Assembly: GCA_009869945.1 (NCBI GenBank)
Contig: WIXG01000101.1
Span: 62,001-126,000 of the forward strand
Direction: 5' to 3'
Source: Mesaphorura yosii
Taxonomy: Eukaryota > Arthropoda > Collembola > Poduromorpha > Tullbergiidae
DNA: 64,000 nt
A program made the position numbers and the translations under genes. Position 1 is the stretch's first letter. Every line of letters begins with the position of its first letter. This document shows, piece by piece, positions 1 to 64,000 of the stretch. The notes under the pieces were generated by a model that was not told the DNA's origin, did no database searches, and saw nothing but the letters and a program-made list of their open reading frames with translations.

Positions 1-686
1 CCCCCGGCGCTACTGCTGTAGAATTCGGTGTCTTTGCTAATCACAAATTAATTTGATACCAGAAGCACGTCATTACTGTATTTGGGGTGCAGGCTGTTGA
101 GTTCCTGGAAAGAAGGCAGAGTCGCACTGCGTATTTCGGAAGTGAAAAAGCTTCTGCTTGCTTCTGTGTTTGGCGGAATGTCCTGCTACAAACAAACACC
201 CGAACTTCCCGAATGAAATCAACTCCGCTTTCTGCGCTTTCGCTTTCTCCGACTTCTCTTGCGTGTGTGCCTTACATCGTCAAGAATCACGACCTTTTCG
301 TACCTCGCTTCGCCTCACGAAACTGCCTCGTTCAACAGCACGTGGTTCTCTCGCATCTATCAAACATGATGCTTTGTTCGATCACCGATCACTGCTCCCT
401 AATCCCTAATCTATCTCAGACTGATGACAAATCTCTTTCTCCGTTTTCTGCCCAGTGACCTGTGGTTGTCCGGAACCGACAACGGAAATGAAGCACTTTC
501 CAGATTCCAACTTATAGGAGTTTATTTATTCAAAGAGCAAGATAAAAAGATAGAGAATCAAGACAGCTTAAATAAATTATTAATTAAATCAGGTTAATTA
601 AACCGATCTCTAATTCGAACTCGAACCCAGAGTCTTCCAATCTAAACACTTCTGCATTGATCAATAGTTAGGTTCAAGATGCGATC
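1..686. other. Left-edge non-coding stretch including the 3' UTR of the MATH-BTB gene
   Basis: No convincing coding sequence is seen. Open frames at 87-458 overlap in two frames and show no conserved domain. The right part (about 520-686) is best read as the 3' UTR of the minus-strand MATH-BTB gene, because TTTATT (AATAAA on the minus strand) lies at 521-530, roughly 160 nt beyond its stop codon. The rest is AT-rich intergenic DNA of unknown role. Confidence 0.5.
521..530 (-). terminator. Polyadenylation signal of the MATH-BTB gene
   Basis: Two overlapping minus-strand AATAAA hexamers (TTTATTTATT on the plus strand) lie about 160 nt downstream of the TAA stop at 687-689. This position fits a canonical animal cleavage and polyadenylation signal. 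Confidence 0.6.
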
Positions 687-2298
687 TTAGTTCAAAGCAA
701 GGAGCCAGTCCACCAGGATGCCGGGGTTCTTCTCCCGAAGCTCAAGAAAGCCCTTCGTCTGCACAACTTCTGCACGATGCCTACGGGACGATAAACAACA
801 AAAGTTCACAAAACTCCTCAACGACCTAATATATGACACCGAATAAAAAGTAGGAGGGGACTCACTGGACAAAGTATCTCGTCATGACTTGTTCCAGGTG
901 CTTGAGTTCCATCTGCTTGGAGAGGAGCAGGAAGTCTGAAATGTTTTCCACCGTCAGCAAGTCGGGCACCTTTAGATCCAGGTACTCCACCAGTTCACGC
1001 AGCTGGAACTTGTGTGCGGCTATCAGCAGCTGGTGCACACGTCCCTCAATCTCCACACCCAACTTGCCAGTGTAGATGTACTCAAGAATCGTCTTCATAA
1101 TGTCAGCATCCAAGTCCTCCGCTTCAACCTCCCAGCCGCCCTCCTCCTTCTTCTTTTCATCACTCAGCATTTCGCTCAACGAAACACTCCGAGCTGGTCA
1201 AATAAATAGCAGACAAACCAATTCTCAACAATTCATGCCAGATGTAATTCGAAGTTTGACGTGAATATACCTGACAAAATCAGCCGATGCCCCTTGACGG
1301 TGGCCCCGCCTTTGACCTTAAACATGACGTCGGTTCTGTCCTGAGACATCAACACCTGAAGCAGGTCGGTTGACAGTTTGAGATGCATAGCCTCCAACTT
1401 GATGACATCGTTGGGTTTTTCGTCCAGAATAAGAATTTCGTCTTCCGTATTTGTAAGCTTATCAGACGCCTCCTTCGCACTGTTGCTCGATCGACCAGAT
1501 GAGGATCGGGAAGTAGAACGTGGAATGGTTTGCGTCTGCGTATGTGATTGCGAAGACCCTGCACTCGACTTCTCCTGCACGGGATTCACGAGAATGCTCT
1601 TGGGGTGATGCGGGAAGAGGCGGACATCGAATTCAATTGCCACTTTGTTGTTGACCAATAGGCCTCGCGTGATGTGGATCGTGTCCACCTTCACAAACTG
1701 ATTCCAAACCATTTGACGCTCCTGATTCAGCTTGATTTGACGAGATGCTAGGTTAAGACAAGACGATCGTAATTAATTAGAGTCAAATAGCTTGTTCCTG
1801 GAGAAATGTGTGCTTTTTCCTTGTTACTCACCTCCGAAGTGGTGGACACTGCTGCAGTCGCCCTTGAGAAGTCGGGGAACCACGATCAGCGAAATTGGTT
1901 TCTGAATGAGTTCGTCCACTCCTGCCTTGAGGCCGATGTAGTCTACAGGGCTGTGGTTTTTATTCTCAAACTTGGAACCCTTCAAGTAGTAGTTGCTGGC
2001 CTCCTTCGATGGCAAGTACATCTCGAAGTTGATGGGGATCTTTTCCCCAAACCTGTCCCCGCAAGTGATCTCATAGCGGTACTGCGTCTTCCCAATCAGA
2101 AAGTCCTTAAAGTCGGCGATCTCGCAACGAAACGTGTGCGTCTCCTCCACGTCCTAAGCAAATTGAAACAGCACGGCTGCATTAATTACAAAAATTATTA
2201 CACGGTCCTGTATGGGTGCATGGATTATGGATGTGTTGATTTCGTCTCGTCGCTGACCGCACTCAACTTCTTTCGATGGCACTCACCTCAGAACCCAT
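687..2298 (-). CDS. MATH-BTB domain protein (SPOP/BPM-like), five exons
   Basis: Exons, read on the minus strand: 2298-2287, 2153-1832, 1747-1271, 1193-866 and 780-687. The total is 1233 nt, giving 410 aa ending LLALN-stop. Residues about 5-140 look like a TRAF/MATH fold (HTFRCEIADF, DRFGEKIPINFEMYLP). A low-complexity Ser/Thr-rich linker follows at about 165-215, then a BTB/POZ domain from about 248 (RTDVMFKVKGG..VKGHRLIL..SVSLSEML) to about 350 (ILEYIYTGKL, LLIAAHKFQL). MATH-BTB proteins such as SPOP are substrate adaptors for cullin-3 ubiquitin ligases, with MATH binding substrate and BTB binding CUL3; that role is inferred here. Overall identity to SPOP looks low and the Ser-rich insertion between the domains is not typical of SPOP, so this is probably an independent MATH-BTB paralogue. 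The first coding exon carries only four codons (ATG at 2298), so the start is less certain than the rest. It is divergent from the CDC50 gene. Confidence 0.85.
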
Positions 2299-2965
2299 TG
2301 CGATGCAACAGGAGTCAGAGGAAACCTCCTACCACCAAAATTATTTCACCTTTCATCTTTAAAGTGTTAAATTAAGTTGCTTGTGTCTAGTGTGGTTTAG
2401 AAAATTCACTGTAATGCGAGCGAGCCCTGCAAATGAAAATGCCCGAATCGATCTCACAAGAATAGAAAGCCGCCGCAAAGCAATGAAATTATGATTTTGA
2501 ACTCTCTCCTTGGGCGCATCTCGCAGTCTGTCATTTCACCACGAATCACGCAAGAGGCTGCCAGCGCCTCACTCAACACAAACCACATAGGATACAATAA
2601 CGTCATTTACTGCACAGAATATCAGCACATAATAACATTTCAAAATTAAAAGGTTATTTATTTACCGAACTGGAACACGAAGGGCCGTCTGGTGTTGACT
2701 CCATTATTCGTCGAAGGCACATTAAAAGCCCGTATTCGGATTAGTCTCGGTGAAAAAAGCAGGTTTCTGAGAAAACGAGTGCGAGTTCCTGCGCCTGCGT
2801 TGATCATCTGTTTGCGAGTTAGCACTGCCATCGCTTGGAAAGTGGGACTTCTGGGACGTGTCGAAATGTCAGAAGTTGACCTTATCGAGTAGCTGCTAAT
2901 CTGTGGCATAAACTTTATTCCGTGTCACCTACGGCCACTGCAGGAGTTCCATTAGAGCCGTAATT
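2299..2965. promoter_or_regulatory. Shared divergent promoter region of MATH-BTB (-) and CDC50 (+)
   Basis: About 670 bp separate the two start codons and the genes point away from each other. On the minus strand a good splice acceptor (CATTTTCATTTGCAG, ending near 2430) lies upstream of the MATH-BTB start, so part of this interval is probably 5' UTR with an intron. That UTR carries a short upstream ORF beginning ATGAAAGGTG near 2340. A minus-strand 83-codon frame at 2658-2909 ends at a possible donor but matches nothing recognised. No clear TATA box was seen. Confidence 0.4.
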
Positions 2966-4569
2966 ATGAACGACACCGAACCAGAACCAAGTACTTCTAG
3001 CGAAATCAGCAGGTCCAAGCAGCCTTCAAGTATGTTGCCTAAAACAAAATATATTTTACCAGCTTTAAGCTTTGCTCATTCTAATCAGTATTGATTTTCT
3101 AATTTGTTGCAGATTCTGCATTCAAGCAGCAGAGGCTAGCAGCTTGGCAGCCCATCCTAACTGCTGGAACAGTCCTGCCGACATTTTTTGTGATTGGTAT
3201 TCTATTCATTCCTGTGGGCATCGGACTCTTCTACTTTTCGAATAATGTCAGGGAAATCACAATCAACTACACCGACTGTGTGTCTGTGGCGAACGACTCC
3301 AGAAAGTGCGCTGATGAAGTGAGCAATTGGAATGAAAGGGATGGAACTAAGGAGGTGGAACCCTGCGTTTGCAGGGAGCCTTTCCAGCTGGAAACTGATT
3401 ATAACGTAAGTTTGAGTCGCTAAGAGCATGGCAAGAATTTTCTTTGACTAAATCTGATATTTGAATGTAGTTGATTTGATTTTGGTCTCAGGGTGATGTG
3501 TACATGTACTACGCATTGACGAATTTCTACCAAAATCATCGGCGTTATGTAAAGTCCCGAGACGACAATCAGTTATACGGGGGTATCGACAAACCATCCT
3601 CGGATTGCGCCCCGTTTGACATTGACAAAGGTACAGACTAATGATGCCAATGAATGACTAGTATGACAAAGCACCGTTGACATTTTCTGCATTTCATTGA
3701 GATTGAATCGTGATCCTTATGTCCTTCGTCTTATTCCAGAAACGGGTAAATGGATTTGGCCGTGTGGAGCGATTGCAAATTCAATGTTCCAAGACGAAAT
3801 CAAATTGTTTTACGGTGCTGAGCTCAAGCCAGTTCAACTAAAGAAGGAAGGAATCGCTTGGGAATCCGATTTGCAGTTCAAGTTTAAAAATCCACCCGGG
3901 TGGAACGCAACAACGTTCAAGGAGAAGAAACAATTCATCAAACCGAAAGGTAGCTTTTGCATAAAATCGTTGAAAATATTCGTCAATTTCGCTCTCACGC
4001 TTAATTTTGTTCTTTCACCTGTTTTTCTTCAGCATGGCTGAAAGATCCCTTCGACTTGGATCCCTCCGGTTTGAAAAATGAAGATTTCATAATTTGGATG
4101 CGAACTGCGGCGCTGCCGAATTTCAGGAAGCTGTATCGAATAGTCAGTCAGGACGAGATGGGCTTTCGCGGAGGCATGCCGAAAGGCAACTACACGCTGG
4201 AAATTAAGTATTGTAAGTCCACACGTGATTGATTGATTAAGAATTCTTTACTTGATGCGATCTTCAACTCTTCTCACGTTTTCTAGCGTACCCTGTGAAG
4301 TCATTCCAAGGCACCAAGTCAATCATATTCTCAACGACTTCATTGCTGGGTGGCAAGAATCCATTCCTGGGAATCTCATACGTCGTCGTTGGATCTGTGT
4401 GCTTAATTCTCGGAATTGTGTTCCTGTTTGTGCATATCAACTACGGAAAGAGGTACGCAATGGTTCGACTTGGGACGAAAGGGAATTAGTATTAATATCT
4501 AGCAATATAATGTCCCCATTTTCCAGCACGTGGGAGATGACAAACATCGACGCACGGACGCCGTTTTGA
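2966..4569 (+). CDS. TMEM30A: CDC50/TMEM30A-type phospholipid flippase beta subunit
   Basis: Exons: 2966-3029, 3113-3405, 3492-3630, 3740-3949, 4033-4212, 4287-4452 and 4527-4569 (1095 nt, 364 aa, close to the usual length). Diagnostic family motifs are all present: [20 protein letters not shown] just before helix 1 (about 42-63), [65 protein letters not shown] and helix 2 (about 325-345). The large loop between the helices is extracellular or lumenal and carries several N-glycosylation sequons (NYT, NDS, NAT). CDC50 proteins chaperone P4-ATPases out of the ER and form the heterodimeric aminophospholipid flippase. Nothing is missing; both membrane segments and the ectodomain cysteines are retained. 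Start ATG lies in ATTATGAAC, with the family pattern following within 25 residues. Confidence 0.96.
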
Positions 4570-4839
4570 GATCAGCACGTTTCCAGGTATCCAAATGTTA
4601 CCGCACGGGTGAAACAACGTGAAAGCTGTTCAATTACAGAATTTCACGTTTTTAACCAGTCAAACGATAGTGATGCTTTTGAAGAGCTTTCCAGTCAAGT
4701 CGCGGGTGCCTATCTTAGTCATGTACATAGTTTCGTTCCAAGATCTGTCGAAGAGACCATTTTATCAAGTATTAAAATTCTAGAACTACTACTAATTACT
4801 TCTGTTACTTGTTTTCGCTATCACATTTAACTCAGCATT

Positions 4840-4845
4840 AATAAA
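4840..4845 (+). terminator. Polyadenylation signal of the CDC50 gene
   Basis: AATAAA occurs 270 nt after the TGA stop at 4567-4569 and is the first canonical hexamer in the 3' flank. Confidence 0.6.
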
Positions 4846-5613
4846 AATATGGACGAGCACTCTTTTTTGTTAATTTAACGGCAGCAATGAGTTTATTGCA
4901 ACAGCGCGACGGTGCGAGTCGCGAGTGTCATGTCGGACTGTTTTATTACGCAACATTCAACGCTTCATTGCAATCATATGGTTGGAAATTCGTTTCTCAA
5001 ATGGGAATTCGTTGCGAGAGTCGAGCCGTCGTCCTGTGGCGAGTCCCGTCCGTCCCAACCAGCCGAGCCCTCCCCGTTTACCTTGTGATGTTATTTACAG
5101 TTATATTGCAACAACAGCGGAAGATCTCTTCATGAGTTTCATCCTTTTAGTGCGTACGCTTAATCGGAAAGGGATCATCAAAGAATGAATCATGCATATA
5201 GCGCAGCAGCGGTACGAGGCTTTTGTTGCATCTCTCCCAAATGATGAGGTACGAAGAAGAGAGCAAACGCATAGAACCGAAGTGCAATGGCTAATCTCGC
5301 ATCTTTCTCCTCTCTCCCTGGATCTCTGACAAATAATTCCCGTTTAAAATGGCACTGCACTGTACAAAACTATCAACGACTCATATTTCTATTTCTATTT
5401 TGTACGAATTATAGGTGATAAGATTGCAATTCTTAATTGAGCCCCTAAAAGTCATTTAATGAACTCGTAATTTCATATTTTTTCACACCATACAAGTCAG
5501 TGGAAGTGGCGATTTCGGACTCGGAAGTGTTTATCTGGGTCCATTAATTAAGAGCCCAAGCCCAGTCCTGCGGTCGCGGTTGTGATGACTATCGTGGCTG
5601 CCTAATAACATCA
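4846..5613. other. Intergenic region and 5' end of the FERM-PDZ phosphatase transcript
   Basis: No gene is supported here. Short open frames at 4887-5188 overlap in two frames and look like chance. The interval presumably holds the promoter of the downstream phosphatase gene. A likely non-coding first exon of that gene ends at 5613, at the donor CA|GTAAGT. Confidence 0.4.
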
Positions 5614-5727
5614 GTAAGTATTGCTCCTCAGCTTTTACTCCTCAGTTAATTTGTTGCTAACCTTAATTTTTGCTCATAAACTCCTCGCGTGCGCAGGTCG
5701 AGTTAATTTGCATCGTCCTTAGTCAGG

Positions 5728-5778
5728 ATGTCTAGGAGCATCATTGCAAGAATGACAGAAAATCCACTATTGGCGTAA
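5728..5778 (+). promoter_or_regulatory. Upstream ORF (16 codons) in the 5' leader of the phosphatase gene
   Basis: After a probable leader intron (donor at 5614, acceptor CGTGCGCAG ending at 5696) the first ATG lies at 5728. It opens a 16-codon frame that stops with TAA at 5776-5778, 21 nt before the main ATG at 5800. A uORF so placed commonly lowers translation of the main frame and could allow regulated reinitiation; that is inference. Splicing the uORF into the main frame would need an intron under about 60 nt, so it is judged separate. Confidence 0.45.
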
Positions 5779-5799
5779 GTCGTTTGAGAAGCACGAACG

Positions 5800-8700
5800 A
5801 TGTTTGAAAAGTCAAGAAAGAGTATCGCGGCTGTCACGCGTGGGGGAACTTACCGAGTGAGGGATTCATCTCTCGGTCCGGAAAGTGCTACGAATCTAAG
5901 TCGACGAACACACCGGAATGGTCGACCCAAGTATTTGAGTGTGACCGTCGTCTTTCTCGACGATAGCCAGCACACCTTCGAATTTGAAGTAAGATGCCAA
6001 ATTGGTTTAGAATTTATCTGCATGATGTACTAACGCTGTTTTGATTCGTCCAGAAAAACGCGAAAGGAGCGGTGCTGTTGGAGAGAGTATTTCAGCATTT
6101 GGAACTGCTGGAGAGAGACTACTTTGGTATCCAATTCGACGAGCTTCTGCCCCCACCTGATGTGCCTCGTCTGAGCAGTCCACACTTGGTATGCCAGTTT
6201 TAGAGTATCGGAAGGATTAAATGTAACCTTTTCATGATATTGCAGAGATGGCTAGAATCTTCAAAGTCACTGAAAAAGCAGCTACATTTTACTAAAATCC
6301 AGTCATCCAGTGCTTCTCCTCGGCCTTCTGCGCGGAAAGGCTTAGGATCCTCGTTAACTGAACGGAAATCTTCAACGTCCTACATCTCAGCCGCAACTGT
6401 GTTCTTTCGAGTTAAATTCTTTGTGGAGGACCCTGCAAGACTGATGGAAGAATACACAAGATATCACATGTTTCTACAAATCAGAAAAGATATTTTAGAA
6501 GGTACAGAGAAATGAATGCAAGTAAAAGTATTATGTTGGCTCAAGCTCGAAGAAATCATGACTTCTTTGTGTAAAAATGTAGGTCGCTTAGCAGTGACGG
6601 CTTCATCTGCGTGTTTATTTGCGTCCTACGCCGTGCAGTCCGAAATTGGGGATTGGAGTCCTGAGGAGCACGATGAGAATGGTTACTACCTCAGACACCT
6701 GAGCAACTTTCCCTTCATTGAGCCATTGGTCACAAATGAGCCGGAGTGTTTGAGAAAAATCGCCCAGCTCCACAAACTGCATAGGGGTCAGACTCCAGCC
6801 GACGCTGAGTACAACTATTTGGACCACGCCAAACGATTGGACACGTATGGCGTAAGTTTCCATTGCGTCAAAGATAGCACGGGGAAGGAAATACTTCTGG
6901 GTATCTCGGCGATTGGTCTCAGCGTGTATCATAACAGCATAAAAATCAACACTTTCAGTTGGTCAAAAATTACGAAGATCGCGTTCAAAAGAAAGCACTT
7001 CTTCATTCAACTAAGGAGAGAATTGGTACGCAATTGCCTTGCTTTTAAAAATTATAACATTTGAGGCTCATTATTGCGTTAATGTGTTCTAGTCTGAAGA
7101 ATACGACACTCTTCTTATGTTTGACTGCCACGGATATCGAAGTTGTAAAACGGTAAGTCACGTAACTTCATAATAATGTGACAATATGAATTCGAAGTGC
7201 AGTTGCTGATTGACTTCATTTTGTCTAGTTGTGGAAATCTTGCGTGGAATTCCACACGTTCTTCCGCTGTGCGAGTGCGTCTCCTCCCGAGAACAAGCGA
7301 GCTGCATTTCTGCTGTTAACATTTGGCTCACGATTTCGGTATTCCGGGCGAACGGAGTACCAAACCCGTGAAGACGCTTCCACTCGTGGAAAGGATCGCG
7401 ATGGCGAACGTCGCACCTTTTTCAGATCTCCCAGCAAGAAACTGCTGCTTATGAGACAAACTCTCAGACTTCAACAGAAATCTAGTCCCAATGAGACCAA
7501 AGAAAACCAAACTGTGTCAGAAACGAATGGAATCGAAACCCAAGGCCAAAGTGGAGCACGGAACGGGAACGTACTCAAAAGTGCCAATCTACTAAATACG
7601 AAAGGTCACAACATAGCGATCAGAGCTTATGACAAAGTTCAATCGAAGTCGGATAAGGAACCGAGAATGGCCTGGGCAGAACAAGTTCTATCTGATGAGT
7701 AAGTTTTGGAAGAGGTTCTTTTAAAAGGTTGTGAAAATCATCAGCATCAGCGTAAAACTAAAATCTTATTGCATTTTGCAGTGACGGCGGGTTTTTGCAA
7801 CGTCCCAGTGGACCATTAAGCACGAATCATATCTCATTTAACACAAAAGGAATCGCCTTCGCTGACGAGGACGAAAACTCACAATCTGATGTAAGATGCT
7901 TAGAACCATTAGAATGGTCAGTTCAATTTGTACAATGCATTCCCTTTAGGACGGAGCCGTGTCGATTCGCCTTGAGCCTGATCCCCACGGGAAGTTTGGA
8001 TTCAATGTCAAGGGTGGCTACGACATGGGTTGTCCCGTGCTGGTCTCCCGAGTCGCACCTGGAACTCCTGCCGATACGTGTTACCCCAGACTGAACGAAG
8101 GCGATCAGCTGATTCAAATAAATGGGAAGGACACGTACAGCCTGCCCCATCGAGAAGTCGTGAATTCCATTCGGCATGCGGCCACCGTGAATCACGAGCT
8201 GATATTGCGCGTCAGACAAAACGGTACGTGTTACGTTATGTGAATCATACCGTCGCCTTGACCTTGACCGTTCATAACAAATTATCCCGTGCATCATGTG
8301 GTTTATGGTTTCCGGATTACAGTTTACACAATCGAAGACTACGACGAGCCAGTATTTCAGTACACGCCAGACGTGCCATTGCTTCATTTGCCATCAGACG
8401 GAGAAAACAAGAGTCCGTTGTCCGCATCAATGTTTCTTCTCGCCGAAGCCATCGAATCAGACTCCATATCAAGCCAGTTTGAACTCATTTTTCGAAAGAA
8501 ACCAGGACTGTCGTGTGACATCGCGAAGCTGCCGGAGAACATCGCTAAGAACCGCTATCGCGATATTTCACCATGTACGTTACACTTTAACCAACCAAAC
8601 TCATGTCACATGGGACGGGACATGTGGAATAGTGTTAAGCAGCAGCGTGCCTTAATTTTTAGATGACAGCACTCGCGTGATTCTGAAAAACAGTCCAACT

Positions 8701-9686
8701 GGAGACTACATCAATGCGTCGTACGTGAACATCGAGATTCCGGCCTCGGGAATTGTGAACCGCTACATCGCTTGTCAAGGGCCTCTGTCATTCACGTGTG
8801 TTGACTTCTGGATTATGGTTTGGGAGACGCAGGTACGATTCCGATTGCCATCGTTAAACGCAAGATGCTTCTTCTTGCTGTCGTGTTCCACTCGACTTAC
8901 GTACAACTGATTTATTTGCAGAGTCCGCTGATCGTCATGCTGACGCCGATATGTGAACGTGGTCGAGTAAAATGCCATCCGTACTGGCCGGAGCAAGTAA
9001 ATTCTTACACAGTTTACCACGACATTAAAGTAACCAACTCTGAAGAAGCGAACCTGCCAAACTGGATTCAACGAAAATTCTATCTCAAGCACGTGCAAAC
9101 TCAGGAAGAGCGGTTGGTCATACAATTGCAGTTTCAGTCATGGCCCGATCATGGAATCCCTCCCAACTCAACCGCGTTCATCAAATTTATTCAAGAGGTA
9201 AATTATCTGTACGCTTTAGAATTCGGTGCCGTTATCAGTTAGATTTCTATCATTCTAATGACTGTGCTGTAGGTTCGAAAGGTGAGAGCGGGCTACGACA
9301 TCGAGCCAACGATTGTGCATTGCTCAGCTGGAATCGGCCGAACAGGAGTCGCCATTCTGATGGAGACTGCAGAATGCCTCATCGAAGCCAACCAGCCTGT
9401 CTTTCCTTTGGACATTGTTTCTCAGATGCGACTTCAACGACCGTTAATGATACAAACTTCTGTAAGTTCCTCGTACAAGCTACACCGTCGCCACTTTTCG
9501 GGTTCTACTTTTTGTTGACAGTTTTTGTTCTTCTCTTTACAGAGTCAGTACAAATTTGTTTGCCAGTGCGTCCTGAACGTATTTCAACAAGGGATCATTC
9601 GTCCTCTGCCAGAATACAGCGTCCTCACGAGGTCTCCTCCGGTGAAGTCCATGCTAGGGTCAAACCCGCTGCTAACTTGGTCATAG
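5800..9686 (+). CDS. PTPN4: FERM-PDZ protein tyrosine phosphatase (PTPN3/PTPN4, Ptpmeg type)
   Basis: Exons: 5800-5988, 6054-6188, 6246-6501, 6583-7025, 7093-7152, 7229-7698, 7782-7890, 7950-8223, 8323-8574, 8663-8832, 8922-9197, 9273-9461 and 9543-9686 (2967 nt, 988 aa, near the family length of about 910-950). A FERM domain spans about 15-340 ([67 protein letters not shown]). A FERM-adjacent basic region (FRSPSKK) follows, then a PDZ domain about 557-645 ([34 protein letters not shown]). The phosphatase domain follows ([15 protein letters not shown] with Asp862, [10 protein letters not shown] with nucleophile Cys895 and Arg901, [11 protein letters not shown]). All catalytic residues are intact, so an active cytosolic phosphatase at the membrane-cytoskeleton interface is expected. 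ATG 5800 is the first in-frame start after a stop at 5785-5787, and it gives the conserved N-terminal pattern. Confidence 0.96.
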
Positions 9687-9928
9687 GTCATAGTCGTACA
9701 CAAACGCACACCAGTACAGAAGAGCCCCCTCCTATTTATGTACTCATTGTAATTTAATCGCTAGCCAAAGTCCACGCCAACGAATATCGACAGTAGATTG
9801 TAGATTATTTTACCGATGACCAACGGTCGACAGCTGTATTTTAGAGGTGAAATTCTCATGTTTGACTAGACTAGAAATTAGAAATGGAACTTTAATGGTT
9901 TGGTTCTGTTGTAATGTGATATGTGATA

Positions 9929-9934
9929 AATAAA
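9929..9934 (+). terminator. Polyadenylation signal of the FERM-PDZ phosphatase gene
   Basis: AATAAA lies 243 nt after the TAG stop at 9684-9686. The convergent HEAT-repeat gene stops at 10095 and no minus-strand AATAAA was found between them, so the two 3' ends may overlap. Confidence 0.6.
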
Positions 9935-10094
9935 GATGCGTCGTAACCGTGAAATATTCAATCGCACATGCGTGGTAAGAATAAAGTTAAACGAGATTCA
10001 GCAATAAATACTTGACCACGCAGTTCTCCTTCACGGAAACTTGAGGTCAGGGTAGGTGGCATGGGATGATCAACGGTCGTGCAGTTGACAGAGG

Positions 10095-12930
10095 TTAGGT
10101 CGGCATTGGCGTAAGTGAGACATCTTCAATGTGGCACTCCTCAATTAAACTGAGGTACCTGGAAGTGTGTGGAAAGTGGAAGACTGCACGTTAAACTTTT
10201 TTTAAGGACGTTGCTGAGAATAATATGAACTTTAAATTACCTTGGATCGTAGAGTTCAACACGACTTTTTAAAATGTTGGGCCCAATAAATTCAGCCAGG
10301 AAATGAATGACTTGTTTCCCAGCCCCAGAAGTGACTGGGTTGGATGATTCCTACATAAGGGAAAGAACATGGCGTCATTTTCTGTAACTTAATGAAATGT
10401 GACAGTTATTAAATGATTACAATTGCGGAGAAAATCGGCTCGAAAAGCAGGCTCAAAAACTCCTTGAAGGGTTTTTTCCCGATACTTTTAGCCAGTGTTG
10501 GGATTATCTTGCAGACAGTTTCCAGAATGATGTATTGCTCCGTGTAATTTTTTATACTGGCAGCTCCTACGATGCGTGGAATTAATGGCGACAGCTCACT
10601 TTTGCAAGGAGTAATTTCAGCAAGGGCACCAACCAAGTACAAACACCTAGGAGAATTAAAAACAGAGTAAACTCCTTACATTTGTCCGAAGGTAAAGGAA
10701 TGAATTAAGCTTCACTACCCATCGACCAAATGCCAGGATTGAGTTGTGTTGCTGATTAAGCACCCAGGACAAGTGGCTGGGCCAATTTTAGCGAGCTTCA
10801 AGGACGTTAACGTTTCCACTGTGAAGACTTGAGCTGATGCAGCCCCAGCTGATGCAGCAGACATCGAAAGTTCACATGATGGCATGTGCGTCGTCTCCGA
10901 AGCCTCAACTGCTTTCACACCAGAATTCTGCCTTTCTTGATTCTTTTCAATGTTTTGCAAGCCATCCACAATTTTATCAAACACCAGACCCTGGGCTTCA
11001 GCTCCGTACGCCAACACAATATTTGCTAAACTGGAAGCTGCTCCTTGCCGGAGAAGTGGCATGGGATCCTCCAACGTCCGAAACAACATTGGGTAAAATT
11101 CGGTGAGGAACCGCTTTGCCTCGTCTGGGTAATACTTTGCGCAGTTTCCGAACGCGAGATTTGCAGCTGCAGGAATAAAGTATTGTGTTACATGTTTACC
11201 ATCACGAGAAACTTTCATATTTTGGTTTGGCTTTACCATCACGCACCGACCAAGTTTGGTCTTTGGCACACGTAGTTAAAGTTCCTAGTAACTTGTCAAT
11301 ACTTGGAAGCACAACAGTCTTGTCGATCTTCTGAACCAGCTCGGAAATGCACGAGCAGGCCGCTTCTCTTTCCGCTATGCAAAAAAGTATTCTCAGCTTC
11401 TGCGCAACTTAATGGTGGCCTATAATTGTTAGACTCACCTGGGTTTAACGATCTGGCTGCTTCAACATAAGCGTCGACCTGAAAGTATTCAGGATATTTA
11501 GGCCCACTTAGTTTCTCATTGTAGGAGACTTTGGAGACAATTTCGACCTACAATTGCCGGGAAAAACTTCCCAACCAACTCGCGACCTTCCTGACCGGCA
11601 ATAAGCTTCCAAGATTCTTGAGAATATACGCGAACACCTTCTGATTTGTAGTACCGGTTTAAGCACAGCCTGGGCAGTAGGATCGGGTAAAAGTGCTCCT
11701 TCTCGTAAGTGAGTAAAAATTTTCGGGTAGCTACTGCAGCGGCAAGTCTAACCTGTTTAGTGAAAGTAGGGGTCAAACACTGGGCACAGGCGAACTACGA
11801 TGAAAGATTGATGTGTTTTAAAATTTGAATTACCTGGTTCCAATTGTCTGTCAAGCCGTTCTTTAAATGTTCAGCAATTTTGTCTTCGAATTGCTTCATA
11901 ATTGCAGGAGCTGCAAGAGTTTCGTTATGCTAATAAAAGTTTCTGTCGTTGATTGCAATACATACCTGACCCAATAAGCGAAAACACAATCTGAAATCCA
12001 GTTTCTCTGCACATCCGATTGCGGTGTGATAAGCAAGCCCAGAGTAAGTCCACAAGTTGTTGATCGATGTGTTGACTAAATTTAGAGTTCAAATTTTCAA
12101 TCATCAACTGTAAGCACTTCAGGCTAGGCTCCAATGCAGTCCACCCAAGAGTATCTTTCGCAACTTTTCCACGAATTAAGGAGGCTGGAAGGTGAATATC
12201 GAAACCTAAAGCGAGAAATTGAGCCATATTGTCATTGCCATTCTCGCTCCGTAATTCTCTATTGTAATGATTACGAACCAGCTTCAGGTGACTGCAATTG
12301 ATCATCTTCCGAGGCTGACGCTTCGCTTTCCGGCTGCCGTAAATTTTGTGTGATAAGCTCGAATATTGTTTCTTTGCTGTTTTGGTAAGTTTCTACTCCG
12401 ACAGTTTTGCTCGAGTATCCCAAAACGCTTCCTATACATTCCACAAGCATTAAAATTGAAGCATATTTATGAGAGCAACGTCAATGCAATTGCATACCAG
12501 CTGCTAATTGTACTGTTTTAACTGGGTCTTCTCCTAGTAGCTTTAACGTAACAAGTTGTACACTTCTAACAAAGTCGTAATTTTCAACGCCGGTCGTTGC
12601 GTCCAGCAGTGGATAACAAGCCAGCAGGCATCCGTGCTTTATTTCCCACTCATTTGGACTCGAATTTGGGTTCGACTCGACTGTTGTGTCCAGAATGGCG
12701 TTTGCTCCAGAATTCCCCAACACGTTTAAGATGAAATCTTGAATTCTGCGCTTCTCCGTACTGAATTCCTCGCTTGCAGTGTCTTCGCTTCCTCTTCGAA
12801 GGAGATGTTGCAATTTCCTAGCACCAAGATCACGATCTAACTTTCTGGAACTAGAAATGAGCTTTAGGATTTCCTCCATGGCTTGACGGTAACCCGTTGC
12901 GCCGATCTGACAGCTCTCAGAACCTGACAT
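10095..12930 (-). CDS. HEAT/ARM-repeat protein of a conserved but functionally unassigned eukaryotic type
   Basis: Eleven exons on the minus strand: 12930-12498, 12431-12279, 12205-11966, 11910-11834, 11794-11552, 11478-11439, 11374-11237, 11166-10719, 10646-10421, 10350-10241 and 10158-10095. The sum is 2172 nt (723 aa) with consistent phases. The product is almost wholly alpha-helical with repeat-like helix pairs, such as REAACSCISELVQKID, QTWSVRDAANLAFGNCAKYY, LRQGAASSLANIVLAYG and SYFKSEGVR-type YYKSEGVRVYSQESWKLIAG. No signal peptide, membrane segment or catalytic motif is visible. The VRDAA..AFGN block resembles helices of importin-like or plant-type ARM proteins, but I cannot name an orthologue. 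A scaffold role is the most that can be inferred. The start MSGSESC is the first ATG of a long open exon preceded by a short divergent promoter. Exon 2's donor (G|GTTCGT at 12278) is weak, and an unspliced reading there is possible. Confidence 0.8.
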
Positions 12931-13130
12931 TTTGCCTAGCTTTCTTCTGGCTAACTTTCACGAACTTCTAGATTCTAGATAGGCTGCACCAGAGCGACAG
13001 TCTATGAAGCCATGGCCAATGGGCAACGGCCGCTTATATAACTAAACTTACATTTAACTCTGTATTCTGGTAGTTTGTTGACAAACACAATCGTTCCGTG
13101 TCCTTGGCCCGTAATTCCTGTTCGAACTGA
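12931..13130. promoter_or_regulatory. 200-bp bidirectional promoter between the HEAT-repeat and DUF1647-like genes
   Basis: The two start codons face away from each other across only 200 bp. A TATA-like sequence TATATAA at 13035-13041 lies about 95 bp upstream of the plus-strand ATG at 13131 and could set that start. No matching element was seen for the minus gene, so a CpG-like or initiator promoter is possible there. Confidence 0.45.
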
Positions 13131-15231
13131 ATGGTTTTTGCAGCGATTTTCCGTAAACCCAAGGAAGAAAGTAAGTTGTGTTTATCCACGAAGGGAAAAG
13201 TACTCTTGAACTTGACAGGTCCGTTCTGTCTTGGCTAAAAAACTAAAGTCAATAATGTGACCGCTTCAGTTTTCTTACCCATCTTAGTAATCTTGGCCAA
13301 CAAACAACGAAACCCAACGACTGCATAAAGAACACGAGCAAGTTTCGTAGAATAATCGACAAGAAGGAAGAGATCACGAATTTATTCAACGATTGTTGAA
13401 TTGGCGTTAAACGTCCGAAGTAAATATTATTACGCCTCTCTATGAACAGGAACAGGACAAAATATGAAACTAAGAGCGGAGATCGTGGTCCTCCAGGTTC
13501 TGTGGAAGTAAGTTCCTGTTCAAAAAACATTTAACTGTGCTTGGAAGGTGCTATCTCATTGCTCAACGTCAATATTCCCACTTTTTTCAGACATGTTTGA
13601 CGCAAACCTTAAACTAATGGAAATGAGCGATCTACTTCTCCATCCTGACCACACAAAAGAGTTATACGCAATGCCGAAGGCGAGGATGGCGTGTAAAATC
13701 CGGCATTTCATCGCTCTTGTCCTAAGCGTCGGAATATCCAGCCTCCTCTTTTGCATGTACAGCCGTGATCAGCCGGTCAACTTCCACCAATTTGTAACGC
13801 AAACCCATAAGCAATTTGAAAGTTTGAAGGTAGGTTTGAAGGATCCTCGGAATTCAATTAACCCTCCTCTTTGCGTAATCCTGAAATGTCTTATGAATGC
13901 TTCTCAGGAAAACTTACAAGTGGGGAGCAACGATAAGTCATTTGATATTGAGGAGAAGTACTTGAGTTTGCTTGGTTTCACCCGAACTGAGGGCACGATG
14001 CCTGTGAACAGCAGGCCTCTTAGTGGATCCGCTTCGGCGATTCCAGGAAGACCGAGTACTCATGATGTGGGCTCGTCGAAGCAAAACGGAACTCTTCCTT
14101 TCGTAATCATTTCTTCCGTATCGCCTGGACAGTTGAATCAAGTCATCGACTTCATTAAGAACGTGCAGACTGTTCTCCCTTTGAACTCAATGGTACTGTG
14201 GTGTCTGGACACGGTCGTCCCAAGCACTCAGGAGTCGGATTTCTCATTAGCAATGCGGAGCTTGTGCAATTCGTCGAAATGTTCTGTGGAGAAATTCAAC
14301 TTCGAAGATTATCCCGTAAGTACTGAATCGTAAATCATAAATCTACTGCGCATGGCAATTAAAACCAGATTGCTTCAATGTATAGGATCACGTGAAAGAC
14401 ACAAGCATCAGAGCTTACAGACCCCTCATAATTCAGGTAAGCTATTCTTCGAGGAGTCTCAATGGCTTACAAAACTTCGTTTTGCTACGCCTAAATCTGC
14501 TTTAGCAAGTTTGGGCAAAGCAAACAAAGTTTGGCGTAGCCATTGAGACTCCTCGCTATTCTTATTCCTACAAACTATGCAAACATTGATTTCGGAGGAC
14601 TGCTAATACCTTGCATTTTCTACAGTCGATGCTTGACAGAGGTGGTGGCTGTGTCCTCTGGCTCGACATTGACCGGCGGCTGCTACCGTTTACTAAGGAC
14701 ACAATGAACGAATTTCTCTCACTGGGTGAAAGCCAAGGAGTCGTGGCTTGGTCTTCTGGGCACCCGACTTCAACGCTTGCCCACCCCAAAATGTTCTCGT
14801 ACTTTAAGACCAACGTGGAGAATTATTATTTCCATCGAATGGTTGACCCGGCCGAATTACTGGTCTGCAACACTCAAAAGGTCCTTTCCAAAGTAAGCTA
14901 CTTGAAAGATTTCAGACTTTTTTAATAACGCGGTGGCGGTGTATGTCGATGAATGCCATTAATATTTTGGGTATAGGTGATGCTGCCGTGGGTCACGTGC
15001 AGTCTGATTACGAAATGCATTTCGCCGTTCGGTGCTCAGTCGAGCGGCTGCCGCTTTGACAAAAAACCGCTGTTCAGGTATTCGGGCTGTCACGCCTATG
15101 ACTCGGCAGCCCTCAACCTCGCACTGGGAATGGCGTTCCCTCTTCACCAGCCGTACATCTCCAGAACATCGATATCAATCTCGGCTCAGTTGATACCTGT
15201 TCTCAATCAAACTAGCTCTTACGTAGCCTAA
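13131..15231 (+). CDS. Type II membrane protein with a DUF1647-like glycosyltransferase-type lumenal domain
   Basis: Exons: 13131-13170, 13591-13829, 13908-14315, 14386-14436, 14626-14892 and 14977-15231 (1260 nt, 419 aa). A short cytosolic N-terminus is followed by one hydrophobic anchor at about 52-70 (FIALVLSVGISSLLFCMY), giving type II topology. The lumenal part has a Rossmann-like start (LPFVIISSVSPGQLNQVIDF), VLWCLDTVV, a DXD-like motif in LWLDIDRRLL (Asp260/Asp262), and a C-terminal cysteine block (VTCSLITKCISPFGAQSSGCRF..YSGCHAYDSAALN). That block matches the C-terminus of DUF1647-type proteins known from nematodes and arthropods. By family these are putative Golgi nucleotide-sugar transferases with unproven substrate. 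The first exon (13 codons) is joined in phase, but the next ATG (13593) would also serve. Intron 4 carries a palindromic MITE (14450-14555). Confidence 0.8.
14442..14563. mobile_element. Palindromic miniature inverted-repeat element (hAT-like MITE) with 8-bp target-site duplication
   Basis: The element occupies 14450-14555 (106 bp). Its first 18 bases, cgaggagtctcaatggct, are the exact reverse complement of its last 18. Pairing continues with few mismatches to the centre (tgct-tt-agca at 14498-14507), so the whole element is one long hairpin. It is flanked on both sides by ctattctt (14442-14449 and 14556-14563), an 8-bp direct repeat that reads as a target-site duplication. An 8-bp duplication is typical of hAT-superfamily insertions. 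It carries no coding sequence, so it would need a transposase in trans. It sits wholly inside intron 4 (14437-14625) of the DUF1647-like gene and should be spliced out. The perfect arms suggest recent insertion. Confidence 0.85.
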
Positions 15232-15492
15232 GCCTAAGCGTAGGAAGTGAGAAAATACGGATAGTACACTCATTAGTTGTCTTCTTGCATCTTGCTAATA
15301 TCTGTTCGATCTGATCTGACGGGTTTTCTGTTCTCATTAATTTATTTACTGACTGTTGATATTGCATTTGCACGAATAGGAATTAGAATATTCCCATTAT
15401 TTTTGCAAAGAGCGGAATTTTGTACAGATTCAAAGTAACTATCAGACTCTGCACGCAAGCATGTTCTAGTCAATTACTTGCTAAGAAAATTG

Positions 15493-15498
15493 AATAAA
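15493..15498 (+). terminator. Polyadenylation signal of the DUF1647-like gene
   Basis: AATAAA lies about 260 nt after the TAA stop at 15229-15231. Confidence 0.55.
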
Positions 15499-15899
15499 TG
15501 GTGGTGTACTTTGAGTAATTCACACGTCCCGTGGTAACCGAACCGGGACCGAAACTGATGTCGGCATGTTTATCAGCAGGCCGGCACATCAAATGCCATA
15601 CTCCAGTCGTCTGCGAAAAGCGACTCTCCTGTCTCCTCTTTTGGATAATTCGGTCGGACAGGGACAAGAAATCGTCTCCGTCTCCTACAATTCCAAGCTC
15701 ATACCTCTTCCACCGCCCAGAATCGTACTCGAACTCACAACTCAAATCTACAATAAAACCCCCTCGTAGTCACTTCAAGTTCAAACTCAGCTTGAATCCA
15801 CAATTTCAAATTCCCCGCATTATTATTGCCAGCCCTTCAACACCCTACAAAGTCAGTCTTGAGGAAGACCAACAATCAGCTATTCCACACTCTGAGGAG
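15499..15899 (+). other. Intergenic or 5' leader upstream of the 639-aa protein
   Basis: The frame of the following gene stays open upstream to an ATG at 15558, which would add 114 codons. The translation of this stretch is Ser/Pro-rich without recognisable pattern, and other frames are also open. It is treated here as promoter and 5' UTR. An N-terminal extension from 15558 cannot be excluded. Confidence 0.4.
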
Positions 15900-18505
15900 A
15901 TGCCACGCCAATTGACAAAGGGCTTCCAGCAGCAGTACAGATACTACAATAACACTTCAAACCCAAATCCACGTCGACAATACGGAAATCGGTACGTTTG
16001 TCCTTGCCGAACTTCAAACTTTGCCTACCCCGGAACCTTCGCTTAATTACATTTCCTGTACGAAAGGTCCAACTACAACAAAAATCGGACACCGAGATTT
16101 ACTCCTGGTGAAACTCCCAGATACGGTCGAGGGTCATATTTTAATCACAATCAAAATCAACAGGCTCAGTAATTAGAGAATAATATTTCAGTGCTTGTGC
16201 TTGTCTCAAACTTCACTTTTCTTTGGCCTGCCCGCAGTTTACCGGATGGCCCAGGTTCCTTCGAGCACTGTCACAGCGGCCATTGTCTGGAATCTGGGGA
16301 CAATGAGAGCGGAATCCACTTCTCAATGCCATCGTTTTCCGAGGACGGCCTCACAGTTCGCAGCGAAGCCAGCAGCCACAGCAACCACGCCTACCCGCCT
16401 TTTGTGCCCTGGGAACCCGTGGACAAATTGGTCGAGTTCAGATTCGACATTGACACCTCCATGCGTCTGAATCAAAACGCTTCACTGCCAAAGTGCAACA
16501 TAATGTTCAATCAACCCGCAGGACGAGTGGCGACGGTCATTGAGACCGTAAGTTGTAATCGTAATCAGTGAATATCAATATTCTTTTCGATTATGCTGTA
16601 CTCGAATTTCTTTGATGCAGGTGATCCACTACGTCACTCAACCCGTCACGATCCTTGTTAACGGCCACTACGTGCCCGCCAGTCTGCCGATGCCATTTGC
16701 TCAGCACATCTGTGTTTCGATGGACGACGGGACCGCGAGATATGAGGAGGTTATCAGGTGCAGATGCTGAATCAGAACTTAAGAGATCCTGCAAGGTGCG
16801 CACTCGCTGTCAGGCCTTATATACAATCTGCTGTCTCGCAGGATGGACTCAGTCAAGTACACCGGCCTGCCGGATCTCATTGGACAAGTGGCCGACTTTT
16901 CTTCCGTCTACTGCCGCCTCAAGCTTGGAAACCAGAAACGAAGGCCAAAATTCCGCGATGGACTGCGGGCGAGTTTGGAGAGACTTACACACGCGTACCC
17001 AACCGGCCCGATGGAGTTGATTGTAAGCTTGAGTGTGTGCCATTATGTCTTGTTTTCTTCCTCAATGACGGCTGGCTCCGTTCGTGATGTGCTTCCAGGT
17101 CAGTCGTCCCACCGGAAGAGCTATTTTCATGGACAAGATCATCACGACGTTTTTCACCGAGAACAAACCACCTTTCGAAGCACACACGCAGCCGATTTAC
17201 CAGCAAATTCTGCAACCAATTAATTTTAGTCTTACGGGCGCTCCGTACAGCATCGTCGGCCATTTCTACCGCCCAATACTCACCCATTCCATGCTGTTGC
17301 TGTCTGCCGGGAATTTTCAGCTGCTGGAAACGGTGTCAATCACTGCATCTTATTTAGAGAGAAGAATCTATTCCACGACACTGGATTCTACATTTGCCAG
17401 CCGTGTCTTTGACGAACGGAAAGAAGGGCTCAGAGTCACTGATGCGGTTTCCTACTTCGAAGTCGCGTAATTTGAATTCTGCGAACTTTTACTTTAATCT
17501 TAGATAAGGCTAATTAATTTCTCACATTTCAGTCACGAGTTTTGGGGTCCAAACTTGCTGAGCCACAACACAAGACTGTCGGCCTACTGCAACCCTTTTC
17601 TGAATCTCTCAATGAATCCTGTCCTCTCAAGAAATTATGACCTCTATCAAAATTCGACCTTTGTACCGCCAGCCATTCCCATGCTGAATCCGGGTAATAA
17701 CGATGACCGAGCACCAGAGTCCTTTATCAATTTTGGCAGAAGTCAAGAAAGAGTTTCATCTTTTTTCAGGCGTGACAGTTGACTACCGACACCACTGCCG
17801 GGTTGTTCCAATTACTTCTCTTCAGCCTCCGTCCCATCCAAACACGGACAAGCTGGAATCAGAAAAGGGTACGCAAATGATGAGGAAAATGCAACGCGCC
17901 TCGAAGTTTCTTGACTGAACTTGAGTCCCTGTCAACTCTGAATTCTCTTCTGATTCGAAGGGTCGCGAGAGGTGGTCCGAACTCCGAAAATGCAGCTGAA
18001 TGTAATGGCTGACGAATTCTATCCGGTTGGTCATGGCCACGACAGCAAAGGTAAGGAAAGGACAAAATCCTCTGAGGAGGTCAAGCCAGGACTTGAACTT
18101 CCTGTCCCCTACGTTGCCATCATGATCGCAAATCCACCACATTCTGGACCGGACGAAGTGTATGTCAGCTGCATGCACTCAGATGCGGAAGAATATTATG
18201 GTAAGTAATTTTGCCCTGATTAAAGATTGGACTCTTTCTAACTTAACACGGTCATTCATGCGTTGGTTCGTACAGATGACAAATCGCCGGATAAAAAGTC
18301 ATCTATTCCACGCTCGGAGGCAGATGATCAACCCGACTCTCCCGAAGAAATTGTTGTTTCAGCTGCATGCCTGGATTCCAGTTCCAACTCCAAGTCCGAA
18401 TCCAACTCACCCGCAACAGAAGGTTCAGGAAGTGTCAACGACTCGACGTTCAGAAATTCGTGTTTATGGTCTGAAGAAGTTGAAAATCATGAATATGGAT
18501 TCTAA
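15900..18505 (+). CDS. Uncharacterised 639-aa protein with Asn/Gln/Arg-rich N-terminus and Ser-rich acidic tail
   Basis: Ten exons: 15900-15991, 16067-16168, 16238-16547, 16621-16757, 16842-17022, 17099-17466, 17533-17693, 17770-17868, 17961-18200 and 18276-18505. The sum is 1920 nt and every junction keeps phase, which strongly supports a real gene although the product is not recognised. Residues 1-65 are rich in Asn, Gln, Arg, Tyr and Gly (QQQYRYYNN, PRYGRGSYFNHNQNQQ), resembling low-complexity RNA-binding or condensate tails. The central part, about 95-480, looks globular (FVPWEPVDKLVEFRFDI, VTQPVTILVNGHYVPASLPM, LPDLIGQVADFSSVYCRLKL, AIFMDKIITTFF). The last 80 residues are acidic and Ser-rich. 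There is no signal peptide, membrane helix, zinc finger or catalytic motif. It may be a lineage-restricted or fast-evolving gene. The start is uncertain (see the leader at 15558). Confidence 0.7.
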
Positions 18506-19140
18506 CAGCCAACAGCCGTTATTGTAATGACAACGACAAAAGACAAGGCCAAATCAACATCAGCGTTTTCAACTCCAGTGAAGAACTCCACACATTATAA
18601 TAACAAGCGAAATTACAATAACAATGAACTTTTTGACTTGACTTACAATTACTAATTGTGGTGTACTTGAACAAAGGTTATTTACGTAATTCTTGACTGT
18701 GTGTCTTCAATTTCGGGATAGAAGCGTCAAATGTCGTCATTTATTGCAATTTGCATGCATCTTGCGCCTGGATGATGCGATGACAGTCGGTCCTGCCAGT
18801 CATCTTGCTTTGCAGATTATGGAGATTAATTAAGTATTCAGCCTCCGCCATATACACGTTCTTGGTTCTTAACTTTCATTGCCTCAACTTAAAATGAAAT
18901 TTGGATGAGTCAACTGTCAAGTCGAGCCGAGTGAACTGAGGCTTGATGCTCAAAAGGTAATGGAAGAATCTTAATTAAAATTCACTCCAGCACCACTGCA
19001 CTTTAAAGATGCTTTAAGAATTAAAAACCTGGTCTTTCTTTCTACACCTTTCCTCTTATGTCATCGCATAGTTAAAACTAGCATTATAGCATAACATAAG
19101 ATAGCAGACATTGAATTCATTCTGCTGCCAGCCAGTTTCC
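18506..19140. other. Intergenic region after the 639-aa gene
   Basis: About 630 bp with no open frame worth calling, no AATAAA hexamer and no evident repeat. It contains the 3' UTR of the upstream gene and presumably the promoter of the small gene that follows. Confidence 0.4.
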
Positions 19141-19803
19141 ATGACAGAAACCGTTTCCCGGGATGAAATGCAGATCGACGAGGAACCTCAGCCCCTGAAT
19201 TTGAAGAGTTTGGTTGAGGCACTTGAGTTTGGCTTTGTACTTATACAATGACGCTTCGTGCTTCTTTCTCTCTTCCGAGACATCATGCCTGCAGTGACTA
19301 GCCTGGACATCTCCCTGATATTTACTTTAATGAACCGCTTTGCTGCAGTTTGGACTGCTTGGCCCGCATGAATCTCACTCACTGTACGTTGTGATAATAA
19401 TTCAGATAACAATTCAGTTCTAGAACTCGATGCACTTGTGTCTGGGTTGATAAAATCGAAGCATCAGCGAATCCTTCGCCAGTTCAATTCGGAACCGCCT
19501 GACAATAGATCGTATGCGAGGACTGCTCGCCCAACTCAAAACCAAACTCGGGATCAGAGCCTTCAGCATTTGCGCAAATTCGAGTTGATGATTTACTGGA
19601 GCGGGTTCAAGATCACCGACATTGGCGGATTCTTTGGACTTGCTATGGCTAACTGGGAGATGCAGCATATGGCTATCACGGCCGCACCAAGGTGCAGCAA
19701 ACACGACCGAGAATCAATTGAGCAGGAACCCAAGTTGCTGCCGTCGGAGTTTTGCCCAATCATCAAAAGTGTTTTCAGTCCATATGCTATTATCGAGTTG
19801 TAA
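19141..19803 (+). CDS. Small gene of unresolved structure and unknown function
   Basis: Two coding-like pieces lie on the plus strand. The first starts with ATG at 19141 and reads MTETVSRDEMQIDEEPQPLN..EALEFGF before an in-frame TGA at 19249. The second is open from an acceptor-like CAATTCAG (exon from 19418) to TAA at 19801-19803 and reads LELDALVSGLIKSKHQRI.. to ..FSPYAIIEL. AATAAA at 19872 follows, as expected for a plus-strand gene. The join is not clear: a phase-compatible donor exists only at the weak site A|GTTTGG (19208), while the better donor at 19237 (T|GTACTT) has the wrong phase for the best acceptor. A missed middle exon or an inactivating change are both possible. I do not recognise the protein. 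Confidence 0.4.
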
Positions 19804-19871
19804 CATGAAAAAAGATTAAATATACAGGGTTATGAGAATAGGATTTAAGATTCATCTGTCAGCACATAATC

Positions 19872-19877
19872 AATAAA
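19872..19877 (+). terminator. Polyadenylation signal of the small unresolved gene
   Basis: AATAAA lies about 70 nt after the TAA at 19801-19803. Confidence 0.5.
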
Positions 19878-20311
19878 ATGTGTGTTTGGTTATTGAAGTC
19901 TAATTCCGACTGTGGAATTCTGCTAATAAGAATTAGGTACTTGGTGAGAATCGCGTCTGGACACTGACAGCAGCTGAATAAACTCGCACTCGTACGTTGG
20001 ACTCTGGTCATGAACTTGTACTTTTGCCCCTTTTGTTATCCTCCACGTGTGTTTACTATTCTTCGAAGGCCAGGGTCACAATTTACGTCAAACAGAGGGC
20101 AATCGATAGGGCAGGTTCCAAAGATCGCTACTTCGATGTTGGTAAACTCCTAGTGATGGATCAGGAGAAACTCAAGGCCAGCAGAAATGAAGCAACTGAG
20201 CAAATATCTGAAAATTCGCAAAGCCGGTTTACTCAAATATGAATCCGCTTTCAATCCCAGGCATGTTCGTGTACAAATCTGGGAATTCAAGCTGATCTGA
20301 GCTGATTTCGG

Positions 20312-20350
20312 TATAAAAGTATTCGCGAATTCCACCAATCCTTATCAGTT
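20312..20350 (+). promoter_or_regulatory. TATA box and initiator of the secreted six-cysteine gene
   Basis: TATAAAAG at 20312-20319 is followed by an arthropod-type initiator TCAGTT at 20345-20350 (A at 20347). That is roughly 35 bp downstream of the TATA box, slightly longer than usual. The predicted 5' UTR would be about 79 nt to the ATG at 20426. This is the clearest core promoter in the window and suggests a strongly or tissue-specifically expressed gene. Confidence 0.7.
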
Positions 20351-20425
20351 CATTGGTTCCGGCTTCCAAGAAGGTCAAGCTAGAAAGAATCTCAGCTCAA
20401 CTCTCAACTCGAACTCAAAGCAATC

Positions 20426-21204
20426 ATGAAGTCCAATATGTTCTACTCCACCATCTTCGCGACTTTTGCCTTCGTCTGCTTGGCCCAGGCCTCGCCACAA
20501 GACGAGAACCAAGTTGTCAACGGAAGCAATTACTGGGTCGTCAAGATTGCTGAGGAGGCATGCAAACCAGGAGCTCATGATGACGTTTCCACGGCCAAAA
20601 TCTTCCGATGCTATTTTGAGATTCCTGTAAGTTACCCGTCGTAATCTTGACCCCCTTCTGTCGTTTGACCAGATCATTTTATCATTTAAACAGAAAACTG
20701 AGACATTCCTCGGCTGCCAGTACAAAACCTTTGGCCATTTCCTCAACAACGAGCGTAACATGGACGACTTTTGTGCCCGGTGGAACGAGACTTTTGTCGT
20801 AAGTCAACGTTAACGTATTGGTGCCCCCACTAATGTACATCAGCATTAAATGTCTATTCTCTTCTGCAGTACTACGCTTGCAACCAGAAAGCATTCGCTG
20901 ATGAGGGACTGAGCTCCGAGTTGCCCGCCGTTGTAGAGAAACTGAACGTAAGTCACAAGCCGGTGTAATAAAATCATTAAGTTTGTCAACTGACTGAGTG
21001 CCATGAATTCGTCCTACGCAGCTCTGCCAAGCCAAAGTTCTCAAGCTGGGTCAATTTGCCGACAGTGCCAGTGGCCAGCGTCCAGCACAACGTCCACCAA
21101 TGCCATTGGCTCAGCTTTGGAACCTGCTTCAGGGTACACTCGGAGCTGCATTGGGAATGCATGACCAACCAGCAGCAGGAGCGCCTCCACCAGGTCGCAA
21201 GTAG
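20426..21204 (+). CDS. Small secreted cysteine-rich protein, four exons
   Basis: Exons: 20426-20626, 20694-20798, 20870-20947 and 21022-21204 (567 nt, 188 aa). All introns are 67-74 bp with canonical sites. An N-terminal signal peptide is clear (MYSTI-type hydrophobic run FATFAFVCLAQA, cleavage expected near residue 22). The mature part has six cysteines at 46, 62, 75, 94, 106 and 130, which could form three disulfides, plus two N-glycosylation sequons (NGS, NET). The C-terminal 45 residues are Gln/Pro/Ala-rich (QRPAQRPPMPLAQ, AAGAPPPGRK). The cysteine spacing does not fit insect odorant-binding proteins or common defensins, so no function is assigned. It is probably an abundant extracellular protein of cuticle, haemolymph or a gland, given the TATA promoter. 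The start is fixed by the signal peptide. Confidence 0.88.
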
Positions 21205-21284
21205 ACATGTACGCACGCAGACTTTGTCTTGATCCATTTCCTCACAACGTTACTGTTGTACGACAAATCTGTGAATAACCAAGT

Positions 21285-21290
21285 AATAAA
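21285..21290 (+). terminator. Polyadenylation signal of the secreted six-cysteine gene
   Basis: AATAAA lies about 80 nt after the TAG stop at 21202-21204. Confidence 0.65.
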
Positions 21291-21527
21291 AATTTTATAA
21301 TCATGCAATCATCGTTAATTCTTTTACTTCTTATACATTGATGGTGTGCTGATGATAGTCTACGAGAAGGCTTCATGATAAAGTCTGAGATGGATGGCTG
21401 GAGGGAGGCTACATGAGACTAAAAGTAAGAAAAGTCCCGTTGAATGTAGGCATTGATTGACTCTTCTTTTATTAAATGGATTTACAGAGCATTAGGAGAC
21501 CTATTTTTGCCAGTTGAAAAACTTACT

Positions 21528-22090
21528 TTAGGCTTTAATTTTACGACGATGAATGCTGGCAGCGTTCTCGATATGTTGCCCAGCTCGTGCTCTAATCGTC
21601 CTTAATCTGCGTTTTCCCGCTTTGTTCACATTTGCTGTTGCTTCAGAAGGGACATTGTTCCATATATTATTCAAAAATTTCCAACGTCCAGCGATGGGTT
21701 TTGCTCTGCGTCTTCGAAGCTGTTGTTTTAGGATGGCGAAGCCGAAAAAGTGCATCCGACTTGTGTCGGGTGACTTGACTGGTATCTCTGAGTTGTGGAT
21801 GATAGTTATTCCGAGTCCAGAATTCAGATCTGCAGCGTAGTCGGCTGCCTTCTTTGACGTGTGCGATGATGCTGCGTCATGATGGACAAACACCTTCAAG
21901 GCTTTGGTACCGTAAATGTTTGGAATGTGAGTTTCGCAAATTGGTTTTTAACATATCCTCGATGTAGTAGTCCGAATTTATTTTAACGTTTCCGGAGAGT
22001 TTAATACGTGGAATCGTGCCACGGCCACAAAATGCGCCGACCACCATAATTTTTTCACCCGACTTTTCAGGGCCCTCAAATTTCGACCGG
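21528..22090 (-). pseudogene. Decayed Tc1/mariner-type transposase fragment
   Basis: Read on the minus strand, about 22083-21953 encodes a transposase-like block (EKIMVVGAFCGRGTIP, KINSDYYIEDML). After a change of frame near 21940, 21899-21528 continues with VFVHHDAASSHTSKKA, which holds the second catalytic Asp region, and then IPVKSPDTSRMHFFGFAILK and a C-terminal RRLRTIRARAGQHIE. The block order matches DDE/D transposases of the Tc1/mariner superfamily. In this subfamily the third acidic residue sits in an SPDTSPMDFF-like motif; here that Asp is His, so the enzyme could not be active even without the frameshift. The N-terminal DNA-binding half is absent or unrecognisable. No terminal inverted repeats were identified, so element borders are unknown. 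It is an old fossil copy. Confidence 0.8.
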
Positions 22091-25000
22091 GAGCACCCGC
22101 CGCCTGGGAGTCCATTCGCATGTCATAGGCGTACTGCTGCGAGGATTGACCATCATCTTCATGTCCTTTTCCAACTGCCCGTGGTGGCGGAGTCCAAGCT
22201 AGAGATAGAATCCCACTGAAAGCCCAGCAGCAGTCAGAATCATGACCACGAGTACTTTGACCCAGGCAATTACGATGAGAGTATCACCATGAATTACTGC
22301 ACTGCAATCATTTGAAGCGTAAGACGCGATTCAGGATGAAGAAACGAGAAAGCAAAAGTTCTTCATTCAGCAGTTCAGCTTCGTTTTTAAGTTAATTGCA
22401 ATTACACACTAGTGACCCACAGACTGAAACGCTTGTCGACGCGGCGTTATGAAGAGGTCATTGTGCTTTGGCGTCGGTCGAGTGCCGACGAGCCGTGGCG
22501 GCGCTACGCCACGCGCACGCGAGTTAATTAATGAGCAGCAGCCGCATCGGCAGTGGCGGTTGTTGGCAGGTTAATCAGCTATCAATCTTTTCATCTCGAA
22601 TTCTTCTCGACACGTAACTCCGCGTGCAGTAATGAGAAATCATCTCGCAGATTATTACGAAAGCATAAACAACGCATGCCAGTCGCGAGTTCATTGTTTT
22701 ATTTATTTGAACTTTTGTTTTTATTTTTGGTTTTGCTTGAAAACGTCCCAGAAAATGAAATTCACAATTTACGAGCTCGCGATTCGCAATTCGCTCGTGT
22801 TGATGCTGCCGCTGCCGTTGAGGTGAACGTTCTTTTCACAGAAGAGTTCACAATGTTCGAGCGATCCACGGCAGAACAACCACAATGGGATTTTCATCAA
22901 ATACGCAAGACACAAACAAGAACAATCGTAATTTATTATAACATCATTATCATTCATTTATTACGACCATTACGCACTAAATTTTCTAAATTTTCGTGCT
23001 TTACGCTGTGGTCTCTTCGCTCGGTACGTCGAATTTGGTCGAATAACGAGGAACCCAAAGACCCAAACAACAGGCGAGTATGTGTTTGTGGTCTCATGTG
23101 AAATCTTTTGTTTTAGCCATTATTTGGAGTAATTGCGGAATCAAATGCTAACCACATGCGAGTAGAAGAACTTTACAAACTTTACTTTAAATATCCTGAA
23201 AAAATGCGTGTCAGCGTGTCGAGATTTCGCGTGTTCGCGAATTCGCGTCTTGGCTCAATTACAATTTCGTACGCTGCATCCGCGAGCGAACTCTCTGCTG
23301 CTGAGTCAATTCGTAGCTTATCAAGACAAGCAGCAGTGCGTTACGATTACGAGTCAGTTTGTGCATCAAATTCGAATTCAGCAGTGGTCTGGCCTGCATC
23401 TCTCAACTCGACTCGGCTCGACTCGAGTAAATTCAAAGAACAATTGTAAATTGTAATTGTAAGCATGCACCAGGCTTAATTATTAGTCAACCGACAATAA
23501 ACTTCATTCTTCTTTGTTTTGGGTCATTTTACTGTGTCCGCGGTTTCATGCGAATGAAATTGACACGTAGACAACTGCGTGTGCATGACGAAAAGGAAAA
23601 ATAGCGGAGTTGAAAGGGAAAAGTCAGCAGAAACAAAGGCAAATTCACCTGCGAAATATTACCAAATTAAGATTTTCTTTATTTACTTTCTCGATGTGTT
23701 TGATGCTGCTGGTTCAATTGGCAAATTGAGACGTAAACTGGGAAGTGTAATTGCACGTGGGCAATTGCAAGTGCAATCGCCAAACTGTGTCAGCAATCCG
23801 CGAATTGCGAGCCGTTAATTGTCTTATCGGAGAAAGAAATCGTAATCTTTACAAGATTCTCAAGAGCTTAACCTTTGATGACACTTGCCATGGCATGTCA
23901 TGATTTGGAGCAATCATCTGCACTGCTTTCGTGGATTGACTGAGAGCAATCAGCCTACCTGTCTGAGTTTTTGCCTGAATTTAAGTGAAACGTTACGGAA
24001 GTGGCCGATCGAGAAAAGATGCGAAATGCGAAAAGAGGTTCGGGCAAAGGTTAAAAGTCTTAGGATCGGCATGCACTCTCTTGCAAATTGCCATACAATA
24101 TTAACTTTTTTCAAGAAGCCGCTCGTAGTGTCGCTCAACTGGCTGATGGCGTTGGCTCTGGCTTGATGATGATCAGAATTAAAGCGGTCGTCGGTCATCA
24201 AGGAAGAGCGTTCTGGTAACTTCTTGCGAAAAGGTCATAATGGCCACGTACTTTGGCCGCATGAAAGATTTCTTCAGTAATCGCTGCAAGAAATGGGAGG
24301 CAATTGACGCGGTCATCAGTTGAGGAAATTCATAGCATGAATGTTGGAGTTTCGCAGTTTCGGCCTGGCGAAGAGGTGTTAAATGTTTTCTAAAACGCGC
24401 TTCTTTGAACTGAGCTGAACTCATCGGAAATTTGTATTCCGAGTCGCACTTCACAAGTACGCATAAACGCAGAATTTGAATGTATAAAAAGTGAAATTAA
24501 GTCTGTTAATGTGGATTCCCTGAAAATGATGATTCCTTCAGGGGCAGATTCTTGGTCGTCGTTTGTTCATTTACTTTACACACTAATTTTTATAGTTATT
24601 GTCGGTAATGATACTAATAAAAATAAATGACCGCACAAGAAATAAATGCGGGCAAAAACTCGCAGGGAGAATGGAAATTTATTAGAGCTCCTGCTCATAA
24701 GTTGTAATCGTCATGCGAAAGGACACGTCGCGTCGGCGGCTCATGGCTCTGGGCACCCGTGGCCTGAGCTTTTATGATGTCAATTTTGTACAAACTCATT
24801 TTAAGGACTTCCACGTTTGCTGTAAAAAAAAAAGTGCACGCAAACCTAAGAACATAAACATGCACGCTGACGCATGCATGGCACGGCGATTTTACTTCAT
24901 ATAAACACCAAAAATCAAGATAGTTCAGTCATGTTTTCCTTGTAAACTGAAAAATTTGGTATTGTTCATCTTTTTATTGCCGCTAAAACTCTTGGCGAAA

Positions 25001-28000
25001 TTTTTAATAGGCTTAAGACACTTGTTAGTTATAAAAATGGGTCTTGAGCTCGTAAGCAAGGCTTTTAACCATCCTCGGCTTCGGCTTATGGAAAATGAAC
25101 CGCAAACGTGGAACGTTTCTGGCATGTGATTTCTATCAGTTTGTACGTAATAAATTGTTTCACATTTGGTCTGGTTAAAGCAAAACTTTCCTTCATGCAG
25201 TCCGACGCTGATGCACAGAATTACGAGGCGCTAACTCAAAAGTCGTGCGCTTCATTAAAACTTAATTTTCCGTGCATCATTTCGATAAAAATCCATTTTT
25301 CTTTGCCCAATTTAAGTTTCCTCGCCCAAGATTTCAAAAGACGATGTAAATTCTCTTTTGGGGGTACGCATTCGTGAGATTTGAGGGCGAGAAGTTCACT
25401 GTTCAGTAGAATTAGACATTTCGTCTTAATTTGTTTGTGATTCAATTAATTATGATGGCTCTGCAATTCTAAAGTGCAATAAATCATTCTCAGATTCAGA
25501 CTCTGCTCTTGTGAATTTGATTGATTGCTCAGTACAAAAGTAGGCGCAGATGTTTTGCGTGAGAAAGTTGCCCTTTTGTCTCAGTAAGCGAATAACCTTT
25601 GATCCTTTGACTAAGAAAACATCATTGCATTGCATTTCGCCCAACTGCTTGACTCTGTATTTGTGTCCGGTTCCAAGCGGACACGGATTACGATTGCGGA
25701 CCCGGATAACCAGCAAGCAAAAAAGAATCTGCATCTTCTTCATCTAATTTAGATGAGAGCAATTCACGTCAGACGTCATGACCGCGTCCGTAAGAAGAAT
25801 TGTGATTGATTCGAAGCTGTTGATTTGCAAATGTACGACCTCTGCTGCTGCTGCTTCTGGTTATGCAAATAACACATCAATCAAAAGTAGTTCGGGGACT
25901 TCTGACTTGGCTTGGCTCGGCTCTGAGTTATCTTCTAATTATGATTGCGCATATGATAACGACATCCATTTTTGAAAACTGAAGACGCAGTAAGGCGAAT
26001 TCGAATGTTGTACCACCGTACGTGATAACTTTTGTGTGGAGGGCCACGCAAGGATGAAATAACCTCCTCCATTCAAGCCAATCTCACCTGCAATAAAGAA
26101 TAAAGACGATTTGCGTTCTGCAATTTGCAAATTGAAATTCCAGTATTACAACTGCCTTACAAGTTTTTCTCGCTGCGAACTGCGATCCAATTGTGATTTT
26201 TTGTCCACATATTTCGTGTTCGTCTCCCATGAGCTGATGCGAGGCAGGAATTTCGAGTGAGGAATGTTCCAAACTGTGTAAGTGGAAGATCTACACCGAA
26301 GCTGTCAATCAAACGAATAAAAAATGAGGAGAATCATTTTTCTCACGATGCAGTAAGCAGCAAGAAAAAAGCACAGCAAACAGCGTATACCGAATTGTAC
26401 GTGATCCAATTCATCGGACTACCCTCTGAATTTTACTTTTACTTTTACGAGCTGCCGTTTGTTCCGCACGGATTTTCACATCCCAGAAGTCATGTCGCCT
26501 TGTAATTTACGTCCGTGTACGAGAAAATGATGCCACTAGCAATGCAGAATGCGTAAAGGCACTGGTGGCACTTTACGCAATTGCAATGCAGCAATATGAA
26601 GTGTGAGTCCGGACGATAAGTTTATAATTATTATTGTCTTTCATAATATGCGACAAGGCTAAAATGCTGCTAAAACAGAGCTGAGATTGCGATTGCGAGT
26701 GAGACGATGCCAGCAATAGCAATCTTTTCCATCTGCGACGCTGCGCTGACACTTTTGTCATGTCTTTAACCCAGTTTTCGACATTATGCAAAATTGGACA
26801 GAGCATTCCATACTAAAAGTCGTTATTCACGAATTCTGCGACGTGAATCAAGTGGGTAGAGCGCGTTCTTACTTGCATTGCATTGTGGAAGCCAGGCCAT
26901 TACACTGCACTGCAAATTAAAAAAGGCACTCACCCGCGTATTGTTGTTAAAGCCATTTATCTTTATTCTCGAAAGTGCGTGCTCGAGTCAAAGGAGTCCC
27001 TTACTTCTGGGCAAGTTTCTGTTTCTGTTTATTATTATAATTCGGCTCATTTTGATCTTTGCCATAATAAAACCTCTGTTCTGTTTTATTATCGTAATGT
27101 TGTGTAATCTCGTGACTCTCGAGTCAAACTCTCACTTTTGTTTCGCCCCTTCTACATACCAACTTTAACTTTACTGTAAGGTTAAAATAATTCGCGTCAG
27201 GGAATTGCCGAGATTTGAGCTAGAATTTTGGCAGTTTTGAGTCATTTTGTAAGATTAATTCTTTGAGGCATACTTCATTTGACAGTTTAACTCGCGCATA
27301 CGAAACATGCGACTTGTGCGTTAATTACGCGATTACGCTCCGCTGCTACTGAAGAAGATTCTTTAGCCGCTGAGGACGCTGACTATGACCAGCGAAGGAG
27401 TTGAATGAAGGGCGTGGACATGAAGTCAAGAGAAGGGATGGGAGATGGTTCATCATCGTTGGACACACAAAAAGGAGAAACGGCGCAGCATTCAAGCCTA
27501 TGTAAAGAGTGAAAGGGATCACTCATTAACATACATAAATACGTACACAAGCGCTGCGCTGCGTCGTGACCGAGCCTCCAATGCGACTGGCGACTGCTGC
27601 GCTGCCTTATGAGTTATGAGAAGTCACATTGCGCATGTGTTGGCTAATCCAATGAGCGATCATCATTCGAAATAATCATAATCCTGACCTGTCTGTCAAT
27701 CACTCATTCATTAGCGAGTTTGCATGCGACGACCCAGCACAACACAAAATGGGCTGAAACAAAAGAAGCAGCCTCTTTGCAACGGCGACTGTCTTGACAT
27801 CCCGATAAGATAAAGACATCCTTCGACATATTGCCAAGCAATAAGCAATAGCAATCCAATTTTATTCGGCTTGGAATTAATTTGGACTTGGCTTGAAACA
27901 ACGCAATGCAACGGCAATCAATGTATTGCATTGCCTTGCTGAAATGAACCTGAAAAATTTAGTGCTGCGGCTCAATCTTGTTATCTTAATCTTGTTGTAA

Positions 28001-31000
28001 ATTGTACCGGTTCAGGTCACTTAATCCGGAATAAAATTTAATAAGATCTCGAAATGTATTAATTCATGCATGGCAGCTACAGCGGCCTTGGCCGACGTGC
28101 CACAAAGAGTCATGCGTCAACGAAATAAGGCTGAAACAAGTTTCTTCGTCGACCGATGCGGTGTGAAAGAAGTAAAGTTTATTGGCAAACGGCAAATTCC
28201 CGTCCCGTCCCAAATCGTAATTAGCCGGCTGATACTTTACTGTTAATGAGAGCACATTTGATTTGAGTCTGCACGAAATGGAAGAGCAGCGATTCAAAAC
28301 TTCAAAATGCAGCTTAAGGCGCCAAAAAACGTTTGACTGATGACGAAATTAATTATTCCTGCCAGGGCAGGCCGTATCGCATCGTTTCTTCAGCGCCGTT
28401 CGGTTCAGTACGCAAATACGCGTCAAGAGTGATCCTACATGCCATGCCCGCATTGTGCTTGTGCTTGGTAATCACTAATCATGAAGTATTGAGATAATGG
28501 GTCCAATTAGTCTGGTAATCAAAACTGTATTCAATTCTTGCATCATACGAGACCAAGACCGCAGATCGGCCAAGACGGTGAGACGAGTAATTAAATGTGC
28601 CATAATATTCATTGCAAAATATGGCGTTGCGTTGCCGTGTTTGACGCGATCCACATCTGCCCGTCCCCGTCGCCCGTCCCAGTCGGGGGTAAATGAGTGG
28701 CTTCTATTCTTCAGAGCTGTTCCTTGTTTTAGTCGAGGATCGAGGTCCTTGAAGTAAAGTAAAGTAAAATAAAGCGTAAAGGTCTCCCTTTTGCTCCTCG
28801 CCAATTCGCCATTATGTAAGCGAGTATTTGGTGCATGACGACTCGACGGCGCGGCCCAATCATTCAGAACGCTGCACTGCTTCTATTTTTACTTGAGTGC
28901 TGATTATGCAATTGAAATTGCAGCCAAGAGCCAAGCGGGCCACGTCTTCTCACCAAGCCAAGCCAAAGCTAAAGCGACAGAAAATCGTAGCGGCTCTCAA
29001 ATCTCAAGGCAATGCGCACTGGGCTGATCTTATCTTCCCTACAATCATATCGCTCTGAATTCTTCACTCATGACGGACGGACGGAGAGACGGGCCGACGC
29101 GCCGACGGGAGTTTGCCGTCCACGATTGAGCAATCCTGAAACTGAGTCTGAAAGTAAGAGTGGAATCATGATTTTCGTGTTCGTGTTCATGTGCACATGA
29201 CCATATATTTTGACTCCACGCCACGCGCAACCCGTGCCATATCATTAGAATCTCTGCTTTGTTTTACGTTTTAGTTTTAAGAGATCAGCGAATGTGTAAC
29301 GAAAATAATGTGTAATAACAGACACAGGCACAAAACAAACGCAGGTTCTGAACTTGTTACTCTTTTGTACTTGCTTTTGCGCTTGCTGATAACGATATTT
29401 ATAACATCTAAAATGAGAGTGGGACAATGGAGTCGTGAAATAAGTCAAGTCGCGTGCCTGCCGCGTCGAACAATGCCAGCAGGAATCATGCAGATGAAAG
29501 AAATGCGAGGAATAAAACAAAATTCATGCAAAAAGCGAAAAGCAAGAGCAAAGCCAAAAGACCACAAGCGTCGTTGCTGAAATCAAGACGAGAATTATTT
29601 TATTGTTGAGAAACAATCACCAATAATCGTGGCGTGGCGTGGTGCTACTCGTCGTACACAAAAATAGCACGGCCGGCTAGTCACCGCCGTGCTGAGCATG
29701 AGATTAAGTTCACCGTTCAATTCATAGGCAGGCAGGATTTTCTCACGAAGACCACAAGCAATGAAGATACGATCCAATTACCAGCGGGCAATATGTGCAT
29801 TCGCATTTGCTTGCATAAATTTGAGGCTAATTCTCTATTTTGATATTTTAATGTACGAAATGACGTAACAAACAAACAGCACTGCAGAATTTCAAGAATA
29901 CGAGTTAATTATATGGGCAGCTTGTTAATAAAGTAGTAAGCAATCATTTCATTGTGCAGTCCTGATCTTTTGCTGCTCAATTACGTCAGGAATTAATGAC
30001 AGCCTCCGACTCCAAATATTTGGAATTCGTGGCCTGCTCTTGTTAATGGCTGGCCTGATTGGTTTGAAGGTTATGAAACATCGAACGCCCAATCCAGAGC
30101 AATCAAAAATCAGAGTGGACGTGAACGGACGGGGAATTTGGCAGGTACGTAATTGCAGTGTGGAATTACAATGTAAACATTGTGATTCAGACTGAATAGT
30201 CAGGCCAGGAAAGTCTTCGCTTGTTCGCAGGTTCGGACGAGATTTTGCTCTCATCTCGAATTGATCCACATATTTGATACAAGATTCATGATACTCACGA
30301 TACGGACAAGTTTGAGTACCCGAATACGAACGTTACTTAACAATGAGACTGTGTTTCCTTTGAGAGTGCATTGTTATTAAGTAGTAATGGACTTGCTCCT
30401 TGCTACCTGCTGCCTGCCTGCTACTCTCTTTCTTCTGTCTTCGTCATCGTCTCGCAACCACGTTAAGTGTGTTTGTCTTGTACGCTGATCGCTGCTGATG
30501 TGATGTATTATTATGCGAGTGCACTTTTGGTACTTGTAAGTTGATCTCCATTTCTCCACCGCAGCATCTCTTCACAGCTTCGCTATTCGCTCTTAAGTCG
30601 TCGTCGGGGCAAACGCGAACGCAGCTCTCCTTTTGTACATTTTGTAGCATAATCCCTCGTCCTCGTATCATTTTTTACCTGCGCCGTACCTCATTATTAT
30701 TTATTACTACGATTCCGTCCAAGCTGCAAGCTAGTCTTCGTCCCTTTTCACCTTTCCTTTTTGTTTTGAGGGAAAAATTAAGATTTTTGCTCCAAATTGT
30801 TATTGCATTGCCGATTGCCATTTTAACATGTAACGTCGTACGTGATTGTCTTCTTTCTTTCCTCTCGTAGACTAAGAATCGCTTTTCGCTTACCGCGTGT
30901 ACCTGTCGAGAAATTAACGCAGCCAGATCACATCCTCGCGTAATTCACAGCGCTATAATTTCTGCCCATAAAACCCCACAATTAAGTAAACGTTCGTCTT

Positions 31001-32639
31001 AACTTTAACTTTGACTTTTAACTCTGAGCATTAGTCATTCTGCTCGTGTCCACCGTGCCCCACGCGCAGCTCAGCCACACGATCCTTCTCGATCCTGTCT
31101 CGTCCCTTCCTTCCTCTACTGCGACTGCGGCTCAGATTAGCATAATCCCTCGAGATTACACTTTACAACTTCTTGCGTACCCTTTCATTTTCCTGCATAA
31201 CATCGTAATTGTTATTGCCACCGTGCAGTGCTGTGCTGTGATCACTCTTCTACGTGGAAACGACTTGGAATTTCTTATACTTTTCCACTCTCAGCCGAGT
31301 CATGTAACTTAATTATTACATCAACTTGTCAAATTATTTTTTATTAGTCTTCTTACTTCTTGACTCGTCTTGTATTTATGTCGTGCTAACCCCAGTCAGA
31401 AACTTTTGTTGTCTTTCGAGTTTGGGAGAGAACTTGTGACAAGCTTACAGGCGAGTGTTTCAAATAATCGGTGTTTATTCGGTTGCTGAACTGAAACTGT
31501 GATTGGAAAATGAAAAAACTCTGAAGGGACTTAAAAAACTGAAATTCTTGAATTCTTCTGTGCAGCGCTTGAACAAAGTGATTTGAAGTGTATTTTCAGA
31601 ATTTTAACCTCTTAACTCTTTTCTATCAAAGTGAATATATTTTGGAACCGAAGTGCCTTACAAAGAACAGAAATTCCTGCCCACTTACATAAATAAGCAG
31701 TCGTTCAATCAGACAATCGAAAGACAAGACGGAATAACAAACGAAAGTGTGCTACGCGTCTGTGATTCATTGAATGCAGGGTCCAACACTAAAGTGACAA
31801 TAATTAAGGCCAGCGCGACGAAGAAAGATACTAGACAAATCAGTGCGGGTGATTTATGGTGGACGGGATTAATTTCACGCCACATTTCGTCTTACGCGTC
31901 CCGCACTCATTAAGTGTTCGAGATGAGACAAGAAAGCGAACAGCACTCGACTAATTTGAGTTTTTCTTAAAAGGAATTGACCATAAGTGCATTTGTGAGA
32001 GGAGAAACAAGAAAGCGACGGACGAGCGACGAGCATCACGCCGCGCCCCTTCTTTTGAGTCTTCTTAATGAACGTTGCGCCGAGATCGTCTTCCACATCG
32101 TAAAATTAATTTCACATTATATAAAAAGGTAAGAACATATTTCCTGGCAGCAATAATGTCTTCTTTCCTTGTGGGAAAGAGTGAAAGACTTGTTTCAGCC
32201 TGTAGACTGCAAACTGTAAATATTAAGTAAATTGCAAGATTTGGAACTTTTACTCTCAAAAGATGCGACGCGGCAAAAGAAAACTCCTCTTTGAATTGAA
32301 AATAGTAATTTAATGTAATCACATGTTATGAAGTGTTGAGTTTATTAGCTGTCGTAATTCCTTTGATGAAACGTGAAACTCATTCATTCATCCTGAACAT
32401 CTTTCGCATCAACATCTTTTGCTGCACATCAGCATCATTCCATGATTTTAATGACCAACTCGACGAGAATGGAAGAAGGATGAAATCGGCATCGTAATTT
32501 TAATAACAATTGGTCGCATTTGAGCATTCGTGGCGCAGATTTGGGCTTTTGGTCATTTTCGTCGCAGTTTCCTCCTCGATAAATAGTTTTCTGTTAATGG
32601 GATGATGATCTAGCAGAATATTAAGAATTCGTATCTTTT

Positions 32640-32755
32640 TCCATCTCCTTTGCAATGCATCTGCATTGCAGCAGCTCAGCTGAGCCCAGCGGAGTCAATT
32701 ACAATTCCGCGATAGAGACTGCGATTACAGATTGCAATTGCAATTGTGAGATTAA
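32640..32755. repeat. Cryptically simple TGCA/ATTGC-rich segment
   Basis: The segment contains runs such as TGCAATGCATCTGCATTGCAG, AGCTCAGCTGAGC and, at 32731-32748, ATTGCAATTGCAATTGTG. These short words repeat and invert within about 100 bp without forming a true tandem array. It is an example of the composition seen throughout the non-coding domains. Function unknown. Confidence 0.5.
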
Positions 32756-33437
32756 TGCAGATTAGTATTATGGTCTCATTGTTACCAAATACGTATCCAA
32801 ATCTTAATCGTCCACAACGCACGACGCACGAAAGAAGAAGCGTCAGCGTCCGAAGCTTTGGTTTCCGAGCTTTGGATGGATGATAAAAGAAAGAAAAGAC
32901 GATGATAATGATGACTTAAGGCGAAGCACGCAGAGTCCACGCATGCGAGATCACGTAAGGAGAGAGAAAGTGACCACAAAATCTTCCAATTTCAAATTCA
33001 TTCCATTGCCCATCGCAATCGCTCTCCTCTGCTTTCGTGTTTGTGTTCTGGTCTTCATCTAGATCATCATTAGCAATAAATCAGGAGCATCGCATCGCGT
33101 GAAATGAAGAGCGAGGCTATCGCAGCCGCGAGACGCTGAATGATAACAAACCAGAAGCAGAAGCAGCCACTTTTAATGCTGCACTTTGTACGCGTACGCG
33201 GTCGCGATGATGAGCTTTTGTTTCCTCGTCCACTTTGGCGGTGTGTTCGCGTATCGCGTTTGGCGTTTGGTTCGATGATCTAGATTACATCTACGAACAC
33301 AAATAAAGATTTTACAATGCGTAAAACGATTTCGTTGTTTGCAAAACTGTGGCGATGTCTGCCCGTATGCAAAGAAAGCGAAAGAGTCAATCTTCGCCTT
33401 AATGAGCCATCAGATCATTGGACTGGTCGTTCAAAAA

Positions 33438-33457
33438 GCAAGGCAAGGCAAGGCAAT
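33438..33457. repeat. Short GCAAG tandem repeat
   Basis: Four consecutive GCAAG-type units (gcaaggcaaggcaaggcaat) form a microsatellite-like run inside the coding-free domain. Confidence 0.6.
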
Positions 33458-36400
33458 GGGCAATTCTTCTTTCGATAATGGCTCATAAATACTAAACGCC
33501 AAATACTGAATGCTATTAGCAATCGCTGTTATGCACGTTATTCAATCATTTTTAATTTCGCATCGCATTTGGCGTACTGGCATTTTTCACTTGAAAGGAA
33601 TCGATTCTGCTGCTCTTCTTAACGGGCCGGCCGAGATTGCTGCGTTTGATAAGAGCAGGAGTCAAGACAAGGTTACGAGGCTGAAATGAAGAGTGAGCAT
33701 GCGAAATCGGTTGATACACTTAAAATTCGTTCGACGCGCGAGAGATGCTCGGCTCAAGTAGCTAGCCAAGCCAAGCCCGCAGCAGCGCAGGCAAGATGAT
33801 GCTGATGATCTGTGTAATCCCGTAATGTAAATTGTAATGTAATGCGATGATCAGCGCAGTCGTCGTATCGACTCGTCATAAGAGACACACCCGATCATCA
33901 TCCCCTCTCTTGATCTAGTTTCTGTCTCGCAAAACCACCACGCCCTGCCGATTGCGATGCAATAATGCGACTACGAGAATGCGTCTGTGAACTGTGAATC
34001 TTGTTTCGCCAGAAGAAGAAGCCTGTCTTCTGCTTCTGCTCCGTCGCTTGCCACGGCTGTCAGACTGCTCCATTTCGAATTGCGTTGCTCCTGCGCAAAC
34101 TCATTCAATTATCATCATCATTCAATCTCAAACTATGTTGTAATACAATAACAATCACATTAATTGTAATGGGTTTAATAAAATGCATTCTTTGTGTGAG
34201 TATTCGAACGGAGCTGATATTTGTAGCTTTCTCATTAACGTGCTCGGTCGCTGCGCTAACGAAAATTGTTTGAGAAAAGGACAAAGAAAGGATTCAGATT
34301 CATTGTTTCTTAATAAAGTTGGTTGGCGACGAGCACGACGATAAATAATAAAATCTCATTCGGACGACAGTAAACAACTTTTCATACTTTCTTTACCTTT
34401 TCTCGAGTTGTTCTTCATTCTGCGTGCTCGGAATGCACAAAAGATTATACAAATTGTATCCAAACCAGTCATGGCTTGGCTTTAATGCGTGTGATGCGAT
34501 GCAGTGCGATTTGTATGGCGAAGAGCGTCCGTGTGAGATTCACACGTATAAATGCTGTTTTTATGGCTTGGCCATTTTAATTAAGCTCGGCTTGTAGGAG
34601 ATTACAAGTTAAGTAATGGAATCATGGATTGCCAATGCAATCGTAATCGCAATTGCTCTTTGGTCTTGGCCGTCTTGGTCCATTGTACGTACTCATTTTG
34701 CTGTGATCTTGCATTTGGCATTTGGGGCACCTTGAGACTAAACATTTTTCTATGTTATGCAATGCGACGAATGCCTGAAAAGATAAAGACATTTAATTCC
34801 ATTTTAATTACAAACGCCGCATTTTGCGATTTTGCCTGCGCTGAATAGACTTTATTACTCATCGCCGCCCTTCATTTTTAATCTCCAAGCTTTTAACGCG
34901 TCCTCGACCAAAGTTTAGTGCGGAATTATCCAATTGACGTGTCCATCTCTCCTTCAAGATATTGTGCAATCATAAAATTCAGCGTTCAGCCCTTTTCGGT
35001 CAGTCGGCACTTTGCGGCCGTAGTTAATAAAGACATAAGACATAAACTTTTAAGTGCTCGCTTTTACAGGCCGGGCATTCAAAAAGCAGTAAAGCAATCA
35101 TGGGCACGACAAGACAAATACCAAATACGCACACTTTGCTTTGGTTTGAGGGACGAATTTAAGTTATTGTGCCAATGTTATGAAATGGAATGGGATTTAG
35201 TTTGCAAAGTTGTTAACATTCCTCCGCCGCAATTAAGAAAATTCTGTCCATTTATCAGCACAATGCGTTCTTCTCAATTCTTCACTCAATTTAAATACTT
35301 TTACTCGATGATTGCATTTTTTGTATTAAAAGTGTTGCAGAATCTCTTTGCTGTGCTGTCATTGTCATTCATTCATTCATCCCAGCACAGCACTGCATTG
35401 ATACTTTTGATACGTACGCGATACAGACTCAAGTGGTCTAATTTTTTGCCTGCCTACCTGCGTGGCTGCATGCATAATTGATGCAACCCACTGTGAAATC
35501 CTTGCTGATAATGAAGAATGCAATTTGGATCGCTTCAAAGGACTCTGCGCTCAATTTACTCCATGCATTCCATGCACTCGATGGAGATGAATGCGAGATT
35601 AACTTTTTAATTCGAAATTCCAATCCAATCTTATTCGCCAACAATTGTGTTACGGCTACGATGTCGCGACGAAAGACGTCCACGGCTTATTAGCCGTTGT
35701 CAACAGCTCTTGTTTCTTTCGGGCAAAGCAATGATGAATGATCATTTATTTATAACGCGGTCAAAACGTACATCTACGCTTATTAGCCAAAGCCAAAGCC
35801 AAAGACGTCCCTGTCAAGTCAATAGACAAGATTCTCGTATCTCGAGCATTCCTGCACTGCACTTTTTTGGCTCTGTGATCCCATAATCACTAATCACTAA
35901 TCGCTTGTTCGTCCGGCTGATGAAGCTCCGAGCTCTTTATTTCCAATTTCATGCAATTGTCTCTTTAGCATTTCGCTTTGTGCTTGGAAAGGCATCAACG
36001 TCAAGTCAACGAGTTTTGATAGCAAAAATTGTACCAACGGCCAAAGGGTATCGAGTTTATTTGGTCATAATCATCGTTGTGACAGTTTTCTCGACGACTT
36101 GACGAAACGAAGATCCCTTAATGAGTAGGAAAGAAATTCCTGTTCCCATAAAAGGACAACGGGAAGACTCGACTGACTGACTGCGTCGAGATAATTTGGC
36201 TGATTGAAATACAGTCAAATTATCATGGCTCGAGAAACGGCAATGGCTTAATGGGCAACTAATCATCACTTCAAGAGTCAAGAGTCAAGTTTTATTGAGC
36301 GTGGGACGGATTTATTTTATTTTATAGGGTGGATGAGTTTACGATTTCAATTGCACACTTGTCCCTTTCGGCATCGATGTGTTTTTTGGGCCCAAGTGAC

Positions 36401-39400
36401 TGTCAAATTAGAACAGCTGACATGTAATTGATTAATTTGTTCCACGAAAGTGTCGCACTCGCACTTACGCCAAACTTGGACGCTTTGCTCTGGCTGCCGC
36501 TGCCCTTTAAACGCTGTTGCAGCAGTGTGTGAATTGGCCGGATTTTGGGGCTGTGCGTCCGCGTGGCCACTCGCATTATTACACATTCTCACAATGAGAG
36601 CGAATTTCGCATTGTGACCAACAACAGTAGCGCGTCGAAGGAGAGGAGAATAAAAAGCCTGCTATTTAGATTTTTCTCGAGTCATGCTATGCTTGATGGT
36701 CCATGCACAATTTACTTATGTAATTCAAAAATACGACCGACCGTACAAGATTAGATTCTACTAAAAAGCGTCGTCGCAGTCGTAGCGTAGCACAGCGGAG
36801 CGCAGAGGTTTCAAGGCGTACGCAGCAGAAAATGATACACATTCAGAGAGCAAGATTGCAAAATCTCGATTTTTTATTTATTATGGTACGGTAACCTCAT
36901 TTTGATGCGAAAGATACAGTAGCATGACGCATGACATCAGAGTATCCTTCTGATTCCATTATTCACGAGTTGCGAGTCTCGTGTCGCTTTTTGTCACTTT
37001 AATCCCGTACGCGTACGCATAAGCGATTGCAAGAACATGTAATATGATTACAAGCGCCGCGCCGCGATTACACAAAAAATTTTAATTGGAATTATCGAAG
37101 AATGCGCCCGCGAGTGCGACTGTGAAATGTTGGCTTGACTGGGTAAACAAGGCCGGACGAAACCACCGACGCGTCTCACGGCGTAATTTCGAGGTTTCAA
37201 AGAGCGACGCGATGACAAATTCTAAATTCAGATTCGACGTGCTCTCGTTGCGTTGAGTTGCGGTTATCCCGCTGAATACTGAATCAGAATTCTAATTGCG
37301 AGCGCCTGCCTGCCTATTGAGTAATCAATCAAGAAATATGGATCACTCGTTTTGCGGCGGCGTGTCGCGCGTGCATGGGAAATTGTAAATTCGTAAATTC
37401 TTAAATTCGTAATAAGCTGGCAAGAGAATAATGAAAGGGATCGAGGAAAGTGAATTTTGAGTAAGAGGTAAGTCACGACCGAGGCACGCGGCAGGAAAGC
37501 GACGGACGCAAAGTACGCAGGAATTTATGATCCCGTCTGCTGAAGGAGTCTCATCTCGATCTGCCTCCGATCAGCTTCAACATCGCAATCGTAACGCATT
37601 TTTACCGTAGCCGATATCATGTGAAAAAGATACGCTTACGCACAAAAGAAAGAAGTTTCGTTGAACCAAAAAGCCAAAACTAAGACAGGCCGAGTTTTGC
37701 TTGAATTATTCTGTTCTGTTCAGTATTTGGTATTTTGTGGCCAGGGGCTAGATTAGAGATATAAATATTGTGGATCACCTATATATCATCATTATTACCG
37801 CGTATTACTCCGTCTACGCATCTCCTCTCTGAGCCGCGAGCATACTGCGTCTTTTCATACATTATCTTTCGCCATCGCCAAGCAGCTCAGCGCAGTGCGG
37901 GGAAATGAAATAGATTATCATCGTCTCGTCTCGTCTTTGAAGCTCAGCCGAACAGAAGATCGTTATTATTACGATTACAGCTTGGTTAATGGTTCGCTCT
38001 TCTTTCCCTCGCTCGGCCCTTTGATTTTTACCGATTACGAAATTCGCAGACCGCGATTCGCGAACGGCAATTTTGAAGATTATATATGTTTGCTAAGTGT
38101 TAGGTCATAATTTATGAACCGCTTTATTACCCGTCGTAAAAACGTAAACATAAATGTAGTGGTGCCTGGTGCGGTATGGTCGCATGGCAAAACGTACTCG
38201 AGTCGCTGCGAGTTTGTGTGCGGAGGGGTAGTAAAAGTGAAAGTGATGAGCTGAGCTCGTGGGCACGCGAGATGCGAAATGAGAGGGCCGGACTTCTTCG
38301 CCACTCCATCGCACCGCACCGCCTCATTTTTGAACACTTTTAGCACATCAGTGCAAATCGCACAAAGCAAAACGCAGAATGCAAAAGCATTTTAATTAAC
38401 AGCAGTGAAGGCGCAAAGCGAAATTACTTGCGAAAATGTGATCCGCATGCATTATTCAGATTTTAATTGAGGAGATGACAATTTGGAGCAGCAGAGGAGT
38501 GCAATGCTTTTCTTTGCATTGCGCCAATTTTTAATTTATCGTTAGTCATGGATGGTCGAAGCCAAAATTAACATTCTCGAGCCCTTTTGTGCTCTGCAAA
38601 TTGGAATCCGTGCGTCTTCCTTCGACGTCGACGTGTAACGCCTTCGGGAGATGAGAAAACTACTTCAAAACTGAGACAAGTCAAAAGTGAAAGATGCGAG
38701 GGCTCAATTCTTAAATTTTCGCATTTTTAATGCCAACACTTTTAATAGCATGCTTTTGATGATTGTTCTTTGCTGTGTGAGCAAACACGAACGAGGAAGT
38801 TTATTAGCTCGAGTTGGTTGCAAAGAAATAAGAAAATGGAAGTGGTCGATAATGATCTTGTTGTTCGCGAGTGATGAGGACATTACTTGACTCAAGAGGT
38901 CACAGGTTCGCAACTCGCAATTCGCACGTACTTGACTCGAATCTATTGAAATCTATAAATTGCAGCGGCTGTGGCTTCCTGACCGAGTCTGAATGACAGG
39001 ACAGCTGACATCGTGATCATGAGCCATGAGGATGAGTAATAAAATCTCAGGCACAAACAAATTATCGCTGCAGCCTCACCGCAGAAAGCCTTCAATTCTT
39101 ACTTTATAACTGTAAACCAACGCTAATTCACTGATTCTCTAAAAGCGTAGGTAATTTCATAGCTTCATAATTGCATTTGGCTTTTATTTGCGATTTGCAT
39201 GAATAAACCGCAATCGCAGCAGAAATTTTACAAATGATGACTTTGGTCAACTTCAAAATTTTGTCTTGAATACTGAAGAATCCATTTCTTTCAACAATTT
39301 ATAGCTGGGCATAAGATTTTGTCACTTACAATTCAAATTTAGGCTCTTCGTCGCAATTTATGCGTTTCCGCTGTTCTGTTTATATTTTGCACACGTTCGA

Positions 39401-42400
39401 TGATGGCAGACAAAGCAATAAGCAAATTCGAGTCGCGCAAGGTTAATCTCAAAATTCGTACTTTGTACGTGTAATTGGATTTTTTATTGCCTGACATTAT
39501 TCACGATTTTGACTTAAAAGAAGTGCTTTTTCATTTGACACTTTGACTTGACGCAGAGGTCATTCTTCAAATTACTCAATTCACTTTGCTGTGCGGTGGA
39601 GCAGTTCGCGGCAGATAAATCAAAAGGTGATTCATCATTTTCTCTCGACTGCAGACTCTCGTCTGTCAAGTGCAGTTTAGTTTACAGTCTCATTTGATTA
39701 CCTCAAAAGTGTTAACTCGAGCACAAGTCGAGCACTGCAATTCCAACGCGCTGATTCTTGGAAAACGAAAGAAAATGAAAGGCCGAGTGCAAAAGACATT
39801 GAGGGCTGGCTGACAATTACAAGATTCAAGATCTCGTGATTCAGAGCCCCAATTCACAATTCATGACCAGTCACACAAAACACATGCGAAGCACAAATAA
39901 AATTGCATCCAAAAACAGAAGCCAGAAGCAGAAAGACAGAAAGACAGAAAAGCGAAAGAAGAAATGAATTGCGAGGAAATCAAGGCTACTGAAGCTGTGA
40001 TTCATTCTTCAAAGAAATACGTAACATTGAGATAAATAACCAAAAATGACAGATCAAAAGAACCTCATTTTATTGCTGTGCGAGATGATCTTCATGTGTC
40101 AACCAAGCCACCACATTTTGCAGAGTTGCAGTGTTGCAGTGCAGTAGCGCAGAGATTTCAAGATTCAGCCTGAGATTAAGCCTGCTCAGTGTGCAATCAG
40201 CTCGCTATTTGATTCTTTTGTGTGACAGGCGTCGAATGTGAGACGTTTGGCTACCGGATTTAATAAGACGCGCATTGTTGCTTAAATCCACTGTTCTGTT
40301 CTGGCCTGTCGTGTCCAGTCCAGTGAATGACTTCCAATAAAAGATGACGTGTAAAAATTGACCATCGCCTTTTGCATTGGCATTGTGTAATATGCCTGTC
40401 TGCCTGCCTAATATAGCCCGTATTAAGTATTGTCATTTCTGTGTTATCACGACGGTTGTTATTACAGAAGCAGAACAAGCAAGCAAGGCAACAAGCACGA
40501 TGAATGATTATTGTTCAAGTGGAAGTCTCCAGCTGTGTTAGTACCACATCACGAGCTGGCCAATACGCAGGAGCTCGCAATACACAATTATTATTCTTTT
40601 GCACTACTGCTTCACGAAGACTTCTGCTCTTTCTTGCTCGCATCTCAAATACGTATAATAGTCTCACGAAATGTAATAAATATCGCTTTAATTCCTAAAC
40701 TCGCTGCCGTGAGCCAAATCATCCGTAACAATCGCCCAGTTTACAAAGCACTTTTTCATTCCAAAATAATTTCTCAATGTGATGCAATGCGGCAGTGCCA
40801 CGAATTCCTGGCATTTCCAAGCAAAGTACAAGCAAATTATTGACTTTGCAATTCGCAGCTATTAAAACATCATTAACTTTGCTGGCAATGCAAAGATTTG
40901 GATGCCGAATCGGCATGAAAGATGAATTATGATGAAACTGAAATTAAAACGAAACAATTCAAGCTGAGGTTACAGTACGGCTTGGGATTACGTAAGAATT
41001 TTCAGAGGAATGTGAGACAATGAGACAATAAACACGTACTTTACTTGAACGAACACGGGCTTTGAGGCTCAGAGAATAAAAACACAAAACAGAGCCGAAA
41101 TAGCAGCATAACATAACTGGGATGAAGTGCATTGAAAATTGCCGTTGCATTGAAGTCTCCTCGGCTCAAAAGTGAGCATTGTAGTTCAGTTCAGCAGAGG
41201 CAGTGTGAAGGAAAGGAAAGAGTACAATAAATTATTAAGAATGAGGAATCTTATTGTATAATCAGCTTTTATTGCCAGAAGCCACAATAAACAATCACTC
41301 TGCGCTGCAGCTGCCTCGCATTTGCATTCGGGCACGACGCACGAAGGAGATCATGCCTCAGAAGTATTTAGAACAGTGCTGTCGTAATCATGAAGCTATA
41401 ATTAACTAGCGATCCATCATTCACTCAAACTTTTGCCGTCTTGCATCGCAATAATTATTCTCGTACGCCATGCCAGGATGATGATAAGAGCAGCCAGGCA
41501 GCCGATCGCCGAACTAGATCATTTGTAATTTATTGTTGAACCCGAGGTCTCCGTTTCAACAATGCCCCAACACAATGGGTAGTTAAATTACATAAAGCTG
41601 CCATGGCACAGCTCTGCCTCGCTTCACTTCACTTCTCCTTCCTCCGCGCGCATTGTTGGGCGATGGATCTGAATTCAGGCTCAGGCAAGGCAGGCACGCA
41701 GTTGAATGTTGAATCATCGGAAAAAGACAAAAGAGATCACAGCAGCAGAAGCAAAAGCAGGCAGAGATTATCAATCCTTCTTTTCTTTGTGCTGGGAAAC
41801 TAAGTCAAGGTGTTCTGACAATTCCGACTCGACTCACTTCTTAGCTTCTTTCGTTTCCACTTCAAGTCGAGTGCTCTTGTAAATCTCTTCAAACAAAACA
41901 TTGCCTTTCTTTGAATTGCTGGTTTAAAATACTTTTTGATTAATGACAATTAGATTGCAGCCACTTTTACTTGACACGTTCGATCATTTTCAAGTTAACC
42001 GCTTCGCGCCCGTCCAGATTCCCTTTCCCATTGCATTGCTGCACGAGGGACGAAGGATCCATGCTGAATTAAATGGAGCAATCTCGTTCGTCGTTCCCGT
42101 CTTGAATTGCATAACGCATTCATTTCGGCTTAACAGGCTGAGTTCCTTTCCTTTCCTCTGCTGTACATGCTGTCGACACGTCGTCCTTTCTTCTGAAACT
42201 CCATTAAAATTACACTCAACAAAAGATTGCAGTCATCATCATCTCGCATCTTGCGTCTTGCACCGGCTTTGATAATGCCTTGCTTCCAAGAATCGCACGC
42301 AAACCACATTGAGAGCTCTAAAACAATTCGTAATTCGTGGCCGTATTATTTTCACGCGCATCCCTCTTTTGTCATTATCCTCATCGTCACCGTGCAATTA

Positions 42401-44829
42401 TCGCCTCTCCATCGTCTCCGTCTCATCTCCCGCTCGCTCGTTTGCATTGCATTTCTTTGCGTTATGTCCTCACTTTAATTTTCGACTCGAAACTGGTTCA
42501 GTTCTCGTTTCATCTCATCTCGCTTGCTGTGGCGCGCTACTTCTGTCACTGTCACTCAGTTATGAGTCAGCTATTACATAATCTCTAATCTGCGATCTGG
42601 GATGCGATGCACAAATGAAGTCCATAAACTTTGGAGGATAAACTCGCAATTCGCAATTTGTTCTTGCAACTAGAAAGAAGACAGACTGCAAAGTGGAAAA
42701 TTCCATTTTAGACTCACGCCACGAATGTTTGAAATTTGAATGTCACGAGAGTACGAATGCAATCTAAAATTGGATTCGTCCTCTGTCGCAGTTTGCAGTT
42801 TGTATTTGGCAGCAAAATGTTGTGATTGCGAAAATAAAGAGTCGCATTTCGCATTGTCGCCGCTCTTGCCTGACGCTTTATTGTGAGGACGAGTGAATTG
42901 AAGAGACAAAGCGCGCATGCACATGGTGGAGAGTCGAGTCAAGTCCTCGAAGATGTGACTCGACTGAGACGGAGGCTAAAGTTCCCATTCATGTGGAATG
43001 ATTTACAAAATGACGCAGTCAAGTAACCTCGCCTCGACACGACACGACACAGCAGCAAAAGCAATGAAAGGGATTGCTTTCGATAATTTGTCGAAGCTTA
43101 CGAATTACGAGAAATACTCGACGAGGCTTTTATTTCAGCAGTGCGTGAGCGTGTGAACAAAAACACAAAAGAAAGACAAAATACGAAGGATGAGTTGCAA
43201 TTTGTAATTTCAGGGAAGGCAAAGCAACGCGAGGAAATAAAAACAATCGAGAATCGACATCGATACGGGTTCAACGTGAGCAAAAGTTCACTGCAGACTG
43301 CAGGCTGCAATTGCGATTTCAATTGCAATCTGGTCAGATTCATATCCGAACTGCACTTCACTTCGAATTGAAATTTATGACTCTGCGTCTGCCCGATCGA
43401 GAAGCAGTCGTCAGTCGCCAGTGATTTATCGAATTGCTCGTTTAAGCAAGCAGCAGCGGCGGCAGTAGTCTCCATGATTCATGACCAATTAAATTGCTCG
43501 AATTTGTTCCATTGTGCCGTGCAGTGCAGCAACATTAAGCTTTAAAGCATTAAACTACAAATCAGATCGTGTCATAATGCGATCGCGTATCGCATTGTTA
43601 GTGTTATCTCGGTGCGGTGTAATGATGCCGATGCCACAATTTTCTTTTCGAACAAGCCATAACTCAATTTGGCATTGGCAATAGCGTAATTTATTGAGGA
43701 CATTCGCACGTTGTCCAACGAAAACGACGCGCTGCGCTGCGCCGAAGCGCTCAACGAGACGCGTTACGCAATCGCAAATTCCTTTGACTTGTTCTAATTG
43801 ATCGTTAAGGAAGATTTCGATTTCGCATTTGGCATCTCGAATTTCGACCTCTTGTCTTGTCAACTCTTTTCTCTTGTCTTGCTTATTGCTTTGCCCCTGC
43901 AGGCTGCAGGACTGTTTTGAAATGTTGATCGTAGCAGAGATGAGTTCTCATTGCAGAAAAAAGCCATAACTCAATCGCAGAATGAAAAACTCGGCCCATT
44001 TACGACTACTACTTTGCGCTGTTTTACAGTTGCTACGACGCGACGCAGATTTCTGATTTCACGCTTGAAGAAAGCACAGACGCAATACAAAAACAATGAA
44101 GCTCGTCTCGTCATTCATCATTGAACGCTGCAATTACGCTAACAAAATGCAAATTCTCGCGTTAGCCTTACATGATTTCACAGCAATTAAACCTGCCCGA
44201 TGCGCAGTCAACCGTGACGGCGCGGCGGGGTCAAGCGTCTTGCGTCTTTCGTCTCCGTCTTCGTGTGTGTTACGCAACGCAACGTAACAATAATGTAGAT
44301 CGAATTACAACCACTGCCTCTGCTGGGCTGGTAGGACAATTTTATAATGTGAGGTATCGAATACAGTATGCATGAAAAACAATAACAAAAGTAATTAAGA
44401 AACGCACAAGATAACAAGACAAGATTGCATTGTGTAATCAGAACACACACTACACGGGTTCGAATGTTATGGGAGTGAACGACGCAACTGGCGATTTACA
44501 ATTAACTACGCGAATTGGCTCATCCAAAACAAGAAGTTCGCGTCTGAATCTGATTTACACACCCGAGAAACAATAAATTATCAACATAGAAACGCTCGCT
44601 CGGGTCCAACTTTCTTTTTTAATTGGTTGGGTGGATAAACATAAGAACTGACTGAGATTTGTACTCGTATGCGAGAGTGAAGAAAGAAATGTCATTTCAT
44701 CATTCGCAAACGGAGAAAACATGAATAGAAGGAGGATTCACTTGTGTTTGTAGTACTTTTATGAATGGAGTGAAAGAGATGAATGAAGATGTCCATCGTT
44801 TAATAGTTTGGCACTTTTTTGTGTTTCAG

Positions 44830-47212
44830 ATGCGATGAGTGCGCTCGAGTGGCTTCCTCTCATCTACCCAAATCGGTTGTCTGAAATGCGGGAAAAGGAT
44901 ACTTCGCCACGTCGCATGGCCAACATAAATAGCAGCAACAGCAACGTAAGTGTTTCTCACAATCACGGTCATCTGAACGGCCTGCGAGTGGGAGCCGGAC
45001 TCCTCCCCCCAGCCTCCTCGTCGTCTTCGACGTCTCCGTCATTGTCACCAACTGCCCATAAGCAAGGCCTGCTGAGCGCAATGTACCAGTCCAACATTCT
45101 GCGACAGATGTCCGTCGCCGTCGGCGAACCAGCGCCCGTCCAGCAGTTTGGGTCCAACATTTTCCAGATGGCCGCAGCAGCAGCAGCGGCCGCCGCGGCT
45201 TCGACGAGTCACGTACACATGTACAACACGCAGAATAGCAACGGAAATGGAAGCTCCAGCAGCCTAAATGGCCACCTCGGGCAATCGGTCGGTGATCTGC
45301 TCACTCCTTTCGACCTGTCGAGGCGTTTTGAGGAAGCGCAGCTGCAGCGTAAAGAATTCAAAGAATTCAGAGGGACAGAACAGGCCGCTACTCAAGAGGA
45401 AGACGGCAATCAACCGCTGGACCTCAGTGTCAAACGCAGGAAGCGGTTCGACGAAAACGAGAATATCGTGTACACAAACTCTAGTGGCGAAAAGGGCACG
45501 AGTTCACCCGGGTCGGCATCTTCTTCTCCGCCTTCGCTGCTGTCTTCACTGATAACCACACCAAGAACTGGATCAGGAGTCAAGAGCAACGGTTCAGTCG
45601 CCAACGGGCCTGAACTCCGCCATCATACGAATGGAAATGGCAATGGAAGTCGGCACGCCCCACCACCACCGGATCATTTACCCACGAAACTACCGACACC
45701 AACCCCGACGACACACGCACACGCGCATTCGCACTCGCATCACCAGTCTCCGTTCAGTCTCCTGTACGGCAGGCACTTGCCGCCTTCGCTACTCCATCAT
45801 TCGTTACCGCATCTGGCAACCTCAACGTCTTCGCTACAGGTTCACGCGCCTATGCCACCGTCATTGCAGCTCCAGCATCAAGCCGCGTTGCTCTCAGGCG
45901 GCGGGGCTGCTCCTCCGTCAACAAGGAGCCTGGCCTTGCCTCCACATCTCGGCAGTAACCACTCTCAGCACAAAAGCGGCAGCACTCCACCGCCGATGAA
46001 CTCATTAATTCGGCGACCTTTCCGAGAAGGTTCAAACGGTAAGTCGGCAGAGATTGAAACAACCTACGAGCGATCAACAAGCGTAACCTGCAAGCATGTT
46101 TTGGCTTTGTTTACTCTCAAAGGAGGAACGGCGTCGCCTGCAAGTTCAGCTGGAGTTGGAGCAGTGAAAGTTCGAGATCGCTACACGTGTAAATACTGCG
46201 GTAAAGTATTTCCACGATCAGCAAATCTGACACGACATCTCAGGACGCACACTGGCGAACAGCCGTATCGGTGCAAATTTTGTTCCCGCAGCTTTTCGAT
46301 CTCATCAAACCTGCAAAGACATGTTCGAAATATCCATCACAAGGTCAGTGCAATATTCTCCTCTAATATTCGATGCTTATGTGCAGATTTTCACAGGGAG
46401 AGTTTCTAGGTTTCGCGTAAAAGTATTCCATTCGTTGCCATTGACGGACTCAATTCGTTGAATTTCAGGAGAAGCCATTCCTGTGCTTCTTGTGTAATCG
46501 AGCGTTTGGGCAGCAGACGAACCTCGACCGGCATTTGAGGAAGCACGACGGAGACATCCCGACGATTCTGAATCCGAACGGCACGGGAAGGCCTCTGAGT
46601 TTGAGGCACCTCAATAATCTTCACGGAAGAGCCGTGGGATTGTTGCATGGTGACGTGCTGCCGCCTGGAATGAGCATGAAGCCCAAAATGAGTAAAAACA
46701 GCAGCAATTTTTCAATTGAGAACCTGAAGGACTCTGCGTCCTCGCTCACCGAAATCCGTTCCTTCGTCGGGATGGTCACGCCCAGCTCAGAATCCGGGTC
46801 GGCGGGTTCGAGCGATCACGGAGTGGAAATACTCAAGAAGATGAGGATTGAGGATGACAACAACAATTCGATCGAGGAGGAAGAGGAGATGGTGGATGAT
46901 GAGCAGGAGCAAGACGAAGATGAAGAGGACATCGACATTGACGTGGAGGAAGTGGACGAGGAAGACGAGGAGTCGCTGAAGCCCACAAATCTGACAGACG
47001 TGGACAGAAACGAATCTTCATCTCCAGCCAATAACGCCGAAGCTGAAGAAGAAGAAGAAGGATTGGAATCTGATTACGTGCAAGGTTCGAAGAACGGCAA
47101 GAGCGAGTCTTGTGAATCGGTTTCGACGCCCTCAACAGCTGCGATTGACGACAACAATAACCACGAAAACGAAAGTGACAACGACGTGGCTGAGGTAAAT
47201 GTAGATTCTTAA
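44830..47212 (+). CDS. ham: hamlet/PRDM16/MECOM-type zinc-finger transcription factor, C-terminal exons
   Basis: Exons: 44830-46038, 46123-46343 and 46469-47212. The first begins after a good acceptor (TTTGTGTTTCAG), so upstream exons are likely. If translation starts at ATG 44835 the product is 722 aa. It contains a poly-Ala run, two CtBP-type motifs PFDLS (about 158) and PLDLS (about 194) followed by a basic KRRKR, and long Ser/Pro/His-rich regions. Three C2H2 fingers follow at about 422-501 ([64 protein letters not shown]), then a Glu/Asp-rich tail. The finger triplet is almost the same as the second DNA-binding domain of vertebrate EVI1/PRDM16, whose members recruit CtBP and control cell fate in the nucleus. 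No N-terminal SET domain or first finger cluster is present in the window. Intron 46039-46122 is 84 nt, in frame and stop-free. Confidence 0.93.
46039..46122 (+). other. 84-nt stop-free intron (3n) in the hamlet/MECOM-type gene
   Basis: Donor G|GTAAGT at 46039 and acceptor TTTACTCTCAAAG ending at 46122 are both good. The 84 nt between them keep the reading frame and contain no stop, so retention would insert 28 residues (from about [12 protein letters not shown]) between the Pro-rich region and the zinc fingers. Family comparison favours removal. Confidence 0.7.
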
Positions 47213-47955
47213 TAGCAGATCTTCCGTCCACTTTGCAGCTACTTTTCTAGTTACCAGGATTCGTATTTCGTTTAGTATTTAGATCATTTCTTATCAATAA
47301 CTTTAATTCAGGAAATGACAAGCGGTTCGTTCATATTTGTGTGCTACATTTAAGCTTTAACCAAATACCTTTATTGTCTAATGTGCTACAAACAAGGAAC
47401 GTGGAAACGAGAACTTAGAGACCAAAGCATTATTAATCTTAGAAATGCAATATGCAAATATGGGAATTAGTGTGATAAGATTTCATGGAATTCGGGTTCG
47501 GGTCTCTTGTCTTTTATCTTTATCACTTTGCAATCAATGCAACGCAATAATGTAATCAATGCACAAAGTTTGGTTTCTAGTCACCTGGAAAAGTTTCAGC
47601 AATCACGATTCTGTATTTTAAAGTATTATATTTTTGCAAATATTCAATGCAGTAGGCAGTAATGCAAATCTGCGTAGTTCATTAGTTTAGCAACTTTTAG
47701 GCATGCAATTGATTTATGCAAGAGATTTAGTTTTGTCAACGTTCTTCCTCCTTTCTGTGACTTTATTTGCATGTATTTGTACTAGCATTAAGCTACTTTT
47801 AATTTTAATTGTTCTCTATGCGAGCTCTCACTGTCAGAATTTTATATTTTATCATTCGCTATATTGTATTTTGTACATTTTTTATTGTTCTTATGAAATC
47901 TGTATTTGATGAATTTCTATTTTGAAGAATAAAGCGAATAAAGCAAAACAAAAGG
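47213..47955 (+). other. 3' UTR of the hamlet/MECOM-type gene
   Basis: An AT-rich stretch without a gene runs from the TAA at 47210-47212 to two AATAAA signals near 47930. The length of about 740 nt is plausible for a regulated transcription-factor mRNA. Confidence 0.6.
47928..47942 (+). terminator. Tandem polyadenylation signals of the hamlet/MECOM-type gene
   Basis: AATAAA occurs at 47928-47933 and again at 47937-47942, in an AT-rich context about 720 nt after the stop codon. Confidence 0.65.
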
Positions 47956-48217
47956 AAACTTTAGTGTCACGTGACCTCTTCTTGTGCTTTAATCCCATTA
48001 ACTTAAGAGAGTTCATCCTGTCATTTGCATTGCCATTTCATAACAATTCCACGTCTCGGCTCTTTCGGTCGAATGAGCTCGAATAAAGATGCAGTTCGTA
48101 ATAATGGGGAATTTGCATAATCTCTGCGAGTGTGAGAAGACCACCGTACCAGATCTTTCATCTTTCATTCATTGATCTAATTCCATTAGATTTACTCGAG
48201 CAGAAATTTTATTTAAA

Positions 48218-48233
48218 GCAGGCAGGCAGGCAG
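48218..48233. repeat. (GCAG)n microsatellite
   Basis: Four perfect GCAG units in a row (gcaggcaggcaggcag). Nothing else marks the site. Confidence 0.7.
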
Positions 48234-51200
48234 AGGAACAACCGACGCGGCCACGCAACAGGTTTGTTGTCAAACGGGTTTCCTTTTGAGATAAAAAGAA
48301 ATACGCTCCTATTAAAATGTTTTAAATGAGTCGCTCTTTCATTCGCCCATTCTGAGGAGGTTAATTGCATGTCCAACTAAATGCTGCAGCAACGCACCAA
48401 AAAAAGACGTGGACAAGAAATGGCTGAGCATCACTTTTTGTCGCGGACGTTTAGTAAGTTTTTAACACGTAATTATGGCAGGGTGCTTTTATTCAATTCA
48501 TTTATATTCAGGCTTGATCCTAAAACACGCGTATTTGTTATATGGAGCACTTTCGCCATTTACATACTGCAGCTCAGGTTCATCTTTTTTTGCAGGCTAG
48601 CTGGCTTCCCGTCGCGAGCAGATCAAATAACATTTCGTCTTCCTCCTTCGTCTTTCTCTCAGCGTCTCGAACTTGCATCCTTCCAATCTTTTATATTGCC
48701 TAATTAAGGAAATTTTACTGCTTGTACCACACAAGAGTTCAAACTTCATAAATTATTCTCATTCTTCTCGAGGAAAATGAAGGCATCGGCTGAGAATGAA
48801 ACTCGTCCATCCTTCAATCAAACCTTCGTCTCGTCCGGTGTATCAAAATTTCGGGTGCAAAAAATCTCATTAACATGAATGGCGACGGTGACGGCAATAA
48901 AAACAGGCTAACGGCAAAGCAAATACGAGCACGTACAATAAAGCAATTTAGATTTGAGATTCCTTATTGCGAGACGAGTACAATGGGACAATCAAAGCTG
49001 AAATTCAAATCGTCTCAGCTCAAGAAGAGCCGGTTCAAAATATCTTCATCAAAGTCGACGAATTTTATGGGCAAACTCGAATTGTTGCTTTTGCTACCAT
49101 TTTATGACCTGAACAAATAAATGCGCCGTGTTTTCGCGTAGGAATGCGAGACTATAAAAGAAATCCAGTCCAGGTTATAAAAATAAAAGGGAGTGAATGA
49201 AACGAGAGCAGATCGCAGTGCAGCCCAGAAATAAAATGCTCGCTCATAAATTATTCAATCCGTCTCGATTGCCGAATTTTATTGCCTAAAAGCGAGGCAT
49301 GAAATATCTTCATCACAAATCAATTCAAATTGACTGCAAAAATTCATTGCAAGCATTGTTCAAGGTAATAAATAATTTATAACCGTAATTTATGCAGCAA
49401 TTACTCCTACTTTTTATCATCTCCTGCGCCAGATTCACCACTCACGCGAGCCAAGCCAATTCGAATGCGATTGCAAAGGCGACTCGACCATCGACCGCTT
49501 AGGCTAATAATTATAATTAGAGAAATTGTATCAAGTTTCAGATTGCAGATTGCTCGCAGAATTCACTCTCCTTTTCAGCTGCGAGCTTCCTCTTCATCGT
49601 AATTCACAAGCCGTTGCCATTGCCACAATGAAAAATAAGACCACCAAACATCGTAAACCGGTACACGATCAAATTCGCACAGCACAGCTTATCAGCAGAG
49701 TGCCACAGCAGGCAGGATCGCCGATCGCTCGGAAGAAGAAAAATGAACGCCTCGAACCAAAAATGCAGCAGCGAGCAGGTAACAAGTTGTTGAAACGCGT
49801 AAGAGGACGTTGATAAAGTGAAGAGGTACAAAACAAAGTCATTTGGGCAGCCAGCAAGGAGCCAAGTGGCGATGAAAAACTAGAGCAGATTTTTCTTCCT
49901 TTCCTCGTCGCTGCTCTTCGAATTCACATTCACATGTGCTCTCGCATCGCATCACTCATGTAGCTGATGATTTATACCATGTACTCAGGCAGACTGCAAT
50001 GAATCAAAGAGAAAATTCATCAATATCCATTAAACAAAGAGATTTAACACGCGTAAACGGACAACATGCAAATTAACTCGCGGACGGACACAAGAAGACG
50101 CTTAGCGAACGCCTCCGCCTTTTTGACACGACGAACTGAGAGTGGAAACTGCTGGGAATGGAATTTATAAGGTTATTCAATACGAATTTACGAATGTGTA
50201 CAAGAATGGAAGAGGATTCATTAAAATTTATTGACGCGAGAGAGAAGAAGGCAATTTCCAATTATTGGCAAGGTCTCCTCTGTCTCAAAGCTCAAAGCCT
50301 GAATGAACGATGATCCAATTCACTTTGATTCATCGGCCGCATTAACGTTTGGGAGGTCACATTTCCAAAAGTCAAACTGCATTACGTTCGGTCGAATTGA
50401 CACGTCGACTGAATGTGAATCTTGAGTTCTGTGAAGCGAGCAATTCTGTCGCCATCGAAATCAAAAATCAGCATAAATATGGCGAGGTGCTTAATCTTCA
50501 TTCTTAAGCGATCTTTTCTTTCAGGGCCTGCAAGGTTGCGTTGCTGCGAAAGATGCATCGAGATTGACTCTTGGCTTTTGCTTTTGCAGATTGTGAGCCG
50601 ATAACAGCTGCGATGCGATGTGAGCTCGTAACATTTTCATTACTCGTTCGCTTTTTCACCTTGTCACATGAATCATTTTTAGATTGTCATAATTCAGCAG
50701 CGCATTGAAAAGTTATTAACAATAATATTGAAAGTTACAAGTTTTTTTGCTGCATCGACTTCTTCGATCTTCGATTCTTGCATCTTAAAGTGGTTTGGTC
50801 GGTTTGGTCTGTCCACTCGCTGCTTGTTGCCACACATTTTCACACTCAAACTGCGAGTACGCTAAAATAGAAGACGGGGAAAATACTGCACAACGCAAAA
50901 AAATTCTTGTAATCGTAACAAGTGCAGCTTAAATTACTTGTTAATTGTAATTCAGAGAGAAGCAAATTTAATTGCTGTTGTTGCGTGTTTGGTGCATTTC
51001 GGCGCAGCGCTCGCAAAATGATGAACGGCCGGCCGCCGGTGCGGTGCGCGAGTGTCGAGGCCCATAAAAAAGGTGTTGCAAACAACCGTTTAGCAGATCG
51101 ACGACCAGATAAGGCAGGCTATAAATGTAATTACGTACGTGCGTTACCGACTGGCAAGCAACATCTCAATTGCCTCACAAAATAGTTGTTGTAATGTAAT

Positions 51201-53030
51201 AATGTTATTCTTGGAAGTAAACATGGAACGATCAAGTCAACAGTCAAGTTTCGCGTCCGTCCTGCTGCCTTATCAGAGTACACAATCTTGATTAGTTTTC
51301 GAGCTACCAGTGTTTAGTGTTTCCACGAGCTAAATTACCAGCCACGAAGCGCAAAGGTCCAATTACCAGCTTGTAATGTCATCAAGATCGTAAAACTTAA
51401 GGTTAACTCCTTCTGTTTGTTATTTTAATGGCGCACTTCAAAATTGGACAGGAGAATCTTGACTTTAAATTGCTTCTCAAATTGCGAATGGCGATCTGCA
51501 CACTTCATGTGGCCGACCTCTCTTTTGTTCATTGATTAACCGAAGAAGTGAAGAGCAGTAAATTACTTAAAGCCTTAATGGAACTCAGGCTCATCGATTT
51601 CCTCGCGTCGCGCATCTTTCGCCAAACTGCCGCATTGTTGAGAATTGCGTAGCACCTTTTTGGCATTTCTCCATTGTTTTGGTGAAATCGAATATCGACA
51701 GTCAGATTATGGCATGACTCCTTTTGCAATTTATGAGTTACGAGATACGAATTTCGATCTCATCCACCAACTTATGATTTAGATCATCTCCTTTTTTATT
51801 CAAAACAATTTACTTGGGCAGGCTAGTGGTATACTTGGAAAATGAGCGAATGAGCCTCGTCTGCCAACTCACAAATTAATGAGCATGATTGAAGTACGTG
51901 GGAAGAAGAAATTGAATGGAAAACGATGACGGAAAAATACTACCTGCTACTCTTGTCTCATCATCGCATCAGCTAATTTCTCGACTTCGCATTACATGTT
52001 TCGCATTTTACGTCTCGCAAATCGATCTTCAAATTGAATTGCGAGATTTTTCACCAAATAATCGTCCGTAATTGTCATACGCGAACCCACAAATCAAAAT
52101 ATTTTGAAAATTGAATCCTCTCGACTGCGCGCAAGCACTCATTTTCGAGTTTCGACGAATTCACCACATCCTCAATTTATATTTATTGCATCTGCGAAAT
52201 GAAAATAATCATTATCGCGAAATAAATTGCGGGATTGGTTTTCAAACCATAAAATTGATTTCTGCAAAATGCGAGTGTATGAACAGAAAGTTAACAGGCT
52301 TCACAACTTTTGCGCTTGCTTTGCGTGTCGATTCGATCGACGATCGTTTACACTGTCAGCAAAATATCAATTATTATCACGGCAGGATACACCGCCGAGA
52401 GCGAGATGTGTGTATCCTCGTTATCATTTCGAGAAGCTGTGAAGATTCACATGCTCGTTGTCGTTGCTTTCACTCAAAAACCCGAATTCAAATTCTGAGT
52501 CGAATCAAAACAAAAGACGCGATGGAGACAAGAAACACGACGTGAACACGAAGGAGAAAATGAAAGCATGCCGATCTCGATTAAGGAAGCCTTCTTCGAA
52601 CCACAACCACGGCGTGAAAAAAAAAACTTGAAATTCGAAGATTAATGGAAAGGAGAGAACAGAGAATCTGTGAATTGCGAATGCAGAATCGAGGAGGCGA
52701 AAGAAAAAATAGCAAAGCTTTTGAATTGCTGCTGTTGATGAAGGGGACATCATTTTCATACGTGCGTATTTTTCGTGCTGATATTTTTTCATTTTTGATT
52801 GTTGAGTAACGAGAAGTTGAATGATGGACTCAGGACGACAGAATACGTGCAGCAGCAACGTAGCTTGGGAAGAGTTCCGCATGATTTGGTAATTTGGCAG
52901 GCAACACGCACACATTTTCTTCAACTCTCGATTTTGAGACTAACTTTCTGAGGACGGCATGCTAATAACACGGCGCATTCGAGTGCTCGTTCATTTGCAT
53001 AGTCCTGAAGAATTTTGACAAGGCGAGAGG

Positions 53031-53048
53031 AGTCAGTCAGTCAGTCAG
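53031..53048. repeat. (AGTC)n microsatellite
   Basis: Just over four AGTC units (agtcagtcagtcagtcag) in non-coding DNA. Confidence 0.7.
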
Positions 53049-55632
53049 GCTGCTTTGATCCTGCCATTTTTCATTCGCTTGTCCCTTCGCCGTCACAGTA
53101 CGAATTCAAAAGTATCTCCACATCATCTCACATTTGTCATGCATTATTGCCCCAGATTCCCACAGAAATTCAATCTAAAACTCTATCACTCATCTCACAA
53201 CGACAACGACGACGCGAGAAGACAAGAAAACGCGAACGCCGGGCTTGTCTTGTCTTGGCGATTGCTCGCTCGTTCGCCGCTAATTTTTTCGTGGACCGTA
53301 CATATGCATAGACAAAATTAGCGTATGCGTTCCGCCGAAGCGATCGACCATAATTTGCCTTTTGCCACCACCGCGTCGTCATTCCCTTGATGCTGATGCT
53401 GATACGCGTAATCGTAAGTAATTTTGTGATACCGCAAGCTAAAGGCGAATTGGTGCTGTGCTGTGCCTTAATAAGCTCAAGGTTCTTCACACGATATCCG
53501 ACAAACATAACGTGTCTTGTCATTGTTGCAGGAGATCAATTGAAATTGTGCGATTTGCATTCGGATTTTGCAAATCTGGAAGAATTTCTGTGACCGATCC
53601 GATGATGTTCTTGCGTCTTGGAATGCCCATCGATTAAAAAGTCGCTGAGAAGGTCACAGTGAATTAATCCTGAGTCCATTTTTCAGCATTTCGAAAATTT
53701 CGATGTAAATAAGCCACAAAACAGAGCAGCCACGCAGGAGCAGCAGCGTCATGCAAGCAAGGCGATTGCAATTATCAAAAAGCTGACGCTGACTGCGAGC
53801 TGATCTGAAGTGAGTAGCCAGAAGCTTTGAATTTTGTGTTGCATTGCATTGACGATTGCGGTTTCACAGGCTATTATTATTTCGTGCAAATAATAACATG
53901 CAAATATTTCTTGAATGTGTTCTTAAACTTGTCGATTCATCATCATCACACTTTGATAATAGCACAGCGTAATTGTATGGTGCAATTTTCATCTAATCTA
54001 TAATAACAATGCACATGCATTATTTTGAATAAATTGCATGTGCAATCGGACGAGGTTTTGTTTGCATTATGCGTATGCCCTCAGACACAATAGCAGGCCA
54101 GGCCAGAGCCTCATGTCGAGCCGCGTAATGAGAGCAAATCAATGAATTTATGATTTTAGGCTGCAGAAACTGAAGGAAGAGTGCAAGAGGCAAGAGCCAA
54201 GAAGACAAGACAAGACAGTGAGAGGAACAAGATAACCCTTTAAAGAGCTAGAGTCCAAAGTCAACCACGCCCAGCCACAATTTTGTATTTTGTGTTTTGA
54301 TTCTCGCTAACCGTCTCAGTTGTAAATTCGTACGTACTTGTTGTGCAAGAGTTCAGAAGTCTCGATCAACTTCAACTTTAATGACACGCAAGACGCGATT
54401 TGCGAATTCGTGAATGTGATTTAGTCAATTTTGAGATGAAAAGAGCATCGAGACACTTCAAAGGCTCGAAAGGCACTTGAGCTTGAACTGCTTTTGATAT
54501 TTTGATTGATTGCTAATCGCAGTCAGTATTTTGCTGCAGAAGTCGGCTGTCTTCGTGTCCGTGTCAAGTCAGTCTATGCAAATTCTGAATTCGACCTGGT
54601 CGGCTTGGCTTGGCTTAATTATCAATTTCAAGTTCCTTGCTTATGCTTAATTATAATGCACTCTGATTTGAATACGTCGGACGACCTTGCGCACATAAAA
54701 ATTGTAGTTATTGGAATTGGAGGAAGAGTGAGTAACACGCAAACAAAAACGCAAGCGCAATGAATCATTAACGATTAGCTCAATCGAACATCACAACAGG
54801 GATAGCGACAAGCACGGCACATTGAGAAGGCGCCGCGATTACGGAAGACGAAGCGCAAGTGGCAGCCAATCTGATAAGCAAGCACCTTCTGTCTCGATAC
54901 TTCACTTAACACGAAACGAAAACGCAACATGCTTCAGAGCTCAAACTTGAAACTGAAACTATGAAACTTTGTTTTGATTAATGAGTTCACATCGAAATCG
55001 AAAGTGACCGGCCAAAAATGAGACGCGACGGGCAAAACCGCAAACGGCTGCTTTTCCACGACTTAATTATTAATTTGGAATAATGATCAAAATTGCCAAA
55101 ATGTCACTGCGTTCATTTGAGTAATGAATTTGTAGCAAAATTTCAGCCAATGGAATGTTTCAGGTCTCATTATTTACTTCAAATCTTGAAAATGTGTCAT
55201 TTTTATCAGTGCCCTTCATCTGTTTTGCGACGAAATGTCTCAACTGCTCACTTCTGATGGATGATGAATGATGGCACCGAGACAAGGTTGAGTACCTTCG
55301 TACATACGCACGCCTTAAATGGCATGTCACGCCACAATTACGAAATTCCAGTAGCAATGATCATTCAACAAACAATGCGGTTGCCACTTTGTGACATGTT
55401 TCTTCTTGTCAAACAGAAAAAAACTCGTCAACGATCACTTTTTAATTGCAAGCTGAGTCAAAAATTATGAAACTTGTGGTGAAAGACATTAAGTCCAACG
55501 TGCGATATTATTCTGATCAACTTCACGAGATTATACACATTTTTAGATTATATGTAAGCTATAAACGGAAGATAATAAAATAAGACAACGGTTATTTTAT
55601 AACTAAAACTGGGCAGTCGAACATTTAGTAAT

Positions 55633-56803
55633 TTAATTATAAAATGGATTGTATGTGACCCAGTGGGCCCTCTGTTGATCTTTCGCCTTTTCCGAGCTTG
55701 TGAAGAGGGACTTGTACGTGGATGATGCCTTCGGGTCTTTCGCAACGCTGTAGGACACCAACTTCGTAACAGCATCGGTGGATCCACCTGACTTGTGTTT
55801 CTTCACTCCGTTCGATCCGTTCATTTGCACTGCAACAGGTGGATTTTTTTCCAGTTTGCGTTTTTCCAACTTTGAAGACGAGCCTGCTTCGACCTTAATT
55901 GCCCCAGGATCCGTACTTGAACTTTGTCCGTTAACTGCTTCCTTGCTCACATGTTCCAACTCTTCATCTGAAGATTTCTGCGTTTTCTTTGATTTCTTCA
56001 GGCCCTTAGCGGCTTTCGCTTTTGATCTTCGTAGATCCATCTTCTCCTGTGCTGATGAAATATCCTCCGCATCCACCGGATTTAAGAGAATCACGTCCAG
56101 AAGTTCAAATGGTTTCTGGCATCTGAAAGTAATCAAGTTTGTAATTAGTTCTTTCTCTCTCATTAACTATACAAGCGTGAGCACCTAAGTGTATTTACGT
56201 AACCGAAACTTACTTCAGGCATTCAAATGGAGGCTCCTTCTTCGTTTTTGTCAATTCCTTCAGCGCCTTCTCACTCATCACACAGCCACAAGACCATAAG
56301 AACACAAACCGGAAACGCCCGTTCATTTCCTGGCCGCTGACTGGGCATATCCACTTGGACTTTTGCATGTCAATGTAGCCATCTCCCTTTTCAGCGGTCG
56401 AAGCCTCAGCCTCGGACCACGCAGGATTTTCGGTTAAGTTGAGTGGCTTGACGTCACGGAGGGACTTAATGTGGGCAGCAACAGACACGTCAGCTGATGA
56501 GGTGGCTGGCTCCTCGACGGTCGCGGATTTGTCCAGGAGTGTCTCCAGAACTGTCTCCTTGCTGTAAAGCCTTCCCAACTCACAAGCCACGACGGGCTGC
56601 TGAAGAGGGGCTTGGGAAATCGCACAATTCTGCCATCGATGTGCCAACTCGGCAGCTTTGTCTTTCTAAAAATTTATAAAGTACAGTGATTAGCTAAATT
56701 AATTAAAAGAAGAATTCAACTACTGGATACTTACCTTTTCTGGCTTCTTTTTTGTTTTGACTAATTCGTCCCTTTTAGGGATGGTGCCACCATCACAGCC
56801 CAT
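55633..56803 (-). CDS. RTF2: Replication termination factor 2 (RTF2 homologue)
   Basis: Exons on the minus strand: 56803-56735, 56665-56214 and 56122-55633 (1011 nt, 336 aa, close to the human length). The N-terminus MGCDGGTIPKRDELVK is the family signature. It is followed by CAISQAPLQQPVVACELGRLYSKE (a RING/U-box-like first half), HIKSLRDVKPLNLTENPAW, WICPVSGQEMNGRFRFVFL, CGCVMSEKALKEL and a second CxxC (FECLKCQKPF). The C-terminus is Lys/Ser-rich and ends with the conserved STYKSLFTSS..HWVTYNPFYN. RTF2 is a nuclear replisome factor whose level at forks is controlled by DDI1/2 shuttles and the proteasome; the fission yeast protein enforces site-specific fork termination. The zinc-binding cysteine pattern is partly degenerate (CGCV then CxxC), as in other animals. 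It is divergent from HROB across about 600 bp. Confidence 0.96.
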
Positions 56804-57400
56804 CCCGAAGCAATGTGGTAGACAAACCACTCGAACAATTAATTAATTAATTACACTCACAACGACTTCAATTAATTAATTAAATATCTTCTCAATAACT
56901 ATCCAAGTGTTCAGTGCTGAATCATCGTCATCCGAAACTCTAGATTCAAATGCTTGGCACCACTGTACATCGTTTACGTAAGTGCGTATGAAATCAAGTA
57001 TCGACAGTGAGCAGCGAAATTCATAAAGCCAAAATACAAAGCAGCAGAGGCAGCAGCCAGTAGCATCGCATCGGTACAAAATTGCTACGACTCGTTTTAA
57101 CAACAACGCAATAATTAAGAGAAAGTGTTGATCTTGATCTTAAAAATTTAAGTTTAAGAAGCATATCGTGACTTCGTTTGTACTTTTGATACTTTTGATA
57201 CTTGGACATTGCACACTGCACATTGCGTTTCTCGAAATTTGGAGGTACGGATTAGTTCGCTAATACTTAATTTAAATTGCTGTAATGGGCGATTGTCGAT
57301 GTGTTAATCGTAATTGTCTTGATTGCAACTACAGGTCCCAGTCTCGACGCTTGTCATCCCAGCAGGCGCTGTCATGTCTGAAAATAATTGGTAATTACCC
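56804..57400. promoter_or_regulatory. Shared divergent promoter region of RTF2 (-) and HROB (+)
   Basis: About 600 bp lie between the two ATGs. Two runs of AATT repeats (AATTAATTAATTAATTA at about 56837-56853 and again at 56870-56885) sit 35-80 bp upstream of the RTF2 start. No TATA box was seen. The HROB side has several out-of-frame upstream ATGs (for example 57285), which may lie in its 5' UTR. Confidence 0.45.
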
Positions 57401-58844
57401 ATGCAACTTGTTGTCACGTGCCTCGAAATGGAAGGCGACTTTCCAGATCTTGACGATGAAGACGACGACTTCATTCTTTCGCAAGTAAATCTTCAACCTC
57501 CGTCGACAGACAATTTCAACGAAAACAATCTCAGTAAGCCCGACACCTCGAAGAACCCACTTGGAAAGAGGACCTCGACTAGCCCATTGAATAGCGACCT
57601 TAATAATCGATTCTGCGACAATCCGAAGCGGATAATTCTTGACACGAGCAATGACCGTAACAGAAGTAGAAGTAGTTTCACCAAAACGCCTAAAAAACTT
57701 TCCAAGAGAAGGTTTCCGGGACCAGCTGGATTGTTGCCGACACTGAAGTCATCAGAACTCGACTTATTGGACAAATCTCGATTAGTTTTTCCCAACGTTG
57801 ACAAGGTGGCCGACAGCCACAAGCTCCCTGACGGCTCGGTCCTGCCGAAATCTCCATGCTCAAGAGCTATCGCAGCAAACTCCCAAGATGACAGTCCGAA
57901 AACTTTGCTGGAAAAGCAAACGCGTAGTGAACTTTTGACTCACCTCCAGCTCAAGATAAATAGTTCACGAATTTTAACCACCTTGAACATATCGTGGATT
58001 CACAATAACATTATGTGGCTACCAAAAACTACAAGAATCCCTTTTCTTTTGCTTACACTGCTTGATGCTCCAGAATTAGGCGGAGGAGGCTCGCGAGGGT
58101 CCAAGCCACCCTGCGTTCGCTGTACTGACGAAACAGGTATTTAGCATTTACTTATTTACAAGGTTCTGGTGTTTGTATTGCACCGGATATCTACTACTCA
58201 CTCTCACATGAATTTCTTCACCAGGGTCTATCGAAGCGGCAATCAACTACAATTTCGCCGTAGAACACATAAATGATCTCTCACCCGGAACTTGCCTGGC
58301 CCTTCAAAATGTGAGTTCAACCTAGATCATGCATTTCATCATTTGACAGCAAAAGCCATCAGCATCATCTTATAGATTTGTTATGTTATTATCTCAGGTT
58401 AGCCTAGTTCGGGTGGGTAAAGAAGTTACGCTTATGATTATTCCGCGAAGCCTCATCTGTATGACAAGCATACGAGAAGGAGATTTACAAAAAGCACAAG
58501 ACTGGTCGCAAAGGTCGTCTGACAGAGTCAAATTTACCACCTTTTGCGAGTTTGTACCTGACGAAATTTGGAGAAATTATGAAAATCTCCTTGCAATAAA
58601 GACGAGGATTGAACACGAGGCTGAAACGCAACAGCAACAAAGGCAACAATCTGTCCAAAAGATTTCTGAACGAAATACTACTGTTTTAGAAACTTCCAGG
58701 AGAACTTCAGGATACTTTCCACCAGGGCAGAACAATAATGAACCTGTTCAATGCGAACAAGTCGAGGACATCGAGGACGACCCATTTTTTGAAGATTTGG
58801 AGGTCAATTTTGACGAAATTGATAGAGTCAGTATGGCCATGTGA
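57401..58844 (+). CDS. HROB: HROB (MCM8-MCM9 interacting homologous recombination factor with OB fold)
   Basis: Exons: 57401-58136, 58225-58310 and 58398-58844 (1269 nt, 422 aa; ATG 57428 would give 413 aa and starts the acidic MEGDFPDLDDEDDDF). The family motif RRFPGPAGLLP lies at about 103-113. The C-terminal OB-like region follows: RIPFLLLTLLDAP, TGSIEAAINYNFAVEHINDLSPGTCLALQNVSLVRVGKEVTLMIIPRSLICM, in the same order as human HROB. Human HROB loads and stimulates the MCM8-MCM9 helicase in homologous recombination and interstrand crosslink repair, acting in the nucleus. This protein is shorter than the human one (about 647 aa) because the disordered N-terminal half is reduced. The C-terminus is acidic (EDIEDDPFFEDLEVNFDEID), as in relatives. 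No frame break is seen; intron sizes are 88 and 87 nt. Confidence 0.92.
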
Positions 58845-58975
58845 TTCTTCGACAATACACGACTGTGGTAAATTAATTAATTAACCGAACTATTTTTAAG
58901 GTGATTTTTTGATATTAATTTCTTGTACGGCGCAAGTTTAGGATAAGCAACCTTAATAATAATCTATCAATGATT

Positions 58976-58981
58976 TTTATT
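58976..58981 (-). terminator. Polyadenylation signal of the small membrane protein gene
   Basis: Minus-strand AATAAA (TTTATT on the plus strand) lies about 45 nt beyond the stop codon of the minus-strand frame at 59027, supporting that frame as an expressed gene. Confidence 0.55.
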
Positions 58982-59026
58982 CAGGAAGTGGGAATTCCAC
59001 TTCCTGGTGCTTGCAATTATCGGAAT

Positions 59027-59251
59027 TTATTGGATGGACAAAACTAAAATGCTGATGAGTCCATTGCCCAATGGAATGGCTTGACTTATTGCCTTTGCAA
59101 TGTTGCTGCGCAATAAAAGGAGTAACCATCCGAATCCCAGCATCAGGCATATTCTTTTATATCCGTTCGATAGAGCATAAACTATAAACACAGCCACAAC
59201 ACATTGTACCAACGGAATGTTCCAATGTTCGCTCCGTTTTACGACCGCCAT
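59027..59251 (-). CDS. Tiny hydrophobic membrane protein (74 aa), unrecognised
   Basis: This is a single uninterrupted frame from ATG 59251 to a stop at 59027. A short polar N-terminus (MAVVKRSEHWN) precedes two or three hydrophobic segments: IPLVQCVVAVFIVYAL (about 12-27), ICLMLGFGWLLLLL (about 34-47) and a weaker IPLGNGLISILVLS (about 59-72). A basic loop (NGYKR) lies between the first two. There is no signal-peptide cleavage motif, so an integral membrane microprotein is most likely. A minus-strand AATAAA is correctly placed 45 nt downstream, and its 3' end converges with HROB only 180 bp away. It resembles small organelle or ER membrane proteins in general character only; no family is named. 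A chance frame cannot be excluded. Confidence 0.55.
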   Translation of the reverse strand: MAVVKRSEHWNIPLVQCVVAVFIVYALSNGYKRICLMLGFGWLLLLLRSNIAKAISQAIPLGNGLISILVLSIQ

Positions 59252-62200
59252 AAAATAATATGAGGTCAGTTATTATCATAATTGCATTCATCCAACTCCA
59301 CACGTTTGGCCACAGCCACACATATGGTCAACGGTCATTGGCTACTACGGTTTGTTAATCTTCGTTGTGCGTTGTGCCGTAAAACGCTTCTAATTCGATT
59401 CCAGTCTGAAAATACTGCAATTACCCGATGCTCGATTTTTAGATCCTGTTGTTTTATTTAAAGAGAAAGCAGCATCAAGCAGAGAGTAAAGAGAAAGCCA
59501 TATCACATCTGTTAACGAACTAATGACATCCGATTATTTTTCCACTATTGATGCTCCACATATTAATTGGTTTGGCTTGGACCTGAGACTCACTGCTCAC
59601 GGGTCTTAGAAGACAGCCGCTCCCTGTGAATGCGAATTCGAACAAATGTAATTTGCATTTTAATACCAAAGAGCACGGGTCGGGAACAATGACAATGAAT
59701 GAATGAAGACGCAGACGCCTCAGAATTTTTAGGATTTCAGCTACTGTGACACGCTCGCTTACTCGCTTGCGGAAATGAAAAGATTTTCATGATGTCTCAC
59801 TTACTCAGCTCATGTTGCAATGAAATGGAATTAATTATACCTTGGCCTTATAGTATTTTCAAAGGATTCGCCATTCACCAGCTCCGTCGCTCCTGAGAAT
59901 TTAGGAATACGAATAAATTCGCTGCTCTCGTAATAAATTGTCAGGCGTGTGGAGCGAGATGACAATTCTTATTCTTAATTTTGCGAATTCTCATTCTCAG
60001 ATTCTCATTTTGGGAATTCGCACGCGGCACACGGTTGGCGCATTTTCACATCTCGGAACATTTGTTGTTAGATGGGACATAAATTAAATGGCAAAGCATG
60101 CTTTCTGCTTTTCCCGCATCACACCGCGTCAATTTACAATTTAAAATCTTCAATTTGCCAAGTTATAAACCCGAGCATGCCATTCTTGGCCTTAATATTA
60201 AAAATATGTAAAGTGGGCTCATAAACCAGAAATCTTGTCTTGTTCGAGATTCATCTCCCAGACAGCTTCTTGACTTGATTCTTGGTTTTTCATTTCTCCA
60301 CATGCACGCGAATTGCGCAGCCGAATTTTCATTGCCATCTTATGTTGAAAAACGTCGCGGTTATTCTTTCGTACTCTATTTTAAGTGAACATGTAATTTC
60401 GTGGTTGTTGCTGCTTGTGCTTTCTTTCTACTTTCGCTGCTGCACTGGCTTGCTTTCCACTTGATGTGCACGATACTCTGTTATTATTCTTTCTTGGGCT
60501 CGCACTTCCATTAAATTAATGGACGCCCATCAATTTCCACTCACTTGGTCGATCGGTTGGTGGCATTGTAGCAAACGGCAAATTGGAGCCTGTACTCATC
60601 CCGCAGCGAGTTGGCTGTCATTCCCTTGTACATCGTTTAAAAAGTGGAAAGAAGGAACAAGTAATTTTGTAGGATTTTCGTGAAGCGAACTTGAAATCGA
60701 ATTAAAATTCGAATTAAAATTTAAATTTCTATCGACGAAATGGATTGGTCAGGTCATAATTTATGAGTGAAAAGGTCGCACGAAGTACATCACGGCGAAT
60801 TGAGTTGCTATAGGTAGAGAGTCAACGCCAAAACAGGCGCATTCTGCAGTTTATTGACAGAGGCAGACGCAAGATTCCATTCCAAGATTTACCAAATGTG
60901 CAGAAACTGAAACAGCCAAAATTGAAAGCCACGCTGAGCTGTGCAACACGAGACGAGGTTCTCATCCGTTCTTCACAAGGCGAGCTTATGAGATGGAGCA
61001 ACTCGGTTTCTAGCAGCTAGAAAATAAATCCGGCATCGTTCACGAGACATTTGCTCAGTCGTCGTTCGCATTTGTGTTCTCACACATCAGTGCAAAGTGC
61101 TCCAGGTTCCAAGTCTCAAGCTCTACAAAAACTGAAGCGTGTTAATTGATTGTTAATTCGAGACAGGACGAATTATAATTAATTTTGCGTTGGTTATCCA
61201 CGATGAATGAAATCATTGACGTTCAAAAGTGAGTAATTTGGTTCAATGTGTCTCAGTTTTAAGATGAGTCACAGCAGTAACAGCAGCAGATGAACTGACT
61301 CAAGAAGTATGCCGCGGTCGGATTCTCGGCGTCTGGTAAGTTGAACGCTCATCATCTCAGCATTTTACTCAGCTCCATTTCCCTGCTTTCCTGCCAAGTG
61401 GCTACTTTCGCAGCTGAAGAATCGAAACTTAATCCCAACTTTTCAATTTTTGCTTCGAATGCGAATACTCGAGCACAAACTTTTACGCGTCATTGTAATA
61501 CAAAACCGACCCGTCAGCATTCGTGTCATAATTCTGGCCCCTCTGCCACTTTTGCCTCTTTTCGTGAGAATTTCGCATTTGCTCGAAACTTTAAACACTT
61601 TAAAACGGTCGCCAGTCGCCGTTCGCCCGCATTTGAGACGCCGCGTCATTCTCCAAAACTTGAAAGTCCGAAAGAGTAAAAGTAAAAGTTTTGTTTTGGA
61701 ATTGAGAATTCTGCAAATTCTAAATTCTGTTTTCTTGTAACTTAATAAAATCAGTAAACAAAAAAGGCCTTAATCTCGAGTACGCGAGCAGCTGGCTGTA
61801 AATTCAACGTAAAACGAAGCAGTTAAAATTATGACGGGCAACACTCGACTCGACTCAGCATTACAGTGCATCCATTCATTTGCCCCGCTCCTTCGTTCAA
61901 TTCTGACTTCAGACGTAGGCTGTAAGTAAACTGTTAGCCAACTCTCGCTTAAGTGTTTACACAATTAAAAATTTCAGACTGCAATATTTATATTTGCAAT
62001 CTCACACCTTGCTCTTGGTATTCCGCGTAAAGGAATGATGAATGCAGTCGATTCATTACCAACTCTCTGCCCTCTGCCCTTAAGTTAAGGCTCGCAATCG
62101 TAATTCGTCGTGTTCTATGTAAAGAATATGTAAACCTTGAAAATGACAGCGAACGCGAGCGCGAGAAGCGTACTAATCTTTAATTGCGTTAATGCAGGAA

Positions 62201-63732
62201 ACTTTTCGAAAGACAAACATTAAATGCAGAAATGAAAGAATTTTTTAGGAAACTAAAACTTGTTTGCTAAGAAGAACTGTAGAATCTATTTGTTTTACCA
62301 TTTGGAATGTGTTCTCAGAGTTCGAATGCAAATACTGCTGAATTCTGGATGAGAAGACGAGATGACTTGTTGAATAGCACGAGCATCTCAGAATTTCGGG
62401 CGTGTAGAAGATTTTTCAGGCTCACACTGTATGAGATTTCATTTTTTATTATTAAGGGAAGCGTCCATATATCCGAAAACATTTTTTCTTTCAAGATGAG
62501 AATGAGGATGAGAAATCGGGTTAATGTGTATGGTGACATCATAATAACCAAACCATCGCGTGTTTTGTTCAGATTTCGGAATGAAACAGACAAAAATAAT
62601 GTAATTTTTTCATATTATGAATTTGCATGCATTATGCAGATTTCTGCCGGCTGAGCTGGCGTTTTTCGCTTGAAAAAACATGACTGCTCGGCTGCTGCTT
62701 AGCATTTGGTAGGACTCTGGCGAGGACCGGCTTGCTGCGCAGTTTCTACGATGGCGATAATACAGTTCAAAAAATAGGAAATGTCTTCCGAAAGATAAAC
62801 AGCGTCTTCACAGCTGAAAGCTTTTGTTTTGACACCATAAATATGAATGAAACAAATCCGAGGAGGATCCACACATACGCGAAAAGCAATAATCTGCGTG
62901 CTGCAATGTGTTTGAGAGTCTGGGATTCTATTTTCTCTCATTTCTCGTCAGATTTCTTATTCTTATTTCGTATTTCTGCGTCTGTGAATTAATTGATGGT
63001 GAAAAGAAGTCGAGTCGAGTTGATTCGCTGTCTGCCTGCCTCAAAAAGTCAAACAAATTCATGGCGATGGGCGATTGATGTATTTGACTTGAGTGAGTTT
63101 CATGAATGAAACCTTCGCTGGGGTGCCACCATCCATAATCGTAAATATTTCTTGCAGTTCGTAAACATTCATTCATTTTTAGCACGACCATGGCGTTTGG
63201 CACGGGCTATGAAAGGAAATTGATTGGATTGCAGGCTGAATGAGCAGCTGATGTACGGCGTGCCAGCACGATGGGCAAGTGATAAAAGAATCCAGACAGA
63301 TAAGAATTGTGGTCTCTGGTCTGACTCGGCTCGAGTTCGAGTTGGAGTCGAGCTGAATTTTTGTCTCTTGGAATTAATATTCAGCTTGCAGCCGAGTAGC
63401 GGCTCGGCTGCGGATTATCGGGATTCTGAATTCAAAAGGCTACGGGCACAAATCTGTAACTTTGTTCAATGTTTGCTTTATCAAAATCCATTTCTTTTCA
63501 ATTTCTTTCCCATCTTCTTTCTACTTTCCACTTTTCGCGTCCTCTGCACCTGTTCTGGAATGCAGGCAAATAAAAATGTGCATTGCTGGATGGTGAAATG
63601 AAGAAGATGATAGGAAACAGAATTGATCTGTTGTCTTTGCCTGCTGCTACTGCAAAATGACAGGAATTAAGAACAAGCGTAGGCGGGCGTAGCAAATAGC
63701 GTGATTTGGGGTCACAATATGTTTTTATTATG
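59252..63732. other. 4.5-kb coding-free region
   Basis: Nothing gene-like was found. Open frames such as 61341-61740 overlap in two frames and lack any pattern. The sequence has the same short-word-rich, AT/CG-mixed texture as the other non-coding domains. The promoter of the small membrane protein gene presumably lies at its left end. Confidence 0.45.
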
Positions 63733-63866
63733 AATACCGTATTTATCGATTTAATCCGGTAGCCGGTTTATTGTTTGAATGCTCCAATTTCTGAGGGATT
63801 GCGATGAAATAAGCTGACATGCCGGTTTATATCGACCTGCCGGATTAAACCGATTAACACAGTATT
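63733..63866. mobile_element. Inverted-repeat element, candidate MITE
   Basis: The left arm (63733-63760, AATACCGTATTTATCG then ATTTAATCCGG) is matched by the reverse complement of the right arm (63841-63866, AATACTGTGTTAATCG then GTTTAATCCGG), with only a few mismatches over 27 nt. The inner flanks also hold a direct repeat GCCGGTTTAT (63762-63771, one base shorter match, and 63821-63830). The intervening 80 bp do not code. The arrangement fits a small non-autonomous DNA transposon or a stable hairpin. No clear target-site duplication was seen, so the borders are approximate. Confidence 0.5.
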
Positions 63867-64000
63867 TATTTATTCGAACTATTTGCGTCGATTTTTAAAG
63901 TTAAGATTACTCCAAATGATATCAGTTGGCAATCCTGTCATGCATCTGTTGACATCTGGCCAACAATCTCCAGCCCATGAAGCAGAAAAATCAGAAGCCA
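63867..64000. other. Right-edge non-coding sequence
   Basis: Short remainder with no recognisable feature; the window ends inside non-coding DNA. Confidence 0.4.

Follow-up and report, generated by a model that had tools for sequence, protein, structure and literature searches.

The window, that is, the whole 64-kb stretch of DNA that was analysed, carries a 106-bp insertion within an intron. This insertion is flanked by an 8-bp target-site duplication, its ends are found at at least 13 loci of the genome, and its interior bears a deletion at a short microhomology. We assign it as a non-autonomous copy of a P-like transposon, with membership of the P superfamily probable but not proven. The insertion is real and is an ordinary non-autonomous transposon, which the original prediction misassigned to the hAT superfamily and described as more perfect than it is. 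The features are located as follows:

13548..15231, plus strand: 3' part of the host gene as read, an open frame across three introns
14437..14625, plus strand: host intron, 189 nt, GTAAGC...TTTCTACAG, with GT-AG ends and in-frame exon junctions
14442..14449, plus strand: left copy of the target-site duplication CTATTCTT, identical to 14556-14563
14450..14555, plus strand: 106-bp non-autonomous transposon copy, probably P-superfamily-like, with ends common to at least 13 copies
14450..14467, plus strand: left terminal inverted repeat (TIR) CGAGGAGTCTCAATGGCT, 100% complementary to 14538-14555
14500..14505, plus strand: deletion junction, CTTTAG in the window copy; the longest copy has CTATAG at each of the two deletion ends
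14538..14555, minus strand: right TIR, 100% complementary to 14450-14467
14556..14563, plus strand: right copy of the target-site duplication CTATTCTT, identical to 14442-14449

The element and its host intron

The outline of the element agrees with the original prediction, in which an 18-nt inverted repeat at both ends, an intact 8-bp duplication and a geometric centre at 14502/14503 had been described. The element had also been called perfectly palindromic and paired with itself over its whole length, which does not hold: without gaps only 37 of the 53 facing positions match, and 18 of these are the terminal arms. The imperfect interior is what would be expected from the family, because the two ends of its longest copy (C455), compared as inverted repeats over 72 nt, agree at ∼82%. 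The self-similarity of the window element is nevertheless far above chance (local self-alignment score of 56; the highest score among 1000 dinucleotide shuffles was 27). Its predicted RNA fold has an energy of −59.7 kcal/mol (z −12.2), and 0 of 200 shuffled sequences folded as well. When transcribed within the intron, the element is predicted to form a long hairpin; the feeding of a small-RNA pathway, put forward in the original prediction, is unsupported. The 106-bp element is short and non-coding and has two TIRs and a duplication, which are features of miniature inverted-repeat transposable elements (MITEs).

The element was correctly placed in a splice-competent intron, as it lies within 14437-14625 and the flanking exons join in one frame. 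Of the host-gene exons as read, one ends at 14315 and the following ones span 14386-14436, 14626-14892 and 14977-15231, with the frame ending at a stop at 15231. Without the element and one copy of the duplication, the host intron would measure 75 nt, and the neighboring introns measure 70 and 84 nt. The insert begins 13 nt inside the 5' splice site (the left flank includes the duplication) and both splice sites are intact, so the intron is still spliceable. The host protein gave a weak match to DUF1647 (PF07801; E 5e-5, 23.5 bits, under the curated cut-off of 25.7).

A repeated family in the assembly

The element had been described as a non-autonomous cut-and-paste insertion from a repeated family, and a TIR search of the genome bears this out. 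The assembly that was searched comprises 93.0 million bases in 1127 contigs, and the copy counts, obtained from pattern and similarity searches, are lower bounds. A search for cox1 gave no match. When up to 3 mismatches were allowed, a 25-nt right-end pattern was found at at least 13 places genome-wide (0 for the reversed control). Allowing up to 2 mismatches, the search with the 18-nt TIR gave at least 25 matches, 23 of them in the 13 family copies (3 for the reversed pattern). Two TIR matches, on C59 and C274 (2 mismatches each), were not accepted as family members, as they have no partner and are within the number given by the control. Similarity searches also recovered 11 of the 13 copies, while C125 and C184 came from the patterns. 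Copies with both ends measure 53, 70, 87, 106, 110, 125, 193, 332, 347, 348, 589 and 1727 bp; the left limit of the 110-bp copy (C28) is uncertain, and the C157 copy has no left end.

The copies differ mostly in structure. Three of them (C175, C356 and C157) share one internal junction, corresponding to a form of about 347 bp, and the right ends of the latter two are 97% and 94% identical to that of C175. One deleted form of about 347 bp was thus copied as such, which is the observation in favor of a true MITE subfamily, in which the 106-bp form itself would have been copied many times. However, the 106-bp junction was found at no second locus among the copies, each copy outside this group of three has its own structure, and the at least 13 copies as a whole do not form one homogeneous set. 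We therefore regard a 106-bp MITE subfamily as quite improbable. Two of the copies have further particularities. The C157 copy (L014:3880-4414) is left-truncated and is flanked on both sides by long inverted arms that share 48 15-mers, so that it appears to be nested in another palindromic repeat. The C436 copy (L018:4493-4562; 70 bp) is nearly all right end, its first 18 nt being the TIR and its last 42 nt the family right end.

The exact TIR string (15 nt) did not occur in the literature library that was searched, and the family seems not to be present there under its sequence. A stretch of 17 nt of the TIR occurs in two IMG/VR contigs; a good second TIR is absent from both, and the matches were read as due to chance.

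Origin of the 106-bp structure

The C455 copy (L012:4760-6486) is the longest in the family, with 1727 bp. In it the hexamer CTATAG occurs only at positions 51 and 1672, a spacing of 1621 bp, which is equal to 1727 minus 106. The window copy, which has CTTTAG at its position 51, corresponds to the left 50 nt and the right 56 nt of the C455 copy joined at CTATAG. In alignments with C455, agreement with the left end is 95% over the left 61 nt of the window copy, and agreement with the right end is 90% over its last 59 nt; the two stretches overlap at the junction. Since the spacing of the hexamers equals the difference in size, the structure is that of a deletion between two 6-bp direct repeats and one later change, or of these two events in the reverse order. 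Judged from these alignments, the window copy is a product of microhomology deletion and not a homogeneous MITE.

Relative to C455, the window copy has one mismatch in the left 52 nt and 5 in the 56 nt of the right end, and it differs from the right-end consensus of the family at 3 of 58 positions. The original prediction had argued for a young family from perfect arms. The arms are imperfect, and this argument falls away; the relative youth of the window copy is instead suggested by its intact duplication and by the few differences from its relatives.

The C455 copy contains an open frame of 102 codons on the minus strand, beginning 282 bp inside the right end, with a match to the THAP domain (PF05485; residues 4-78, E 3.2e-9, 37.9 bits, cut-off 23.9). 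A decayed version of this frame, with stops, is present in the C503 copy; the THAP domain itself was thus found in 1 of 13 copies. For three other open stretches of the C455 copy, nothing significant was found in Pfam, and none of the viral contigs that were searched encodes a relative of the THAP frame.

Target-site duplications and an empty site

Duplications were surveyed in 12 copies, with C157 left out. A perfect 8-bp direct repeat flanks six of them (window, C47, C175, C356, C503 and C125). The remaining copies have imperfect repeats, with 7 of 8 matches in C455, 6 of 8 in C121, C926 and C436, 5 of 8 in C184 and 2 of 8 in C28. At lengths of 4-7 and 9-12 bp a perfect repeat was seen in none of the 12 copies, and at offset control positions 0 of 744 comparisons reached 7 of 8 matches. 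A 9-bp duplication of the Mutator-like type was also considered and rejected, as 0 of the 12 copies is perfect at 9 bp. The mismatched duplications are compatible with age or, in the case of C28, with decay of the left end, and they count against a uniformly recent family.

For one family member an empty site was identified. The joined flanks of the C125 copy match C70:144135-144426 (81% over positions 21-306 of 360), and C70 is continuous where C125 has the 53-bp element and one copy of the duplication, with one target base differing. The repeat that contains the C125 copy was read as mariner-like from its translated pieces. The empty site at C125/C70 is proof of insertion.

These results bear on the reading of the element as a microRNA-like or other conserved host hairpin in the intron, for which a sequence that is single-copy genome-wide and conserved at the same site in related species had been named as the deciding case. 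Such a hairpin would agree with the strong fold (z −12.2) and with the presence of the exact 106-bp structure only once. However, the same ends recur at at least 12 other loci, 8-bp duplications and the empty site of a related copy mark insertion, and at gathering scores Rfam gave no match in the 64-kb window. The host-hairpin reading is already contradicted, and we consider its probability negligible. The window was also found to contain no tRNA.

Probable assignment to the P superfamily

The full-length form of the family probably carried a THAP-domain, P-element-like transposase. Two features of the P superfamily were found, namely the 8-bp duplication (perfect in 6 of 12 copies, with 7 of 8 matches in one further copy) and an N-terminal THAP domain, in the C455 copy. 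The available parts of the literature establish that P-superfamily elements can have 8-bp duplications, a THAP transposase and relatives that are internally deleted or of the MITE type (PMC1562414, PMC7776569, PMC10983969). The RNase H-like catalytic domain with its GTP-binding insertion and the P-type helix-turn-helix (HTH) domain are present in none of the copies in the assembly; because all copies are internally deleted, this absence does not decide P membership. The TIR of Drosophila P begins with CA. As far as the available text of PMC10983969 goes, that of Pdre2 does as well. The family TIR starts with CG, and this counts against P, although CA is usual rather than defining. For the Drosophila P target motif, GGCCAGAC, the C455 copy matches at 6 of 8 positions and the other copies at 1 to 5 of 8.

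The original prediction of a hAT-type MITE was based on the 8-bp duplication, which hAT elements share, and hAT transposases are frequent in this genome (at least 39 matches to PF05699). The target sites do not fit this assignment. The target rule of hAT-Ac elements is nTnnnnAn, and 0 of the 12 left flanks fit it in either orientation. Seven duplications match at 7 or 8 of 8 positions, and one of them fits the Buster rule, which is nnnTAnnn in the accessible portion of PMC3517528. In addition, the longest copy has a THAP domain, and the CGAGG ends of the family are unlike the CAG(G/A)GG of the hAT MITE Mar, as given in the same excerpts (PMC3517528). The original prediction proposed to look for a full-length hAT element with the same ends; the contigs that carry family copies have none of the at least 39 PF05699 matches listed. 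A hAT origin is therefore very unlikely.

A different superfamily, THAP-bearing or unclassified, with 8-bp duplications would accommodate TIRs that start with CGAG and not CA. THAP domains occur outside P elements, for instance in Kolobok, another THAP superfamily; Kolobok makes TTAA duplications, which have no counterpart in the family. Other contexts of THAP domains are mentioned in the available part of PMC10027918. Another example would be a Mutator-like Phantom or Spectre element with an acquired THAP domain. According to the accessible text of PMC6446971, Mutator-like duplications are 8-11 bp long; Phantom has duplications of 8-10 bp and TIRs of 18 bp upwards, and Spectre has duplications of 8 bp. 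However, the domains given there for Mutator-like elements are FLYWCH, SWIM, C2H2 and PHD fingers, and THAP is not among them in that text (PMC6446971). We judge such an origin unlikely and prefer the P-like assignment.

An autonomous partner was searched for with the element, the C455 copy, the TIR, the right end, THAP, PF21787, PF12017 and PF05699, and none with a catalytic domain was found. At E up to 1, the genome gave three matches to PF21787 and five to PF12017, and neither C455 nor any other locus of the family was among them. The original prediction had suggested a family that is perhaps still mobilisable. The assembly contains at least 13 copies, 10 of them with their own structure, and because no copy with these ends has a catalytic domain, present mobility is unsupported.

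The genome also contains P-type genes outside the family. C524 (L047:7523-9853, G000:C524:40942-43272) contains a P-type transposase gene that gave matches for HTH, RNase H, GTP-binding and the THAP9 C terminus and has one in-frame stop; the gene is close to the contig end, so one end may be missing. C156 (L048:3744-5479) contains a diverged gene with a partial THAP match and, after it, matches to the RNase H and GTP-binding domains of the P type. No family TIR (≤5 mismatches) lies within 10 kb of the P-type transposase regions of C524, C156 and C43, and no convincing TIR pair was found around C524, C156, C61 and C185. The other THAP frames (C28, C185, two on C61, C156) are only distantly similar to that of C455; their best local match to it is 39% over 59 residues (C185). 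In the whole assembly, the hAT dimerisation matches (at least 39) stand against few P-type matches (3 to PF21787).

Comparison with known systems

The closest parallels are P elements with lost interiors, here compared as described in the available parts of the sources. In Anopheles gambiae, P-MITEs and P subfamilies keep the ends of a larger P-type element, with the middle lost or replaced, and they share with the present family the 8-bp duplications and, in the master element, the THAP domain (PMC1562414). The families there comprise 5 to 310 copies each, of 205 to 2450 bp, compared with at least 13 copies, down to 53 bp, in the family described here (PMC1562414). Masters with TIRs of 27-31 bp are present in the mosquito, whereas no master was found in this assembly, and the copies here are mostly of different structure (PMC1562414). 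Drosophila P and zebrafish Pdre are similar in having 8-bp duplications, internally deleted forms of many sizes and a THAP transposase (PMC7776569, PMC10983969). Deletion derivatives of Drosophila P, however, measure 0.5-2.8 kb, and the TIRs are 31 bp long in Drosophila P and 13 bp in Pdre2 (CATACCTGTCAAC), compared with CGAGGAGTCTCAATGGCT in this family (PMC7776569, PMC10983969). Mar, a Drosophila hAT (Buster) MITE, is also non-coding, with 8-bp duplications and short TIRs; its TIR, CAG(G/A)GGTAGGC, and its target, nnnTAnnn, do not fit the family (PMC3517528).

Mechanism and implications

We infer cut-and-paste transposition by a THAP transposase, which would have bound both ends, excised the element and joined it to target DNA cut with an 8-bp stagger. 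The middle would have been lost before the jump, or else in place when the gap left by an excision was repaired incorrectly; faulty gap repair at the donor site is the likely source of the deletion, and internal deletions of this origin are known for P elements. It is conceivable, though doubtful, that the family transposase can mobilise elements of ∼50 to 125 bp and that the 53-, 87- and 106-bp copies jumped at their present size. Among the copies found there is no sign that the 106-bp form has spread as such. If these small elements did transpose, the cis requirements would amount to approximately the 18-nt TIR and a motif of the right end around AAGTTTGGCGTAGCCATTGAGACTC. This would be much smaller than what is known for P, and movement of the 53-106-bp copies at their present size would mean that the ends needed by a P-like transposase can be unusually small.

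In summary, an 8-bp duplication alone is insufficient for assignment to hAT, and a plausible but wrong assignment is corrected here. The family shows the stepwise decay of a larger transposon into tiny hairpins by microhomology deletion.
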